The notes under the pieces are model-generated. The model was not told the origin of the DNA. It ran no database searches and worked only from the letters and a program-made list of their open reading frames with translations. DNA of 64,000 nt from Nitrospirota bacterium (GTDB lineage Bacteria > Nitrospirota > Thermodesulfovibrionia > UBA6902 > DSMQ01): the NCBI GenBank assembly GCA_016208965.1, contig JACQXB010000016.1:25541-89540 (forward strand), read 5' to 3'. Positions 1 through 64,000 of the stretch are shown one piece after another. The position numbers were made by a program, and so were the translations under genes. Within the stretch, counting starts at the first letter, position 1, and each line of letters opens with the position of its first letter.

Positions 1-189
1 TGCTGAGGTCAATTTTCTCTCTCTCATGACAGTGTCTTTATCTTTCTGGAGCTGCCAAACCTTGTATTCAAGGTTAAAAACCGCTGTCCTAAGCCATATA
101 ATGGTAAATATACTTGCAAACATATAAAGCAGCCACCCAACCTTGATAAAGCCAATTCTCTTGTTTTTCTTTAATCGCCGTGTAATCAT
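1..189 (-). CDS. ftsL: FtsL-like cell division protein, partial (runs off window start)
   Basis: Minus-strand translation MITRRLKKNKRIGFIKVGWLLYMFASIFTIIWLRTAVFNLEYKVWQLQKDKDTV: short basic N-terminus, one TM, coiled coil; overlaps rsmH stop in the mraZ-rsmH-ftsL order. Confidence 0.7.
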   Translation of the reverse strand, partial: MITRRLKKNKRIGFIKVGWLLYMFASIFTIIWLRTAVFNLEYKVWQLQKDKDTVMRERKLTSA

Positions 190-1058
190 ATTTTCTCTCC
201 CACCCTAAGCTTGGCACTCCTTGAAGAGGGGTTAGACAAGACCTCCTCTCTACAGGGTGCTATGGGTTTTTTAGTAATAATATCAAACACTCCATGGGAT
301 GCAAGCCTTTTAAAAGAATGCTTCACAACTCTGTCTTCAAGGGAATGATAGGAAATTATGCAAAATCTTCCTCCTGCCCGGAGGATACTTACTCCTGCAT
401 CAATTGCCGCATTGAGTTCCACAAGCTCCCTGTTTACTTCAATCCTCAATGCCTGAAATGTCTTTGTTGCAGGATGAATCCTACCTCTTCGCGGTAGAGC
501 CCTTTCAATTATCTTTGCAAGTTCCATGCATGATGTGATAGGTCTTTTATTCCTGGCATTAACAATTGCCTTTGCTATTTTTCTACTAAACCTCTCTTCT
601 CCATATTCCCACAAAATATGCGAAATCCTTTCCTCAGAATATTCATTTACTATATCTTCTGCTGTAAACTTTTCTCTCTCATCCATCCTCATGTTCAGCA
701 GCTCATCTTTTAAAAAACTAAATCCCCTGCCCTCTGCCTTAAACTGTAAAGTAGAGACACCTAAGTCAAGCAGAATCCCATCAACCTTTTTATATCCTAT
801 ATTTTCAACTGCGATCTTCATGTTTGAAAATCTATCCCTTATAAGATGAACATTGTAGTTTTTTAATTTCTCCTGTGCTATCCCTAATGCCTTTTCATCA
901 CGGTCAATGCCAATAAGGGTGCATCCCTTAACAGCCTTTAAAACACTTTCTGCATGCCCCCCAAGTCCGACTGTGCCGTCCACATAAACACCGCCTTCTA
1001 CAGGCATCAGCATCTCTACTACCTCCTTCAACATTACAGGTACATGAACTATCCCCAT
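186..1058 (-). CDS. rsmH: 16S rRNA (cytosine-N4)-methyltransferase RsmH (MraW)
   Basis: HVPVMLKEVVEML, DGTVGLGGH, LLDLGVSTLQ, FQALRIEVN, ISYHSLEDR. Confidence 0.97.
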   Translation of the reverse strand: MGIVHVPVMLKEVVEMLMPVEGGVYVDGTVGLGGHAESVLKAVKGCTLIGIDRDEKALGIAQEKLKNYNVHLIRDRFSNMKIAVENIGYKKVDGILLDLGVSTLQFKAEGRGFSFLKDELLNMRMDEREKFTAEDIVNEYSEERISHILWEYGEERFSRKIAKAIVNARNKRPITSCMELAKIIERALPRRGRIHPATKTFQALRIEVNRELVELNAAIDAGVSILRAGGRFCIISYHSLEDRVVKHSFKRLASHGVFDIITKKPIAPCREEVLSNPSSRSAKLRVGEKI

Positions 1059-1523
1059 CTATAAGCCAAGATTTGAGAGTTGTTCCATAATAGCCCTTCT
1101 ATCTATCTTTGATGGGTCTGCAACACTGCCCAATTCATTCCTGTCCCATATCTCTATCCTGTTTCCCTGCCCAACTATAACTATCTCACCTTCTAAACCC
1201 GCGTCAGCCCTAAGGGCTGATGGTATAAGTACCCTTCCCTGCTTATCTATTTCGCACTCTATCGCTGAACCTACAACCCTGCGCATGTAGTATCTGACTG
1301 CTTCCAGCGTCTGCGGTTTTTCCTTTATCCTCTCCATGAGCTTGTTCCACTCCTCAACAGGATAGGCGCATACACAATTATCAAATGCATCATTGACAAA
1401 AATTAATTTAAGGTTATAATTGGATGAGAGTATTTCGCGGAAAGGAGCAGGGATAATGATTCTTCCCTTTGGGTCTAAGGAATAATAATGTTTACCATAG
1501 AATCCCGGCAAATTGCCCTCCAC
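1059..1523 (-). CDS. mraZ: MraZ transcriptional regulator
   Basis: Two SpoVT/AbrB-like halves (LDPKGRIIIPAPFRE; IDKQGRVLIPSALR) directly upstream of rsmH; GTG start. Confidence 0.95.
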   Translation of the reverse strand: MEGNLPGFYGKHYYSLDPKGRIIIPAPFREILSSNYNLKLIFVNDAFDNCVCAYPVEEWNKLMERIKEKPQTLEAVRYYMRRVVGSAIECEIDKQGRVLIPSALRADAGLEGEIVIVGQGNRIEIWDRNELGSVADPSKIDRRAIMEQLSNLGL

Positions 1524-1543
1524 TTTCTACCACTATTAACCAC
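1519..1543 (-). promoter_or_regulatory. Putative MraZ operator: GTGGT-N5-GTGGT-N5-GTGGA
   Basis: Three pentamers at 10-bp period on the minus strand, ending on the mraZ start codon. Confidence 0.55.
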
Positions 1544-1714
1544 AGTATAATGGCTTTTAGTGTAGTTGTCAAGTAAAAAAATAATGGTCTATACATTGAG
1601 GCTCTTGCAAAAGTCATAAAAAGAGAAGAGTTATCATTCCTGCCTGCTTGAAAGGTGAGATAAGAATTGCTGTTTCTGCTCGCTGCTTATGAGGATTTCA
1701 TTAGACACCTCTTT

Positions 1715-1860
1715 GGGATATTGTCCGCCAAATGAATCCCGTTAGAGATAAATCTCTAATCGGGATGAATTTGAATCATTGGTGGCAAAAGATGAAAACA
1801 GAAACCGTCAGACCCTACTAACCTTAGAGGTGCTTTGTGTCTAAACAATGGGTGTCATTC
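1715..1860 (+). pseudogene. IS3-family transposase C-terminal remnant with IS end
   Basis: LGYCPPNE...FESLVAKDENRNRQTLLTLEVLCV; terminal cagaccctactaa..ttagaggtgctttgtgtctaaacaatggg shared with 39757-39905. Confidence 0.65.
1737..1764. repeat. 28-nt palindrome TCCCGTTAGAGATAAATCTCTAATCGGG inserted in the IS3 remnant, flanked by ATGAA duplication
   Basis: ATGAA at 1732-1736 and 1765-1769; uninterrupted equivalent in the copy at ~39820-39860. Confidence 0.75.
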
Positions 1861-2049
1861 CAGTTTTTTTTGTTACCCTTAAATCAAGATTTGCTCTAAT
1901 TCTGCATGAAATCAAAGACATCCTCTTGGGAATCCTCTTGGAAACAAAAAATTGCCCCTGCCTTTGATAAATTCATAAAATATTTTTTCGGGAATATTTT
2001 GACAAAGTCTTTTGTAATGTATATAATATACATCATAGGAGGATAAATT

Positions 2050-2298
2050 ATGGCGACGCTTAAGAGAACACAAATGTATTTCCCCGAAGAACTGCTCAGA
2101 GAGCTGAAAAGAAAAGCCAGTGAGGAAAAAACTACTATTGCTAATATTGTAAGAGGCGCAGTTTCATCACTTCTTAAACAGGAAAAGGCAAAAAACTGGA
2201 TAGATGACTCTCTGTGGAATATGATTGGAGCCAGCGGTTCAAAGGACAATGACCTTTCTGTTAATCATGACAAATATCTATATGGGAAAAATAAATGA
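2050..2298 (+). CDS. Ribbon-helix-helix (CopG-like) antitoxin
   Basis: MATLKRTQMYFPEELLRELKRKASEEKTTIANIVRGAV; overlaps a downstream PIN gene. Confidence 0.8.
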   Translation: MATLKRTQMYFPEELLRELKRKASEEKTTIANIVRGAVSSLLKQEKAKNWIDDSLWNMIGASGSKDNDLSVNHDKYLYGKNK

Positions 2299-2696
2299 GG
2301 CTTTTTGTAGATACCTCGGCATGGCTTGCGCTTAATGATAGGAATGACCAGTACCATAATAAGGCAACGGCAAAGAGCGCAGAGATAAAGAAACAAAAAA
2401 TTGAACTTATTACTTCAGAATATATAATTGATGAGAGTATAACCCTGATACGATACCGGGTCTCTCATAAGGCAGCGGTTATTTTTGGTGATTCTTTGAT
2501 AAACAGCAGTATAGTCAGGATTATTGATGTAACAGGTGAAGATAGAATTAAGGCATGGGAAATGTTCAAGAAATATGAAGACAAGGAGATAAGTTTTACA
2601 GATTGCATAAGTTTTGTGCTGATGAAAAATTTAAAGCTTCACAAGGCTTTCACCTTTGATGAGCATTACAAACAAATAGGATTTGAGATATTATAA
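2295..2696 (+). CDS. PIN-domain toxin (VapC-like)
   Basis: MRLFVDTSAWLAL, acidic residues in SFTDCISFVLM and TFDEHY. Confidence 0.85.
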   Translation: MRLFVDTSAWLALNDRNDQYHNKATAKSAEIKKQKIELITSEYIIDESITLIRYRVSHKAAVIFGDSLINSSIVRIIDVTGEDRIKAWEMFKKYEDKEISFTDCISFVLMKNLKLHKAFTFDEHYKQIGFEIL

Positions 2697-2973
2697 TGAT
2701 TAAGATCAACTACGGGAGTGTGGTATCCCTCTTGGGCTTCTGGTCTAGATTTTGTTTAACGCATTGTATTTAAAAGACAAATCAACCATTCTGTAATTTC
2801 CGTGTAATTGCCTATTTTCTATACATCATGCTATTTTCAGCTACAATTTTGGCTACAGTCAAAATGTCTTTAGTTCTTCCTGAAACAAATGGAATAGGTA
2901 TTTCGCCCATAATAATAGAGGCTCATCGTTAAAGAGAGTGGGTAAAATATTACTTTTAAAAGGTTGCCCAGCT

Positions 2974-3020
2974 TAATCCCCCCTTTAGAAAAGGGGGGCG
3001 AGGGGGGATTTGAAAAGGCT
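2974..3020. repeat. C/G palindrome (family A, CCCCTTT..AAAGGGG)
   Basis: taatccccccttta-gaaaaggggggcgaggggggattt. Confidence 0.8.
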
Positions 3021-3032
3021 TTGCAGGTAATT

Positions 3033-3290
3033 ATGCTTTCGTATAATAAAACCCTGAAACAGCTATCGAGAAAACTGAGAAGAGACATGACCGATGCTGA
3101 GCAGTTGCTCTGGTCAAAAATGCAGTTTTGGAGCAGATATTTAATGAATTATGATTCACAAAATCTCCCCTCACCTCTCTTTTCCAAAGAGGGGAAGGAG
3201 AAGAACAAAAAGGGGCAAATTTACCCACACTCTTACGCGAAAAGCCATAATAGATTTCTATTGAAAATCTTTAAAATCCTGCCAGTATAA
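3033..3290 (+). pseudogene. DUF559-like (Vsr-related) endonuclease fragment, truncated by a second palindrome
   Basis: MLSYNKTLKQLSRKLRRDMTDAEQLLWSKMQ is the DUF559 N-terminus, then NLPSPLFSKEGK repeat sequence. Confidence 0.6.
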
Positions 3291-3483
3291 TAAAACTACA
3301 AATTATATAGAATCAGTAAAATCATTAGCCGATACTTTTTTTGAGGATGAATGGCCTCGTATTGAGCTGGTGTTATTAGGTAGTTATGAGTAAATATAAA
3401 TCTTCAAAATGTGGTATTATTCAGGTGTATGGAATATAATTCATTTCATTAAATGAAGATTTAAATTTAGATAGGAGATAAAA

Positions 3484-3678
3484 ATGTTAAAAATTCACAA
3501 AAATATTGTACTTGATGAAAGTCAAAAGCCTGTTGCTGTCCAGATTCCAATGGAGGAGTTTGAACGGTTAGAAGAAATAATAGAGAATTATGGATTATCA
3601 AAGTTAATGGATGAAGTAAAGAACGATGAACAGCTTTCAATTGAAAATGCAAAAAAATATTATCAATCATTGAAGTAA
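3484..3678 (+). CDS. Phd/RelB-like orphan antitoxin
   Basis: MLKIHKNIVLDESQKPVAVQIPMEEFERLEEIIENYGLSKLMDE. Confidence 0.6.
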   Translation: MLKIHKNIVLDESQKPVAVQIPMEEFERLEEIIENYGLSKLMDEVKNDEQLSIENAKKYYQSLK

Positions 3679-3708
3679 AAATGTGGGGAGTGGAAGATAA
3701 CTTATTAT

Positions 3709-6700
3709 TCAAGTAAAGACTGCTTCACTCTTTAAATACTCAAATGACCCATCTATTGTCCACATGTATAATTGAGAGGGTTCTTTAAGTTGTTGCCCGC
3801 GATACCTTGAAACTACGGCATAATTTACCTTTAAATCTTTTAATTGAGTCATATCACCCCAGAGTTTTTCAAACTGTGCTACAAGGTAAATATCTTCCTG
3901 TCCGATTCCCCATACCTGTTTTACATTTTTGATAGTGACATAGGTTGGTATCTTTCTTTCAACTGATTGTATTGCCTCAATTATCCTGTTCTTAGCACTT
4001 AAATCTTTTTCTGCTTGAACAGTCAGATTTCTGTCAATACCAAAATATTCAAGCAGTTCGTCTATAGTAATCCAGTTTGTAAGGGTATTATAATAACTTG
4101 ATTTATATTCATCTTCCTCCCTCGGCAGTGCTAACCCCTCTATAAGTTGAATACGGCCGTTTATTTTTGCTAACCCGCCTCCCTTATCCTCTATTCGTCT
4201 TGGTGTCACTTCAAAGGTCAGGCAGGATTGGTTTGAAATGTGCATTCCCAATAAAGCAGGCTCTATATGTGTGCCTAATGTGTCAATGTTATGGCATAGT
4301 AAATACTTGAGGTTGGGATTTTCCGTTATTATTCTACCCAGTGTGCCATTCTTTATAAGGTTGGGGATTTCATACCAGTGACCCGGGGGGTTGAATCTCA
4401 GAATAGGTTTATTCTCTGAATAGTCTTCACCTTCTCCTCGGGATTTTGCCCATTCAATTAATGCCTTATGTGTATCGTCAAGGAGCTTCTGTATATTCTC
4501 ATCCTGCTTCTGCTGAAGCTGCTCATTCCAGTAAAATCTAAGGTCCCTTTCCATAGGGTAAACCCTGCGTCCAATAGTCTTTGCAGGTGACAGATATATC
4601 TGACCCTCATAATTAAAATAATTAAATCTCTCCAAGTATCTCTGAATAGCATTGTGGGTTAAATAACTTGTTGTAAAGATGTGAGTTATTCTGTGCCCTG
4701 ACTGCTCTCCTGTTTTTCTGCTCTTTGCAAGATGGGATTCAATAAATGTTCTGTATTTGCCTTCTATTTCAATAAAGGGGCTGATTGGCTTGACAACTGC
4801 AGCACCGTGTGTCCAGCGGCTGCCAATGCCTCCTGCAAATGTGACTACCGCAGCCTCATTGCTTTTAAGAGACTCCATCCCTGATTTATAGAATTCGTTA
4901 TTCCCTTTAATCCTATCAAAGTGAAAAACCTCATCAGGTTTTACATCTTCAATCTTTGTTGTAAGAGGCAGCCTGTTTTTTGATAAGCCGATGTCTCCTA
5001 TTTTAAGCATGGATTTCATGTGTCCATGCGATTTGTAATCAAACCCGTATCTGTTCTTTATGTCTTCTTCATCTAAAAATTCCCCTTCACTCTCCTTTAT
5101 TAAGGAGGGAGTGGTGGGATTAGAGAGAGCAGGTATTTTTGCATCTGAACCTTTAAGTAGTTGAGCAACAATACCGTCATGATTAAATTTAAAATCATAG
5201 ACAACCGGGTCAATAATAAAAGGAAAAGAGTTATTGTATATATTTTTTAATTCATTCATGATTTCAAGTATCCTCTTTTTAAACACGTTGTTTACCTGAG
5301 GGTCTACAATAAATGCCATCCCACCGCCTGACATGCCGCCGAGCATCAGGAACCCCCAATAATGGTCTCTAAATTCTTCTTTAATTTTATTAATCAGGTC
5401 ATTTGTAAATGCATTGTTTACCCATGGTATCACCTTCTGTATGGACTCTTCCCAGTCAAGTGTTGTCAGCCTGCCGAGTTCTTTCATGTCTCCGCATTTA
5501 AGGGCATGGACAATTTTATCAAACAATCTAATACCCTTAAGCCGTGCGTCCCATTCTTTTTCATACTTCAAGAGATATTTTTCTGTAACCATTTCAAGAA
5601 TAGGTCCTACATCTTGAGAGATTCCTCCGTGAACCAGTACCATTGAGTTGATTATTCTTTCTTCTATATCTTCAGACACTTCATCTTTTGTGAAGAGCTT
5701 ATGTTCTGGAAGCAGACACCCTCTGCTCACCCCGCATTCAGGGTCTCCTGCCTTCGCCAATCTCCCTGTAATCACTTTTATGCCTGGCCAGAGGCCGCCC
5801 GAGTCCTGCCAGCCGCCGCCTGAGCCGCCAAGCCACTCGCCGAGAATTGCCCTTGATACCACAGTCCGTCTTTCTTCTTCAGTGAGAGAGCCTGTCTGGT
5901 TTTTAATCTGTCCACTGAATCTCATCAAACGTGTAATGATTGTTGATAGCAGAGTGGTACTCACTGCGAGTCTTGAACCCTTGGGGATATTGTTAACTCT
6001 TGTGACTATCTCTATTCCGCCATGTTTGTTCAATAATTTTTGTAATAGGTCATTTAAAAAAATATCTGTTTTTTCAAAACATGGGGGCACTATCCCTGAT
6101 GCAACAACCCCTGCCTTTAATAAAGAAAGGTAATCATTCCCGAAATTGAATAATTCCTCTATTGTGGTTATATCCTTGGATGTCTTCAGGTCAACGGATG
6201 TTAAACGTATAAGCGGTTCCTCAATGTAACGGCAGTAACATTCGCATGGCGGCAGTATATCGCCTTCACTGCCGTGAATCTTTAAATCAACAGATATGTT
6301 GACAACCCTTGCACCTTCTGGAAAGTCCATTCCAAGAAAAAATATATCAGACCACCCGCTGTGAGAGGGGTCAAGACGTACGGGTGATGCATCAAATCCA
6401 ACCGGATAGAGACCGCTTGCAGGGTCAGAAATTATCAACTCTGCCGGTACAGAATAAGGGTACTCATTCAGCCCCTTTATATTGAAAAGATGAAAATTTT
6501 CATTACAATAACTGATAGATAGTTTTACCTGGTCAAGTAGGTATTTAAAAGATAATCTGTGATATGAATCGGCTATTGCACTAAAGATGGCGCTATTGTA
6601 ACTGCAGTTTTCTGTTATCTCTTTTAAGTAGATCTCTATGGATTTTTCAAAATCTCTCCCCAGTGCTGCCTTTACACCTTCAAAGGGGATTTTCCCATGT

Positions 6701-6927
6701 TGTATTACCTCCTCATTCATCTGAAGGTAAAATCTGTAAAGCACAAAAAGAAAAAGCAATGCCCGCACTTTATGGTAGAGATTGGTAGAGGTTTTACGAA
6801 ATACCTCTAATTCCTCCGCACATTTCAGGAGTTCATCTTTGTTTTTATTCTGGAGAAGGGAATTAATAGAACGATTACAAATGGTATCATCTTTGTTAGT
6901 TATGGTTTCTATAAGCTCATTTTTCAC
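3709..6927 (-). CDS. Bifunctional GHMP-kinase-like / UTP-sugar-1-phosphate nucleotidyltransferase fusion (1072 aa)
   Basis: N-half: PKGSRLAVSTTLLS, LGGSGGGWQDSGGLWPGIKVITG, LGGMSGGGMAFIVDP (fucokinase/HddA-like GHMP motifs). C-half: VVTFAGGIGSRWTHGAAVVKPISPFIEIEGKYRTFIE (UDPGP-like). Confidence 0.7.
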   Translation of the reverse strand: MKNELIETITNKDDTICNRSINSLLQNKNKDELLKCAEELEVFRKTSTNLYHKVRALLFLFVLYRFYLQMNEEVIQHGKIPFEGVKAALGRDFEKSIEIYLKEITENCSYNSAIFSAIADSYHRLSFKYLLDQVKLSISYCNENFHLFNIKGLNEYPYSVPAELIISDPASGLYPVGFDASPVRLDPSHSGWSDIFFLGMDFPEGARVVNISVDLKIHGSEGDILPPCECYCRYIEEPLIRLTSVDLKTSKDITTIEELFNFGNDYLSLLKAGVVASGIVPPCFEKTDIFLNDLLQKLLNKHGGIEIVTRVNNIPKGSRLAVSTTLLSTIITRLMRFSGQIKNQTGSLTEEERRTVVSRAILGEWLGGSGGGWQDSGGLWPGIKVITGRLAKAGDPECGVSRGCLLPEHKLFTKDEVSEDIEERIINSMVLVHGGISQDVGPILEMVTEKYLLKYEKEWDARLKGIRLFDKIVHALKCGDMKELGRLTTLDWEESIQKVIPWVNNAFTNDLINKIKEEFRDHYWGFLMLGGMSGGGMAFIVDPQVNNVFKKRILEIMNELKNIYNNSFPFIIDPVVYDFKFNHDGIVAQLLKGSDAKIPALSNPTTPSLIKESEGEFLDEEDIKNRYGFDYKSHGHMKSMLKIGDIGLSKNRLPLTTKIEDVKPDEVFHFDRIKGNNEFYKSGMESLKSNEAAVVTFAGGIGSRWTHGAAVVKPISPFIEIEGKYRTFIESHLAKSRKTGEQSGHRITHIFTTSYLTHNAIQRYLERFNYFNYEGQIYLSPAKTIGRRVYPMERDLRFYWNEQLQQKQDENIQKLLDDTHKALIEWAKSRGEGEDYSENKPILRFNPPGHWYEIPNLIKNGTLGRIITENPNLKYLLCHNIDTLGTHIEPALLGMHISNQSCLTFEVTPRRIEDKGGGLAKINGRIQLIEGLALPREEDEYKSSYYNTLTNWITIDELLEYFGIDRNLTVQAEKDLSAKNRIIEAIQSVERKIPTYVTIKNVKQVWGIGQEDIYLVAQFEKLWGDMTQLKDLKVNYAVVSRYRGQQLKEPSQLYMWTIDGSFEYLKSEAVFT
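5081..5119. repeat. Family A palindrome in frame in the fusion protein linker
   Basis: tccccttcactctcctttattaaggagggagtggtggga, encodes NPTTPSLIKESEGE. Confidence 0.65.
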
Positions 6928-6992
6928 AATTTAAAAAGATGATTTCTCAGATTTAATTCACCAACTAATTTGGAGATGAAACGATTTTTTTA

Positions 6993-7080
6993 TGGTGCCG
7001 AAGGCCGGACTCGAACCGGCACGCCATTGCTGACGAGGGATTTTAAGTCCCTTGCGTCTACCAATTCCGCCACTCCGGCA
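6993..7080 (-). tRNA. tRNA-Leu (TAA), CCA encoded
   Basis: Minus strand TGCCGGAGTGGCGGAATTGGTAGACGCAAGGGACTTAAAATCCC...GGTTCGAGTCCGGCCTTCGGCACCA; long variable arm. Confidence 0.95.
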
Positions 7081-7101
7081 ATAAAATCAGTTATTAGTTA
7101 T

Positions 7102-7380
7102 TAATACAAACGCATTAAATTAGTTTACATTGTCATTGCGAGCGACCAACGGGAGCGTGGCAATCCGACCTGAAAGGTCGTTGCGAGTCCCGACATTTCG
7201 GGACGTGGCAATCTCAAAAGAGATTCTTCGCTACGCTCAGAATGACACTTTGTGTCAGATTGCGGAGCCTGTTCCGAGCATGTCTTGAGATTGCTTCTGC
7301 CCCGATAAATTGGGACATCGCAATGACAGGCGAGGAATCACACTCCTCGCAATGACACTTTGATTAATGCGTTTGTATTA
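7102..7380. mobile_element. MITE-like element, 17-bp perfect TIRs enclosing GTCATTGCGAG-type repeats
   Basis: TAATACAAACGCATTAA (7102-7118) and TTAATGCGTTTGTATTA (7364-7380). Confidence 0.75.
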
Positions 7381-7416
7381 CTCTAAAAACTAAAAACAAA
7401 TAAAAATATAATATTA

Positions 7417-8856
7417 TTATTTTTCAGTTTTTCTTTTATACGCATCTTCAAATCTTATTATATCGTCTTCTTCAAGATAATCACCATTCTGAACTTCTAT
7501 AATTTGCAAAGGTATTTTGCCGGGATTTTCAAGCCGGTGTCTTGTAGACATGGGAATATACGTGCTTTCATTGGAATGCACATCATACGCTTTGTCTCCA
7601 TTTGTTACACGTGCTGTGCCTGATACAACAATCCAATGTTCGCTGCGGTGATGATGCAGCTGATGACTAAGCTTGGCGCCTGGTTTTACCTCTATTTTTT
7701 TAATCTTGAACCTGTCACTTGTCTCAAGCACTGTAAATGAACCCCATGGTCTAAATACAGTAATGTGGGTCATATATTCTTTTGCCCCGCGTTTTTTAAG
7801 GATATCAACGACCTTCCGCACATCCTGCGCCTTATCCCTTGAACATATAAGTGTTGCATCAGGAGTATCAACTACAACCATGTTTTCAAGCCCTGCTGCT
7901 GCAACAAGTCTGCTGCCACAGTAAAGAATAGAGTTTTTGTTATCAATAGAGATGATATTGCCTTTTTTAACATTATTATCCATATCAACGGGCATCACAC
8001 AATCAAGGGCATTCCAGTTGCCTACGTCACTCCATCCAATTTCTGCGGGAACCACAGCAACATTATCTGCTCTTTCAAGAACGCCGTAATCTATTGACTC
8101 TGGTTTAAATTTTGAGAATACAGTCTCTGTAATTTCCTTGCTCTTTCCCGTGCCTAAAGCTTTCTCGATCTTAGCAAGTCCCTCATGCAATTTAGGCATA
8201 TACTTTTTTATTGCCGCAAGTATAGTATCAGCCTGCCAGATAAACATACCGCTGTTCCAGTAGTAATTGCCATCTTTTAAATATTTCAATGCGTTATTCT
8301 TATCAGGTTTTTCTATAAATTTTTCTACATTATAAATGCCTTCTTTTATTCTCTTTCCGCTTTTTATATATCCGTATCCTGTCTCGGGTTTATCAGGTTT
8401 TATACCAATAGTTACAATGTATCCATCCGCAGATGCTCTGACTCCAATAAGCACTGAATTATGGAACTTCTTCTTGTTTTTGATTACATGATCAGATGGA
8501 AGAACAACCATTATTGCCTGGGGGTCAAGATGCCTTAGATGAATCGCTGCAAGCCCTATGGCTGGAGCAGTATTTTTTGCTTCAGGCTCAACTATTAAAC
8601 GTGAATCCCACGAAGCTCCTGTTATGGGGAAAAGCTGTAAATTAATTGATTCAGCTTGACCTGAATTTGTAACTATATAGGTACGCTCTAACGGTATCAT
8701 AGGACTTACCCTTGAAACCGTAGCCTGCAGCAAAGTTTGTTTATCACTGCCAATACTCAAAAGCTGTTTGGGAGTTTCTTCTCTACTTAGAGGCCAGAAC
8801 CTCGTACCAGAGCCTCCTGCAATTATAACCGCATATACTTCCCTGCTTTTATTCAT
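7417..8856 (-). CDS. manC: Mannose-1-phosphate guanylyltransferase / mannose-6-phosphate isomerase
   Basis: IIAGGSGTRFWPLSREETPKQLL; VVLPSDH; C-terminal cupin FRPWGSFTVLE..SHQLHHHRSEHWIVVSGTA. Confidence 0.95.
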   Translation of the reverse strand: MNKSREVYAVIIAGGSGTRFWPLSREETPKQLLSIGSDKQTLLQATVSRVSPMIPLERTYIVTNSGQAESINLQLFPITGASWDSRLIVEPEAKNTAPAIGLAAIHLRHLDPQAIMVVLPSDHVIKNKKKFHNSVLIGVRASADGYIVTIGIKPDKPETGYGYIKSGKRIKEGIYNVEKFIEKPDKNNALKYLKDGNYYWNSGMFIWQADTILAAIKKYMPKLHEGLAKIEKALGTGKSKEITETVFSKFKPESIDYGVLERADNVAVVPAEIGWSDVGNWNALDCVMPVDMDNNVKKGNIISIDNKNSILYCGSRLVAAAGLENMVVVDTPDATLICSRDKAQDVRKVVDILKKRGAKEYMTHITVFRPWGSFTVLETSDRFKIKKIEVKPGAKLSHQLHHHRSEHWIVVSGTARVTNGDKAYDVHSNESTYIPMSTRHRLENPGKIPLQIIEVQNGDYLEEDDIIRFEDAYKRKTEK

Positions 8857-10286
8857 AGTGATTTAAAATTTATTATCTTGTTAAGTGCCCCTTCAACAAA
8901 ATCTTTTATCTCTTTAAGTGTGGCTTCATCCTTTGCCTCAAATCTTAAAACCAATGCAGGCTGCGTATTAGATGCCCTAATCAAGCCCCATCCACCGTTA
9001 AATTTTATCCTTATCCCGTCAATAGTAACCAGTGGATATTCCTTAAATGCCTCTTTTACTTTTTCAACAATCCCAAACTTTATCTCATCCGGGCAGTCAA
9101 CCCTTATCTCAGGAGTTGAAATCATGTGAGGTGTATCCTTAAGAAGTGCCTTTGTGCTATAAGGTTTGCCTGATTTTTTTAACACCTCCAAAAGCCTTAA
9201 ACTTGCATATATCGCATCATCATAGCCAAAATATCTATCAGCAAAAAACATATGCCCACTCATCTCACCTGCGAGTACAGCATGTTCTTCCTTAAGTTTC
9301 TCCTTTATCAACGAGTGTCCTGTCTTCCACATTATAGCCCTACCCCCTAATCTCTCAATCTCGTCATACATTACCTGTGAACACTTTACCTCTCCAATAA
9401 AAACGGGTTTTTTTGACTTTCCCGACATCAATTCACAAAGCGGGGTGGGCTGACTTCTGACTTCCGACTTCTGACTCTCTATTATATCCCTCGCAAATAT
9501 AATCATCAGTCTATCCCCCCATATAATCTCCCCACCCTCATCAATAACGCCAATCCTGTCTGCATCCCCATCATAACTCATTCCTACATGCGCCTTTAAT
9601 TCTTTTACCTTTCTTATCAGGTCTATAAGATTTTTTTCTATCGTAGGGTCAGGATGATGATTGGGGAATCTTCCATCAGGCTCACAATATAACTCAAACA
9701 CATCTACCCCGAGTTCCTTGAGTATCTTTGGTGCAACAAGCCCTCCTGTACCATTGCCTGCATCAATAACCACTTTAAGTCCTGAAAGATCGGGGAATTT
9801 ATCTTTCATAAAATCAATGTAGTCATCAATTATGGGATAACTCTCGATCCCCCCTCTCCCTTTTTTAAAATCCTTTAGATTTATAATGCCTTCAATTGCC
9901 TTGATTTTATCTCCAAAAAGCGTCTCTTTGCCGACACTTAATTTAAAACCATTAAACTCAGGAGGGTTGTGGCTTCCTGTAATCATAACGCCACCATCAA
10001 CAGGAAGTTTAAATAGAGAATAATACTGCAGAGGGGTTGGGCATACACCGAGGTCTATCACATCAATCCCTGAATTATTTAATCCTCTAATAAGGTTATC
10101 TAATATTGTCTTTGAGTGCAGTCTTACATCTCTTCCAATAGTTACTTTTGTTTTATCTTTATTTACGGATTTTAAAAGATAAGAGGCAAATGCCCTGCCT
10201 ATAAGCTCCGCAACCTCCTCTGTTAAATCCTTTCCCCATACGCCTCTTATATCATATTGCCGAAAAATGGCAGGACTGATCTCCAT
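8853..10286 (-). CDS. manB: Phosphomannomutase/phosphoglucomutase
   Basis: FRQYDIRGVWG, MITGSHNPPEFNGFK, YDGDADRIGVID. Confidence 0.93.
   Translation of the reverse strand: MEISPAIFRQYDIRGVWGKDLTEEVAELIGRAFASYLLKSVNKDKTKVTIGRDVRLHSKTILDNLIRGLNNSGIDVIDLGVCPTPLQYYSLFKLPVDGGVMITGSHNPPEFNGFKLSVGKETLFGDKIKAIEGIINLKDFKKGRGGIESYPIIDDYIDFMKDKFPDLSGLKVVIDAGNGTGGLVAPKILKELGVDVFELYCEPDGRFPNHHPDPTIEKNLIDLIRKVKELKAHVGMSYDGDADRIGVIDEGGEIIWGDRLMIIFARDIIESQKSEVRSQPTPLCELMSGKSKKPVFIGEVKCSQVMYDEIERLGGRAIMWKTGHSLIKEKLKEEHAVLAGEMSGHMFFADRYFGYDDAIYASLRLLEVLKKSGKPYSTKALLKDTPHMISTPEIRVDCPDEIKFGIVEKVKEAFKEYPLVTIDGIRIKFNGGWGLIRASNTQPALVLRFEAKDEATLKEIKDFVEGALNKIINFKSL
9451..9478. repeat. Heptamer array (TGACTTC)n in frame in manB
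   Basis: tgacttctgacttccgacttctgactct; encodes SQKSEVRSQ. Confidence 0.8.
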
Positions 10287-10559
10287 TTAACCTCCTAAAC
10301 TTTTGTAAAGCTCCGCGACTATCAGCCTCGGCTGATTCGCAGTGGCGAAAAAGTCGGGACTTCCATGTAAGAAATATAACATAACGATACCTTTAAAATC
10401 ATCCGATTTTCATATTTTTGAAGCGGTCTCTTGATTAAAAATGTTTAAGAAGGAGGCTCTTGCAAAAGTCTTAGAACCTTTTTCAAATTAGTCTTTTTAT
10501 TTATAGCATTAAAATTGCTTATCTTATTATTATCGTGGTATTGACAATTAATTTTTGAT

Positions 10560-10800
10560 GGGATAAACTTTCAAGAAAGGCTGTATTTTTTTTATTGTAA
10601 CAGTTATATTTGCTGTTATATTTGCTGTGGGATTGTTTCTCAACTCAGGCAGCGGTGGAGGAGGCACAGGTATCTCTTACAGTTCTCAATCAACACCATT
10701 TCAGCTTCAGTCAGGCACAACATACTACTGGAAGGTAGTAGCAAATGATGAGCAAGGTGGTGCAACTGAAAGCGAGATCCATACATTTACAACAGAATAA
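10560..10800 (+). pseudogene. Truncated secreted fibronectin-III-like fragment
   Basis: FFIVTVIFAVIFAVGLFLNSGSGGGG..STPFQLQSGTTYYWKVVANDEQGGATESEIHTFTTE*; no clear start. Confidence 0.5.
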
Positions 10801-10812
10801 CATATCTCATGG

Positions 10813-10847
10813 CTCATAGCTCATAGTAGTTACTAAGAGCTATGAGC
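10813..10847. repeat. Heptamer inverted repeat (CTCATAG/CTATGAG) upstream of tlyA
   Basis: ctcatagctcatagtagttactaagagctatgagc. Confidence 0.9.
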
Positions 10848-10882
10848 TTCCTCATCAATCCTTCTAAAAAAATCCAAACTAT

Positions 10883-11653
10883 ATGCCAAAGATTCGTCTT
10901 GATAAATTATTACTTGAAAAAGGGCTCATTGAAAGCAGGGAGAAAGGCAGGGCGCTGATATTAGCAGGCAAGGTCTTTGTAAATGGTATGAGGGTTGATA
11001 AGGCAGGGGCGATTGTAAAGGATGATGCCTCAATAGAAATACTGCAGAAGATGCCTTATGTAAGCAGGGGTGGTTTAAAGCTTGAGGAGGCAGTAAGGGG
11101 TTTTAATATTGATGTTACGGATAAGGTAGCCATGGATGTTGGAGCATCAACAGGAGGATTTACAGACTGTCTCCTTAAACATGGCGCAAAGAAAGTTTAT
11201 GCTATTGATGTTGGTTATGGACAGCTTGCTTTGGAACTAAGAAATGACCCAAGGGTTATTTTCTTAGAAAAGACAAATATAAGGTATCTTGATGAGATAA
11301 TTAGGGCTTGTGGCTCATCTCAAGAGATTGAAGACCTTATAAAGAGGAATATAGACATAGCAACAGTGGATGTGTCGTTTATTTCACTTCTTAAGGTGAT
11401 ACCAAAAATTATGGAGTTTGTTAAAGAAGATGGAGAGATTATTGCACTCATAAAGCCGCAGTTTGAGGCAGAAAGAAGGGTTCTTAAAAAAGGGGTGGTC
11501 AGGGATGACGCTAAAAGGCTTGAGGTAGTGGAGAATATAAAAAGCGGGGTCAATGCAATGGGACTTGAGGTCAAAGGTGTAGTGCAGTCGCCAATTAAAG
11601 GACCTAAAGGGAATATAGAGTATTTTATATATTTAAAAAAACCTCACTCATAG
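10883..11653 (+). CDS. tlyA: TlyA-family rRNA 2'-O-methyltransferase
   Basis: S4 domain RLDKLLLEKGLIESREKGRALILAGKVFVNG; MDVGASTGGFTDCLL; ALIKPQFEA. Confidence 0.95.
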   Translation: MPKIRLDKLLLEKGLIESREKGRALILAGKVFVNGMRVDKAGAIVKDDASIEILQKMPYVSRGGLKLEEAVRGFNIDVTDKVAMDVGASTGGFTDCLLKHGAKKVYAIDVGYGQLALELRNDPRVIFLEKTNIRYLDEIIRACGSSQEIEDLIKRNIDIATVDVSFISLLKVIPKIMEFVKEDGEIIALIKPQFEAERRVLKKGVVRDDAKRLEVVENIKSGVNAMGLEVKGVVQSPIKGPKGNIEYFIYLKKPHS

Positions 11654-11708
11654 CTCGTAGCTCATAGCTCTTAGTAACTACCATGAGCTATCAGCTATGA
11701 GCCATGAC
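11646..11708. repeat. Heptamer inverted repeat downstream of tlyA, inverted copy of 10813-10847
   Basis: 11660-11694 matches the reverse complement of 10813-10847 at 33/35. Confidence 0.9.
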
Positions 11709-11771
11709 CTATTAGAGATATTGTTGTGTCTTCTGTTTTAATTTGCTAAAATGCCTTAAGAGGTGAAACAA

Positions 11772-11918
11772 TTGGTTACAGACCTTGTTTGCAAGATGAC
11801 TGTTGAAGAAAGTAGGGCAGCAGCCACAAGCAAGTATAAAGAAAAGACCTATTATTTCTGCGCAGTTGGCTGCAAGAATGCCTTTGAAAAAGAGCCCGAG
11901 AAGCGAGAAGTATGTTAA
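11772..11918 (+). CDS. Small YHS-domain protein (48 aa, TTG start)
   Basis: LVTDLVCKMTVEESRAAATSKYKEKTYYFCAVGCKNAFEKEPEKREVC. Confidence 0.65.
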   Translation: MVTDLVCKMTVEESRAAATSKYKEKTYYFCAVGCKNAFEKEPEKREVC

Positions 11919-11951
11919 AGAAACAGAGGCACACAGACACAGCAGACACTG

Positions 11952-13058
11952 TTGTTAAAGGAACAAGAATTAAGGCGGAAAAGAGATGAGAGTGGAGGGC
12001 AAAATGAAGACTATAGCAGTAACACTCGCCTGCGCAATTATTATAAATCTATGACCAGCGGAAGAAACTATATCATAGCTGCTATTGTTACCTCTACCTT
12101 ATTGATTACCTACCTGCATTATTCCACTAATCCAAATATCCACGCCCTGCATGATATTTACAGGGAATTTTACTATATACCTATTCTCATAGGGGCTCTG
12201 GTATTTGGGCTTAGGGGTGCTGTTTTGACCTACCTTTTTGTGTTTGTTCTATACTTGCCTTACATTCTTATGAACTGGACAGGCATTTTTATCACTGAAG
12301 CGAACAGATTCCTGCATATTCTCTTGCAGGGCCTCTTTGCATTTTTTGCTGGGTTCCTTATTGATCGCGACAGAAAGCATAGAGAGCAGTTAGAAAAAGA
12401 ACGGTATCTCGCCGGTATAGGCCAGGTTGCCACAACTATTGTACATGATTTAAAAAATTCGCTTATTACGATTCTGGGGTTTGCAAAACGCATTCAGAAA
12501 GGGAAAGGAGAAACAGAGAGTGCTGTGCAAACAATAATAGATTCTGCCCAAAATATGCAGAGAGTGGTGCACGATGTGCTTGATTTCGCCAAACCAATCC
12601 AGCTGAACATAAAAGAAAATGAAGATATAAGAAGTATTATCAAGCAAGCATGTAATTCTTGTAAGACAAAGGCAGAGGAGGAAGGAATAAACCTTTTATT
12701 GGATCTGCCTGCTAATCCGGTAAATATTGCAATAGACGGCTTTCATGTGGAGAGGGCAATTGTAAATCTTATAAATAATGCTATAGAAGCCTCGATCAAA
12801 GGGCAAAAAGTTACAGTCAACATGATGTCTGAGAAAAATCATCTAATTATAAAGATTAAAGACCATGGCACGGGAATGGATAAGGAAACGCTCAAAAATA
12901 TTTTCATTCCATTTTATACAAAGAAAAGCAAAGGGACAGGACTGGGGATGTCTATAGTAAAAAAGGTTATAGAGGGACATCAAGGCAAGATTAGTATTGA
13001 GAGCCAAATAGGAAAAGGGACAGATGTAACAATAGAGTTACCCTATAAGTTAAAATGA
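11952..13058 (+). CDS. Membrane sensor histidine kinase
   Basis: N-terminal TM segments; GIGQVATTIVHDLKNSLITILGF (H box), NLINNAIEA (N box), GTGLGMSIVKKVIEGHQG (G box). Confidence 0.95.
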   Translation: MLKEQELRRKRDESGGQNEDYSSNTRLRNYYKSMTSGRNYIIAAIVTSTLLITYLHYSTNPNIHALHDIYREFYYIPILIGALVFGLRGAVLTYLFVFVLYLPYILMNWTGIFITEANRFLHILLQGLFAFFAGFLIDRDRKHREQLEKERYLAGIGQVATTIVHDLKNSLITILGFAKRIQKGKGETESAVQTIIDSAQNMQRVVHDVLDFAKPIQLNIKENEDIRSIIKQACNSCKTKAEEEGINLLLDLPANPVNIAIDGFHVERAIVNLINNAIEASIKGQKVTVNMMSEKNHLIIKIKDHGTGMDKETLKNIFIPFYTKKSKGTGLGMSIVKKVIEGHQGKISIESQIGKGTDVTIELPYKLK

Positions 13059-13105
13059 AATGAGGGGACTACAGAAAAAGATGAACTTTATTAAGGAGGA
13101 GAAAG

Positions 13106-13693
13106 ATGAAAAGGCTAATGATAGTTTTAGGAGTTTTACTTGTTTTCAGTGTATCAGCACTTGCACAGATGGAAGGACAGAAAGGTGAAATGGGAAAAGG
13201 CATGATGGAACAAAAGAGCCAGATGACGGAGCAAAAGGGAATGATGGAAAAGTGCCAGATCATGATGAAGCAGGACATGATGCAGATGATGATGGACATG
13301 ATGAATATGCAGGAAAAGATGATGATGGCACCTAATGCTGATGAGAAAAAACAGATGATGAAAGACATGTCCCAGATGAAAGAAAAGATGCAAAAGATAA
13401 TGTCCATGCACATGGGGGCAATGATGAGGCAGTCTGTATATGATTTACAGGCTAAACTGAAATGTGCAGAGCAATGGCTCAAGAAAGCAATAGATCTTCA
13501 TGAAATACACATAAAAGACCCAAAAACAGCAACTGAAGCTTCCCAGATGGAAATGATGGAGCAGATGGAAAATGCATATAAGTGTATTACTACAGGCTTA
13601 GAAACGACTGAAACACCTGCAAAAGTACATGAAGGGGAAAAGACCAAAAGAGAAGACTTCCCTAAAACCGAGCAGCATAAGCATTCGCATTAA
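13106..13693 (+). CDS. Secreted methionine-rich protein, putative Cu(I)-binding
   Basis: Signal peptide MKRLMIVLGVLLVFSVSALA; 36 Met in 195 aa; C-terminal HKHSH; next to copper ATPase. Confidence 0.75.
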   Translation: MKRLMIVLGVLLVFSVSALAQMEGQKGEMGKGMMEQKSQMTEQKGMMEKCQIMMKQDMMQMMMDMMNMQEKMMMAPNADEKKQMMKDMSQMKEKMQKIMSMHMGAMMRQSVYDLQAKLKCAEQWLKKAIDLHEIHIKDPKTATEASQMEMMEQMENAYKCITTGLETTETPAKVHEGEKTKREDFPKTEQHKHSH

Positions 13694-13725
13694 TCAGACG
13701 CAAGGCAATAATATGAGGAGGGAAA

Positions 13726-16098
13726 ATGCAAGTTGTAGACCCCGTATGCAAGATGACTATAGAAGATAAGGATGCTGTAGGTGCATCTACATACAAAGGT
13801 GCTGCATATTATTTTTGCTCAAAATCCTGCAAAGAAGAGTTTGCTCAAAATCCTGAATCCTTTATTGGTGAAAAAATCCCCCCTCACCCCCCTTTAGCAA
13901 AGGGGGGAAGGGGGGAAATGGCTAAAGATCCCATATGCGGGATGGTTATTCCCAAAGAACGTTCCATAAAAAGAGAGAGCGGGGGCAGGTCTTATTATTT
14001 TTGCAGTGAAAATTGCGTAAGGACATTCGAATCGCCTGAAGCAGAGCTGAAGGCTATGAAGAGACGGGTTGCTATTGCTCTTACAGGCGTTCTTGCTTTA
14101 GCTGTTTTCAGGGCAGCAGTTTTTTTGGGTCTTGCAGCAGGTGCAACCGTTCTTACCTGGGTGCCAATCTCGTGGCTTCCCTGGTTCACATGGGGAGTAT
14201 GGCTTTTCATTATCACAACGCCAATAATGATATTTGGAGGTAAGGGATTTTTCATAGGTGCATACCATGCTATAAAAAAACGTGTTGCTAATATGGATCT
14301 CCTGATAGCTCTCGGGACTTCCACAGCATACATCTACAGCGCCTTCGTCGTATTCTTTCCCGGTGTGCTGCCTGTTGAGGAAAAGAATGTCTATTTTGAG
14401 GTTTCTGCAATTATTATCGCCTTTGTACTCCTTGGAAAGTATATGGAGGAAATAATCAAAAAGAGGAGTTCCGCAGCGATCAGAAAACTCCTCGATCTTA
14501 AACCCCAGACAGCGAGGGTTATAAGAAAGGGGTCAAGGGGTCAAGGGGTCGGGGGGTCAAGTGAAGAAGTTGAAATGGAAATACCAGCAGAGGCTGTTAT
14601 GGTGGATGAGATAGTTATTGTAAGGCCTGGCGAAAAGATACCGACCGATGGAATTGTTACAGAAGGGCATTCGTCTGTTGATGAGAAGATGCTGACCGGC
14701 GAGAGTGTCCCTATTGAAAAAAAGACAGGTGATAATGTAATCGGTGGGACAATCAATAAGGTCGGCTCGTTTAAATTCAGGGCTACAAGAATTGGTGCTG
14801 ATACTACATTGAGTCAGATAATTAAACTGGTGGAGGAGGCACAGGCATCATCATCGCAAATTCAGAGACTTGCTGACAAGGTTGCATCCTTTTTTGTCCC
14901 GGCTGTTATCGGTGTTGCCTTCTTATCAGCTATTGTGTGGGTACTAACTGGAAACTCCACAATGGCGCTTTTATCATTTGTTGCCGTGCTGATAATCGCA
15001 TGCCCTTGTGCACTCGGCATAGCGACTCCGGCTGCATTGATGGTTGGTGTCGGCAAAGGCGCGGAACTGGGAATACTGATAAGGGGAGCTGAATACCTTG
15101 AAAGGGCGGAGAAGTTAAAAGCGGTGGTATTCGACAAAACAGGCACCCTCACGAAGGGAGAACCGGAAGTGACGGAAATAATAGCAGTCAGCAGTCAGCA
15201 GTCAGCAGTCAGCGAAAAGGACGTGCTTAAGCTTGCAGCCATGGCTGAGAAAGGTTCTGAACATCCTCTGGCTGAGGCAATTTTAAAAAGGGCGAATATG
15301 GCTGGACTTGCAATACCCGATGCAGAGGAATTTGAGGCTATTCCAGGGCATGGTGTTAAAGTAAAATCTCAGGGAAGAGAAATCCTAATCGGCAACAGAA
15401 GGCTTATGAAAGACATGGGTATTGATATTCAGGATAAAGAGTCTGTGATCTCCGGGCTTGAAGAAAAGGGCAATACCGTAATGCTTGTTGCCATCAATCC
15501 CCCTCACCCCCCTTTGATAAAGGGGGGTGAGGGGGGATTATTGGGATTTATTGCAGTGGCAGATACTTTAAAAGAGCATGCTAAAGATGTGGTTCAAGGA
15601 CTTAAAAATGAAAGGGTTGAGGTTGTTATGCTTACAGGCGACAATGAAAGGACAGCAAGGGCAATTGGTTCAAGGATAGGGATTGAAAAAATCATATCTA
15701 ATGTCCTCCCCGGAGATAAGGCAAAAGTGATAAAAGAGCTTCAGGCTGAAGGAAAAGTTGTGGCAATGGTGGGAGATGGTATAAATGATTCCCCGGCACT
15801 TGCTCAGGCAGACATCGGGATAGCCATAGGAAGCGGCTCTGATGTGGCAAAAGAGACAGGAGGCATTATACTGGTAAGGGACGACCTGAGAGATGTAATC
15901 AAGGGCATAAAGCTCAGCAGGGTAACAATGCAAAAGATTAAACAGAACCTTTTTTGGGCATTTTTTTATAATACTGTTGCCATTCCCGTGGCTGCCTTTG
16001 GTCTGTTAAATCCAATTATTGCTGCTGCTGCGATGGCATTAAGTTCTCTCTCTGTTGTCAGCAACTCGGCACTTTTAAAAAGGGTAAAGATTGAGTGA
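13726..16098 (+). CDS. copA: Cu-type P1B ATPase with two N-terminal YHS domains
   Basis: [21 protein letters not shown] and [61 protein letters not shown]. Confidence 0.95.
13874..13920. repeat. Family A palindrome between the two YHS domains of copA
   Basis: cccccctcacccccctttagcaaaggggggaaggggggaaa; encodes [15 protein letters not shown]. Confidence 0.85.
14531..14562. repeat. Octamer array (GGTCAAGG)n in frame in copA
   Basis: ggtcaagg ggtcaagg ggtcgggg ggtcaagt. Confidence 0.75.
15184..15211. repeat. Heptamer array (GCAGTCA)x4 in frame in copA
   Basis: Encodes [11 protein letters not shown]. Confidence 0.9.
15497..15540. repeat. Family A palindrome in the copA ATP-binding region
   Basis: ccccctcacccccctttgataaaggggggtgagggggga; encodes [14 protein letters not shown]. 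Confidence 0.9.
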
Positions 16099-16120
16099 AT
16101 ATATCAAATCTTATGAACTA

Positions 16121-16264
16121 TTAAGGGTCTCAAAATTGAATGGACATTAATCTGAAAATCTCCCCTCGCCCCTCTTTGCCAAAGAGGGGAAATCCCTCCC
16201 TTTAGCAAAGGGAGGTTAGGAGGGATTTTATAAATTAATGTATTCACTATTATGAGACTGTTAA
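16121..16264. mobile_element. ~144-bp MITE copy 1 (two internal C/G palindromes)
   Basis: TTAAGGGTCTCAAAATTGAATGGACATT...TATTATGAGACTGTTAA; second copy at 32517. Confidence 0.8.
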
Positions 16265-16304
16265 TAAGTAACTTAGGTAGAAAATAAATACAGGGAGGTT
16301 TCAA

Positions 16305-16802
16305 ATGCCAGATGAACATTCCTTTGATATTGTAAGCAAGGTAGACCTTCAGGAAGTTTCAAATGCCGTTCTGCAGGCAATGAAGGAGATAGGGCAAAGA
16401 TTTGATTTTAAAGGGAGTAAAAGCAATATAGAGCTTGATAAGGCAAAAAATGAAATTACCATTATATCAGACGATGAATACAGGCTCAAAAGTGTAGTTG
16501 ATATACTTCAAGGCAAACTGGTTAAAAGAAACGTATCTCTTAAAGCATTAGTCTATAGCAAGATAGAGCCTTCACTCTCTGGAACTGTGAAGCAGGTCAT
16601 AAGTATTCAGCAGGGAATTCCGACTGAAAAGGCAAAAGAGATTGTAAAAATTATTAAAGACACCAAGCTTAAAGTTCAGTCTGAAATCCAGAAAGATCAG
16701 GTCAGGGTCAGGGCAAAAAAGATTGATGACCTGCAGGTAGTAATAGGGCTTTTAAGAGAAAAAGACATGGGGATACATATGGAGTTTGTGAATTACAGAT
16801 AA
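16305..16802 (+). CDS. yajQ: YajQ family nucleotide-binding protein
   Basis: [39 protein letters not shown]. Confidence 0.95.
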
Positions 16803-16844
16803 TCTTACTATCTAACCCTCCAGTTTATTGTATAATATCGCATT

Positions 16845-18989
16845 ATGGCTTTCTGGCATGATATAGAACGGGATTATAAGGCTATCTTTGAGAGAGACCC
16901 GGCAGTAAGAAACGGGCTTGAAATTATCTTTGCATATCCCGGATTCCATGCGATATTTCTTCACAGGATTAACCATTTCCTTTGGAACATAGGCATTCCT
17001 GTTATCCCAAGATTTCTATCACACATAGGAAGATTTCTCACAGGCATTGAGATACATCCGTGTGCAAAGATTGGTGCGGGTTTTTTCATTGACCACGGCA
17101 TGGGTGTAGTTATAGGAGAGACATCTGAGATAGGGGAAAACGCAACTCTTTATCAGGGAGTTACACTTGGAGGCACGGGCAAGGAAAAAGGTAAGAGGCA
17201 CCCTACGCTTGGCAATAATGTAGTTGTTGGGACAGGGGCAAAGATCCTCGGTGCGATAACAATCGGAGATAATGTTGCAATAGGCGCTAATTCAGTAGTG
17301 CTTAAATCCATTCCCGGAAACTCAATTGTTGTAGGTGTTCCGGGAAGGGTAACAAAAAAGAGAATAATAAGGATGACAACAGAGGAAGGTTTGATAGAGG
17401 TGATGGATCATTTCCCTGACCCTTTATTAGAGAGGCTTGAAGAGCTTGAAACTAAGGTCACTGAGCTTGAAAAGGATATTGAGGCAATGGAAAAACAAAA
17501 AGAGAGAGATAAGGTAATGAGGGTATACAACACGCTTACTGGAAAGAAGGAGGAGTTTATTTCCATTAATCCCGGCAAGGTAGGCATGTATGTATGCGGG
17601 ATAACTGCTTATGATGTATGTCATCTGGGGCATGCAAGAAGCGCTATAGTTTTTGATGTCATGAAGAGATATATGAGATACAGCGGATTTGAGGTAAGGC
17701 ATGTCAGAAACATTACTGACATTGACGACAAAATAATTAAAAGGGCAGCACAGGAAGGTGTCTCTACTGTGGATATTGCAAAGAAATATACAGAAGAATA
17801 CTACAGAGATATGGACAGACTCGGGGTAAGCAGGGCTGATGTTGAACCAAAGGCAACCGAGCATATCCCTGAGATGATTGAGATTATAAAAGGGCTGATT
17901 GAGAGTGGATATGCATACAGTGTTCATGGGGATGTATATTTCAGGGTCAGCAGGTTTTCTGATTACGGGAAACTTTCAAGAAGAAGCCTTGATGACATGA
18001 TGGCAGGGGCAAGGGTTGAGGTGGATGAGAAAAAGGAGAATCCGCTGGATTTTGCATTGTGGAAGGCGTCAAAACCGGGTGAGCCGTGGTGGGACAGCCC
18101 ATGGGGAAAAGGAAGACCGGGCTGGCATATAGAATGCACTGCAATGTCGATGAAGTATATGAAGTATATGGGAGAGAGTTTTGATATTCATGGAGGAGGC
18201 GCGGATTTAATCTTTCCGCATCATGAAAATGAAATTGCGCAGTCAGAGGCATTTACAGGCAGGCCTTTTGTAAGATACTGGCTTCACAATGGGTTTATTA
18301 CTGTTGACAAGGAAAAGATGTCCAAGTCTTTGGGGAATTTCTTCACGATTAAGGAGATTCTTGATAAGTATGACCCTGAGGTTGTGAGATACTTTCTACT
18401 TTCAACCCATTACAGAAGCCCGATAGAGTTTTCTGATGCGCAGTTAAGTGAATCTGAGGTCTCTATTGATAGATACTATTCAACTGTATTAAGGGTCAAT
18501 GACTTCTTAAATGAGCCATCAGCCATCAGCCATCAGCCATCAGCCATTAAAGTGGTTGAAGAGTTTGAAAAACAAATATCCTCTTTGAAAGAAAAATTTA
18601 TGGATGCAATGGATGATGATTTTAATACTGCACTTGCACTTGGACATATTTTTGAACTCATAAGGGAAGCAAATAAATTTCTTGATGCCAAGCCAAGAGG
18701 GCAGAAGGCAGGGGAGCTTGTTGCAAAATCAAAAGAAGTTTTAACTGAATTAGGCAATATTCTTAATATATTTAACAGGACGCCGCATGAATGGTATATC
18801 TCGCTTATGAAAGTAAAAAATGTTGGTTTTACCGAAGGGGATATTCTTAATGAAATAACCAAGAGGCACGGGGCAAGACAGAAGAAAGACTGGGCATTGG
18901 CAGATAAGATAAGAAATGAACTGGAAGAAAAAGGTATTATCCTTGAAGATAAAAAGGATACAACAAAATGGAAAATTAAGGTTGGTTGA
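16845..18989 (+). CDS. cysE-cysS: Serine O-acetyltransferase / cysteinyl-tRNA synthetase fused ORF (714 aa)
   Basis: CysE: FFIDHGMGVVIGETSEIGENATLYQGVTLGGTG; CysS from Met at 17517: MRVYNTLTGKKEEF..MYVCGITAYDVCHLGHARS, KMSKSLGNF. Confidence 0.85.
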   Translation: MAFWHDIERDYKAIFERDPAVRNGLEIIFAYPGFHAIFLHRINHFLWNIGIPVIPRFLSHIGRFLTGIEIHPCAKIGAGFFIDHGMGVVIGETSEIGENATLYQGVTLGGTGKEKGKRHPTLGNNVVVGTGAKILGAITIGDNVAIGANSVVLKSIPGNSIVVGVPGRVTKKRIIRMTTEEGLIEVMDHFPDPLLERLEELETKVTELEKDIEAMEKQKERDKVMRVYNTLTGKKEEFISINPGKVGMYVCGITAYDVCHLGHARSAIVFDVMKRYMRYSGFEVRHVRNITDIDDKIIKRAAQEGVSTVDIAKKYTEEYYRDMDRLGVSRADVEPKATEHIPEMIEIIKGLIESGYAYSVHGDVYFRVSRFSDYGKLSRRSLDDMMAGARVEVDEKKENPLDFALWKASKPGEPWWDSPWGKGRPGWHIECTAMSMKYMKYMGESFDIHGGGADLIFPHHENEIAQSEAFTGRPFVRYWLHNGFITVDKEKMSKSLGNFFTIKEILDKYDPEVVRYFLLSTHYRSPIEFSDAQLSESEVSIDRYYSTVLRVNDFLNEPSAISHQPSAIKVVEEFEKQISSLKEKFMDAMDDDFNTALALGHIFELIREANKFLDAKPRGQKAGELVAKSKEVLTELGNILNIFNRTPHEWYISLMKVKNVGFTEGDILNEITKRHGARQKKDWALADKIRNELEEKGIILEDKKDTTKWKIKVG
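18514..18548. repeat. Heptamer array (AGCCATC)x5 in frame in cysS
   Basis: Encodes EPSAISHQPSAIK. Confidence 0.95.
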
Positions 18990-19729
18990 TGGAGATAGCA
19001 GAAGCTCTGAGGCTCGTTCAAGGGAAAATTGTAAACTCTGCACTCAGGGCTGGAAGGAATCCCGCTGAAATAAAAATAATTGCGGTTACTAAAACTGTAA
19101 GTATTGAACATATTCAGGAGGCAATAGACGCAGGATTAAGGATATTTGGGGAAAACAGGGTTCAGGAAGCTCAAAAAAAAGTTACAAGTTGCAAGTTGCA
19201 AGTTGCAAGTAAAGACAAAGACTCGTTACTCGTTACTCGTTACTCGTTACCTAAGATAGAATGGCATTTAATAGGAAATCTACAGAGAAACAAGGCAAAG
19301 TATGCGGTTCAGTTATTTGACCTTATTCATACCATTGATTCCATCGGAATTGCAGAGGAAGTCAATAAACAGGCTGAGAAGATAGGCAAAACCCAAAGGG
19401 TTCTTGTTCAGGTTAAATTATCTAAAGAGGAGACAAAACACGGGGTTTCAGAGGAGGATTTAATGCCCTTGCTTGAAATGATAAGTAATTTGAGAAACTT
19501 AAAACTTGAAGGGCTGATGACCATGCCTCCTTTTTTTGATGACCCGGAAAAAGCAAGACTGTATTTCAGGAGATTAAGAGAATTAAGGGATAATATTAAC
19601 AAGTTACGAGTTACGAGTTACGAGTTACGAGACTTATCTATGGGTATGTCCAATGACTTTGAAGTTGCAATAGAAGAAGGGGCAACTATGGTAAGAGTCG
19701 GGACGGCGATATTTGGGGTGAGAAGATAA
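18986..19729 (+). CDS. yggS: YggS family PLP-binding protein
   Basis: IIAVTKTVSIEHIQEAIDAGLRIFGENRVQEAQ, EWHLIGNLQRNKAKY; likely ATG at 18989 overlapping the cysS stop. Confidence 0.93.
   Translation: MMEIAEALRLVQGKIVNSALRAGRNPAEIKIIAVTKTVSIEHIQEAIDAGLRIFGENRVQEAQKKVTSCKLQVASKDKDSLLVTRYSLPKIEWHLIGNLQRNKAKYAVQLFDLIHTIDSIGIAEEVNKQAEKIGKTQRVLVQVKLSKEETKHGVSEEDLMPLLEMISNLRNLKLEGLMTMPPFFDDPEKARLYFRRLRELRDNINKLRVTSYELRDLSMGMSNDFEVAIEEGATMVRVGTAIFGVRR
19182..19249. repeat. Bipartite heptamer element (TTGCAAG)n-spacer-(CTCGTTA)4 in yggS
   Basis: ttacaag ttgcaag x3, taaagacaaaga, ctcgtta x4. Confidence 0.95.
19597..19631. repeat. Heptamer array TAACAAG-(TTACGAG)4 in yggS
   Basis: Direct reading. 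Confidence 0.95.
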
Positions 19730-19867
19730 GTGTTCTATGGCTTATAGAAAAAGCGGTTGTTTTGATATAGAATAATAACCTAAAAGATGCTTGAGTAAAT
19801 TATCTCGACAGCACTAATTAAGCAACCCCCGTTAGAAAGGACGGGGCTTTCTAACGGGGTAAATTAA

Positions 19868-22800
19868 ATGCTAAAGTCCTACGTTAAAAAAATATTTGAA
19901 GTTGCGAAAAGAGGCGATGCAAGGGAAGAAAGTTATTACTCCTGTCTTGAAGAACTTTTAAATGATTATGCTGATTCTATCAACAAAAAACAGATTTATA
20001 TTACTACCCTTCCTAAAAAGACTGATGCAGGAAATCCTGATTTTAGAATATGGGATGGGAAACAACACATTATTGGATATATTGAGGCTAAATCACTACA
20101 TGAAGAAGACTTAACCCATATAGAGCATTCTGAACAGCTTGAAAGATATTTAGACATTTTCCCTAATCTTATACTCACAAATTTTTTTGAATTCCGTCTT
20201 TATCGTGATGGCAATTTAATTGATAAAATTCGGATTGCAAGACCATATGTGATTCACAAGCTCGGTACAGTCCCTCCTGTTGAAAAAGAAAAGGAATTTT
20301 TTGCTCTTCTCGAAAAATTCTTTTCTTTTTCTTTACCCAAAACCTATTCAGCAAAGACCCTTGCAGTGGAGCTTGCAAAAAGGACAAGGTTTTTAAAAGA
20401 ACAGGTCATTATTGAAGAATTAAAAACAGAAGAGACTCCCCCCTTTAATTCCCCCCTTACCAATGGGGGACTGAGGGGGGTGTATGGTTTTTATGAAGCA
20501 TTCAAACAATACCTCATAAGTGGCCTTTCAAAAGAAGATTTTGCAGACCTTTATTCTCAGACTATCACATACGGGCTTTTTGCTGCCCGAACACGCTCGG
20601 AAAACAGCTTTAACAGAAAACTCGCATATGACAGGATTCCAAGGACGATTGGAATATTAAGGGATGTTTTCAGATTTATTTCTCTTGGTGAATTACCTCA
20701 ACAGATGGAATGGATAATTGACGATATTTCAGAAGTTTTAGCAGTTACGGATGTTTATAAAATACTTGATGAGTATTTTCATAAACATAAAGGTAAAGAC
20801 CCGATTGTACATTTCTATGAAACATTTCTTGCTGAATATGACCCTAAGACAAGAGAAAAAAGAGGCGTCTATTATACCCCTGAACCAGTAGTTTCTTATA
20901 TTGTTCGTTCTTTGCACCATATCTTAAAAGAGCATTTTAATAGAGCAGATGGCTTTGCAAATGATACAGTCACAGTATTAGACCCTGCTGCAGGAACACT
21001 CACTTTTTTAGCTGAAGCTGCTAAGTTGGCAGTGAACGAATTCTCTTTAAAATATGGCGAAGGAGCAAAAGAAAATTTCATTAAAGAACAAATCCTTAAA
21101 AACTTTTACGCCTTTGAATTAATGATGGCGCCGTATGCAATAGGGCATTTGAAAATATCCTTTCTCCTTGAAGAACTTGGTTACAAACTTCATGAAGATG
21201 ATAGATTCAAACTCTACCTGACCAATACCTTGGAAATGGAAGAACTTGCGCAGACAGAACTTCCCGGAATGGCTTCTCTTTCTGAAGAGTCACATCTTGC
21301 AGGCAAAGTCAAAAAAGAACAGCCTATTTTAGTGATACTCGGAAATCCACCCTATTCTGTAAGCTCTGCAAACAAATCTGACTTCATTGAGAAAGAGATG
21401 GAACTATATAAAAAAGATGTCCGTATTGAGAAAAATATCCAGCCTCTTTCAGATGATTACATTAAGTTTATTCGCTTTGCGCACTGGAAAATAGATAAAG
21501 CAGGTAAGGGTATTATCGGAATGATTACCAACAATTCTTATCTTTCAGGATTAATTCATCGCGGAATGCGTAAAAGTTTGCTTGAAAGTTTCAATGAAAT
21601 TTATATCTTAAATCTTCATGGGAATAGCCGAATTGGAGAGAAATGTCCTGATGGAAGTAAAGACGAAAATGTCTTTGATATTCAGCAAGGAGTTTCAATC
21701 GCATTGTTTGTTAAGAACGACTCTGTCATTGCGAGGAGCAGAGCGACGAAGCAATCTCATGAGATTGCCACGCCTTCGGCTCGCAATGACATTACTACTT
21801 GCAAAGTTTTCTATCAGGATGTTTACGGACTGAGGAAAAAGAAATACGCATACTTGAATAAATATTCTACTAACTCAACAAAGTGGATAGAGTTAACACC
21901 GACCGATACTTATTATTTCTTTGTAAAGAAAGATTTTTCTCTACAAGCAAAGTATGATAAGTTTTTGTCTATTCAGGAAATATTTGTTCAATCCTCCAGT
22001 GGTGTAAAAACCCATCGTGACCATTTCATAGTAGGATTTACAAAAGAAGAAGTTAAACAGCGAATTAGAACATTTACCAGTAATTTACCAGATGAAATAG
22101 TTACTCAAGGATTGAACTTAAAAGATACGAGAGATTGGAAGGTAAAAACCGCAAGGGAGAGTCTAAAGAAAATTGATTGGGGAGAATATGTTAGACCATA
22201 CTCGTATCGCCCTTTTGATAAAAGATATATTTGTTATCTATCAAACCTGATTGATAGAGGTTGTGACAGATGGGATTTGATGAAGAACTTTTTTAAGGAG
22301 AATATTGGGTTAGCAACAACAAGAAGGATGCCAGAAATATTCGGTGTCTCCACTTTTGTATGCAATTATGTTGGAGACATACATATAATCGGAGACCAAA
22401 ACTACTTTTTCCCTCTTTACCTCTACAAAACAAAAGAAGATAATCCTTCAAAGAAACGCTCTTTTAGCACTTTAATGATGCTCTTTGAGCCGGAAGCAGA
22501 TTATTTTGTAAAAAAGCCTAATCTATCTCCAGCATTTGTAGAAAAATTAACCAAAGAGTTTAAGAAAACACCAACCCCCGAACAAATCTTCTTTTACATT
22601 TATGCCATTCTCTACTCAAATATTTACCGTATAAAATATGCTGAATTCTTAAAGATAGATTTTCCAAGGATTCCTTTTACAAAAGATTATAAATTGTTCA
22701 AGAAAATGGGTGATTACGGCGAAAGACTTGTTGATTTACATCTGCTAAAATCATCAGCGCTTGATTCACCTGTTGCAAAGCTGCAGGGCAAGGGTGATAA

Positions 22801-23131
22801 TAAGATTGAAAAAGTGTGGCTGTCATTGCGAGGCAAAGCCAAAGCAATCTCAAAAGACGAGATTCTTCGCTACGCTCAGAATGACAAATTAGTGATTTAC
22901 ATCAACCAGAATCAGTATTTTGAAGGGCTTTCAAATGATGTCTGGGGATATCAAATTGGCGGTTATCAGGTTTGTGACAAATGGCTAAAAGATAGGAAAG
23001 GAAAAAGATTATCACTTGAGGATATAAAATATTACTGCAAGATTGTTACTGCTTTGAAGAAAACAATTGAAATCCAAAAAGCAATTGATAATGTCTATCC
23101 GGAAGTAGAAAAGGAGACTTTATCTTTATGA
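19868..23131 (+). CDS. Single-polypeptide restriction-modification enzyme (type IIG/ISP-like)
   Basis: N-terminal PDFRIWDGKQHIIGYIEAKS (PD-ExK-like); VLDPAAGTLTFLAEA; VILGNPPYS (N6-MTase motif IV); no helicase motifs noticed. Confidence 0.88.
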   Translation: MLKSYVKKIFEVAKRGDAREESYYSCLEELLNDYADSINKKQIYITTLPKKTDAGNPDFRIWDGKQHIIGYIEAKSLHEEDLTHIEHSEQLERYLDIFPNLILTNFFEFRLYRDGNLIDKIRIARPYVIHKLGTVPPVEKEKEFFALLEKFFSFSLPKTYSAKTLAVELAKRTRFLKEQVIIEELKTEETPPFNSPLTNGGLRGVYGFYEAFKQYLISGLSKEDFADLYSQTITYGLFAARTRSENSFNRKLAYDRIPRTIGILRDVFRFISLGELPQQMEWIIDDISEVLAVTDVYKILDEYFHKHKGKDPIVHFYETFLAEYDPKTREKRGVYYTPEPVVSYIVRSLHHILKEHFNRADGFANDTVTVLDPAAGTLTFLAEAAKLAVNEFSLKYGEGAKENFIKEQILKNFYAFELMMAPYAIGHLKISFLLEELGYKLHEDDRFKLYLTNTLEMEELAQTELPGMASLSEESHLAGKVKKEQPILVILGNPPYSVSSANKSDFIEKEMELYKKDVRIEKNIQPLSDDYIKFIRFAHWKIDKAGKGIIGMITNNSYLSGLIHRGMRKSLLESFNEIYILNLHGNSRIGEKCPDGSKDENVFDIQQGVSIALFVKNDSVIARSRATKQSHEIATPSARNDITTCKVFYQDVYGLRKKKYAYLNKYSTNSTKWIELTPTDTYYFFVKKDFSLQAKYDKFLSIQEIFVQSSSGVKTHRDHFIVGFTKEEVKQRIRTFTSNLPDEIVTQGLNLKDTRDWKVKTARESLKKIDWGEYVRPYSYRPFDKRYICYLSNLIDRGCDRWDLMKNFFKENIGLATTRRMPEIFGVSTFVCNYVGDIHIIGDQNYFFPLYLYKTKEDNPSKKRSFSTLMMLFEPEADYFVKKPNLSPAFVEKLTKEFKKTPTPEQIFFYIYAILYSNIYRIKYAEFLKIDFPRIPFTKDYKLFKKMGDYGERLVDLHLLKSSALDSPVAKLQGKGDNKIEKVWLSLRGKAKAISKDEILRYAQNDKLVIYINQNQYFEGLSNDVWGYQIGGYQVCDKWLKDRKGKRLSLEDIKYYCKIVTALKKTIEIQKAIDNVYPEVEKETLSL
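21721..21795. repeat. GTCATTGCGAG-type repeat in frame in the R-M gene
   Basis: tctgtcattgcgaggagcagagcgacgaagcaatctcatgagattgccacgccttcggctcgcaatgacatt; encodes VIARSRATKQSHEIATPSARNDI. Confidence 0.9.
22804..22886. repeat. GTCATTGCGAG/CAGAATGAC-type repeat in frame in the R-M gene
   Basis: Encodes LSLRGKAKAISKDEILRYAQNDK. Confidence 0.9.
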
Positions 23132-23931
23132 TAGGTTTCATAGGCGGGGGGAACATGGCGGAAGCGATGATTAAAGGCATGTGTCAAAGTGTCAAAGTGT
23201 CAAAGTGTCAGAGCAAAATACTTGTCTCTGAACCGAGGGAGGACAGGAGGAAGTATCTTGAGCAGAGCTATGGGGTGAAAACAACCTCTTCAAATAAAGA
23301 TGCGGCGTCTTTATGCAATATTATAATCCTTGCCGTTAAACCGCAGAATATGGAGACAGTACTTGATGAGATAAAAGATTTAGTCAATGAGGATAAAACA
23401 GTGGTATCAATAGCCGCAGGTATTACACTATCATATCTTCAATCAAAATTAAAAACAAAAAAACTCATCCGGGTAATGCCTAATACACCTGCACTTGTAC
23501 AGGAAGGTATGTCCGTTATCTCCTTATGCGAATGCTTTTCTGACACGGATATATTAACCGTAAGAGAAATCTTTATGTCTATAGGAAAAGTTATCACCCT
23601 CCCTGAGAAATATATGGATGCTGTCACTGCCCTTTCAGGAAGCGGTCCTGCCTTTATTGCCTTTTTCATTGAGGCAATGATAGAGGCAGGAGTAAAAATG
23701 GGTTTAAACAGAGACAATGCCTCTGAGCTTACGATACAAACGCTCATTGGCACAGCAAAGCTTCTTAAGACAGGTATGCCTGCAGAAAAACTCAGAGAGA
23801 TGGTAACATCTCCCGGGGGAACAACAGCAGCAGGTCTTAAGGTGTTTAATGAAAAAGGACTTAAGGATATTGTTGTATCTGCGATTGAGGCAGCAACAAA
23901 CCGGGCAAAGGAACTTGGAAAAACAAATTAA
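23128..23931 (+). CDS. proC: Pyrroline-5-carboxylate reductase
   Basis: MIGFIGGGNMAEAMIKG, AVKPQNM, RVMPNTPALVQEG, ALSGSGPAF, VTSPGGTTAAGL. Confidence 0.96.
   Translation: MIGFIGGGNMAEAMIKGMCQSVKVSKCQSKILVSEPREDRRKYLEQSYGVKTTSSNKDAASLCNIIILAVKPQNMETVLDEIKDLVNEDKTVVSIAAGITLSYLQSKLKTKKLIRVMPNTPALVQEGMSVISLCECFSDTDILTVREIFMSIGKVITLPEKYMDAVTALSGSGPAFIAFFIEAMIEAGVKMGLNRDNASELTIQTLIGTAKLLKTGMPAEKLREMVTSPGGTTAAGLKVFNEKGLKDIVVSAIEAATNRAKELGKTN
23181..23212. repeat. Octamer array (GTGTCAAA)n in frame in proC
   Basis: Encodes QSVKVSKCQS. Confidence 0.85.
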
Positions 23932-23961
23932 TATTTTATCCTGAATTTTAAGGGAGTCTAT

Positions 23962-24267
23962 ATGTTTATATTTGCAAATCTATTAACAGCTTTAGCAAAG
24001 ATACTTGATATTGCGCTTACAGCCTATATGTGGATAATAATAATCGCAGCACTTATTAGCTGGGTAAATCCTGATCCATACAATCCAATTGTGCGATTCT
24101 TATATTCGGTCACAGAGCCCGTTCTAAGACCAATAAGGAGAAGGATCGGAATAGGCATTGGTGTTGACATATCGCCGATGATAGTGATTTTAATAATTCT
24201 CTTCATTAAATATTTTCTAATAGCGTCTTTAATTGAAATGGCTTTTAGAATGAAAGGAGCAGCATGA
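23962..24267 (+). CDS. yggT: YggT family membrane protein
   Basis: AYMWIIIIAALISWVNPDPYNPIVRFLYSVTEPVLRPIRR. Confidence 0.93.
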   Translation: MFIFANLLTALAKILDIALTAYMWIIIIAALISWVNPDPYNPIVRFLYSVTEPVLRPIRRRIGIGIGVDISPMIVILIILFIKYFLIASLIEMAFRMKGAA

Positions 24268-24300
24268 TGCATGATACACGATTCATGATTCATGATAAAA
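24262..24300. repeat. Heptamer array (ATTCATG-like)
   Basis: atgcatg atacacg attcatg attcatg. Confidence 0.7.
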
Positions 24301-24359
24301 GCTTTTCCATCTTGTATCTCGGACCGAGTCGTTTCCGACTTGCTACAGGATTGCCTTAT

Positions 24360-24433
24360 TTCTGTCATTCCGCACTTGATGCGGAATCCAGTTATTTTTT
24401 TCTGGATTCCTGCTTTCGCAGGAATGACTAATA
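24360..24433. repeat. GTCATTCC...GGAATGAC palindrome
   Basis: tgtcattccgcacttgatgcggaatccagttatttttttctggattcctgctttcgcaggaatgac. Confidence 0.9.
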
Positions 24434-24507
24434 ACAAAAGCGTAATAAAGTTTTTAAGATACCTTGCAGCTTGCTGCAGGCAGGCTCATTAGGTAAAGGA
24501 GGTTTGG

Positions 24508-24984
24508 ATGAGAATTACACCACTTGATATTCAACAGAAGCAGTTTTCTACAAAGTTCAGGGGATTTGATACTGAAGATGTAGATTCCTTTCTTGAACTT
24601 ATAAGGGAGGAGATGGAGGAACTCCTAAGAGAGAACGCTAATCTAAGAGAGGATGTGAAAAGGTTTGACAAACAGCTAAAGGATTATAAAAACATTGAAA
24701 CAACCCTCAGAGACACCCTTATGATAACCCAGCAGATGGTTGAAGAGTATAAAAATAATGCAAGAAAAGAGGCAGAGCTTATAAAGAAAGATGCAGAATT
24801 AAGGGCAGATGAGATATTAAAAGATGCACAGGAGAAGGTCATCATGATACACGAGGACATAACTGACCTCAAGGGGGTAAGAAGACATTTTAAAGAAGAA
24901 TTAAAACGATTAATAGAAAACCACCTAAGGATGGTTGAGTTTGATAAAGAAAGGGAGGAAGAGACCCCTACCGAGGGCTCGTAG
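24508..24984 (+). CDS. divIVA: DivIVA domain protein
   Basis: MRITPLDIQQKQFSTKFRGFDTEDVDSFLELIREEME plus coiled coil. Confidence 0.92.
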   Translation: MRITPLDIQQKQFSTKFRGFDTEDVDSFLELIREEMEELLRENANLREDVKRFDKQLKDYKNIETTLRDTLMITQQMVEEYKNNARKEAELIKKDAELRADEILKDAQEKVIMIHEDITDLKGVRRHFKEELKRLIENHLRMVEFDKEREEETPTEGS

Positions 24985-24986
24985 AG

Positions 24987-26231
24987 ATGAAGTTTAAGGC
25001 ACTTAAGGGAGTACATGATATTCTGCCTCCAGAGACCTATATATGGCAGCACATGGAGGTTGTAGCTAAGGAGGTATTCAGAACCTATGGATATAAGGAG
25101 ATCAGGCTGCCTATAATTGAGCCGACAGATATATTTATCAGGAGCATAGGTGAGACAACAGATATCGTTGAAAAAGAGATGTATACATTTCAGGATAAGG
25201 GTGGACGCAGTGTTACCCTGAGACCTGAGGGTACTGCACCCTTTGTCAGGGCGTTTATTGAGCATAATCTTTATAATGAGCCTTCCCCACAGAAATATTA
25301 CTATATCGGCCCGATGTTCAGATATGAAAGGCCACAGGCAGGCAGGCAGAGACAATTCTACCAGATAGCCGTTGAGGTGTTGGGCACAGATGATGTAAAA
25401 GTAGATGCAGAGGTCATATCTATGCTTTCAATATTTTTTAAAAAAATCGGCGTAAAGGACATTGAAATTGAGGTTACATCAATTGGTTGTGGGAGGTGTC
25501 GTCCTGAATACAAAGTGGCTCTTAAGAATTTTTTAAAGGATAAATTAAATATTTTTTGCGATGACTGTAAAAGACGATATGATATTAATCCCCTGAGAAT
25601 ACTTGATTGTAAGGTAAAAACATGCATTGATGCCCGTGAGGGCTCACCCTCAGTAATAGAGTTTCTATGTAAGGATTGTAAGGTGCATTTCAATGATGTT
25701 AGGTATTATCTAAGGCTCTTAGGTATTGAGCATATCATAAACCCAAATTTGGTAAGGGGGCTTGATTATTACACACGGACTACATTTGAGGTAAAAAGCC
25801 CACTGTTAGGTGCGCAGAATGCGGTAGCAGCAGGTGGCAGATATGGCAGCCTCGTTGAGGAGTTTGGTGGTCCGCCTGTTTCTGGAATAGGTTTTGCGGT
25901 TGGGATAGAAAGGGTTATTCCGCTTATTAAGGGATTGCCTAGTATCTGGGGCGGGCCTGATATCTTTCTTTGCTCATTAGGTAAGGAGGCGGAAGAAAAA
26001 AGCCTTTTACTTGCTGAGCAGTTGCGTGGTGAAGGTCTGTGGGTTGAGCTCGGATATGACAAGTCTTCCCTTCGGAGTCAGATGCGCAGGGCTGACCGCA
26101 TTGGAGCTAAAAATGTTATTGTTGTGGGAGAAGATGAGTTAAAAAAACAGAGGGTTATAATAAAAAATATGAAGGACAAAAATGAGGTTGAGGCTGCTTT
26201 TGATGTTAAGGCGATAATAAAGACAATTTGA
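24987..26231 (+). CDS. hisS: Histidyl-tRNA synthetase
   Basis: LKGVHDILP, LRPEGTAPFVRAF, GPMFRYERPQAGRQRQFYQI, GLDYYTRTTFEV. Confidence 0.97.
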   Translation: MKFKALKGVHDILPPETYIWQHMEVVAKEVFRTYGYKEIRLPIIEPTDIFIRSIGETTDIVEKEMYTFQDKGGRSVTLRPEGTAPFVRAFIEHNLYNEPSPQKYYYIGPMFRYERPQAGRQRQFYQIAVEVLGTDDVKVDAEVISMLSIFFKKIGVKDIEIEVTSIGCGRCRPEYKVALKNFLKDKLNIFCDDCKRRYDINPLRILDCKVKTCIDAREGSPSVIEFLCKDCKVHFNDVRYYLRLLGIEHIINPNLVRGLDYYTRTTFEVKSPLLGAQNAVAAGGRYGSLVEEFGGPPVSGIGFAVGIERVIPLIKGLPSIWGGPDIFLCSLGKEAEEKSLLLAEQLRGEGLWVELGYDKSSLRSQMRRADRIGAKNVIVVGEDELKKQRVIIKNMKDKNEVEAAFDVKAIIKTI

Positions 26232-26314
26232 GAAGAAAATAAATCTTTAATAAGGGATAAAAAACCTCTTTAGATCAAAAATATATAAATCTGCTTTTAT
26301 GTTACAATAACCGT

Positions 26315-27046
26315 ATGAATCCCCCTTTAAACTGCACAGGTATAATCCTCGCTGGAGGAGAGAATAAACGTATGCCTGAGCCAAAGGCTTTTTTAAAGAT
26401 AAATGGAGAGTGTATTATAGAGAGAGGCATTAAAATCATGAGACAACTATTCAATGAGATATTTATTATTACAAATCAGCCTGAGGCTTATTTTTATCTT
26501 GGGGTACCATTGTTTGGTGATACCTATAATGTGCGAGGACCAATGACAGGGATATTCACTTCCTTTGTAAATTCATCGCACCCATGGGTTTTTGTCACTG
26601 CATGCGACATGCCATTTATAAATGAAGAACTCATAAAATATATGGCTTCAAAAAGAGAAGATTACGAGGCAGTTGTACCAAAATCCCCCCGTTCTATCTT
26701 TAATCCCCCTCTGTCCCCCTTTAATAAAGGGGGACAGAGGGGGATTTTTAAAGGAGAGCAAAGGGGGGATTTTGTAGAGCCTCTTTTTGCATTTTATTCC
26801 AGTCGGTTAAGTAAACGGATGGAAGAAGCGATTCTCAGCGGCAAGACAGGGCTAAGGGATTTTTTAAAGGATAAAAAAGTGAGATATATACCCTCGGTGG
26901 AGATAGAGGGCATTGACCCTGAAGGTAAATCTTTTATAAATCTCAATACCCCTCAGGATGTGAAATTTTATTTGCATCCTGAAACCATTTGCTCCCCTAA
27001 AAAAGGGGCACAGGCTCCTGGATTATGTGGTTTACAGGGGAATTAA
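26315..27046 (+). CDS. mobA: Molybdenum cofactor guanylyltransferase
   Basis: GIILAGGENKRMPEPKAFLKINGE, VTACDMPFI, FINLNTPQDV. Confidence 0.88.
   Translation: MNPPLNCTGIILAGGENKRMPEPKAFLKINGECIIERGIKIMRQLFNEIFIITNQPEAYFYLGVPLFGDTYNVRGPMTGIFTSFVNSSHPWVFVTACDMPFINEELIKYMASKREDYEAVVPKSPRSIFNPPLSPFNKGGQRGIFKGEQRGDFVEPLFAFYSSRLSKRMEEAILSGKTGLRDFLKDKKVRYIPSVEIEGIDPEGKSFINLNTPQDVKFYLHPETICSPKKGAQAPGLCGLQGN
26683..26775. repeat. Compound family A palindrome in frame in mobA
   Basis: Encodes KSPRSIFNPPLSPFNKGGQRGIFKGEQRGDF. Confidence 0.9.
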
Positions 27047-27056
27047 AAGGAGGATA

Positions 27057-27254
27057 ATGATGAATGAATGGATTATCGTTGGAGTGGTAGCTGTAATAGT
27101 AATCTTTGGTGTTTCAAAACTGCCTGAGATAGGTAAAGGCATTGGAGAAGGGATAAAGAACTTCAAAAAGGCACTCTCTGGACCATCTGAGATTGATGTA
27201 ACCCCAAAGAAGAAAAATGAAGAAGTAGAAGAAGCTAAAGAAAATAAGTCATAG
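27057..27254 (+). CDS. tatA: Twin-arginine translocase TatA/TatE
   Basis: MMNEWIIVGVVAVIVIFGVSKLPEIGKGIGEGIKNFKKAL, AGGAGG-like RBS. Confidence 0.93.
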   Translation: MMNEWIIVGVVAVIVIFGVSKLPEIGKGIGEGIKNFKKALSGPSEIDVTPKKKNEEVEEAKENKS

Positions 27255-28346
27255 GTGAAATCCACTATAACTCGTGCAGAGATTGATTTAGTTGCCCTTT
27301 CTCACAACTTAACAGTTGTTAAAAAAAAGACAAAAAACAAGCCGTCTATATTAGCGGTAGTAAAGGCTAATGCCTATGGACATGGCGCTGTAGAGGTAGC
27401 AAGGCATCTTTTAAGAGAGGGCGTTGCCATGTTTGCCGTAGCCTTTACTACCGAGGCAATAGAGCTTAGAGAGGCAGGTATAATCGCCCCAATTCTTGTA
27501 TTCTTTGATAGAGATAATATAGATTCATACATAAAATATAATCTCACACCTACTGTATTTGACCTTAAAACCGCAGAGAGGCTTTCAGTAAAAGCTCATA
27601 AGCACAACCGCAAGATAGCAATACATATTAAGATAGACACAGGTATGGGGCGCGTTGGGTTTAGTGTCAAAGACGGCTTTCAATCAATCATTAAAATTTC
27701 GCAGATGAGAAATATTGAACTTGAAGGCATCATGAGTCATTTTGCAGATGCAGAGCTTCAAGACAGAGAGTTTGCCTTGAGGCAGTTAAAGGATTTCACG
27801 CAGCTTATAGCATCCTTAAAAAAGAAGAATATTGACTTTAAATTTTTTCATATCTCAAATAGTGCTGCTATTTCATTGTTTCCAGAGGCACATCTTAACA
27901 TGGTTCGCCCCGGCATAATGCTCTATGGTTACGGACCAGCAAGAGAGAGCTTGAAACCAGTTATGAGCCTTAAGAGTAAGATTATACTTACAAAAACAGT
28001 ACCGTCTGGAACTCCTATAGGGTATGGTATGACCTTTATTACAAGAAGAAAGAGCACTATAGCTACTGTGCCTGTTGGTTATGCAGATGGATATAATAGA
28101 AAACTATCAAACTGTGGAGAAGTACTTATAAATGGCAATCGCACACATGTGGTTGGCATGGTATGTATGGATACCATCATGGTTGATATTACTGAAATAG
28201 GGAATGCCAAAGTTGGTGACGAGGTGGTATTAATAGGTTCGCAGGGTGGCGAGAGGATTACTGCTCAGGACATTGCTGATAGGATAGGTACTATCCCGTA
28301 TGAAATTTTAACATCTATAGGTCAGAGGGTTAGAAGGGTTTACTAA
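27255..28346 (+). CDS. alr: Alanine racemase
   Basis: AVVKANAYGHGAVEVARHL, HIKIDTGMGRVGF, RPGIMLYGYGP; GTG start. Confidence 0.96.
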   Translation: MKSTITRAEIDLVALSHNLTVVKKKTKNKPSILAVVKANAYGHGAVEVARHLLREGVAMFAVAFTTEAIELREAGIIAPILVFFDRDNIDSYIKYNLTPTVFDLKTAERLSVKAHKHNRKIAIHIKIDTGMGRVGFSVKDGFQSIIKISQMRNIELEGIMSHFADAELQDREFALRQLKDFTQLIASLKKKNIDFKFFHISNSAAISLFPEAHLNMVRPGIMLYGYGPARESLKPVMSLKSKIILTKTVPSGTPIGYGMTFITRRKSTIATVPVGYADGYNRKLSNCGEVLINGNRTHVVGMVCMDTIMVDITEIGNAKVGDEVVLIGSQGGERITAQDIADRIGTIPYEILTSIGQRVRRVY

Positions 28347-29712
28347 GCTTAAAGGGATTTAAGAGCTTATCTGCCTCTTTCTCTTTTAGAATACCTTTTT
28401 CAATTACTATCTGTTTTATGGTCCTACCTGTTATATATGCCTTCTTTGCAACCTTGGCAGCTGATTCATAACCAAGTATAGGGTTAAGTGCTGTTGCTAT
28501 AGCAAGGGTTGATTCTGCGAATTTTCTACAATTCCTTTCATTTGCCTTTATACCATTGATACATTTTTTATTAAATGCCTCAATTGCATTTGAGAGTATA
28601 TCTATTGAGAAGAGCAGATTATAAGCTATCAACGGCATCATGACATTAAGTTCAAGCTGTGATGCCTGTGTAGCATAGGTAATAGCTGTATCATTACCTA
28701 TAACCTGAAAACACACCATATTGAGCATTTCAGCCATAACAGGATTTACCTTTCCTGGCATTATAGATGAACCTGTTTGAACTGGGGGGAGGATTATCTC
28801 CGCAAAGCCTGTCCTTGGTCCAGAGCTTAGAAGCCGTATATCATTGGCTATTTTTGTAAGGGTTACAGCGAGCCCTCTAAGGGATGCGCTTAGTTCAAGT
28901 GCAGGATATACATTCTGGATGCCCTCAAAGGAGTTTCTTGCTTTCATGAACTTTATGCTTGTTATTTTTCTTATCTCTTTAATAACTCTATCCTGAAACA
29001 TGGGATGTGCGTTTATTCCTGTGCCAACTGCGTTCCCGCCAATAGGTAAATATAGTAAGGAGCGGGATGCCTTCTGTAGCCTCTGTATATCATTCCTTAT
29101 TCCCTCAGCGTAGCCGCTGAATTCCTGGCCTAAAGTCATTGGCACGGCATCCTGTAGATGGGTTCTGCCTGCCTTGAGGATTTTATTAAATTCCTGAGAT
29201 TTTTTTAATAATCCTTGATACAGCCTTTTTAGGTTTGGCACAAGCCTCTCTTTAACTGATTCAAATGAAGATATATATATAGCAGTTGGGATTGTGTCAT
29301 TAGTTGATTGAGCCATATTAATGTGGTCGTTTGGGTGAATAAGCCTGTAATTACCCTTTTTACTACGAAGAATCTCTATTGCCCTGTTTGCTATTACTTC
29401 ATTTATATTCATATTCTGCGATGTTCCTGCACCTGCCTGGTAGACATCAACAACAAACTGGCTATCATGCTTCCCTCTGATTACCTCTATTGCGGCTTTC
29501 TCAATTGCATGCAGGACTTTCTTATTCAGCAATCCAAAAGATGCATTTGCCTTTGCAGCTGCGAGTTTAACGGTTCCCTGAGCCCTTATAAATTGTCTCT
29601 GAAGCCTCAGCCCGCTTATCTGAAAATTTTCCACGGCCCTTTTTGTCTGGGCGCCGTAATATGCATTATCAGGTAGAGTTACTTTTCCTAATGTGTCTTC
29701 TTCAATCCTCAA
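28330..29712 (-). CDS. aspA: Aspartate ammonia-lyase (fumarase/aspartase superfamily)
   Basis: NAYYGAQTKRAVENFQISG, GSSIMPGKVNPVMAEM. Confidence 0.88.
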   Translation of the reverse strand: MRIEEDTLGKVTLPDNAYYGAQTKRAVENFQISGLRLQRQFIRAQGTVKLAAAKANASFGLLNKKVLHAIEKAAIEVIRGKHDSQFVVDVYQAGAGTSQNMNINEVIANRAIEILRSKKGNYRLIHPNDHINMAQSTNDTIPTAIYISSFESVKERLVPNLKRLYQGLLKKSQEFNKILKAGRTHLQDAVPMTLGQEFSGYAEGIRNDIQRLQKASRSLLYLPIGGNAVGTGINAHPMFQDRVIKEIRKITSIKFMKARNSFEGIQNVYPALELSASLRGLAVTLTKIANDIRLLSSGPRTGFAEIILPPVQTGSSIMPGKVNPVMAEMLNMVCFQVIGNDTAITYATQASQLELNVMMPLIAYNLLFSIDILSNAIEAFNKKCINGIKANERNCRKFAESTLAIATALNPILGYESAAKVAKKAYITGRTIKQIVIEKGILKEKEADKLLNPFKLSKPF

Positions 29713-29816
29713 CTTCCACCTCTAAGGAATAAAACTTAGTCTACTATAACACACAATATAAAGTTAAAAAATCAGAAATTTCAGGTTACATAGAAGATAC
29801 CATAAGGTCTCTGCGG

Positions 29817-30749
29817 TTAAGAATTGAGCAGCTTATCAAAAGGAAAAGTTCTTAAAAATTCTAAGAAACTCTCCACTGTATGTGATGACTCCTTTGCCCT
29901 ACGGCGGAGCATTAAAAAATCTCTTAAAAATTTATCTTCTTTAAAAGTGGCTGTTTTTAAGGTACCATAACGTGTTTCTTTCTTAGCAGCCCATTTTGAA
30001 ATAATGGATACCCCAAGCCCCTTTTCAACGGCGGATTTTATAGATTCTGTACTTCCCATGATAAGGGCTATTTTTATATTTTGTGGATGTACCCCGTGTT
30101 TTGTAAGGTATTTCTCTATCATTTGTCTTGTACCTGATCCCTCTTCTCTGAAGATAAATGATTCTTTAGATAGCTCGAAGATAGAGACACTTGCCCTCTT
30201 TGCCCATGGATGATCGGGTGGCATAATGAGAACCATCTCATCAGAGACAAGTTTTTCGGCGATGAGCTTTTGTTTATTGATTTCCCCCTCAATAAATCCA
30301 ACATCAACGCCTCCTGCGTTTAGGCAATCACCGATTGTTTTTGAATTACCAATGAGAAGGTTAACTTTTACCGTTGGGAATTTCTTTTTAAAATTAAATA
30401 TTGCACTGGGTAAAACATAATTTCCTATTGTGGAGCTTGCACCTAAGGTTATGTCGCCCTTTACAAACCCTGTAAGTTTTCCCATTTGTTTTTCGGCTTC
30501 TGTGTATAGCGAAATAATTTCTTTTGCATATTTGTAAAGTGTTTCACCTGCTGAGGTAAGTGTAATGATACACCCTGAACGATTAAACAACCTGGTCCCA
30601 TAGGTGTCTTCAAGTGCCTGGATCTGAAGACTGACAGCAGGCTGTGTAAGGCGGATTATCTCTGATGCCTTTGAGAAACTCTTTGTCTCTGCAACCGTAC
30701 AGAAAACTTTTAGTTTATGGTCATCCATTTTTTTTATTAAAAATACCAT
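29817..30749 (-). CDS. LysR family transcriptional regulator
   Basis: LKVFCTVAETKSFSKASEIIRLTQPAVSLQIQALEDTYGTRLFNRS. Confidence 0.95.
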   Translation of the reverse strand: MVFLIKKMDDHKLKVFCTVAETKSFSKASEIIRLTQPAVSLQIQALEDTYGTRLFNRSGCIITLTSAGETLYKYAKEIISLYTEAEKQMGKLTGFVKGDITLGASSTIGNYVLPSAIFNFKKKFPTVKVNLLIGNSKTIGDCLNAGGVDVGFIEGEINKQKLIAEKLVSDEMVLIMPPDHPWAKRASVSIFELSKESFIFREEGSGTRQMIEKYLTKHGVHPQNIKIALIMGSTESIKSAVEKGLGVSIISKWAAKKETRYGTLKTATFKEDKFLRDFLMLRRRAKESSHTVESFLEFLRTFPFDKLLNS

Positions 30750-30854
30750 AAATATTAACTATAAGTCAATTATCGTTTTATAGTGTTGACTTTTTAGCAT
30801 TGAGTTATTTATTTTAAATCGTACTTGTAAATATTAATAATTTAAGGAATTGCT

Positions 30855-31619
30855 ATGGTAAAGGTAGGTATAATCGGGGGCTCAGGACTTGATGATCCAA
30901 AAATTCTAAAACGGGCAAGTGAAGTTGAACTGGAAACCCCCTATGGTTCACCATCATCCCGCCTGAGATGCGGAATAATTGAAGGTGTTGATGTAGTTAT
31001 AATAGCAAGGCACGGCAAGGGGCATACGATACCACCATCCAAAGTGAATTTCAGGGCAAATATATTGGCATTGAAAGAACAAGGATGCACACATATTCTC
31101 GCCTCTACAGCAGTAGGCTCTCTTAGAGATGAGATAAAACCGGGGCATCTGGTATTTCCAAGCCAGTTTATAGACCATACAAAAAAGAGAGGGACAACAT
31201 TTTTTGACAAGGATATGGTTGTTCATACACCGATGGCAGAGCCGTTCTGCCAAAACCTTATAGAATTGCTTGCCTCATCTGCTGAGGATAAAAAAATTCC
31301 TTATCACAAAAACAAGACAGTTATTACAATAGAAGGTCCAAGGTTCTCCACTAAGGCAGAAAGTCATATGTTTAGAGGCTGGAATGCAGATATTATAAAT
31401 ATGAGCACGGTGCCAGAGGTTAATCTTGCCAGAGAAAAGCAAATACACTATGCGGCAATTGCCATGTCAACAGATTATGACTGCTGGCGTGAAGGAGAAG
31501 AACATGTGACATGGGAGATGATCCTTGAGACCATGAAGAAAAACGCAGATAATGTAATAAATTTGTTTTTAGATGTTATTCCAAAAATAAAAGAATATAA
31601 TGATGTCTGTGTAAAATAG
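30855..31619 (+). CDS. mtnP: S-methyl-5'-thioadenosine phosphorylase
   Basis: GIIGGSGLDDP, ARHGKGHTIPPSKVNFRANI, NMSTVPEVNLAREKQIHYA. Confidence 0.93.
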   Translation: MVKVGIIGGSGLDDPKILKRASEVELETPYGSPSSRLRCGIIEGVDVVIIARHGKGHTIPPSKVNFRANILALKEQGCTHILASTAVGSLRDEIKPGHLVFPSQFIDHTKKRGTTFFDKDMVVHTPMAEPFCQNLIELLASSAEDKKIPYHKNKTVITIEGPRFSTKAESHMFRGWNADIINMSTVPEVNLAREKQIHYAAIAMSTDYDCWREGEEHVTWEMILETMKKNADNVINLFLDVIPKIKEYNDVCVK

Positions 31620-31755
31620 CTCAAAATAAATTAAAAATAAAAAAGCAAAAATTAAAATGACAAATAAAAATTCAAAAATGAATAATATCTTCTAAGATGT
31701 TTTTACATTTTAATATGTCATTTTGATTTTTTATCTTTAATCTTTTATTTTACTG
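31620..31755. repeat. AT-rich heptad-phased inverted repeat
   Basis: aaaaattaaaatgacaaataaaaattcaaaaatga ... acattttaatatgtcattttgattttttatc. Confidence 0.6.
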
Positions 31756-31825
31756 GCTAACAATTTAAATCTACTTCAACTAAGACACGGAAAACCATAA
31801 ATAACTTAGTAAAGGAGAATAACAC

Positions 31826-32359
31826 ATGTCTATTAAATCCCGAATCAGAACCATTCCAGATCATCCTAAAAAAGGAATCATGTTCAGGGATATAACCACA
31901 CTTATTAAAGACCCTGTTGGGTTCAGGCTTGTCATTGACACTTTTACCCAAAGATACATAAGTGGCGATATCAAGTTTGACGTCATAGTTGGCATAGAGG
32001 CACGCGGCTTTATTATTGGAGGTGCATTGTCTTATACACTCGGAAAAGGCTTTATCCCTGTAAGAAAACCGGGCAAACTCCCTGCAAAAGTAATAAGCCA
32101 TGAATATGAACTTGAATACGGTAAAGACAAGATAGAAATACATGAGGACTCCATAGGGAAAGGCACAAAGGTTTTGCTCGTTGATGACTTGCTTGCAACA
32201 GGAGGGACAGCTTTGGCTGCTGCTACATTAATCGAAAAACTCGGCGGCGCAGTAACAGAGATGGCATTTATAGTGAACCTTCCAGATGTCGGCGGATACA
32301 AGAGATTAAAGGATACAGGATACAGTGTATTTTGTCTTACAGAGTTTGAAGGGGACTAA
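31826..32359 (+). CDS. apt: Adenine phosphoribosyltransferase
   Basis: IRTIPDHPKKGIMFRDITTLI, VGIEARGFI, VLLVDDLLATGGTALAA. Confidence 0.96.
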   Translation: MSIKSRIRTIPDHPKKGIMFRDITTLIKDPVGFRLVIDTFTQRYISGDIKFDVIVGIEARGFIIGGALSYTLGKGFIPVRKPGKLPAKVISHEYELEYGKDKIEIHEDSIGKGTKVLLVDDLLATGGTALAAATLIEKLGGAVTEMAFIVNLPDVGGYKRLKDTGYSVFCLTEFEGD

Positions 32360-32362
32360 ACA

Positions 32363-32510
32363 GAGTAAAATCCGAAATTCAAAGCACTAAATTCCAAACA
32401 AATCCTAATGTTCAAAATCCAAATATTCCAGACATTGCTTTGAATTTATGTTATTTGAGTTTTGATATTGTTTAGAATTTAGAATTTTGGGTTTAGAGCT
32501 TAAATTTATA
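32363..32510. repeat. AAATCC/GGATTT-type heptad inverted repeat
   Basis: aaatccgaaattcaaagcactaaattccaaacaaatcc ... ttgtttagaatttagaattttgggttt. Confidence 0.7.
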
Positions 32511-32516
32511 CATTAA

Positions 32517-32658
32517 TAAGGGTCTCAAAATTGAATGGACATTGACCTGAAAATCTCCCCTCGCCCCTCTTTACCAAAGAGGGGAAATCCCTCCCTCTAG
32601 CAAAGGGATGTTAGGAGGGATTTTATAAATCAGTATATTTACTATTATGAGACTGTTA
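32517..32658. mobile_element. ~142-bp MITE copy 2, TTAA on both sides
   Basis: TAAGGGTCTCAAAATTGAATGGACATT...TATTATGAGACTGTTA; TTAA at 32513-32516 and 32659-32662. Confidence 0.8.
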
Positions 32659-32702
32659 TTAACGTAGGACTTAGACAAACTTAAACTTTGGGAGGATGAG
32701 AT

Positions 32703-33521
32703 TTGAATATAGTAGTTTGCATAAAGCAGGTTCCTGATACAGCAGAGGTAAGGATTAACCCTGAAACAAATACGCTTATCAGGAAAGGAGTGCCAAGCAT
32801 AATTAATCCTTATGACCTTCATGCACTTGAGGCAGGACTTGAGATAAGAGATAAACTCGGTGGAAAGGTAACCGTCCTTACTATGGGACCGCCACAGGCA
32901 GAAAACTCCCTAAGAGATGCGATATCAATGGGAGCTGACGAGGCAGTTCTTCTTACTGACAGGGCATTTGCTGGCTCCGACACACTGGCAACATCTTATA
33001 CACTTTCCAAGGCAATTGAAAAGATTGGTGCAGATATAATCTTCTGTGGCAAACAAGCAATAGATGGAGACACAGCACAGGTTGGCCCTGAGATAGCTGA
33101 ATTTCTTGGTATTCCTCATATTGCTTATGTGAAAAAAATAGAAGTGGTAAACCCCGTTAGAAAGACCCCCTTTTCTGACGGGGTAAAGGATGGTTATATC
33201 AGAGTCCACAGGCTTATGGATGAAGGATATGATATTGTGGAATCATCGATTCCTGTTCTGCTTACTGTTGTTAAGGAACTGAATCAGCCACGACTGCCGT
33301 CTCTTAAGGGGAAAATGGCTGCAAAGAAGGCTGGGATAAAAAAGATGGGGCATTCTGAGATATCTGCTGATGAGAATAGACTGGGACTGAAAGGCTCACC
33401 TACACAAGTTAAAAATATCTTTGCACCAAAGATAAAGTCAGACAGAATAATGCTTGCAGGTTCATCTGAAGAACAAGTGAGCAAGCTAATAAAAGAGTTA
33501 AGGAAAATTCGAATGCAATAG
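32703..33521 (+). CDS. etfB: Electron transfer flavoprotein beta subunit
   Basis: MNIVVCIKQVPDTAEVRINPETNTLIR, GKQAIDGDTAQVGPEIAEFLGIPH. Confidence 0.95.
   Translation: MNIVVCIKQVPDTAEVRINPETNTLIRKGVPSIINPYDLHALEAGLEIRDKLGGKVTVLTMGPPQAENSLRDAISMGADEAVLLTDRAFAGSDTLATSYTLSKAIEKIGADIIFCGKQAIDGDTAQVGPEIAEFLGIPHIAYVKKIEVVNPVRKTPFSDGVKDGYIRVHRLMDEGYDIVESSIPVLLTVVKELNQPRLPSLKGKMAAKKAGIKKMGHSEISADENRLGLKGSPTQVKNIFAPKIKSDRIMLAGSSEEQVSKLIKELRKIRMQ
33148..33188. repeat. CCCCGTTAG..CTGACGGG palindrome in frame in etfB, flanked by GTAAA duplication
   Basis: gtaaaccccgttagaaagacccccttttctgacggggtaaa; encodes NPVRKTPFSDGVKD. Confidence 0.75.
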
Positions 33522-33665
33522 CGAGCATTCCGTGAGCGGATATAATTAATTAGTTAATTCCTTACATTCAGATTTTCAGAGGGAAGATAAATGCATATGA
33601 GCTGAAGGCGAAGGAATATGATAAATGAGAAAATCCTTACATTGGATTTCCAGAGGGAATACTAA

Positions 33666-34877
33666 ATGTATATAATTATAAGACCTGACAAGTGCAATGG
33701 ATGTGAAAACTGTATTTCTTCCTGCCCTTATGATGCCATTACTGTAAGAAGCGGTGTAGCAGTTATTAATAACGAGTTATGCCAGCTATGCAAGGCATGC
33801 CTTGACGTCTGTCCTGAAGGTGCAATAGTAGAGGTTGAAGACACTCCGCAGCCGTCAGGCATCAGCCATGAGCTATCAGCCTATAAAGGCGTGTGGATTT
33901 TCGCAGAACAGAGAGATGGAAAAATCGCCTCTATATCTTATGAACTGCTTGGCGTCGGGAAAAAGTTATCAGAAGAACTTGAAACAGGGCTTTCGGCAGT
34001 TCTTTTTGGAGCAGATGAATCAGAAGCAAAGGAACTTATAAAATGGGGGGCTGACAAGGTATACCTTTGCAATAACCCTACATCTATTAAGTTTAATGAT
34101 GAGATATACTCTCTGCTCTTTTCAAGATTAATTGAACAGCATAATCCTGCAATCGTCCTTGCTGGTGCAACCACTATCGGGAGGTCATTCATTCCACGAG
34201 TGGCAGCAAGACTGCGAACAGGGCTTACAGCTGACTGCACATCACTTGAAATAGATAAAGAGACAAAAAATCTACTCCAGATAAGACCTGCATTTGGTGG
34301 AAATATAATGGCAACAATTCTGTGTCCTAACCATAGGCCCCAGATGGCTACTGTAAGGCCAAAGGTAATGAAAAGGGGAGAATATGTTGCAGGTAAAACA
34401 GGAGAAATCATATATGTTAAGGCTGATAACCTTACCTCAAGGACAAATGTTATAGATACTATAAAAGAGGTATCAGAGCTTACTATAAATTTACACGAGG
34501 CCGATGTTATCGTTGCTGGAGGCAGAGGACTTGGAGATGCAAAAGGCTTTAAACTCCTTGAAGGACTTGCAGGTGCAATGGGTGGTGCCATTGGCGCATC
34601 AAGGGCTGCAGTTGATGAAGGCTGGATTTCTTACAGCCACCAGATAGGACAGACAGGCAAGACCGTTTGTCCTAAGGTATATATTGCCTGCGGAATCTCA
34701 GGGGCAGTACAACATCTTGTAGGGATGCAATCATCAGATATTATTATTGCAATAAACAAAAATCCTGAGGCTCCGATTTTTAGTGTAGCAGCTTATGGGA
34801 TAGTTGGAGACTTATATGAGATTGTGCCGCTGCTTACAAAAAAGATTAAGGAAATAAAAGGGATAACGAGTCTGTAG
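33666..34877 (+). CDS. etfA: Electron transfer flavoprotein alpha subunit with N-terminal 2[4Fe-4S] ferredoxin domain
   Basis: CNGCENCISSCPYDAI..CQLCKACLDVCPEGAI; VAGGRGLGDAKGF; GQTGKTVCPKVYIACGISGAVQHLVGM. Confidence 0.96.
   Translation: MYIIIRPDKCNGCENCISSCPYDAITVRSGVAVINNELCQLCKACLDVCPEGAIVEVEDTPQPSGISHELSAYKGVWIFAEQRDGKIASISYELLGVGKKLSEELETGLSAVLFGADESEAKELIKWGADKVYLCNNPTSIKFNDEIYSLLFSRLIEQHNPAIVLAGATTIGRSFIPRVAARLRTGLTADCTSLEIDKETKNLLQIRPAFGGNIMATILCPNHRPQMATVRPKVMKRGEYVAGKTGEIIYVKADNLTSRTNVIDTIKEVSELTINLHEADVIVAGGRGLGDAKGFKLLEGLAGAMGGAIGASRAAVDEGWISYSHQIGQTGKTVCPKVYIACGISGAVQHLVGMQSSDIIIAINKNPEAPIFSVAAYGIVGDLYEIVPLLTKKIKEIKGITSL
34766..34863. repeat. etfA 3' segment duplicated at 35794-35891
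   Basis: 98 bp with one visible mismatch (gccgctg/gcctctg). Confidence 0.95.
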
Positions 34878-35022
34878 AATAAGTCCCCGGTGAGTTAAAC
34901 CGCTTTGTTTTTGGGGGGTCTCTTAATCCTTCCCGCACCCGAGATCGTTCAATACAGCGCATTTTAAGCATTCGTTTTTTTGATCGTTCAGTCAAAATTT
35001 TTCGGTGAGGCCTTTTTCTACA

Positions 35023-35084
35023 GCCTCAACGTCTGAAATCAGCGGCGGCGTTTCAGCGTGTCCGCTGGATTGATTTGTCAGGCA
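35023..35084 (-). other. Integron attC-like site downstream of hicB
   Basis: Minus strand GCCTGACAAATCAATCCAGCGGACACGCTGAAACGCCGCCGCTGATTTCAGACGTTGAGGC: imperfect palindrome with RYYYAAC-like and GTTRRRY-like ends. Confidence 0.45.
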
Positions 35085-35096
35085 TGTTAAATTTTT

Positions 35097-35306
35097 TTAT
35101 GCAAAGACCAATCGGCCTTTAGGCTGGGGGATGTGGCGTCCTAATTCCCTTGCAGTTGTAATCCACTCTTTAATAATTACTTCAACATTAGCAAGTGCTT
35201 CCTTGTAGGTAGCGCCATCTGCTGCACAGCCCGGTAACTCCGGCACCTCAGCAATAAAAGCCTTATCTTCTGCGCTCCAGTAAATAATTACTTCATATTT
35301 ACCCAT
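35097..35306 (-). CDS. hicB: HicB-like antitoxin
   Basis: YEVIIYWSAEDKAFIAEVPELPGCAADGATYKEALANVEVIIKEWI. Confidence 0.92.
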   Translation of the reverse strand: MGKYEVIIYWSAEDKAFIAEVPELPGCAADGATYKEALANVEVIIKEWITTARELGRHIPQPKGRLVFA

Positions 35307-35307
35307 T

Positions 35308-35559
35308 TTATTCTTCTCCTAATTTATATTTTAATACTACACCACGGACCTGTTTAACTTGATAAGGTTTGGCTTTAGCACCTTTAGGCTGTAAATTGAG
35401 TATCTCTTCAACTCCATCCAGTGTAAATATATGATGACTTCCACGTATTCTTTTGTCAAAACCTAAATGTTTCAATAGACCGCATAATCCCTCAAAAGGA
35501 ATATTTGCATCAGAAGTGCCTCTTAAAATCTGCAGTAAAAGTTTTTCATGCTTACCCAT
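35308..35559 (-). CDS. hicA: HicA-like toxin
   Basis: FEGLCGLLKHLGFDKRIRGSHHIFTLDGVEEILNLQPKGAKAKPYQVKQVRGVV. Confidence 0.88.
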   Translation of the reverse strand: MGKHEKLLLQILRGTSDANIPFEGLCGLLKHLGFDKRIRGSHHIFTLDGVEEILNLQPKGAKAKPYQVKQVRGVVLKYKLGEE

Positions 35560-35699
35560 CTAATAAATTATAATATATGAGTTGTTTTTTGTATATCCAT
35601 TTATTAAAAGCTGATTATCAAGAGAAAAATATACAAATTCCAAGTCCTGCCTCTAATTTGTTGTATTAGTCCTCATTCATTAAACAAGCGGGGGGTTGT

Positions 35700-35793
35700 C
35701 CCTGTATTTTGCCTCTGTATTTTGCCTGTATTTTGCTGTATTTTCCTGTATTTTCTCCCCTGTATTTTCTGCTGTATTTTCTGTATTTTCTGT
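35700..35793. repeat. Degenerate CTGTATTTT tandem tract (8 units)
   Basis: cctgtattttgcctctgtattttgcctgtattttgctgtattttcctgtattttctcccctgtattttctgctgtattttctgtattttctgt. Confidence 0.95.
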
Positions 35794-35891
35794 TGAGGCT
35801 CCGATTTTTAGTGTAGCAGCTTATGGGATAGTTGGAGACTTATATGAGATTGTGCCTCTGCTTACAAAAAAGATTAAGGAAATAAAAGGGA
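35794..35891 (+). pseudogene. Duplicated etfA 3' end
   Basis: EAPIFSVAAYGIVGDLYEIVPLLTKKIKEIKG. Confidence 0.95.
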
Positions 35892-36054
35892 CAAGAGAGG
35901 CAATGAACTACCCAAAGAGATAGAGGGGGTTCAAGACAGGAGACATCTGCCCACTTTAATTAAAAATACTTTGTCCTAACTTGGAAATGTTTTATGAGTT
36001 TTTAGACAGGCTCTGTGGAGCTAATATTTCCGAATATTTCCCTGAGATGCTTCC

Positions 36055-37485
36055 TCACTCTTCTGCGGGCCAGATGTCCCATTTCCAGAGAATGTTGGCT
36101 AGTGGGTCTTCGGGCGGCTTCCGCCCAAAAACGGTTCCCAGATAAAGGCGGTTACCGTCGCATCTTAGGTGGACAATACCCTGAATTGACCGTTCGTAAA
36201 GCTGGATATTTCCGGTCTTAAACTGCTTCTGCTCCTCTGCTGACAGCGGACTATAGCATGCAGCAAGCTCGGTGGAGAAAACAGCAGGCTTTTCGTGCTC
36301 AGAGTAACGAGTGATTGTTCCCATGAGCACAGCTCGAGGGTGACCATGGACATCATTCCGGTCGTCTCCAGACGAGATAACAGCAGCATCTGGTCTGACA
36401 ATTTTTAAAAACGGGAGAGAGAAGTGCTGGCTGCCGTGATGCGCGGCTTTGTAAACATCCGCTCGAAGGATATTTTCAGGCTGTTGACCACCCTGGCGGT
36501 AGAACTCAAGAATGTCGTCCATCGACTCCGTGTTTAAATCTCCGGTAAGAAGTATCCGCCGCTCGCCGTATTCCAACAGAAGGACAATAGAATTGCCGTT
36601 GACCGTAGTTCCTACGCTTCCATAATAACCATAGGAAATCTTGTCTTTCTTTCTGCGCGCCGCTGGCCAGAGGACCCTGATTTTCATTGACTTAGCAGGG
36701 TTATTGTAAGGGGGAAGGTATTCGTCAGTTGCATCGAGCCGCTTGAATACAAAACCTTCCTCAGGCAGGTCAATCCGGCCTTTCCAGCGCTCCAGTTTCT
36801 TCATCTTGTCAATCACCTTCGGCAAGTTCTGTTTCGCCTTCTCAACTGCCTTGATTATCTTTTTCATCAAACTTGCCAATTCCGGCGAATCAATGAGCTT
36901 GGGACGGTCGACCAACCCGTAAATTCGATCACCGACCTTAGGACCCGGGTCTTCCGATTTATTTTTACGCCTAAAAAGCCCATTGTGGTAGAAACGTTTG
37001 ACAGCGATATTTGGGTCCTCCAGTATCGGGATCAATCCCTGGGTATGATCAGCATCAGAATGAGTCGCCACAATTGCATCGAAATCAATAAAGTTATCCG
37101 GCTTATCAAGACGGTATTTGTTTCTGATAAAATCGTGGGCCTCATTCCCTTGGCCGCCATCAATCAGGATCCGACGGTCTTCAGGCGTCTGGATGAGAAT
37201 CGAATCGCCCTGGCTAACATCAATGAAGAAAAACTCCAAAAACCGGTCCCAGCTAAAGTGACTGCTATCAACATAGCCCTTTCCTCCGCGGTAGCTAACA
37301 TTAACCATTTCTTGCTCAGGAATCTTATCATCCAGAATCTTCATCCATTCTCCCATGAACAAGTTGGCAATTCTCTTTTTGCTACGGGGATGGCGGCTGT
37401 CATAAACCTGCACTAAAGGCTGGGAAGCGTAAACATAACGGGGAAATTTTGGGTCGCGTGTTCCATCAAAAGCTATTGTAGGCAT
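36055..37485 (-). CDS. ComEC/Rec2-like MBL-fold hydrolase with N-terminal SH3-like region
   Basis: FFIDVSQGDSILIQTPEDRRILIDGG, VATHSDADHTQG, RRILLTGDLN, YKAAHHGS. Confidence 0.85.
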   Translation of the reverse strand: MPTIAFDGTRDPKFPRYVYASQPLVQVYDSRHPRSKKRIANLFMGEWMKILDDKIPEQEMVNVSYRGGKGYVDSSHFSWDRFLEFFFIDVSQGDSILIQTPEDRRILIDGGQGNEAHDFIRNKYRLDKPDNFIDFDAIVATHSDADHTQGLIPILEDPNIAVKRFYHNGLFRRKNKSEDPGPKVGDRIYGLVDRPKLIDSPELASLMKKIIKAVEKAKQNLPKVIDKMKKLERWKGRIDLPEEGFVFKRLDATDEYLPPYNNPAKSMKIRVLWPAARRKKDKISYGYYGSVGTTVNGNSIVLLLEYGERRILLTGDLNTESMDDILEFYRQGGQQPENILRADVYKAAHHGSQHFSLPFLKIVRPDAAVISSGDDRNDVHGHPRAVLMGTITRYSEHEKPAVFSTELAACYSPLSAEEQKQFKTGNIQLYERSIQGIVHLRCDGNRLYLGTVFGRKPPEDPLANILWKWDIWPAEE

Positions 37486-37605
37486 GATTGCCCTCCTTTT
37501 TAAACTGACAGAAAATTAGAAAAGTTAGGGACAGTATTCCTATTCCAGTATTAGACATTATCAGACAGGCTTTTCATAAGACATGCGCAACAACCAAGAC
37601 ATTAT

Positions 37606-39756
37606 CTACTTCCCAATCAGCACGACAGTGCTTCTCGCATTGGCAAAATAGCAGTCTGAAGGTTCTATCAATATCTCCCTGCCCGCATAGAGAAAGTCAT
37701 CTCCGCTTTTAAGGCTTGTATCAATTGCCCTATACCACTTCATTCCGTTATTAAGTATGGGTATCTTGATTGATTGCGGATTAAAATCAGCATTCAGGAT
37801 AATAAACAAATGATAATCGCCCACATCTGATTTTTCTTCGCCGCCGTCAAGCTGATAGCAGATTGTGCGAAGCTCAGGGTCATCCCATGACGGTTTATTC
37901 AGGTCTTTACCGAACCATGAGATATCAGGAATATTATCCGCATCCAGATCTTTTCCAAGAAAGAATTTCCTCCTCTGAAGTATCGTATATTTCTTCGTGA
38001 ATGTAATAACCTTCTTAAAGAAATCAAGGATGTCAGCATTTTTATTTAAATAATCCCAGTTGAACCAACTTATATCATTGTCCTGACAGTATGCATTGTT
38101 ATTGCCATTCTGAGTCCTCATGAATTCATCTCCTCCCAAAATCATAGGTGTGCCTGATGAAAAAAGAAGATGACATACATAATTTTTTACGAGCTGTCTC
38201 CTTAAACTGATGATATTGCCATTTTCGGTCTCTCCTTCAACCCCGCAGTTCCATGAATTGTTGTCATTTGTGCCGTCACAGTTGTTTTCGAGATTTGCTT
38301 CATTGTGTTTGTAATTGTATGAGACAAGGTCATACAGCGTAAATCCGTCATGGCAGGTTATAAAATTTATGCTGTTGTATGCAGACCTGCCGTCGTCTCC
38401 GTAGAGGTCGGCAGAACCTGTTAATCTTGCTCCCATATCCCTTACCTGTCCGGCGTCACCCTTCCCGAATTTCCTCATCGTATCCCTGAACCTCCCGTTC
38501 CACTCGCACCAGTCAACAGGAAAATTTCCGACTTGATATGTTCCGAGATCCCAGGGCTCGGCAATCAATTTGATTCTGTTTAAGACAGGGTCCTGTGATA
38601 TTGCATCGAAGAAAGATGCTGATTTCTGGAACATTCCTTCTTCACGGCCAAGCACTGATGCAAGATCAAACCTGAAACCGTCAACATGCATCTTTTCAAC
38701 CCAGTACCTCAGAGAATCCATGACAAACCTTATCACATGGGTATTCGAGAGATTAAAACTATTTCCGCAGCCGGTGTAATTCATATAATAGCGGTAAGGC
38801 TCATGGGGCGTTCCGGTTAGGCAATAGTAAGTCGGGTTATCTATGCCCTTAAAACTTATTGTCGGGCCAAGCTCATTTCCTTCGCCTGTGTGGTTATAAA
38901 CAACATCCATTATCACCTCGATGCCTGCCTTGTGAAGTTCGCGCACGAGTGTCTTGAATTCGTTGACCTGACAGCCCGGGAAACTATTTGTGCCGAAAGA
39001 TGATTCAGGGGCAAAAAAACCGATTGTATTATATCCCCAGTAATTGGTTAATCCCCTGTCAAGAAGAAAGTCATCAACGTAAAACTCCTGAAGAGGAAGG
39101 AATTCAACGGCATTTATACCAAGGTCTTTCAGGTATGGGATTTTTTCTATAAATCCGGAATATGTGCCGGGGTTTTTAACAAGGGACGACCTGTGAGCTG
39201 TAAACCCCTTCAAATGCACTTCATAAATAATCAATTTTTCAAGCGGAATGCCAGGAGAAGTGTCACCCTGCCAGTCAAAACTGTTATCCACTATAACTGC
39301 CTTGGGTACTATACGGGTATTATCCCGCATGTCTAAAGAGAGGTCTTTATATGGAGAGTTCGGATCATATGGCAAAAGCAGGTTATCAATATCCCTGGTC
39401 TTCCCTGTCAATGCCTTCGCATAGGGATCTATCAGGAGCTTGCTTTCATTAAACCTGAACCCGTAGGCAGGATTGTAATCGCCTCTGATCTTATATCCAT
39501 AAAATTTCCCGTGCCCGAGTCCATGAACAAATGTATGCCATACATACTTTGTGCGGGTTTCAAGCCTTATAATATCTGTCGGCTCTTTATCAGGCCTGTC
39601 GAAGAGAAGAAGAAACACTTCACTTGCGTGTTGAGAATAGATTGCGAAATTGACACCACTGTCGCATAAGGTTGCGCCAAGCGGAAAATGTTTACCGGAA
39701 GAAATTTCTTTATCTGTCTTCGGAATCAATCTTGATTCCATTGGAATGACCCCCAT
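37606..39756 (-). CDS. glgX: Glycogen debranching enzyme / isoamylase GlgX
   Basis: FPLGATLCDSGVNFAIYSQHASEV, VYNHTGEGNELGPTISFKGIDNPTYY, DGFRFDLASVLGRE, GDEFMRTQNGNNNAYCQDNDISWFNW. Confidence 0.95.
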   Translation of the reverse strand: MGVIPMESRLIPKTDKEISSGKHFPLGATLCDSGVNFAIYSQHASEVFLLLFDRPDKEPTDIIRLETRTKYVWHTFVHGLGHGKFYGYKIRGDYNPAYGFRFNESKLLIDPYAKALTGKTRDIDNLLLPYDPNSPYKDLSLDMRDNTRIVPKAVIVDNSFDWQGDTSPGIPLEKLIIYEVHLKGFTAHRSSLVKNPGTYSGFIEKIPYLKDLGINAVEFLPLQEFYVDDFLLDRGLTNYWGYNTIGFFAPESSFGTNSFPGCQVNEFKTLVRELHKAGIEVIMDVVYNHTGEGNELGPTISFKGIDNPTYYCLTGTPHEPYRYYMNYTGCGNSFNLSNTHVIRFVMDSLRYWVEKMHVDGFRFDLASVLGREEGMFQKSASFFDAISQDPVLNRIKLIAEPWDLGTYQVGNFPVDWCEWNGRFRDTMRKFGKGDAGQVRDMGARLTGSADLYGDDGRSAYNSINFITCHDGFTLYDLVSYNYKHNEANLENNCDGTNDNNSWNCGVEGETENGNIISLRRQLVKNYVCHLLFSSGTPMILGGDEFMRTQNGNNNAYCQDNDISWFNWDYLNKNADILDFFKKVITFTKKYTILQRRKFFLGKDLDADNIPDISWFGKDLNKPSWDDPELRTICYQLDGGEEKSDVGDYHLFIILNADFNPQSIKIPILNNGMKWYRAIDTSLKSGDDFLYAGREILIEPSDCYFANARSTVVLIGK

Positions 39757-39905
39757 TGTTTAGACACAAAGCACCTCTAATGTTAGTAGGGTCTGAGTTG
39801 TGTTATTTTCTTTCCTTGCCACCAGTGATTCATATTCATTCGGTGAACAATACCCCAACGCTGAATGCAGCCTTTTCTCATTATACACTGCCTCGATAAA
39901 ATAAG
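39757..39905 (-). pseudogene. IS3-family transposase C-terminal remnant (uninterrupted copy)
   Basis: Minus strand VPYFIEAVYNEKRLHSALGYCSPNEYESLVARKENNTTQTLLTLEVLCV*. Confidence 0.75.
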
Positions 39906-39918
39906 GAACACGTTTTTT

Positions 39919-39975
39919 TCACATCTGTTCTACCGATTTAGAAATGTCCTATTCTTACTGATTTAGAAATGTCCG
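39919..39975. repeat. Two ACYGATTTAGAAATGTCC repeats, IS-end-like
   Basis: accgatttagaaatgtcc tattctt actgatttagaaatgtcc. Confidence 0.55.
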
Positions 39976-40140
39976 CTTGCTGAACGTAAAGTGGCATGAA
40001 GGGTTTGGTCTCCACTATTGACATCCGACTTAAATATATCCCTTATTATTTTAAATGGATACATGTGGCAATAAAAAATACCCTCAGTGTAAGAAGCCTG
40101 CTGGATTTTTAAGCAATTCGTGGTAAACTCCTTGTAACAG

Positions 40141-42168
40141 ATGATAGGAAATAGCATGTCTGTCTCTAAAAAAACAAACCCTGGGAAATTTAAATTAATC
40201 TCTGACTTTAAACCCAAAGGTGACCAGCCAAAGGCTATAGGGAAGCTTACAGAAGGAGTCTTAAATGGGCTTAAGCATCAGGTTCTCCTTGGTGTTACAG
40301 GCTCAGGCAAGACATTTACCATTGCTAATGTCATTGCAAATATAAATAAGCCAACCCTTGTGATTGCACACAACAAGACCCTCGCTGCCCAGCTTTACGG
40401 AGAATTCAAGACATTTTTCCCTGAAAATGCAGTAGATTACTTTGTGAGTTACTATGACTATTACCAGCCTGAGGCGTATATCCCTTCAACTGATACATAC
40501 ATAGAAAAAGACGCATTGATTAACGATGACATTGACAGGATGAGACATTCAGCAACAAGGGCTGTACTTGAGAGAAACGATACCATTGTGGTTGCCTCGG
40601 TTTCCTGTATCTATGGTATTGGCTCACCTGAAGATTATCTGGAAATGCACCTCTTTATAGAAGAAGGCATGCGAACTGAGAGAGATGCTTTTTTAAAAGG
40701 GCTCGTTGATATGCTTTATGAACGGAGTGAAGACCTGAAAAGAGGGACATTCAGGGTAAGAGGAGATATTGTTGAGATATTCCCTTCTTTTTCAGGTGAT
40801 AACGCAATAAGGGTTGAATTCTTCGGTGACGATATTGACGGGTTATACGAATTTGATTCATTAACAGGCAAAGTTTTAAGACGACTCTCAAAGATTGCCT
40901 TGTATCCAAACAGCCACTGGGTTACCCCAAGACCGAGAATTGAAAGGGCACTTGTAACAATAATTGATGAGTTAGGAGAAAGGATTGATTTCCTTCTAAA
41001 ACAGGGCAAACAGCTTGAGGCACAGAGGATTGAGCAGAGGGCAAGGTTTGACATGGAGATGCTTAAGGAGTTTGGGTACTGCCATGGTATAGAAAATTAC
41101 TCAAGGCATCTTAGCGGAAGATTGCCTGGTGAGCCGCCGTTCTGTCTCGTTGATTATTTCCCTCAGGATTTTTTGTTGATAATAGATGAATCGCATGTAA
41201 CAATCCCCCAGATTGGCGGGATGTATGAAGGAGACAGGGCAAGGAAGCAGACACTTGTTGATTTTGGTTTCAGGCTTCCATCGGCACTTGATAATCGTCC
41301 GCTTAAATTTAATGAGTTTGAGCACAGGGTAAATCAGGCAATCTATGTATCTGCAACTCCTGCTATATATGAAATTGAAAGGTCAAACCACAGAATCGTT
41401 GAGCAGATAGTCAGACCAACAGGACTGATAGATCCGGAGATAGATTTAAGACAAATCAAAGGGCAGGTGGATGACCTTTTGGGTGAGATTAAAGAAAGGG
41501 CAAAGATGGGGGAAAGGGTTTTAGTAACCACACTCACAAAAAGGATGGCAGAAGACCTTACAGAGCATTATCAGGAATTGGGGATAAGGGCGAGGTATCT
41601 CCATTCAGATATTGATACACTTGAGAGGATTGAGATTTTAAGGGACCTGAGGCTTGGGAAGTTTGATGCTCTTATAGGGGTAAACCTCTTAAGAGAAGGG
41701 CTTGACCTTCCGGAGGTTTCGCTTGTTGCAATACTTGATGCAGACAAAGAAGGCTTTTTGCGTTCAGGCAGGTCACTTATTCAAACTATAGGCAGGGCAG
41801 CGAGGAACATAAACGGAAAGGCTATATTCTATGCAGATAGAGTAACAGGTTCAATGAAGACAGCACTGGATGAGACACTGAGAAGACGTGAACTACAAAA
41901 AGAGTATAATATAAAACACATGATAACTCCTCAATCAATCAAAAAAGAGATAACCAATATATTAAGCTCAATTTATGAGGCTGACTACTGGACAGTGCCT
42001 GCAGTTGCAGAGGAGGCAGTTGAGTACGGAGACGAATCAGTACTTAAGAAACTTGAATCTGAGATGAAAGAGTCAGCAAAAAGACTGGATTTTGAAAAGG
42101 CAGCAGAGATAAGGGATAGGATTAAGGCTATTAAGAATAAACAGCTTGAGAGAGGGATAAAGGCTTAA
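40141..42168 (+). CDS. uvrB: Excinuclease ABC subunit B
   Basis: [53 protein letters not shown]. Confidence 0.98.
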
Positions 42169-42169
42169 T

Positions 42170-42967
42170 ATGGATCCTTTTAAAAAAATTAACATCATTG
42201 AATATCGTGATGGGACGTTTTCTGAGACAACGGATAGTGTTGCCTCTGAAAAGCTCCTCAGAATATTCTCAAATAACAGGGAAATCCTTAGCCTTCTGTG
42301 CACTCCTACAATGGTCAAAGAATTGGTTGTGGGTTTTGGTCTTTCAGAGGGGCTTCTAAAGGCTGAAGGCGAGCAACTACTGGGCTGGTGCTCTGAGAGG
42401 ATAGAGATATTCTGGAGAGATGAAGATATAGAGGTCAATCTTCCTATAGATATCCCAGAGACTACTGCTACCCTTACATCAGGATGCGCCAAAGGTGTGA
42501 CATTTATATCCAATGAGAAGCTTACTGAGGTCAGCAGTGATTTAAAAATTCACATAGATATGATATTTGAGCTATTCAGAAATTTTCAGAGAAAATCAGA
42601 GCTCTTTATGGCAACAGGCGGGGTACATAGCGCAGCTTTATGTGATAAAAACGGGATAATTGTATTTGCTGAGGATATTGGCAGGCACAATGCAGCGGAT
42701 AAAATAATAGGCTATGCCTTTTTAGAAAATATCTCAATGAACGACAAAATCCTACTTTTAAGTGGAAGGCTGTCCTCAGAAATAGCCCAGAAGGCTATAA
42801 AGGCGTGTATTCCAATTCTTGTAAGCCGTGCAGCACCAACAGACAGGGCTATAGAGATTGCAAGGAAGCATAGCCTCACAATGATTGGATTTCTGCGAGG
42901 GCATAGACTTAATATTTATAGCCAACCCGGAAGGATTCAAGTGAAAAACTTGATGCAGGATTCATGA
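42170..42967 (+). CDS. fdhD: Formate dehydrogenase accessory sulfurtransferase FdhD
   Basis: VVGFGLSEGLL, ATGGVHSAAL, EDIGRHNAADKIIG, GRLSSEIAQKA, SRAAPTDRAIEIA. Confidence 0.92.
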   Translation: MDPFKKINIIEYRDGTFSETTDSVASEKLLRIFSNNREILSLLCTPTMVKELVVGFGLSEGLLKAEGEQLLGWCSERIEIFWRDEDIEVNLPIDIPETTATLTSGCAKGVTFISNEKLTEVSSDLKIHIDMIFELFRNFQRKSELFMATGGVHSAALCDKNGIIVFAEDIGRHNAADKIIGYAFLENISMNDKILLLSGRLSSEIAQKAIKACIPILVSRAAPTDRAIEIARKHSLTMIGFLRGHRLNIYSQPGRIQVKNLMQDS

Positions 42968-43165
42968 TACATGAGAGGCTTTTGCAAAAGTCGTCATTCC
43001 CGTGCAAACGGGAATCCAGAAATTTTTGCAACATATTAAAAAGACTGGATTCCCACTTTCGTGGGAATGACAAACTCTTCTCTTTTTATGACTTTTGCAA
43101 GAGCCTCATGATTTAAATTTTTTTATATCGTGCATCTTGTATCATGAATCTTGTATCTCGTATTA
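42959..43165. repeat. Heptamer inverted repeat (ATTCATG ATACATG / CATGAAT CTTGTAT) interrupted by a MITE
   Basis: Left gattcatgatacatgag, right tgcatcttgtatcatgaatcttgtatctcgtat. Confidence 0.75.
42975..43107. mobile_element. 133-bp MITE, TIR GAGGCTYTTGCAAAAGTC, ATGA on both sides, GTCATTCC palindrome inside
   Basis: gaggcttttgcaaaagtc...gacttttgcaagagcctc; right end equals reverse complement of 1598-1632 over 35 nt. Confidence 0.85.
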
Positions 43166-43167
43166 TG

Positions 43168-44376
43168 CTACTTCACAAGTTGAATCAGCTTGAATATAGG
43201 CATATACATTGCGATTACTATAAATCCAACAGTACCGCCGAGAAACATTATAAGGACCGGCTCTATCATGGCTGTAAGATTGGCAACTGCAGCATCCACT
43301 TCTTCGTCATAAAATTCTGCAATCTTACTAAGCATTGACTCAAGTGCGCCTGTTGATTCACCAACTGCTATCATCTGTGTGACCATGGGGGGGAATATCT
43401 TTAACTTGGATAGTGGTTCGGCAATGGTTTTACCTTCGGTGACAGCTTTCTTTACTTCAAGGACTGCCCGCTCAATAACCGTGTTGCCGGCTGTCTTGGC
43501 TGTTATAGCCAGACCATCAAGTATAGGGACTCCGCTCCCTACAAGCGTCCCAAGTGTGCTTGTGAATTTTGCGATTGCAACTTTTATGAGCAGTTTTCCA
43601 ATGATTGGGAGTTTTAGTAATATGGCGTCTATGACATTTTTGCCTTTCTCTGTCTTCCTGAATTGTACTATGAAGATTGCAAATCCGATGATACCGCCAA
43701 GCAGCAAGACACCGCCTGTCCCCCCGAGGAAGTTGCTTATGGCAACTACTATCCTTGTTGGGAGCGGCAATATCCCTCCAAGCTGTGCAAACATTCTTGC
43801 AAAAGTAGGGACAACGACTATCATGATTATTGCAACAACTATTATAGCTGCAGCTATGATAAACGAAGGATATATCATAGCACCCTTGACTTTTCTCTTC
43901 AGCTTCGTTGACTTCTCAATATACAGAGCAAGTTTGCTTAGGATTGTGTCAAGGATACCGCCTGCTTCACCTGCAGCTACCATGTTTGCATATAGCTCAC
44001 TAAATACCTTTGGATGCTTTCTTAATGCATCAGCAAATGTGGAGCCTCCTTCAACATCAATCTTTACTTCACCAATGGTTTTTGCGAGCGATTTATTTTC
44101 TGTCTGTTTTGAGAGGATGTCTAATGCCTGAATAAGCGGCAGTCCTGCATCAATCATAGTTGCAAACTGTCTTGTGAATACAACAATGTCTTTGTCCTTT
44201 ATTTTAGCGCCAAAGTCGATTTTAAATAAGGCTTTTGGCTTTGGAGAGATGGCTGTCGGTATTATGTTCTGCCTTCTCAGGTAGGTAACGACCTCTTCTT
44301 TTGTGTTAGCTGTGAACTCGCCTTTCTGAATAGTCCCTTTCGTGGTTCTTCCTGCCCATCTAAATACTACAGACAT
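43168..44376 (-). CDS. pilC: Type IV pilus inner membrane protein PilC (GspF family)
   Basis: VFTRQFATMIDAGLPLIQALDIL, GGILDTILSKLALYIEKSTKLKRKVKGAMIYP. Confidence 0.95.
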   Translation of the reverse strand: MSVVFRWAGRTTKGTIQKGEFTANTKEEVVTYLRRQNIIPTAISPKPKALFKIDFGAKIKDKDIVVFTRQFATMIDAGLPLIQALDILSKQTENKSLAKTIGEVKIDVEGGSTFADALRKHPKVFSELYANMVAAGEAGGILDTILSKLALYIEKSTKLKRKVKGAMIYPSFIIAAAIIVVAIIMIVVVPTFARMFAQLGGILPLPTRIVVAISNFLGGTGGVLLLGGIIGFAIFIVQFRKTEKGKNVIDAILLKLPIIGKLLIKVAIAKFTSTLGTLVGSGVPILDGLAITAKTAGNTVIERAVLEVKKAVTEGKTIAEPLSKLKIFPPMVTQMIAVGESTGALESMLSKIAEFYDEEVDAAVANLTAMIEPVLIMFLGGTVGFIVIAMYMPIFKLIQLVK

Positions 44377-44377
44377 T

Positions 44378-45463
44378 TTACCTCCTTTCCTCTGCGGTAG
44401 AAGTCTGCCGCATCATGTTAAGCATTTCATTAACGATTGGTGACTTGCGTAAGGCATCTTCATAAGAAATCAATCCCTTGCTGTACAGGTCAAATAAAGA
44501 TTGATTCATTGTCCGCATCCCAAACTTTTCCTGACCTGTCTGCATCATAGAATATATCTGGTGTATTTTGTCTTCTCTTATAAGGTTCCTTATGGCGGGT
44601 GTAGGAATAAGTAATTCTACTGCCAGCACTCTTCCCTGTCCAGTTTTTGGGGGAATGAGCTTCTGGGAGATAATTGCTTCCAAAACAAAAGAAAGCTGAA
44701 CCCTTATCTGCTCCTGCTGATGCGGTGGAAATACGTCTATAATACGGGTTATTGTCTGAACCGCTGAGCTTGTATGAAGCGTTGCGATGGTTAAGTGCCC
44801 TGTTTCTGAAACGGTAATCGCTGCCTGTATGGTTTCCAGGTCCCTCATTTCCCCGATCATGACGACATCAGGGTCCTGCCTCAAGATATACCGAAGGGCA
44901 TCTCTAAAAGAAGCGGTATCAGAAGGAACCTCTCTCTGGTTTACAAGACATTTTTTGTGTGAGTGAAGATATTCAATAGGGTCTTCTATTGTTACTATGT
45001 GCTCTTGCCTTTCGTTATTTATTTTGTCAATCATTACTGCAAGAGTTGTTGATTTACCGCAGCCTGTTGGTCCTGTTACCAGTATAAGCCCGCTTGGTCT
45101 TTTGATGAGTTCATTAAGAAAATCGGGAAGCCCCAGTTCCCTGAATGTTTTTATATTAAACGGGATAACCCTGATAGCCGCTGAAACTGTACCCCTCTGA
45201 ATAAATATGTTTGCCCTGAATCTGCTTAAGCCTTTTACGCCAAAAGAAAGGTCAAGTTCATTGTGCTCTTCAAATTTATGCTTCTGGGAGTCAGTAAGGA
45301 TACTGTAACAAAGCGTCTTTGTATCCGCAGGAGTAAGCACAGGTTCATCAAGGAGCATTAATTTCCCGTCAACTCGTATTCGTGGAGGCGACCCTGATGT
45401 TATATGCAGGTCAGAGGCCTTTCTGTTAATCATTATATTTAATAGGTCATATAGTTTTGCCAT
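44378..45463 (-). CDS. pilT: Twitching motility ATPase PilT
   Basis: [60 protein letters not shown]. Confidence 0.96.
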
Positions 45464-45478
45464 AACTCACTCCCTCTC

Positions 45479-47185
45479 TTAATCCCCAAATGTTACCCTT
45501 ATGACTTCCTCTACCGAGGTTATCCCCTCTTTTAGCTTTGTTAACCCGCTCATTCTTAATGTCTTCATTCCAAACCTGACTGCAGCTTTTTTAACCTCGC
45601 CAGCAGAAACACCTTCAAGGATTAACTCTTTAAGCTCATCCTTAATAGGCATTACTTCATAAAGGGCAACTCTCCCTTTATATCCTGTATTATTGCATGC
45701 AGGACAACCCTTGCCGCGGAAGCATTCAATCATCTTTGCCTCATCCTCTGTAAAACCAATATTCATAAGTGCGGGTACGGGGATATTTTCCTTCTCTTTA
45801 CATTTCTGGCAGACCTTCCTACAGAGCCTTTGTGCAAGTATCAGCAGTACTGATGCAGAGACCAAAAAAGGCTCAATACCCATGTTCAGGAGTCTTGATA
45901 TTGTACTTGGTGCATCGTTTGTATGAAGGGTGCTAAGGACAAGGTGTCCTGTGAGTGCTGCCTTGACAGCAATCTCTGCTGTTTCAAAATCCCTGATTTC
46001 ACCGACCATTATAATATCAGGGTCCTGCCTTAAAAATGACCTTAACGCTGATGCAAATGTAAGTCCTATCTCTTCTTTAACCTGCACCTGATTTATGCCC
46101 ATAAGGTTGTATTCAACAGGGTCCTCTGCTGTTATGATATTTACGCCTATTGTGTTAATAGTGCTTAATGCAGAATAGAGTGTTGTGGTTTTACCGCTTC
46201 CAGTAGGCCCTGTTACAAGAACCATGCCATAGGGAGAATATATTGCCTCGTTAAAGGCATTAATCTGTTTTGGCTCAAATCCTAATTTCGTAAGGTCAAG
46301 GACGAGACTGCTTTTGTCAAGGATCCTCATAACGATTTTTTCGCCGAATATTGTGGGTAACGTTGAGACACGAAGATCAACTTCCTTGTCCTTTATTCTT
46401 AATTTTATTCTGCCGTCCTGCGGAAGTCTTCTCTCTGCAATATCAAGTTCTGCCATAATCTTTATTCTGGAAGAAAGGGCAGCCTTCACTTTTAGCGGGG
46501 GCTGCATAACATCATAAAGCACACCATCCATCCTGTAGCGGACCCTGAAGTTTTTTTCGTAAGGTTCAACGTGAATATCGCTTGCCCCTTTCATTATTGC
46601 TTCGCTCAATATGAGGTTAACGAGCTTTACTATGGGCACTTCCTCAACAGCCTGCATCAGCTCGTCAACATCTAATTTCTCTTCAGTTTCATCTTCTACC
46701 AAACTTAGAAGGCCGCTTTCGGTCTTTTTCAGATCATCCATTGCAACCTGCAGGGCATCTGTCTTGCCGTAGTATTGCTCTATATTTGTTCTTATAGCAG
46801 CCTCTGAGGCAAGGACAGGCTCGACATTATAGCCGGTAAGGAATTTGATGTCATCTACCGCATAGACATTGGAAGGGTCAGCCATTGCAACAGTAAGCGT
46901 AGCTCCATTTTTTGCAATAGGGAATATTTTGTATTTCCGTGCAACATCACGGGGGATAAATCTTGTAAGGGATGTGTCAATTTTATAATTGGTTAAGTCT
47001 ACTGCAGGGACGTCAAACTGTTTGCTTAGGAATTCCATTAACTTTTCTTCACTTAATGCTCCGAGCTTAACAAGTATTGAATCGAGACTGCCTCCTTCTT
47101 TTTTTTGTATATCAACAGCTTTTTTTAGCTGTTCTTCTGTTATTATCTTATTGCTTACAAGAGACTGACCAAGCTTTACAGTCAT
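45479..47185 (-). CDS. pilB: Type IV pilus assembly ATPase PilB (GspE family)
   Basis: GASDIHVEPYEKNFRVRYRMDGVL, VTGPTGSGKTTTLYSAL, GEIRDFETAEIAVKAALTGHLVLSTLHTNDAP, CxxC pairs. Confidence 0.96.
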   Translation of the reverse strand: MTVKLGQSLVSNKIITEEQLKKAVDIQKKEGGSLDSILVKLGALSEEKLMEFLSKQFDVPAVDLTNYKIDTSLTRFIPRDVARKYKIFPIAKNGATLTVAMADPSNVYAVDDIKFLTGYNVEPVLASEAAIRTNIEQYYGKTDALQVAMDDLKKTESGLLSLVEDETEEKLDVDELMQAVEEVPIVKLVNLILSEAIMKGASDIHVEPYEKNFRVRYRMDGVLYDVMQPPLKVKAALSSRIKIMAELDIAERRLPQDGRIKLRIKDKEVDLRVSTLPTIFGEKIVMRILDKSSLVLDLTKLGFEPKQINAFNEAIYSPYGMVLVTGPTGSGKTTTLYSALSTINTIGVNIITAEDPVEYNLMGINQVQVKEEIGLTFASALRSFLRQDPDIIMVGEIRDFETAEIAVKAALTGHLVLSTLHTNDAPSTISRLLNMGIEPFLVSASVLLILAQRLCRKVCQKCKEKENIPVPALMNIGFTEDEAKMIECFRGKGCPACNNTGYKGRVALYEVMPIKDELKELILEGVSAGEVKKAAVRFGMKTLRMSGLTKLKEGITSVEEVIRVTFGD

Positions 47186-47209
47186 GCCTTTAACTTAGCC
47201 AAAATCCTG

Positions 47210-49939
47210 TTAAAAGTCAACTTTTCTTGTTATATATTTTCTGAGTTCTTCTGAAAAGAAGAGGATAACGCTGAACAGAGATAATATAAGCCATATCTCA
47301 GGACCTATTGGAGAAGTTCCGAATATGGCATTACCCCAGGGGTGATAGACGATAAATAACTGCAGTAGTATCTCAATGGCTATCCCCCAAAAGATTAACT
47401 TATTTGAGAAAAATCCGAGGGTAAATACAGATTCCTTCATTGAGCGGCACGCAAAAATATTGGCAATCTGTGTGATTATTATTGCGGTAAGGCATGCAGT
47501 TGTTGCCTGCATATATAATATATTGCCTAATGAGAGCATTTCCCCCCATTGCCACCCGCCTGATTTAAGGACATAGAAGAAACCAAAAAGCCCTGCAACT
47601 GCCTCTATCGGTCCAAGGAAAAAGTATGCCCTGCTTAATGTAGGGAAATTAAGGAGCCGCTCTTCTGGGCTTCTTGGAGGCTGCTTCATTATTTCTGGTA
47701 ATGGCTTTTCTGCACCAAGTGCAAGGGCAGGGAATAAATCTGTCCCGAGGTCAACTGCCAATATCTGGATTATGGTAAGTGGAAGGGGGATTCTAAAAAT
47801 AACATAAGCAAGATAAGGCACAATCTCAGGGATGTTTGATGAGAAGATATAGCTTACAAATTTCCTTATATTTTCATATACAGTCCTTCCTTCCTCTATG
47901 GCATTGACAATAGTTGCAAAGTTATCATCAAGAAGGATTATATCTGCTGACTCCTTTGCCACATCTGTACCGGTCATACCCATTGCAATACCTACATCTG
48001 CCTTTTTTAAGGCAGGGGCGTCATTTACACCATCTCCTGTAACAGCTACTATCTCTCCTTCGTCTTTAAGCACAGAGACTAATCTCATCTTATGTTTTGG
48101 AGACATCCGTGAAAATATAACCTCTTTTCCCTTAATCGCATCCCTCAGCTCCTTATCAGTCATCTTTAAAAACTCATGTCCCTCTATAATTACAGGATTT
48201 TCCCTCACAAGCCCTATCTCCCTTGCAATTGCCTCAGCTGTGCGACTACTGTCCCCTGTAATCATGATTACCCTTATTCCAGCCTCTCTGCACTTCTCTA
48301 TTGCCTGAGGGACCTCGGGCCTCGGGGGATCTTCAAGACCAATTAATCCTGCAAATACCATGTTTTTTTCAAGTAATGAGTGATGAGTGACGAGTGATGA
48401 GTTTTTCTCTTTTAACTTGGCACTTGAAACTTGAAACTTGAAACTGTTTTCAATTTCTTTAAATGCAAAGGCTAAAACCCTTAAACCCTTACCTGTCATA
48501 GAATTATAAGTTGTTATCAATTGCTCTCTTATTGTATCAATAGGCATGGTCTTTCCATTTATTAAGACTCGGGTGCATAGGGGGAGTAGTGTCTCCATTG
48601 CCCCTTTTGTATGAGCAATAAATATAGAAGTTAAAAGTTGTCCCGATGCTTCGGGATCACTTTTCACTATTTTATCTACAGTTGTCATCAGCTTTTTGTC
48701 AGAATCAAATGGTATCTCAAGTATGCGCTCTGCATTTACATCTCCAAGCAGTTTTAATCCTGTCTCAAGGAGTGCTGTCTCTGTTGGGTCGCCCCTGTAT
48801 CCCCCATCAACTATCTTTGCATTATTACAAAGAACCGCAATCCTCAGGAGTTCACCTGCCTTTTTTATATTTTCATCTGCTATATCCATTGCCCTGCCAT
48901 CAAACCATATCTCTCTTACTGACATTATATTTTGCGTTAGTGTGCCTGTTTTATCTGTACATATAACTGTTACAGAACCAAGGGCTTCAACAGATGTAAG
49001 CGTCTTTATAAGGGCATTCTTCTTTGCCATCCTCTGGCTGCCCATTGCTAAAGACAGTGTGACAGTTGGCAGAAGCCCTTCAGGGACATTGGCAACTATA
49101 ATCCCTATTGCAAATATAAAATTCTCCCAGAATGACCTTCCGATAAAATGCCCAAGTGCAAAAAATACAACCCCCATCAATGTAGCAATTACAGCAACAA
49201 CCCTTGTGACCTTTACTATTTCCCTCTGAAGGGGGCTTAACCCTGCTTCAACTGCATCGGTCAGATGTGCGATACGGCCAAACTCCGTACTCATACCAGT
49301 AGCAAAGACAACCGCTTTCCCTGAACCACTCATTACTGCTGTTCCAGCAAAAGCAATATTTGGGCTCTCTATTAACTCACCATCAAACCTATCTGCATTT
49401 CTTGGGAGGGATTCTGATTCTCCTGTAAGCGGGGCGTTGTTTACCATTAACCCTGATGCCTTAATTAATCTTGCATCTGCAGGCACCCTATCGCCTTCTG
49501 ATAAGGAGATGATGTCTCCAGGGGCAACCTCTGCTGCAGGGACTTTCCTCTCTTGCCCGTCTCTTAAGACCATTACATAAGAAGGCAGCATTTTTTTCAG
49601 CGCCTCAAGCGCCTTCTCAGCCCTATACTCCTGAATAAATGTAAATATTGCATTAATAACAATAACACCCACAATTGCAAGGCCGAGTGTAAGCATGCCT
49701 TCCCCAGGATGTAGATACTCTGATAGGAAACAAAAGAATGAGGCAATCCATAATAATATCGCAAGGAAGTGTGTAAACTGCTCAAGAAATTTTTTTACTA
49801 AAGACTTCTTCTTTACTTCCTTTATCTCATTTCTGCCAAACTCAGAAAGTCGGCTTTCAGCCTCTTTTCCGGTAAGTCCTTTCTCTGAAACAAACAGGGA
49901 TTTAAGGACATCTTCTGGCGGGATATTATGTATCTTCAT
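47210..49939 (-). CDS. P2-type cation ATPase (Na+/K+ or Ca2+ type)
   Basis: VNNAPLTGESESL, ANVPEGLLPTVTLSLAMGSQRMAKKNALIKTLTSVEALGSVTVICTDKTGTLTQN, TGDGVNDAPALKKAD. Confidence 0.93.
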   Translation of the reverse strand: MKIHNIPPEDVLKSLFVSEKGLTGKEAESRLSEFGRNEIKEVKKKSLVKKFLEQFTHFLAILLWIASFFCFLSEYLHPGEGMLTLGLAIVGVIVINAIFTFIQEYRAEKALEALKKMLPSYVMVLRDGQERKVPAAEVAPGDIISLSEGDRVPADARLIKASGLMVNNAPLTGESESLPRNADRFDGELIESPNIAFAGTAVMSGSGKAVVFATGMSTEFGRIAHLTDAVEAGLSPLQREIVKVTRVVAVIATLMGVVFFALGHFIGRSFWENFIFAIGIIVANVPEGLLPTVTLSLAMGSQRMAKKNALIKTLTSVEALGSVTVICTDKTGTLTQNIMSVREIWFDGRAMDIADENIKKAGELLRIAVLCNNAKIVDGGYRGDPTETALLETGLKLLGDVNAERILEIPFDSDKKLMTTVDKIVKSDPEASGQLLTSIFIAHTKGAMETLLPLCTRVLINGKTMPIDTIREQLITTYNSMTGKGLRVLAFAFKEIENSFKFQVSSAKLKEKNSSLVTHHSLLEKNMVFAGLIGLEDPPRPEVPQAIEKCREAGIRVIMITGDSSRTAEAIAREIGLVRENPVIIEGHEFLKMTDKELRDAIKGKEVIFSRMSPKHKMRLVSVLKDEGEIVAVTGDGVNDAPALKKADVGIAMGMTGTDVAKESADIILLDDNFATIVNAIEEGRTVYENIRKFVSYIFSSNIPEIVPYLAYVIFRIPLPLTIIQILAVDLGTDLFPALALGAEKPLPEIMKQPPRSPEERLLNFPTLSRAYFFLGPIEAVAGLFGFFYVLKSGGWQWGEMLSLGNILYMQATTACLTAIIITQIANIFACRSMKESVFTLGFFSNKLIFWGIAIEILLQLFIVYHPWGNAIFGTSPIGPEIWLILSLFSVILFFSEELRKYITRKVDF
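48369..48445. repeat. Bipartite heptamer element in the P2 ATPase gene (same structure as in yggS and lpxK)
   Basis: Reverse complement: (TTTCAAG)3 TGCCAAG TTAAAAG agaaaaa (CTCATCA CTCGTCA CTCATCA CTCATTA). Confidence 0.93.
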
Positions 49940-49942
49940 CTG

Positions 49943-50090
49943 AAAATAAATCCTAAATCCGAAATCCTAAATACTAAACAATATTCAAAATCTAAATTTC
50001 CTAATATTCTAAACTGGTTAGAATTTATAATTTGTGACATTAGAATTTGTTTAGAATTTAGATATTAGAATTTCGAATTTCATAATTTTC
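49943..50090. repeat. AAATCCT/TAGAATT heptad inverted repeat
   Basis: aaatcctaaatccgaaatcctaaatactaaacaat ... ttgtttagaatttagatattagaatttcgaatt. Confidence 0.75.
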
Positions 50091-50922
50091 ATATTCTCGG
50101 TTTAAAAATAATCAAATCGCAGGGGGTTTCTCTCAGTACCTCTTCTACAGGATTACCTTTAATGGCTGCTCCAAGCAGGCTTCTGCAGCTTGCTCCCATT
50201 ATGATAAGGTCATGCCTTTTTGTAAATGCCTCTATTGTAATCGCCCTGCCTGTCCTGCCCGTTACGATGTCTATTTCGTAAGGGGTCTTATATTTCTCCA
50301 TTTTTTCTGTGAACCTAAGTATGTCCTGGGGCATTTGTTTTTCAAGTTCGCCCCTTGTAAGATATATTTCTCCATGGAAGAATTTTTTTATTGGCTTGGG
50401 TGTGTGAAAGACAAAGACCCCTGAACCAAAGGATTTAGCGAGGCTTGAGACAAAAAATGCCTTCTCCTCTATCTTCCAAAAACCTGTTTTTAATGGCACA
50501 AGGATTTTTTTAGGGTGTATCTTCCCGATATGTGCTACCCTTACAATTGCAACTGAACAAGGGAGTTTCAATAATAGGCTTCTTGCAACAGTGCCTTCAT
50601 AAAACCTGTGTCTGACATCCTCTCTCCTCGTTGAGGCAAATACAATATCTACCCCCTCACTTTTTACAAGCTCCTTTATCCTTGTAACAGGGACTCCTGT
50701 CTCAGTAATAATCTCTGCCTCAATATTCATATTGCTTGCCTGAAGGAATAATCTCTTAAGTGCATCTTCAGCCTTATCAAAGCTCTCGCGAGACAACCCC
50801 TTTTTTGCTATAAAACAAAGATATAGTTTTGCATTGCATTCCTTGGCAAGGTGTATGGCATACTTAGCGGTAATCTCGGAATTCAGGTACTCATTTACTG
50901 CTGAGAGGATTTTTTTATACAT
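50089..50922 (-). CDS. Tandem universal stress protein
   Basis: Two Usp domains; YKKILSAVNEYLNSEITAKYAIHLAKECNAKLYLCFI; DLIIMGASCRSLLGAAIKGNPVEEVLRETPCDLIIFK. Confidence 0.85.
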   Translation of the reverse strand: MYKKILSAVNEYLNSEITAKYAIHLAKECNAKLYLCFIAKKGLSRESFDKAEDALKRLFLQASNMNIEAEIITETGVPVTRIKELVKSEGVDIVFASTRREDVRHRFYEGTVARSLLLKLPCSVAIVRVAHIGKIHPKKILVPLKTGFWKIEEKAFFVSSLAKSFGSGVFVFHTPKPIKKFFHGEIYLTRGELEKQMPQDILRFTEKMEKYKTPYEIDIVTGRTGRAITIEAFTKRHDLIIMGASCRSLLGAAIKGNPVEEVLRETPCDLIIFKPRI

Positions 50923-50939
50923 AGGGAAATTATAGACGC

Positions 50940-50999
50940 AAAAGTTAAAAGTTGAAAGTTAAAAGTTGTTAACTTATCACTTATAACTTTTAACTTGTT
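50940..50999. repeat. Heptamer inverted repeat (AGTTAAA/TTTTAAC)
   Basis: agttaaaagttgaaagttaaaagttg ... ttataacttttaacttgttat. Confidence 0.8.
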
Positions 51000-51003
51000 A
51001 TTA

Positions 51004-51089
51004 TGGTGCGAGAGGGGGGAGTTGAACCCCCACGGTTTTACCCACTGGATCCTAAGTCCAGCGCGTCTGCCAGTTCCGCCACCCTCGCA
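51004..51089 (-). tRNA. tRNA-Leu (TAG), CCA encoded
   Basis: Minus strand TGCGAGGGTGGCGGAACTGGCAGACGCGCTGGACTTAGGATCCAG...GGTTCAACTCCCCCTCTCGCACCA. Confidence 0.95.
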
Positions 51090-51274
51090 TATTTATAATA
51101 TAAAATATTCGGGACGCCTCTGCTCTACGAGTTGTAGACCAGTTCCGCTAAGGGATTTTGTCCAAGTTTACCTCCATTAATTTTATTCATATTTTAGCAT
51201 ATTTTAATAATGGTTATAAATGGTTGACAGGCATAAATTAGGACTGCGAGTTTTATTGTTCATTGGGTCTGAAC

Positions 51275-51317
51275 TTTAACATTCTTGTAACATTCCTGTA
51301 ACAAAAGTCTGTATAAT
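51275..51317 (+). promoter_or_regulatory. Putative Pho box (three 11-bp repeats) with TATAAT -10
   Basis: TTTAACATTCT TGTAACATTCC TGTAACAAAAG, then TATAAT at 51312. Confidence 0.75.
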
Positions 51318-51326
51318 AACTTCAGC

Positions 51327-52217
51327 ATGAAAAGAAACCTCTCAAGAAAAATCAAGGAGGGTGTGATAGAGACAACCTTGTTTCTTAGTGCCCTTTCTTC
51401 AATATTAATTACAATTGGCATTGTAATTATTTTAGCTTATGAGTCTTTGGGATTTTTTAAAGAGGTTTCAATAGTAGAGTTTCTTACAGGCACACAATGG
51501 ACGCCCCTTTTTGCAGAGCCAAAGTTTGGCATTCTTCCTTTAGTAAGCGGTACACTGCTAATCACTATGATAGCACTTATGGTTGCGCTTCCATTGGGGT
51601 TGATAGTAGCAATATACCTGAGCGAATATGCACCACACAAGCTAAGGGAAGCAATAAAGCCTGTGCTTGAGCTATTGGCTGCTATTCCAACGGTTGTTTA
51701 TGGTTACTTCGCTCTCCTTTTTCTAACCCCAATACTGCAAAAATTTATACCTGACCTCTCAGGTTTTAACGCCCTAAGCCCTGGCATAATAATGGGCATA
51801 ATGATAGTCCCTTATGTGAGTTCAGTCAGTGAAGATGCAATGAAGGCTGTTCCAATGCACATCAGGGAAGGTTCATATGCAATGGGAGCTACAAAATTCC
51901 AGACAGCGTTCAATGTCATTATCCCTGCTGCATTCTCAGGCATAGCAGCAGCATTTATTATGGGAATATCAAGGGCAATTGGAGAGACAATGGTCGTTGC
52001 CATAGCAGCAGGTATGATGCCAAACTTTACAATAAATCCATTAGAGCCTGTTCAGACGCTGACATCTTATATTGTTCAGGTAAGCATTGGAGATGTACCT
52101 CACGGGACAATTGAATATAAGACAATATTTGCTGCTGGTATGACACTCTTTTTAATGACACTGTTTTTTAACATAATAGGTTTCTGGTTGAAAAAGAGGA
52201 TAAGGGAAGCATATTAA
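51327..52217 (+). CDS. pstC: Phosphate ABC transporter permease PstC
   Basis: TLLITMIALMVALPLGLIVAIYLSEYA, GISRAIGETMVVAIAAG. Confidence 0.95.
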   Translation: MKRNLSRKIKEGVIETTLFLSALSSILITIGIVIILAYESLGFFKEVSIVEFLTGTQWTPLFAEPKFGILPLVSGTLLITMIALMVALPLGLIVAIYLSEYAPHKLREAIKPVLELLAAIPTVVYGYFALLFLTPILQKFIPDLSGFNALSPGIIMGIMIVPYVSSVSEDAMKAVPMHIREGSYAMGATKFQTAFNVIIPAAFSGIAAAFIMGISRAIGETMVVAIAAGMMPNFTINPLEPVQTLTSYIVQVSIGDVPHGTIEYKTIFAAGMTLFLMTLFFNIIGFWLKKRIREAY

Positions 52218-52712
52218 AAGTTGCATGTCTCAAGATGCAAGATGCAGGTAACAGAATAAAAGTTGCAAGATACAAGTTTCAAGTCACAAGATGCAAGTTG
52301 CAGAACTCTAAAACAATGGGGGCTTAGAAATGGAAGAAAAAAGTTTTAAGAAACTGACTGTTTGGCAAAAAGTTTATAAGTTTGTTCTCAACATATATAA
52401 ACAAACCCAAAAGTTTCCATCTTCTGAATTATATGGATTGAATTCACAAATAAGAAGGGCTTCTGTTTCAATTTTGGCTAATATAGCTGAGGGTAGTGAA
52501 CGACAGTATAAAAAAGAGTTTGTGCAATTTTTATCTATTGCAAGAGGTTCTCTTGCAGAAGTTGAAACATATTTAATGTTAGCAAAAGATTTAGGATATT
52601 TTAAAGAAGAAGACTTTATTGAATTAGAAGAACAAAGAAAAAAAATCGGGAGACTATTGCGGGGACTATATAAATCTTTATCTTGAAACTTGCAACCTGC
52701 AACTTGAAACTA
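52217..52712. mobile_element. Heptamer-flanked cassette carrying a four-helix-bundle ORF between pstC and pstA
   Basis: Left ttgcaag atacaag tttcaag tcacaag atgcaag ttgcaga; right cttgaaa cttgcaa cctgcaa cttgaaa (reverse complement). Confidence 0.8.
52330..52686 (+). CDS. Four-helix bundle protein (23S rRNA intervening-sequence / S23 type)
   Basis: FKKLTVWQKVYKFVLNIYKQTQKFPSSELYGLNSQIRRASVSILANIAEGSERQYKKEFVQFLSIARGSLAEVETYLMLAKDLGY. Confidence 0.93.
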   Translation: MEEKSFKKLTVWQKVYKFVLNIYKQTQKFPSSELYGLNSQIRRASVSILANIAEGSERQYKKEFVQFLSIARGSLAEVETYLMLAKDLGYFKEEDFIELEEQRKKIGRLLRGLYKSLS

Positions 52713-52716
52713 TATC

Positions 52717-53625
52717 ATGAAGAACATTAAGAGACGAATAGCGTTTAACAAGTTCTGGGATTATGTATTCTGGGTAACCGGGCTTTTATCCACCCTCGTC
52801 GGGCTTGTGCTTCTTTTTACACTGATTGTGGATTTATTTCTTGATGGTTCAGGACGATTAAGCTATAAATTTTTTACATCATTTCCATCAAGATTTCCTG
52901 AAGAGGCAGGGATACTTTCAGCATGGGTAGGAACTTTCTTTCTGATGATTGTAACTGCATTCGCCGCAATACCTCTTGGAGTTGCAGCAGGTATATACCT
53001 TGAGGAGTATGCAAAGAAAAACTGGTTAACAGATATCATAGAGATTAATATTGCAAACCTTGCAGGTGTGCCTTCAATAATCTATGGTCTTCTTGCGATG
53101 GGTTTATTTGTATATTTTTTTAAGTTTGGTGAGAGCATCCTTACAGGAGGGCTTGCACTTGCATTGTTAATACTCCCCATGGTCATAATGGCAACAAGAG
53201 AGGCTATACGGGCAATCCCTAATTCAATAAGAGAGGCTTCGTATGCACTCGGCGCCACAAAGTGGCAGACTGTATGGTGGCATATAATCCCATATTCTAC
53301 AGGTGGAATCCTCACTGGAATAATAATCGGGCTTTCAAGGGCTATTGGAGAAACAGCACCGATAATCACTGTTGGTGCACTGACATTTATAGCCTTCCTC
53401 CCCACACCGCCTATCACATCAGGGTTTCCGTTTATATCATTTAAATGGCTTTTTGACCCTTTTACTGTTATGCCAATACAGATATTTAACTGGGTGTCAA
53501 GGCCGCAAGCTGAGTTTCATATAAACGCAGCAGCAGCAGGAATAGTATTGATGATAATGACATTGCTTATGAATGGCATTGCCATTTATATTAGATACAG
53601 ATTCAGAAAGAAGATAAAATGGTAA
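52717..53625 (+). CDS. pstA: Phosphate ABC transporter permease PstA
   Basis: [46 protein letters not shown]. Confidence 0.95.
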
Positions 53626-53627
53626 TA

Positions 53628-53692
53628 ACAGCAGTGAATAGTATTTAGTGAATAGTAGTCAGTAAAAACTATTCACTGTTCACTATTCACTT
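53628..53692. repeat. Heptamer inverted repeat (AGTGAAT/ATTCACT) between pstA and pstB
   Basis: agtgaatagtatttagtgaatagtagtcagtaaaaactattcactgttcactattcact. Confidence 0.9.
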
Positions 53693-53708
53693 GAATAGGG
53701 AGAGATTA

Positions 53709-54488
53709 ATGTCTGTCATAATATCAGGAGAATTAAAGGCTGAGGTTAAAAACCTTAATTTCTACTATGGCGATGTTCATGCGCTGAGGGATATTAACCT
53801 GCCCATAGAGCGCAGGAAAGTTTCCGCGCTTATAGGGCCATCAGGCTGTGGGAAAACGACATTTCTCAGATGTTTTAACCGTATGCATGACCTGTATCCG
53901 CATAACAGGTATGAGGGCAAAATAATACTTCATCCTGACAATATTAATATTATCTTGCCTGAAATAGACCCGATCGAGATAAGGATGCAGATAAGCATGG
54001 TCTTTCAGAAACCTAATCCCTTCCCGAAATCCATATATGAGAATGTTGCATATGGTCTAAGGGTAAGGGGCATTAACAAGAGACAGCTACTAGATGAAAA
54101 AGTGGAAAAATCCCTTAGAGGCGCAGCACTGTGGGATGAAGTAAAAGACAGGCTCCATAATCTTGCGTTTGACCTCTCCGGTGGTCAGCAGCAGAGGCTC
54201 TGTATAGCGAGGGCGCTTGCCACGGACCCGAGGATACTCCTTTTTGACGAGCCAACTTCTGCACTTGACCCAACTGCAACTTCAAAGATTGAAGAGCTTA
54301 TTGTAGAATTAAAAAATGAAGTTACAATAATAATCGTCACCCATAACATGCAGCAGGCAGCGAGGGTATCTGACTATACAGCCTTTATGTATCTTGGAGA
54401 GATAATAGAGTTCGACAAAACCGATAAGATATTTACTGCACCATCAAATAGGCTCACGGAAGAATATATTACTGGAAGGTTCGGGTAA
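53709..54488 (+). CDS. pstB: Phosphate ABC transporter ATP-binding protein PstB
   Basis: [58 protein letters not shown] at 53709 preferred. Confidence 0.95.
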
Positions 54489-54504
54489 TGAAGAAAATTA
54501 AAAA

Positions 54505-54612
54505 TCCCCCTGCATCCCCCTTTTACAAAGGTATGAACCAGAGCGGTTCATACCAAAGGGGGAGATTCTTCATATTCCCCTCTTTGAAAAAGAGGGGCGA
54601 GGGGAGATTTTA
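54505..54612. repeat. Compound family A palindrome between pstB and phoU
   Basis: ccccctgcatcccccttttacaaaggtatgaaccagagcggttcataccaaagggggag...cccctctttgaaaaagaggggcgagggg. Confidence 0.85.
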
Positions 54613-54623
54613 GAGGAGGTAAC

Positions 54624-55283
54624 ATGGCAACTATATTTGATAGAGAACTTGGAAAACTGAAAGAAAAGGTTTTAATAATGGGTACAATGGTTGAGACTGC
54701 TATAAGAGATGCTGTTGCATCCCTCGTTGAAAGAAATTCTGAATTAGCAAGAAAGGTCATAGAAAAGGACTACAAGATTAATGCACTTGATGTAGAGATA
54801 GACGAAGAATGTATAAGGCTTCTTGCATTAAGACAGCCAAGGGCAGGAGACCTCAGGTTTATAACAACTGCGATGAAAATAACCACAGACCTTGAAAGGA
54901 TGGGAGACCTTGCAGAGGATATTGCAGAGAGGGCAATAGAGCTTAACGAAGAGCCAATGCTTAAGCCATATATTGACATACCGAGGATGGCAGAAATATC
55001 TCAGGGAATGCTTATAGATGCACTTGATGCACTTATAAAAGGTGATACAAACCTTGCAACGGATGTAATAAAAAGAGATGATGAAGTTGACAAACTGAAC
55101 CTGCAGGTCTTTAATGAGCTCCTGTTTTTCATGATACAAGACCCAACAAATGTATCCAGAGCCACAAGGATAACTTATATCTCAAAATATCTTGAGCGCA
55201 TTGCAGACCATGCAACTAATATTGCTGAGATGGTTATTTACTTGGTTGAAGGCAAGATAGTAAGGCATATAACCATTGAATAA
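54624..55283 (+). CDS. phoU: Phosphate signalling protein PhoU
   Basis: FDRELGKLKEKVLIMGTMVETAI, ALRQPRAGDLRFITTAMKITTDLERMGDLAEDIAERA. Confidence 0.95.
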   Translation: MATIFDRELGKLKEKVLIMGTMVETAIRDAVASLVERNSELARKVIEKDYKINALDVEIDEECIRLLALRQPRAGDLRFITTAMKITTDLERMGDLAEDIAERAIELNEEPMLKPYIDIPRMAEISQGMLIDALDALIKGDTNLATDVIKRDDEVDKLNLQVFNELLFFMIQDPTNVSRATRITYISKYLERIADHATNIAEMVIYLVEGKIVRHITIE

Positions 55284-55346
55284 CCCCAATAACCGCATCC
55301 GACAAATTGAATTATTTTGAAATTTCCAATTTAATAATGATATGTT

Positions 55347-56483
55347 ATGGAGATGCCAAAAAGGCTGATGATAAGTGCAGGTGAGTCATCCGGTGAACTA
55401 TATGGCGCTTTACTAAGCAGAGAGCTTAAAAGGGTATGGCATGATGTTGAGATAATAGGGATAGGCGGAAGTCATATGAAGAGTGAGGGGGTAAGCCTGA
55501 TAGCGACTATTTCTCATGTTATGGGTATTACAGAAGCAATAAAACATCTATTTATAATCAGAGAAACTTTCAAAAAGGCTAAACAGACTTTAATTGAACA
55601 AAGACCTGATATCCTTATATTAATAGACTACCCGGATTTCAACATAGCATTAGCAAAACACGCGAAATCATTAGGAATCCCTATCCTTTACTATGTAAGC
55701 CCACAGGTCTGGGCATGGCGTAGAGGAAGGGTAAAAAAGATTACAGGACTTGCAAACAAGATCGCTGTGCTTTTCCCTTTTGAAGCAGATATATATAAAG
55801 ATACAGGACTGCCTGTTGAATTCGTAGGACACCCCATTACAGAGACGATTAATATTACTGAGACAAGAGAGGAACTAAAGCAAAAACTTCAGCTTAACCC
55901 TGCTAAGTCTGTGATAAGCCTTCTTCCCGGAAGCAGACCTTCTGAGATAAAAAGACATATGCCAATTATCAAAGGGGTTGCGGAAAGGATTTATAATGAA
56001 CTACCCGGGTATCAGATAGTCATTCCACTTGCCCCTGAAACTGAACTTAAAGAAGAGATACCGGGCTATATTACTGTTCTAAAAAACCTCACCCCTCAAG
56101 CCATTGCCTGCTCTGATGTATCTGCAGTAGCCTCTGGCACAGCAACACTTCAGACAGCGCTACTTGGAATACCAATGGTTGTGTTCTATAAGGTTTCACC
56201 ATTAACATTCTGTTTTGCTAAACTCTTAGTGAAGGTAAAATTTATATCCATTGTGAATATTCTATCTAAAAAAGAGATTGTGAAAGAATTGATTCAGAGA
56301 AAAGCTACCACACAAAATATCTTCTTAGAGATAAAAAAAATTATAACGGACAATAAATACAGAGAAGAAATAATATCTAATTTAGACAAGATTAAAAACC
56401 TCTTTTCGGGAAAGACAGCCTCTACCCATGTAACAAAAATAGTCGGGGAGCTTGCAGGATGGAACACTACAGGCGCTTACTAA
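55347..56483 (+). CDS. lpxB: Lipid-A-disaccharide synthase
   Basis: MISAGESSGELYGALL, IDYPDFNIALAKHAK, YYVSPQVWAWRRGRVKKI, FVGHPITE. Confidence 0.97.
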   Translation: MEMPKRLMISAGESSGELYGALLSRELKRVWHDVEIIGIGGSHMKSEGVSLIATISHVMGITEAIKHLFIIRETFKKAKQTLIEQRPDILILIDYPDFNIALAKHAKSLGIPILYYVSPQVWAWRRGRVKKITGLANKIAVLFPFEADIYKDTGLPVEFVGHPITETINITETREELKQKLQLNPAKSVISLLPGSRPSEIKRHMPIIKGVAERIYNELPGYQIVIPLAPETELKEEIPGYITVLKNLTPQAIACSDVSAVASGTATLQTALLGIPMVVFYKVSPLTFCFAKLLVKVKFISIVNILSKKEIVKELIQRKATTQNIFLEIKKIITDNKYREEIISNLDKIKNLFSGKTASTHVTKIVGELAGWNTTGAY

Positions 56484-58183
56484 GTTATCTCAAGCCTTAC
56501 TGGTGGATAATTGCAATAGCCACTGTATTCAGTTTAGGGACATCTGCAATTACAGGCGCCATGACGTGGTTTATCAAGCCCATAATAGATGGTGTAACTA
56601 AAGACACCCACCAAATAAAATTATACCTCCTTTTATATGTATCATTTTTTATATCTAGAGGGCTCTTTTCCTTTGTCCATTCTTTTTTGATGCGCACTGT
56701 TGGTGCAAAGGTGGTAAGGAATGTAAGGGATGAGATTTTCAAAAAACTCATCACCCTTCCAATGAATTTTTATGTTCATAGGCCTTCAGGAGAACTCATA
56801 TCAAGGGTAATAAATGATTCCAATGTCCTGCAAGGGATTCTTGGATATGCTGTAAAAGATATCTTTGTTGAAGGACTAACCTTTGTTGTCCTTCTAACCA
56901 TCGCATTTATAAGGCAGTGGGACCTCGCACTGTTAGCCCTTATAATAATACCTTTCTCATTTCTTGTTATTGATAAATTTGGTAAAAAGATGAGAAAGAT
57001 TGCTCAGAAGACACAGGAGCAGATATCAGGGCTTGTTGTAAGACTTACAGAGAGTATATCAGGGATTAAGATGATAAAGACATTTATGCAGGAGAAACTT
57101 CATATAGATAAATTTAATGAGGAAAATAAGAAATATTACAGTATAGCCATAAAGGGTGCGCGCACAATGGAGTACTCAACTTTACTGCACGAAATTATCA
57201 CAGGGATAGGCATAGCGAGTATTTTATTCTATGGTTTTTATCTGGTAAATATAAAACAGATGACACTCGGTGAATTAATCTCTTTCTCTGCAGCAGTGGT
57301 TTTGATATATACACCAATAAAACGACTCGGTGGTGCTAACAATAGCTTACAGCAGGCACGGGCAGCTGCGGAGAGGGTTTTCTATCTTATTGACCAGGCC
57401 CCCGAGGCAGAGGGGACATTGGAGTTGCCAGCAATAAAAGATGGAATTTCCTTTAACAATGTAACATTTATTTATCCAGAAACAAATAAGAAGGTTATTG
57501 AGGATGTTAGTTTTCGTGTAAAGGAAGGGGAAGTTATAGCAATAGTTGGTCGAAGCGGTGCCGGGAAAACCACGCTTATGGATATGCTCCCAAGGTTTTA
57601 TCGCCCTACAAATGGAAACATTACAATTGATGGTATAGACATTAATGATGTTACGTCCAAATCCCTTCGGAATAACATCGGCATCGTGAGTCAGGACATA
57701 ATATTATTTAATGAAACTGTTAAGGATAATATTGCTTTCGGCAGGAACGATGCAACAGAGGAAGAAATTATAGGGTCTGCAAAGGCAGCCTATGCCCATG
57801 ACTTTATAATGGAGATGCTAAAAGGCTATGACACAATAATAGGTGAAAAAGGGGTAAGACTTTCAGGTGGACAAAGACAGAGAATAGCCATTGCAAGGGC
57901 ATTGCTTAAAAACCCTCCTATCCTTATACTTGATGAGGCTACATCATCCCTTGATTCAGCCTCTGAAGTGGTTGTGCAAAAGGCTTTAGAAAACCTTATG
58001 GCTAACAGAACAACTTTTGTTATTGCTCATAGATTATCCACTGTAAGAAAGGCTCACAGGATATTGGTACTTGATAAGCACAGAATTGTTGAGATAGGCG
58101 CCCATGAAGAGTTGATAGAAAAAGGCGGTATATATAAACTTCTTTATCAATCCCAGTTTGAGAAAAATGTTTCTGCTGTATAA
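56459..58183 (+). CDS. msbA: Lipid A export ABC transporter MsbA
   Basis: ABC exporter TM region, VGRSGAGKTTLMDMLPRFY, LSGGQRQRIAIARALLKNPPILILDEATSSLD. Confidence 0.93.
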   Translation: MEHYRRLLSYLKPYWWIIAIATVFSLGTSAITGAMTWFIKPIIDGVTKDTHQIKLYLLLYVSFFISRGLFSFVHSFLMRTVGAKVVRNVRDEIFKKLITLPMNFYVHRPSGELISRVINDSNVLQGILGYAVKDIFVEGLTFVVLLTIAFIRQWDLALLALIIIPFSFLVIDKFGKKMRKIAQKTQEQISGLVVRLTESISGIKMIKTFMQEKLHIDKFNEENKKYYSIAIKGARTMEYSTLLHEIITGIGIASILFYGFYLVNIKQMTLGELISFSAAVVLIYTPIKRLGGANNSLQQARAAAERVFYLIDQAPEAEGTLELPAIKDGISFNNVTFIYPETNKKVIEDVSFRVKEGEVIAIVGRSGAGKTTLMDMLPRFYRPTNGNITIDGIDINDVTSKSLRNNIGIVSQDIILFNETVKDNIAFGRNDATEEEIIGSAKAAYAHDFIMEMLKGYDTIIGEKGVRLSGGQRQRIAIARALLKNPPILILDEATSSLDSASEVVVQKALENLMANRTTFVIAHRLSTVRKAHRILVLDKHRIVEIGAHEELIEKGGIYKLLYQSQFEKNVSAV

Positions 58184-59444
58184 TTTTTTCTCTGCAATAG
58201 CGATTTTAATCTATCTACCATGGCTTTTATTAAAAAAAGGACCGGAAAACAGATTCAGATATATAAGTGAACGGCTCGGCTTATCACAATATTCAAACAC
58301 AGATATATGGATTCACGCGGTCTCTGTAGGAGAAGTAATAGCATGCATTCCTTTTTTAAAGACACTTAAGGAAGAATTCCCTCATATAAAAATTGTATTC
58401 TCTACCACTACATATACAGGGCAAAAAATTGCCCGCGAAAGATTCCCTGATGCAGACAGGATTATGTATATACCATGGGATACATGGCTTTGTATTAACA
58501 GGGCAGTTAGGCTCATAAGGCCCAAAATATTTATAACAGTAGAAACAGAGCTATGGCCGCAGCTTTTTAAAAAGCTAAAAGAGGCAGAGGCATATATAGT
58601 GATTCTTAATGGAAGGATTTCAAAGGAATCATTTAAAGGATACAACCGCATAAAACCACTTATAAAGAGGGTCTTATCTTATACGGATTTTTTTTACATG
58701 CAGGGGAGCGACGATGCATATAGAGTCACGACGCTCGGTGCAAACCCGGAAAAAGTAGCTATTATGGGAAATTTCAAGTTTGATATAAACCTCCATAAAT
58801 CCCAAGAATCATCTGCATGGACAGATGGTATCGGAGGGCATATATTAGTGGCGGGGAGCACCCATAAAGGTGAAGAAGATATCATGCTTGATGCCTATGA
58901 GAATATCAAGAAGACAATCCCTGATTTAAAACTTATCCTCGCACCAAGACATCCTGAGAGATTTCAGGAGGTAGAGGAAGTTATAAAGAAAAGGGGTCTT
59001 AATTTTATAAGACGTTCAGAAATTAGTCAGGGGGTAAGGGTCATGGACCAAGAATTGGAAGACATTATATTACTTGACACTATCGGTGAGTTATCAGCAG
59101 TCTATTCAAAGGCAACTGTTGTCTTTGTTGGAGGAAGCCTTTTTCCTTATGGAGGGCATAACATCCTTGAGCCTGCTTACTGGGCAAAGCCGATTATCTT
59201 TGGTCCATACATGGATAATTTCCCAATTGCAAAAGAATTCTTAAAGCAAGCTGCGGCGTTGATGGTCGAAAACACCTTAGACATAGTAAATGCAGTTAAT
59301 GAACTCTTAAAGAACACAGAAAAGGCAAATCAGTTGGGACAGAGGGCAAAGGTAATCGTTCAAGGCAACATTGGCGCAGTTGAAAAAGCCCTTGGGCTCA
59401 TAAGGGGTTTACTTTCGGAGACGAGATATCGTGGGGCTACTTAG
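58158..59444 (+). CDS. waaA: 3-deoxy-D-manno-octulosonic acid transferase
   Basis: IWIHAVSVGEVIACIPFLKTL, AGSTHKGEEDIMLDAYE, FVGGSLFPYGGHNILEPAYWAKPIIFGP. Confidence 0.96.
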   Translation: MRKMFLLYNFFSAIAILIYLPWLLLKKGPENRFRYISERLGLSQYSNTDIWIHAVSVGEVIACIPFLKTLKEEFPHIKIVFSTTTYTGQKIARERFPDADRIMYIPWDTWLCINRAVRLIRPKIFITVETELWPQLFKKLKEAEAYIVILNGRISKESFKGYNRIKPLIKRVLSYTDFFYMQGSDDAYRVTTLGANPEKVAIMGNFKFDINLHKSQESSAWTDGIGGHILVAGSTHKGEEDIMLDAYENIKKTIPDLKLILAPRHPERFQEVEEVIKKRGLNFIRRSEISQGVRVMDQELEDIILLDTIGELSAVYSKATVVFVGGSLFPYGGHNILEPAYWAKPIIFGPYMDNFPIAKEFLKQAAALMVENTLDIVNAVNELLKNTEKANQLGQRAKVIVQGNIGAVEKALGLIRGLLSETRYRGAT

Positions 59445-60600
59445 CACAATCTACAGCTTAATCCTTTCAGGCAGAAGTCTATTCTACAAGACAGGCCTCA
59501 AGAAAACAAAAATACTTCCAGCGAAGGTCATAAGCATTGGCAATCTTACATTGGGGGGGACAGGGAAAACCCCTGCAGTAATAGCATTGGCAGAGGAGAT
59601 AAAGAGGCAAGGGTTTAATCCGTGCATTCTGACAAGGGGGTATAAGGGAAAGACAAAGGGACCGTGCTTTGTAAAAGCCAGTAACGAGTTACAAGTAACA
59701 AGTAACAAGTTAAAGAAAAAAAATTCCAAAGACTCGTTACTCGTTACTCGTTACTCGTCACTGTTTGGTGATGAGCCTGTCTTGATGGCTGAACGGCTAA
59801 AAAATGTCCCTATAGTAAAATGTGCGGACAGATATAAAGGCGGTATTTTTGCCTTAAACTCGTCACTCGTCACTCGTCACTTCTCGCTCGTCTTTATTCT
59901 TGATGACGGCTTTCAACACATATCGCTCCACAGGGATATAGATATACTCCTTATTGATGCAACCAATGCTTTTGGAAATGGAAAACTATTTCCTGAAGGC
60001 ATACTAAGGGAACCATTAAGGGCAATAAAAAGGGCACATGTAATAGTGCTTACAAAAACAGATGCAATTAGTGATGAAACATTCATGTCTCAAAGAGACA
60101 CAAAAGACAATGAAAATAATCCCCCCTCACCCCCCTTTAGTAAAGGGGGGATGGGGGGATTTCCAGGTGAAATAAATGTTATAAGAACAAAGATAAGACA
60201 ATATAACATAGATGCGCCGATATATAATGCATTACACAAACCCGAATCTATTATAAGTGCAGACGGTACCATCAAAGACCTGAGCTTTATAAATCAAAAG
60301 AAAATATACGCCTTTTCAGGCATTGCCAACCCACCACATTTCAAGACCATGTTGTTATCAATGGGTGCGAATGTGATAAGATTTAAGACATTCAAGGATC
60401 ATTATAAATATAAGCAACAGGATATAGACGAGATAATAAAAGAGGCAGAAAGACTGGAAATTATTACTACAGAAAAGGATATGGTGAAGCTTAAAAAATT
60501 TAAACTGCCAGAAAATTTCTATGCCCTAAGGATTGCCTTTTCAATTGAAAAGGCTTTCTATAATTATATATTTGACAACATCACACTTCCTACTTCTTAG
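59431..60600 (+). CDS. lpxK: Tetraacyldisaccharide 4'-kinase
   Basis: ISIGNLTLGGTGKTPAVIALAEEI, ILTRGYKGKTKG, ILDDGFQHISLHRDIDILLIDA. Confidence 0.95.
   Translation: MGLLSTIYSLILSGRSLFYKTGLKKTKILPAKVISIGNLTLGGTGKTPAVIALAEEIKRQGFNPCILTRGYKGKTKGPCFVKASNELQVTSNKLKKKNSKDSLLVTRYSSLFGDEPVLMAERLKNVPIVKCADRYKGGIFALNSSLVTRHFSLVFILDDGFQHISLHRDIDILLIDATNAFGNGKLFPEGILREPLRAIKRAHVIVLTKTDAISDETFMSQRDTKDNENNPPSPPFSKGGMGGFPGEINVIRTKIRQYNIDAPIYNALHKPESIISADGTIKDLSFINQKKIYAFSGIANPPHFKTMLLSMGANVIRFKTFKDHYKYKQQDIDEIIKEAERLEIITTEKDMVKLKKFKLPENFYALRIAFSIEKAFYNYIFDNITLPTS
59682..59760. repeat. Bipartite heptamer element (TAACAAG)n-spacer-(CTCGTTA)n in lpxK
   Basis: taacgag ttacaag taacaag taacaag ttaaagaaaaaaaattccaaaga ctcgtta x3 ctcgtca. 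Confidence 0.95.
59859..59890. repeat. Heptamer array (CTCGTCA)3 in lpxK
   Basis: Encodes NSSLVTRHFSLV. Confidence 0.9.
60117..60166. repeat. Family A palindrome in frame in lpxK
   Basis: aatcccccctcacccccctttagtaaaggggggatggggggattt; encodes [15 protein letters not shown]. Confidence 0.92.
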
Positions 60601-60633
60601 TTTTCACTTTTCACTTTTTAGATGGGAGGCTAT

Positions 60634-61047
60634 ATGCTAAAGACCATTAATATCAGGACAAAGGCAAGGACAGAGTTTGTTGATATCACCTCTGAGGTAC
60701 AGGGTGTAGTCAATGACTCCAATATAAAAAACGGTATATGTTATTTATATGTCCCTCACACAACAGCAGGCATTACAATAAATGAGGGCGCAGACCCCTC
60801 TGTTGTAAAGGATATCCAGACAGTCCTAAATAAATTAGTACCACATAATCTAAGCTATTCCCACATAGAAGGGAACTCGGATTCCCATATAAAATCTACC
60901 CTTGTTGGGATATCTAAATCTGTGCTTATAGATAATGGAAGACTCCTATTAGGGACATGGCAGGCTATTTTTTTCTGTGAATTTGATGGCCCAAGGAGTA
61001 GAAGTATTCATGTTAAAATATTAAAATGTCCAGACAAGACCTTATAA
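60634..61047 (+). CDS. yjbQ: YjbQ / UPF0047 family protein
   Basis: GICYLYVPHTTAGITINEGADPSVVKDI, HIEGNSDSHIKSTLVG; RBS GGGAGG before ATG 60634. Confidence 0.93.
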   Translation: MLKTINIRTKARTEFVDITSEVQGVVNDSNIKNGICYLYVPHTTAGITINEGADPSVVKDIQTVLNKLVPHNLSYSHIEGNSDSHIKSTLVGISKSVLIDNGRLLLGTWQAIFFCEFDGPRSRSIHVKILKCPDKTL

Positions 61048-63767
61048 TAGAAGGGGCAAAACAGAATAACCTTAAAAACATAAACCTAACACTACCACAT
61101 AATAAGGTCATCACAATTACAGGTGTATCAGGTTCAGGAAAGTCATCATTAGCATTTGATACAATCTTTGCTGAGGGTCAGTGGAGATTTATTGAATCAC
61201 TTTCCACATACGCACGGCTTTTCCTCGAAAAACTCGACAGACCACAGGTTGAAGCAATCCACAACATCCGTCCTGCAATTGCACTTGAACAGCGAAACCC
61301 TATAAAGACATCCCGCTCAACAGTAGGCACAATAACTGAAATCCATGATTACCTGAGATTACTTTATTCAAAGATATCAAAACCACATTGCATAAAATGT
61401 GGCAAGGCTTTAAGGCTATGGGATGCCTCAGCAGTAGTTAAAGAGCTTATTGAAAGGCATTACGGACACAGGGCATTGATAATCTTTGAAAGCGAAGAAT
61501 CACCAGAAAAGCTCAAACAAAGAGGATTCCATAGAATATTGGTTAATGGCGAGGTAATTGAGATTCAAGATTCAAGATTCAAGATTCAAGATAACAATTC
61601 AGACTCTAAACTCGACATCGTCCTTGACAGACTTATTATCAAAGACGAACCAAGATTGTCTGACTCTGTTGAGATTGCATGGGAAAAAGGCAATGGTAAG
61701 ATGAAAGTTGAAATCGTAGGCACATCTCCTGAAACACTGATATTTTCATCAAAGCTAAAATGCTTTAACTGTAACGTAGAATTACCATCACTCCAACCCC
61801 TTCTTTTCTCTTTTAACCATCCCCTCGGGGCATGTCCGCAGTGCAAGGGTTTTGGTGATACCTTAATATATCATGAGGACGCTATTGTTCCTGATAAAAG
61901 CCTCTCACTTGAGGAAGGAGCAATAGAGCCATGGAGCAAGCCATCATACAGATGGTGGTATAGACAATTTGAAAAATGGGCAAAAAAGAAAAAAGTAAGG
62001 CTTGATATGCCATATAGAGACCTGCCTCATGAAATAAAAGAGTTAATCTTCAAAGGTAATCACGATTTCTACGGACTTAATGAATTTTTTGAAGAGTTAG
62101 AAAATAAACGATATAAACTCCATGTAAGGGTATTTTTAAGTAGATACAGAAAGCCTGTTACATGCAGACTTTGTAACGGACAAAGGCTTAAACCAGAAGC
62201 GATTGCCTTTACTATAGGAGAGCTTAATATAGCAGGGCTTTCAAGGATGTCTATATCACAATTAAGTAATTTCTTCTCAAGCCTCAAACTTTCAAAATAT
62301 GAAAAAGATATATCCTCAGAGATACTAAGGCAGATTAATCTTAAGATAAATTTTCTCCTTCGGGTTAGGCTTGGGTATCTCACCTTAAATAGACAAACAA
62401 AGACACTTTCAGGTGGCGAATCACAAAGGATAAATCTTTCAAATCAGCTTGCATCAAGACTTACTGCAACACTCTATGTGCTTGATGAACCAACTGTGGG
62501 GCTTCATCCAAGGGATATAAGCAGGATTACAGAAATAATGAAGGGGCTCGCAGATATAGGAAATACAATTATAGCGGTTGAACATGACAGGACAGTTATT
62601 GATTCTGCTGACTGGATTATTGAGCTTGGTCCTGGTGGAGGCGAAAAAGGCGGCAGACTCTTGTTTTCTGGATGGAAATCGGACTTCCTGAAAACTAACA
62701 CACTAACTGCGAATTACTTAAAAAACATAGAATTCATCTCTGTTCCAGGGTTCAGGAAAAAAGGCAGCGGTAAAGTGCTTTCTGTAAAAGGTGTATCAGG
62801 AAATAATCTTAAGAATATAGATATAAATATCCCCCTTCAGACAATAGCCTGTATCACTGGTGTATCAGGTTCTGGGAAAAGCACACTCGTAGAAGATACT
62901 ATTTATAATGCCCTTGCAAGGATTTTTAAAGTAGAGTTTAAAACTCCTCAGCCCTTTAAATCAATTGATGGTATTGAGTATCTAAGAGGGGTAAAAATCA
63001 TAGACCAGCATCCAATTGGGAAAAGCCCAAGGTCTAACCCTGTCACATATTTAAAGACGTTTGACCCTATAAGAAGACTATTTTCAGAACAACGTGAAGC
63101 CAAATACCATGGATACAGTATAGGACACTTTTCATTTAATACTGAAGGCGGCAGATGTGAAGCATGTAAAGGCGCTGGTTTCCAAAAACTTGAGATGTAT
63201 TTCTTTGAAGACCTGTATATTAAATGTGAGGAATGCGGAGGCAGAAGATATAAGCCTGAAATATTGAATATTACTTACAATGGGAAAAACATATATGATG
63301 TGCTCGAGATGACGGTTGAGGAGGCACTGGAGTTTTTCACCCGTATGCCATCTATTATAAATAGGTTGAAACTACTGGATTCCATGGGAATTGGGTATCT
63401 AAAACTCGGGCAACCTGCCACAACCCTTTCAGGTGGTGAGGCACAGAGGCTTAAGATATGCTGTGAGTTAAGTATTTCAGGAAGAAGAGACTACATCTAT
63501 ATCCTTGATGAGCCATCAGTAGGGCTGCACCCACATGACATAAAAAAACTTCTTAATGTCTTAAATGAACTCGTAGATGCAGGGAATACTGTTTTGTTAG
63601 TTGAACATAACTTAGACATAATAAAATGTGCTGACTGGATAATAGACCTCGGTCCTGAAGGCGGAGAAAAAGGTGGAAGGATTGTAGCAGAAGGGCCCCC
63701 AGAGGATATAATAAAAGAGAAGAAGTCTTATACAGGCAGACACCTTAGAGAGTATCTTAACGGATGA
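61026..63767 (+). CDS. uvrA: Excinuclease ABC subunit A
   Basis: ITGVSGSGKSSLAFDTIFAEGQ, two ABC signatures LSGGESQRINLSNQLAS / LSGGEAQRLKI, zinc-finger CxxC pairs. Confidence 0.98.
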   Translation: MSRQDLIIEGAKQNNLKNINLTLPHNKVITITGVSGSGKSSLAFDTIFAEGQWRFIESLSTYARLFLEKLDRPQVEAIHNIRPAIALEQRNPIKTSRSTVGTITEIHDYLRLLYSKISKPHCIKCGKALRLWDASAVVKELIERHYGHRALIIFESEESPEKLKQRGFHRILVNGEVIEIQDSRFKIQDNNSDSKLDIVLDRLIIKDEPRLSDSVEIAWEKGNGKMKVEIVGTSPETLIFSSKLKCFNCNVELPSLQPLLFSFNHPLGACPQCKGFGDTLIYHEDAIVPDKSLSLEEGAIEPWSKPSYRWWYRQFEKWAKKKKVRLDMPYRDLPHEIKELIFKGNHDFYGLNEFFEELENKRYKLHVRVFLSRYRKPVTCRLCNGQRLKPEAIAFTIGELNIAGLSRMSISQLSNFFSSLKLSKYEKDISSEILRQINLKINFLLRVRLGYLTLNRQTKTLSGGESQRINLSNQLASRLTATLYVLDEPTVGLHPRDISRITEIMKGLADIGNTIIAVEHDRTVIDSADWIIELGPGGGEKGGRLLFSGWKSDFLKTNTLTANYLKNIEFISVPGFRKKGSGKVLSVKGVSGNNLKNIDINIPLQTIACITGVSGSGKSTLVEDTIYNALARIFKVEFKTPQPFKSIDGIEYLRGVKIIDQHPIGKSPRSNPVTYLKTFDPIRRLFSEQREAKYHGYSIGHFSFNTEGGRCEACKGAGFQKLEMYFFEDLYIKCEECGGRRYKPEILNITYNGKNIYDVLEMTVEEALEFFTRMPSIINRLKLLDSMGIGYLKLGQPATTLSGGEAQRLKICCELSISGRRDYIYILDEPSVGLHPHDIKKLLNVLNELVDAGNTVLLVEHNLDIIKCADWIIDLGPEGGEKGGRIVAEGPPEDIIKEKKSYTGRHLREYLNG
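61561..61592. repeat. Heptamer array (AGATTCA)4 in frame in uvrA
   Basis: Encodes IQDSRFKIQD. Confidence 0.93.
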
Positions 63768-63813
63768 GCAGAAGGCTATCATGGCAAGCATATCGAAAAA
63801 ATAGACATAGAAA

Positions 63814-64000
63814 GTTGTCATTGCGAGCAGGTCCCTCGCTTGTCATTGCGATGCCGAAGTTTCGGCAGAAGCAATCTCGTTTGTCGCTCGGGATAAACTC
63901 CGCAATCTGACACAAAGTGTCATTCTGATGCCGAAGTTTCGGCAGAAGAATCTCTTTTGAGATTGCCACGTCCCGAAATGTCGGGACTCGCAATGACAAA
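63814..64000. repeat. Composite GTCATTGCGAG-type repeat, inverted relative to 7130-7375
   Basis: gaagaatctcttttgagattgccacgtcccgaaatgtcgggactcgcaatgac is the reverse complement of a stretch in 7176-7230. Confidence 0.9.

Follow-up and report, generated by a model that had tools for sequence, protein, structure and literature searches.

MITEs (Correia/NEMIS, ERIC, RUP and others) are non-autonomous sequences that have terminal inverted repeats and a target duplication, and some of them form in-frame fusions (PMC2229807). The classical bacterial representatives are about 100-200 bp long and are bound to one host group or to a partner IS (PMC2229807). RPEs measure 105-146 bp, are confined to Rickettsia and have their target duplication marked with a question mark (PMC2229807). 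Protein-coding palindromes of Rickettsia have been known since 2000. The cyanobacterial SDRs (Elhai et al. 2008) are approximately 21-27 nt in length.

We have analyzed a palindrome of 27 nt in a stretch of 64,000 nucleotides of Nitrospirota DNA (the whole of which is referred to here as the window), together with the family to which this palindrome belongs. We consider it very likely, with a probability of about 0.86, that the family is a very small non-autonomous palindromic element that would be mobilised in trans and that duplicates 4-6 bp of its target. The features of the window are listed in Table 1.

The insertion and its empty sister site

The segment between 1726 and 1782 reads CGCCAA-ATGAAT-CCCGTTAGAGATAAATCTCTAATCGGG-ATGAAT-TTGAATCATTGG. 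The original prediction, made from the sequence alone, described here a 28-nt palindrome inserted with a 5-bp ATGAA duplication into the remnant of an IS3 transposase, a second remnant of the same IS preserving the empty site. The insertion, the duplication and the empty site all held. The palindrome was corrected to 27 nt, or 28 nt with the T of its outer T:A pair included, and the repeats as printed are the 6-nt ATGAAT; mechanistically the duplication may be 4, 5 or 6 nt, since the outer T:A bases may belong either to the element or to the target. A length of exactly 5 bp is unproven. The IS3 label is weakly backed, since the Pfam rve_2 match (19.6 bits, E 0.001) lies under the curated cut-off of 22.

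Between the anchors GG[A/G]TATTGT and GGTGGCA, the alignment gives 72 nt for the filled remnant and 39 nt for the empty one. The difference is exactly 33 nt, the sum of the 27-nt palindrome and one 6-nt ATGAAT, and therefore the palindrome and the duplication are both real. A caveat to this comparison is that the empty remnant itself contains AATGAATATGAATC, a near-tandem of the hexamer. Just two copies of the IS remnant were found in the genome. The predicted DNA hairpin has a folding energy of -13.1 kcal/mol, versus -4.1 for shuffled sequences (z -6). The phase in which the IS remnant reads through the element is the one that contains a stop; the insertion likely took place where an in-phase stop was harmless, in DNA that was probably dead already. 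A little upstream of the remnant, at 1597-1632, lies the sequence TGAGGCTCTTGCAAAAGTCATAAAAAGAGAAGAGTT, with a perfect 36-nt inverted copy at 43073-43108, which could be the end of another mobile element. Two small ORFs at about 2050-2697 resemble, by eye only, a ribbon-helix-helix / PIN-domain toxin-antitoxin pair.

Table 1. Coordinates of the features discussed, as positions within the window.
Feature	Position	Strand	Remarks
Palindromic element CCCGTTAGAGATAAATCTCTAATCGGG	1738..1764	.	27 nt, GAGAT subfamily, one unpaired A
Left target-duplication copy ATGAAT	1732..1737	.	not duplicated in the empty sister remnant
Right target-duplication copy ATGAAT	1765..1770	.	read from sequence
3' IS remnant (IS3-like transposase C-terminus), host of the insertion	1693..1862	+	85% identical, over 98 nt, to the empty remnant
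Second remnant of the same IS, no insertion (natural empty site)	39742..39894	-	ATGAAT at 39839-39834; codes EAVYNEKRLHSALGYCSPNEYESLVARKENNTTQTLLTLEVLCV; weak Pfam rve_2
Family member between ORFs 18986-19729 and 19868-23131	19828..19858	.	31 nt; clear direct repeat absent
Electron transfer flavoprotein beta subunit (EtfB), carries insert VNPVRKTPFSDGV	32703..33521	+	Pfam PF01012, E 4.5e-48
Family member, in-frame in EtfB gene	33153..33182	+	30 nt; GTAAA direct repeats; solved EtfB homologues gapped 13 residues there

The palindrome family, its flanks and its host genes

Members of the family share the ends CCCGTTAGA[A/G]A...T[T/C]TCTAACGGG, constant inverted arms of 11-12 nt that enclose variable cores. 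Hairpin lengths range between 25 and 133 nt, 27 nt being the commonest, and composite copies made of several hairpins also exist; the smallest form may consist of two abutting arms. A search of the source genome (1.67 Mb in 50 contigs) with CCCGTTAGARAT, allowing one mismatch, returned 101 matches against 31 for the reversed control, and most of the CCCGTTAGARAT matches pair as inverted arms around variable cores. With relaxed arms, changes on both sides that preserve pairing were seen at 17 positions, versus 3.9 in shuffled sets. The subfamily CCCGNTTAGAGATAAATCTCTAACGGG, to which the insertion in the IS remnant belongs, has four copies in the genome, each with an extra base beside CCCG. The window also holds other repeats: a 46-nt C-rich family (TCCCCCCTCACCCCCCTTT...) present at 13871-13916 and in eight other places, nine copies in all and some of them inverted, and a 157-nt repeat at 16111-16267 and 32506-32662 (91% identity).

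The exact-arm pattern was found in 30 of 396 Nitrospirota genomes, and its reversed control in none of the 396. Among public genome contigs it occurs in at least 117 stretches. The taxa listed are Omnitrophota, many Patescibacteria lineages, Nitrospirota, deltaproteobacterial groups, Planctomycetota, Elusimicrobia and Cloacimonadota; single contigs labelled Aenigmatarchaeota and Clostridia occur as well and are possibly misbinned. All 80 public records listed are metagenome-assembled (MAGs), so that short-read assembly might blur some copies. In phage and plasmid collections, matches were at chance level only. The highest count, 58 exact copies, was obtained for an Omnitrophica UBA1562 genome of 1.4 Mb, whose cores fall into related subfamilies, as would be expected from copying within the genome.

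The original prediction would have been refuted had other copies lacked duplications. Each copy's left flank was therefore compared with its own right flank, and the expectation was obtained by random re-pairing of flanks. The idea survived, direct repeats being enriched in three sets of copies. In the source genome 17 of 37 copies have a perfect 5-bp direct repeat (6.5 after shuffling; none of 5000 shuffles was as high). For public genomes the corresponding figure is 71 of 153 (11.1 expected, with a maximum of 24 in 2000 shuffles), and 93 of these 153 have a direct repeat of at least 4 bp. The third set comprised 41 copies, of which 37 were new, from a pair of Omnitrophota genomes, and gave 37 repeats of at least 4 bp (7.3 expected) and 25 of at least 5 bp (4.4 expected). 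Counting against our reading, about 40% of the exact-arm public copies lack a perfect 4-bp repeat. Inverted flanks are scarcer than expected in the source genome (2 versus 10.3 for the same 37 copies) and are also depleted among the 153 public copies, which rules out the possibility that the flanks are simply part of the palindrome. The letters of the repeats vary between sites, and the repeats therefore derive from the target, for which GTTTAC/GTAAAC is the favoured sequence.

The duplication is 4-6 bp long, and its exact length remains unfixed. Among the 93 public copies with a 4-bp match, the outer bases match on neither side in 22, on one in 54 and on both in 17. In nearly all copies the two outer stem bases are complementary (C:G in 118 and T:A in 21 of the 153); this pair correlates with the neighbouring base, so the boundary of the element cannot be fixed to the base.

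Each insertion adds the length of the stem plus 6 nt. Considering copies with enough flank, an ORF spans 35 of the 76 for which this added length is divisible by three, versus 1 of 62 otherwise; the same frame filter was seen in the Omnitrophota set (14 of 27 versus 0 of 12). Of 32 in-gene copies examined, 25 read PVRN..ISNGV and 7 read PLE..FLTG; none used the third phase, which contains TAG. Thus the insertion is precise, with a short direct repeat, and copies within genes survive only in-frame. It is possible that they are translated as short inserts, because the added length is divisible by three and the reading phase avoids the TAG of the arms. The host genes include those for EtfB, IF-2, PNPase, Pol I, Ppx, RACo, 6-phosphogluconolactonase and radical SAM enzymes, and peptides such as NPVRN..ISNGV are added to EtfB (in the window), PNPase, IF-2, Pol I, Ppx and 6PGL. 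Solved homologues of PNPase, Ppx and EtfB have gaps of 11-13 residues at the insert site. The 6PGL insert is present in two congeneric genomes, and five homologues from the same order lack 13 residues at that place.

Beyond the IS remnant, a pair of adjacent pilin genes at a Phycisphaerae locus (L092) provides another natural empty site. The empty protein reads RRGFTLVELL and the filled one RRGFTPLETKISDGASKRFLTGFTLVELL; at the DNA level, GGCTTTACGTTGG in the empty gene corresponds to GGCTTTAC-element-GTTTACGTTAG in the filled one. TTTAC flanks the insert at both ends and occurs a single time in the empty gene. Here the prepilin signal motif GFTLVE is split as GFTPLETKISDGASKRFLTGFTLVE, and the GFT codons contain the preferred target TTTAC. 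At another locus (L170), in one genome, several element-derived peptides occur in adjacent cell-wall and cell-division genes (RsmH, FtsI-like and MurE-like ORFs), for example LNPVRDNG..KISNGI in RsmH and the N-terminus MNPVRH.. of the FtsI-like ORF. The Pol I genes of two Omnitrophota genomes (L245 and L272) carry a 51-nt element at the same site; the arms and about 12 nt of flank per side are identical, the cores differ and the surrounding coding DNA is 61% identical. This pattern could reflect selection acting on the arms, gene conversion or more than one insertion at the site.

Mobilisation and rival explanations

Mobilisation in trans is inferred, as it was in the original prediction, and the fetched loci and the clustered ORFs of neighbouring genes yielded no enzyme with matching termini. 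A recombinase supplied in trans would recognise both ends or the folded hairpin, a staggered cut of 4-5 bp would be made at the target, and repair of the gaps would yield the target duplication. Clustering of the ORFs from 147 loci for a recurrent neighbour gene revealed no transposase among the clusters inspected. No autonomous copy, in the form of arms 0.2-5 kb apart, was detected in the genomes G308 and G402 or in the match list of the source genome, although these genomes are incomplete and the absence is not final; the exact arms in G308 and G402 either have a partner within about 130 bp or are solitary. Long-range arm pairs with matching 4-mers in the fetched loci were rejected as autonomous copies, being either composites of several hairpins or pairs that enclose ordinary genes.

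A bolder reading is that many phyla without cultivated members (Nitrospirota, Omnitrophota, Patescibacteria, Planctomycetota and others) share, through horizontal transfer, a single unknown mobility system. The hairpins that it inserts would lengthen a site by as little as about 33 bp, counting the target copy, and would still be adding in-frame peptides to essential proteins; such elements would rank with the smallest transposable elements that duplicate their target. The odds for this reading fall a little short of favourable.

The strongest rival, although a very unlikely one, is a REP/REPIN-type element moved as a single-stranded hairpin by a RAYT or an IS200/IS605-like Y1 transposase. Small palindromes and composite copies would fit this view. 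IS608 targets TTAC, which the preferred left flank TTTAC recalls. In addition, Y1_Tnp was present in 15 of 15 positive and 11 of 16 negative Nitrospirota genomes tested, but this association is weak, and positive genomes may just hold more mobile DNA. Y1_Tnp occurs at three places in the source genome, and family arms were not found beside any of these three genes. Moreover, on either side of the element the flanking repeats differ from one site to another, and the Y1 single-stranded hairpin mechanism is not known to make target duplications; Y1 is therefore a rival and not the favourite.

The remaining rivals are all but excluded. According to the first, the ATGAA(T) repeat is a coincidence and the palindrome an ordinary hairpin, such as a terminator or a product of local template switching. 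In its favour are the near-tandem already present in the empty remnant and the frequency of hairpins in intergenic DNA. Against it are the filled site, longer by exactly the expected 33 nt, the recurrence of the same ends both in the genome, at over three times the control count, and in many phyla, and the flank statistics, in which direct repeats far exceed the shuffles. The second holds that bypassing ribosomes take off and land at the repeats, which would then not be target duplications, as happens at mitochondrial byp elements, which are hairpins of similar size inside genes with matching flanks; however, in-gene copies are stop-free multiples of three, which bypassing does not need, and 4-bp direct repeats are common outside ORFs (71 of 121) as well as inside (22 of 32). 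Finally, artefacts of metagenome assembly or reagent sequence might be suspected from the uniformly metagenomic origin of the listed records, but the copies come from many independent projects, duplicate different targets precisely, obey a strict frame filter that an artefact could not yield and, for 6PGL, are vertically common to two related genomes.

Comparison with known systems

Our preferred reading is a trans-mobilised palindrome with a target duplication, and the same ends recur in very distant phyla. The mode of insertion of the Rickettsia palindromes was unclear; the present family offers a clean signature that makes the mechanism testable: its 11-nt ends are constant, a GTTTAC-like target is duplicated over 4-6 bp, natural empty sites exist and the frame filter is strict. 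As a caution, recurring NPVRN..ISNGV or FTPLE..FLTG peptides in metagenome proteins are insertions rather than conserved domains. No relevant paper on the DNA motif or the peptides was found in the open-access literature searched; most subscription papers lay outside the search, and novelty is thus unproven.

With respect to MITEs, the family has the terminal inverted repeats (constant arms of 11-12 nt) and the target duplication (4-6 bp, not fixed), while an autonomous relative with the same ends was not found in the fetched loci, the source-genome match list or the exact arms of G308 and G402. It further differs from classical MITEs in that it may consist of no more than two abutting arms and in that no partner IS was found. 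REP/REPIN sequences with RAYT are imperfect palindromes of 20-40 nt, often composite and thought to be mobilised in trans, as is the family; however, the family arms CCCGTTAGAAA lack, by inspection, the GTAG/CGTC tag, the copies have a target duplication and intragenic copies are common. The combination of tag and linked RAYT gene that defines that system is not met, given the absence of arms near the Y1_Tnp genes of the source genome. PARCELs are likewise palindromic coding sequences spread horizontally over distant taxa (PMC2996958), but they are tandem 25-residue modules in surface proteins, whereas family members are single precise insertions.

SDRs resemble the family as very small mobile repeats that insert into other sequences, although they have been reported from cyanobacteria only. 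RPEs and the protein-coding palindromes of Wolbachia and Methanocaldococcus jannaschii lie, like the family, both between and inside genes; within conserved proteins they are in-frame, and the phase that is read is open (PMC10969869, PMC2229807, PMC2996958), so that the family satisfies the RPE-like definition of a palindrome in-frame in conserved protein genes. By size and host it does not satisfy that of RPEs proper (105-146 bp, Rickettsia host): its commonest form has 27 nt and no Rickettsia are among the listed records. The family also differs from RPEs in its clear 4-6 bp duplication, its constant ends with a variable core and its presence in many phyla. By analogy, then, it would act both like RPEs, as in-frame palindromes in proteins, and like MITEs and SDRs, as a small mobile repeat.
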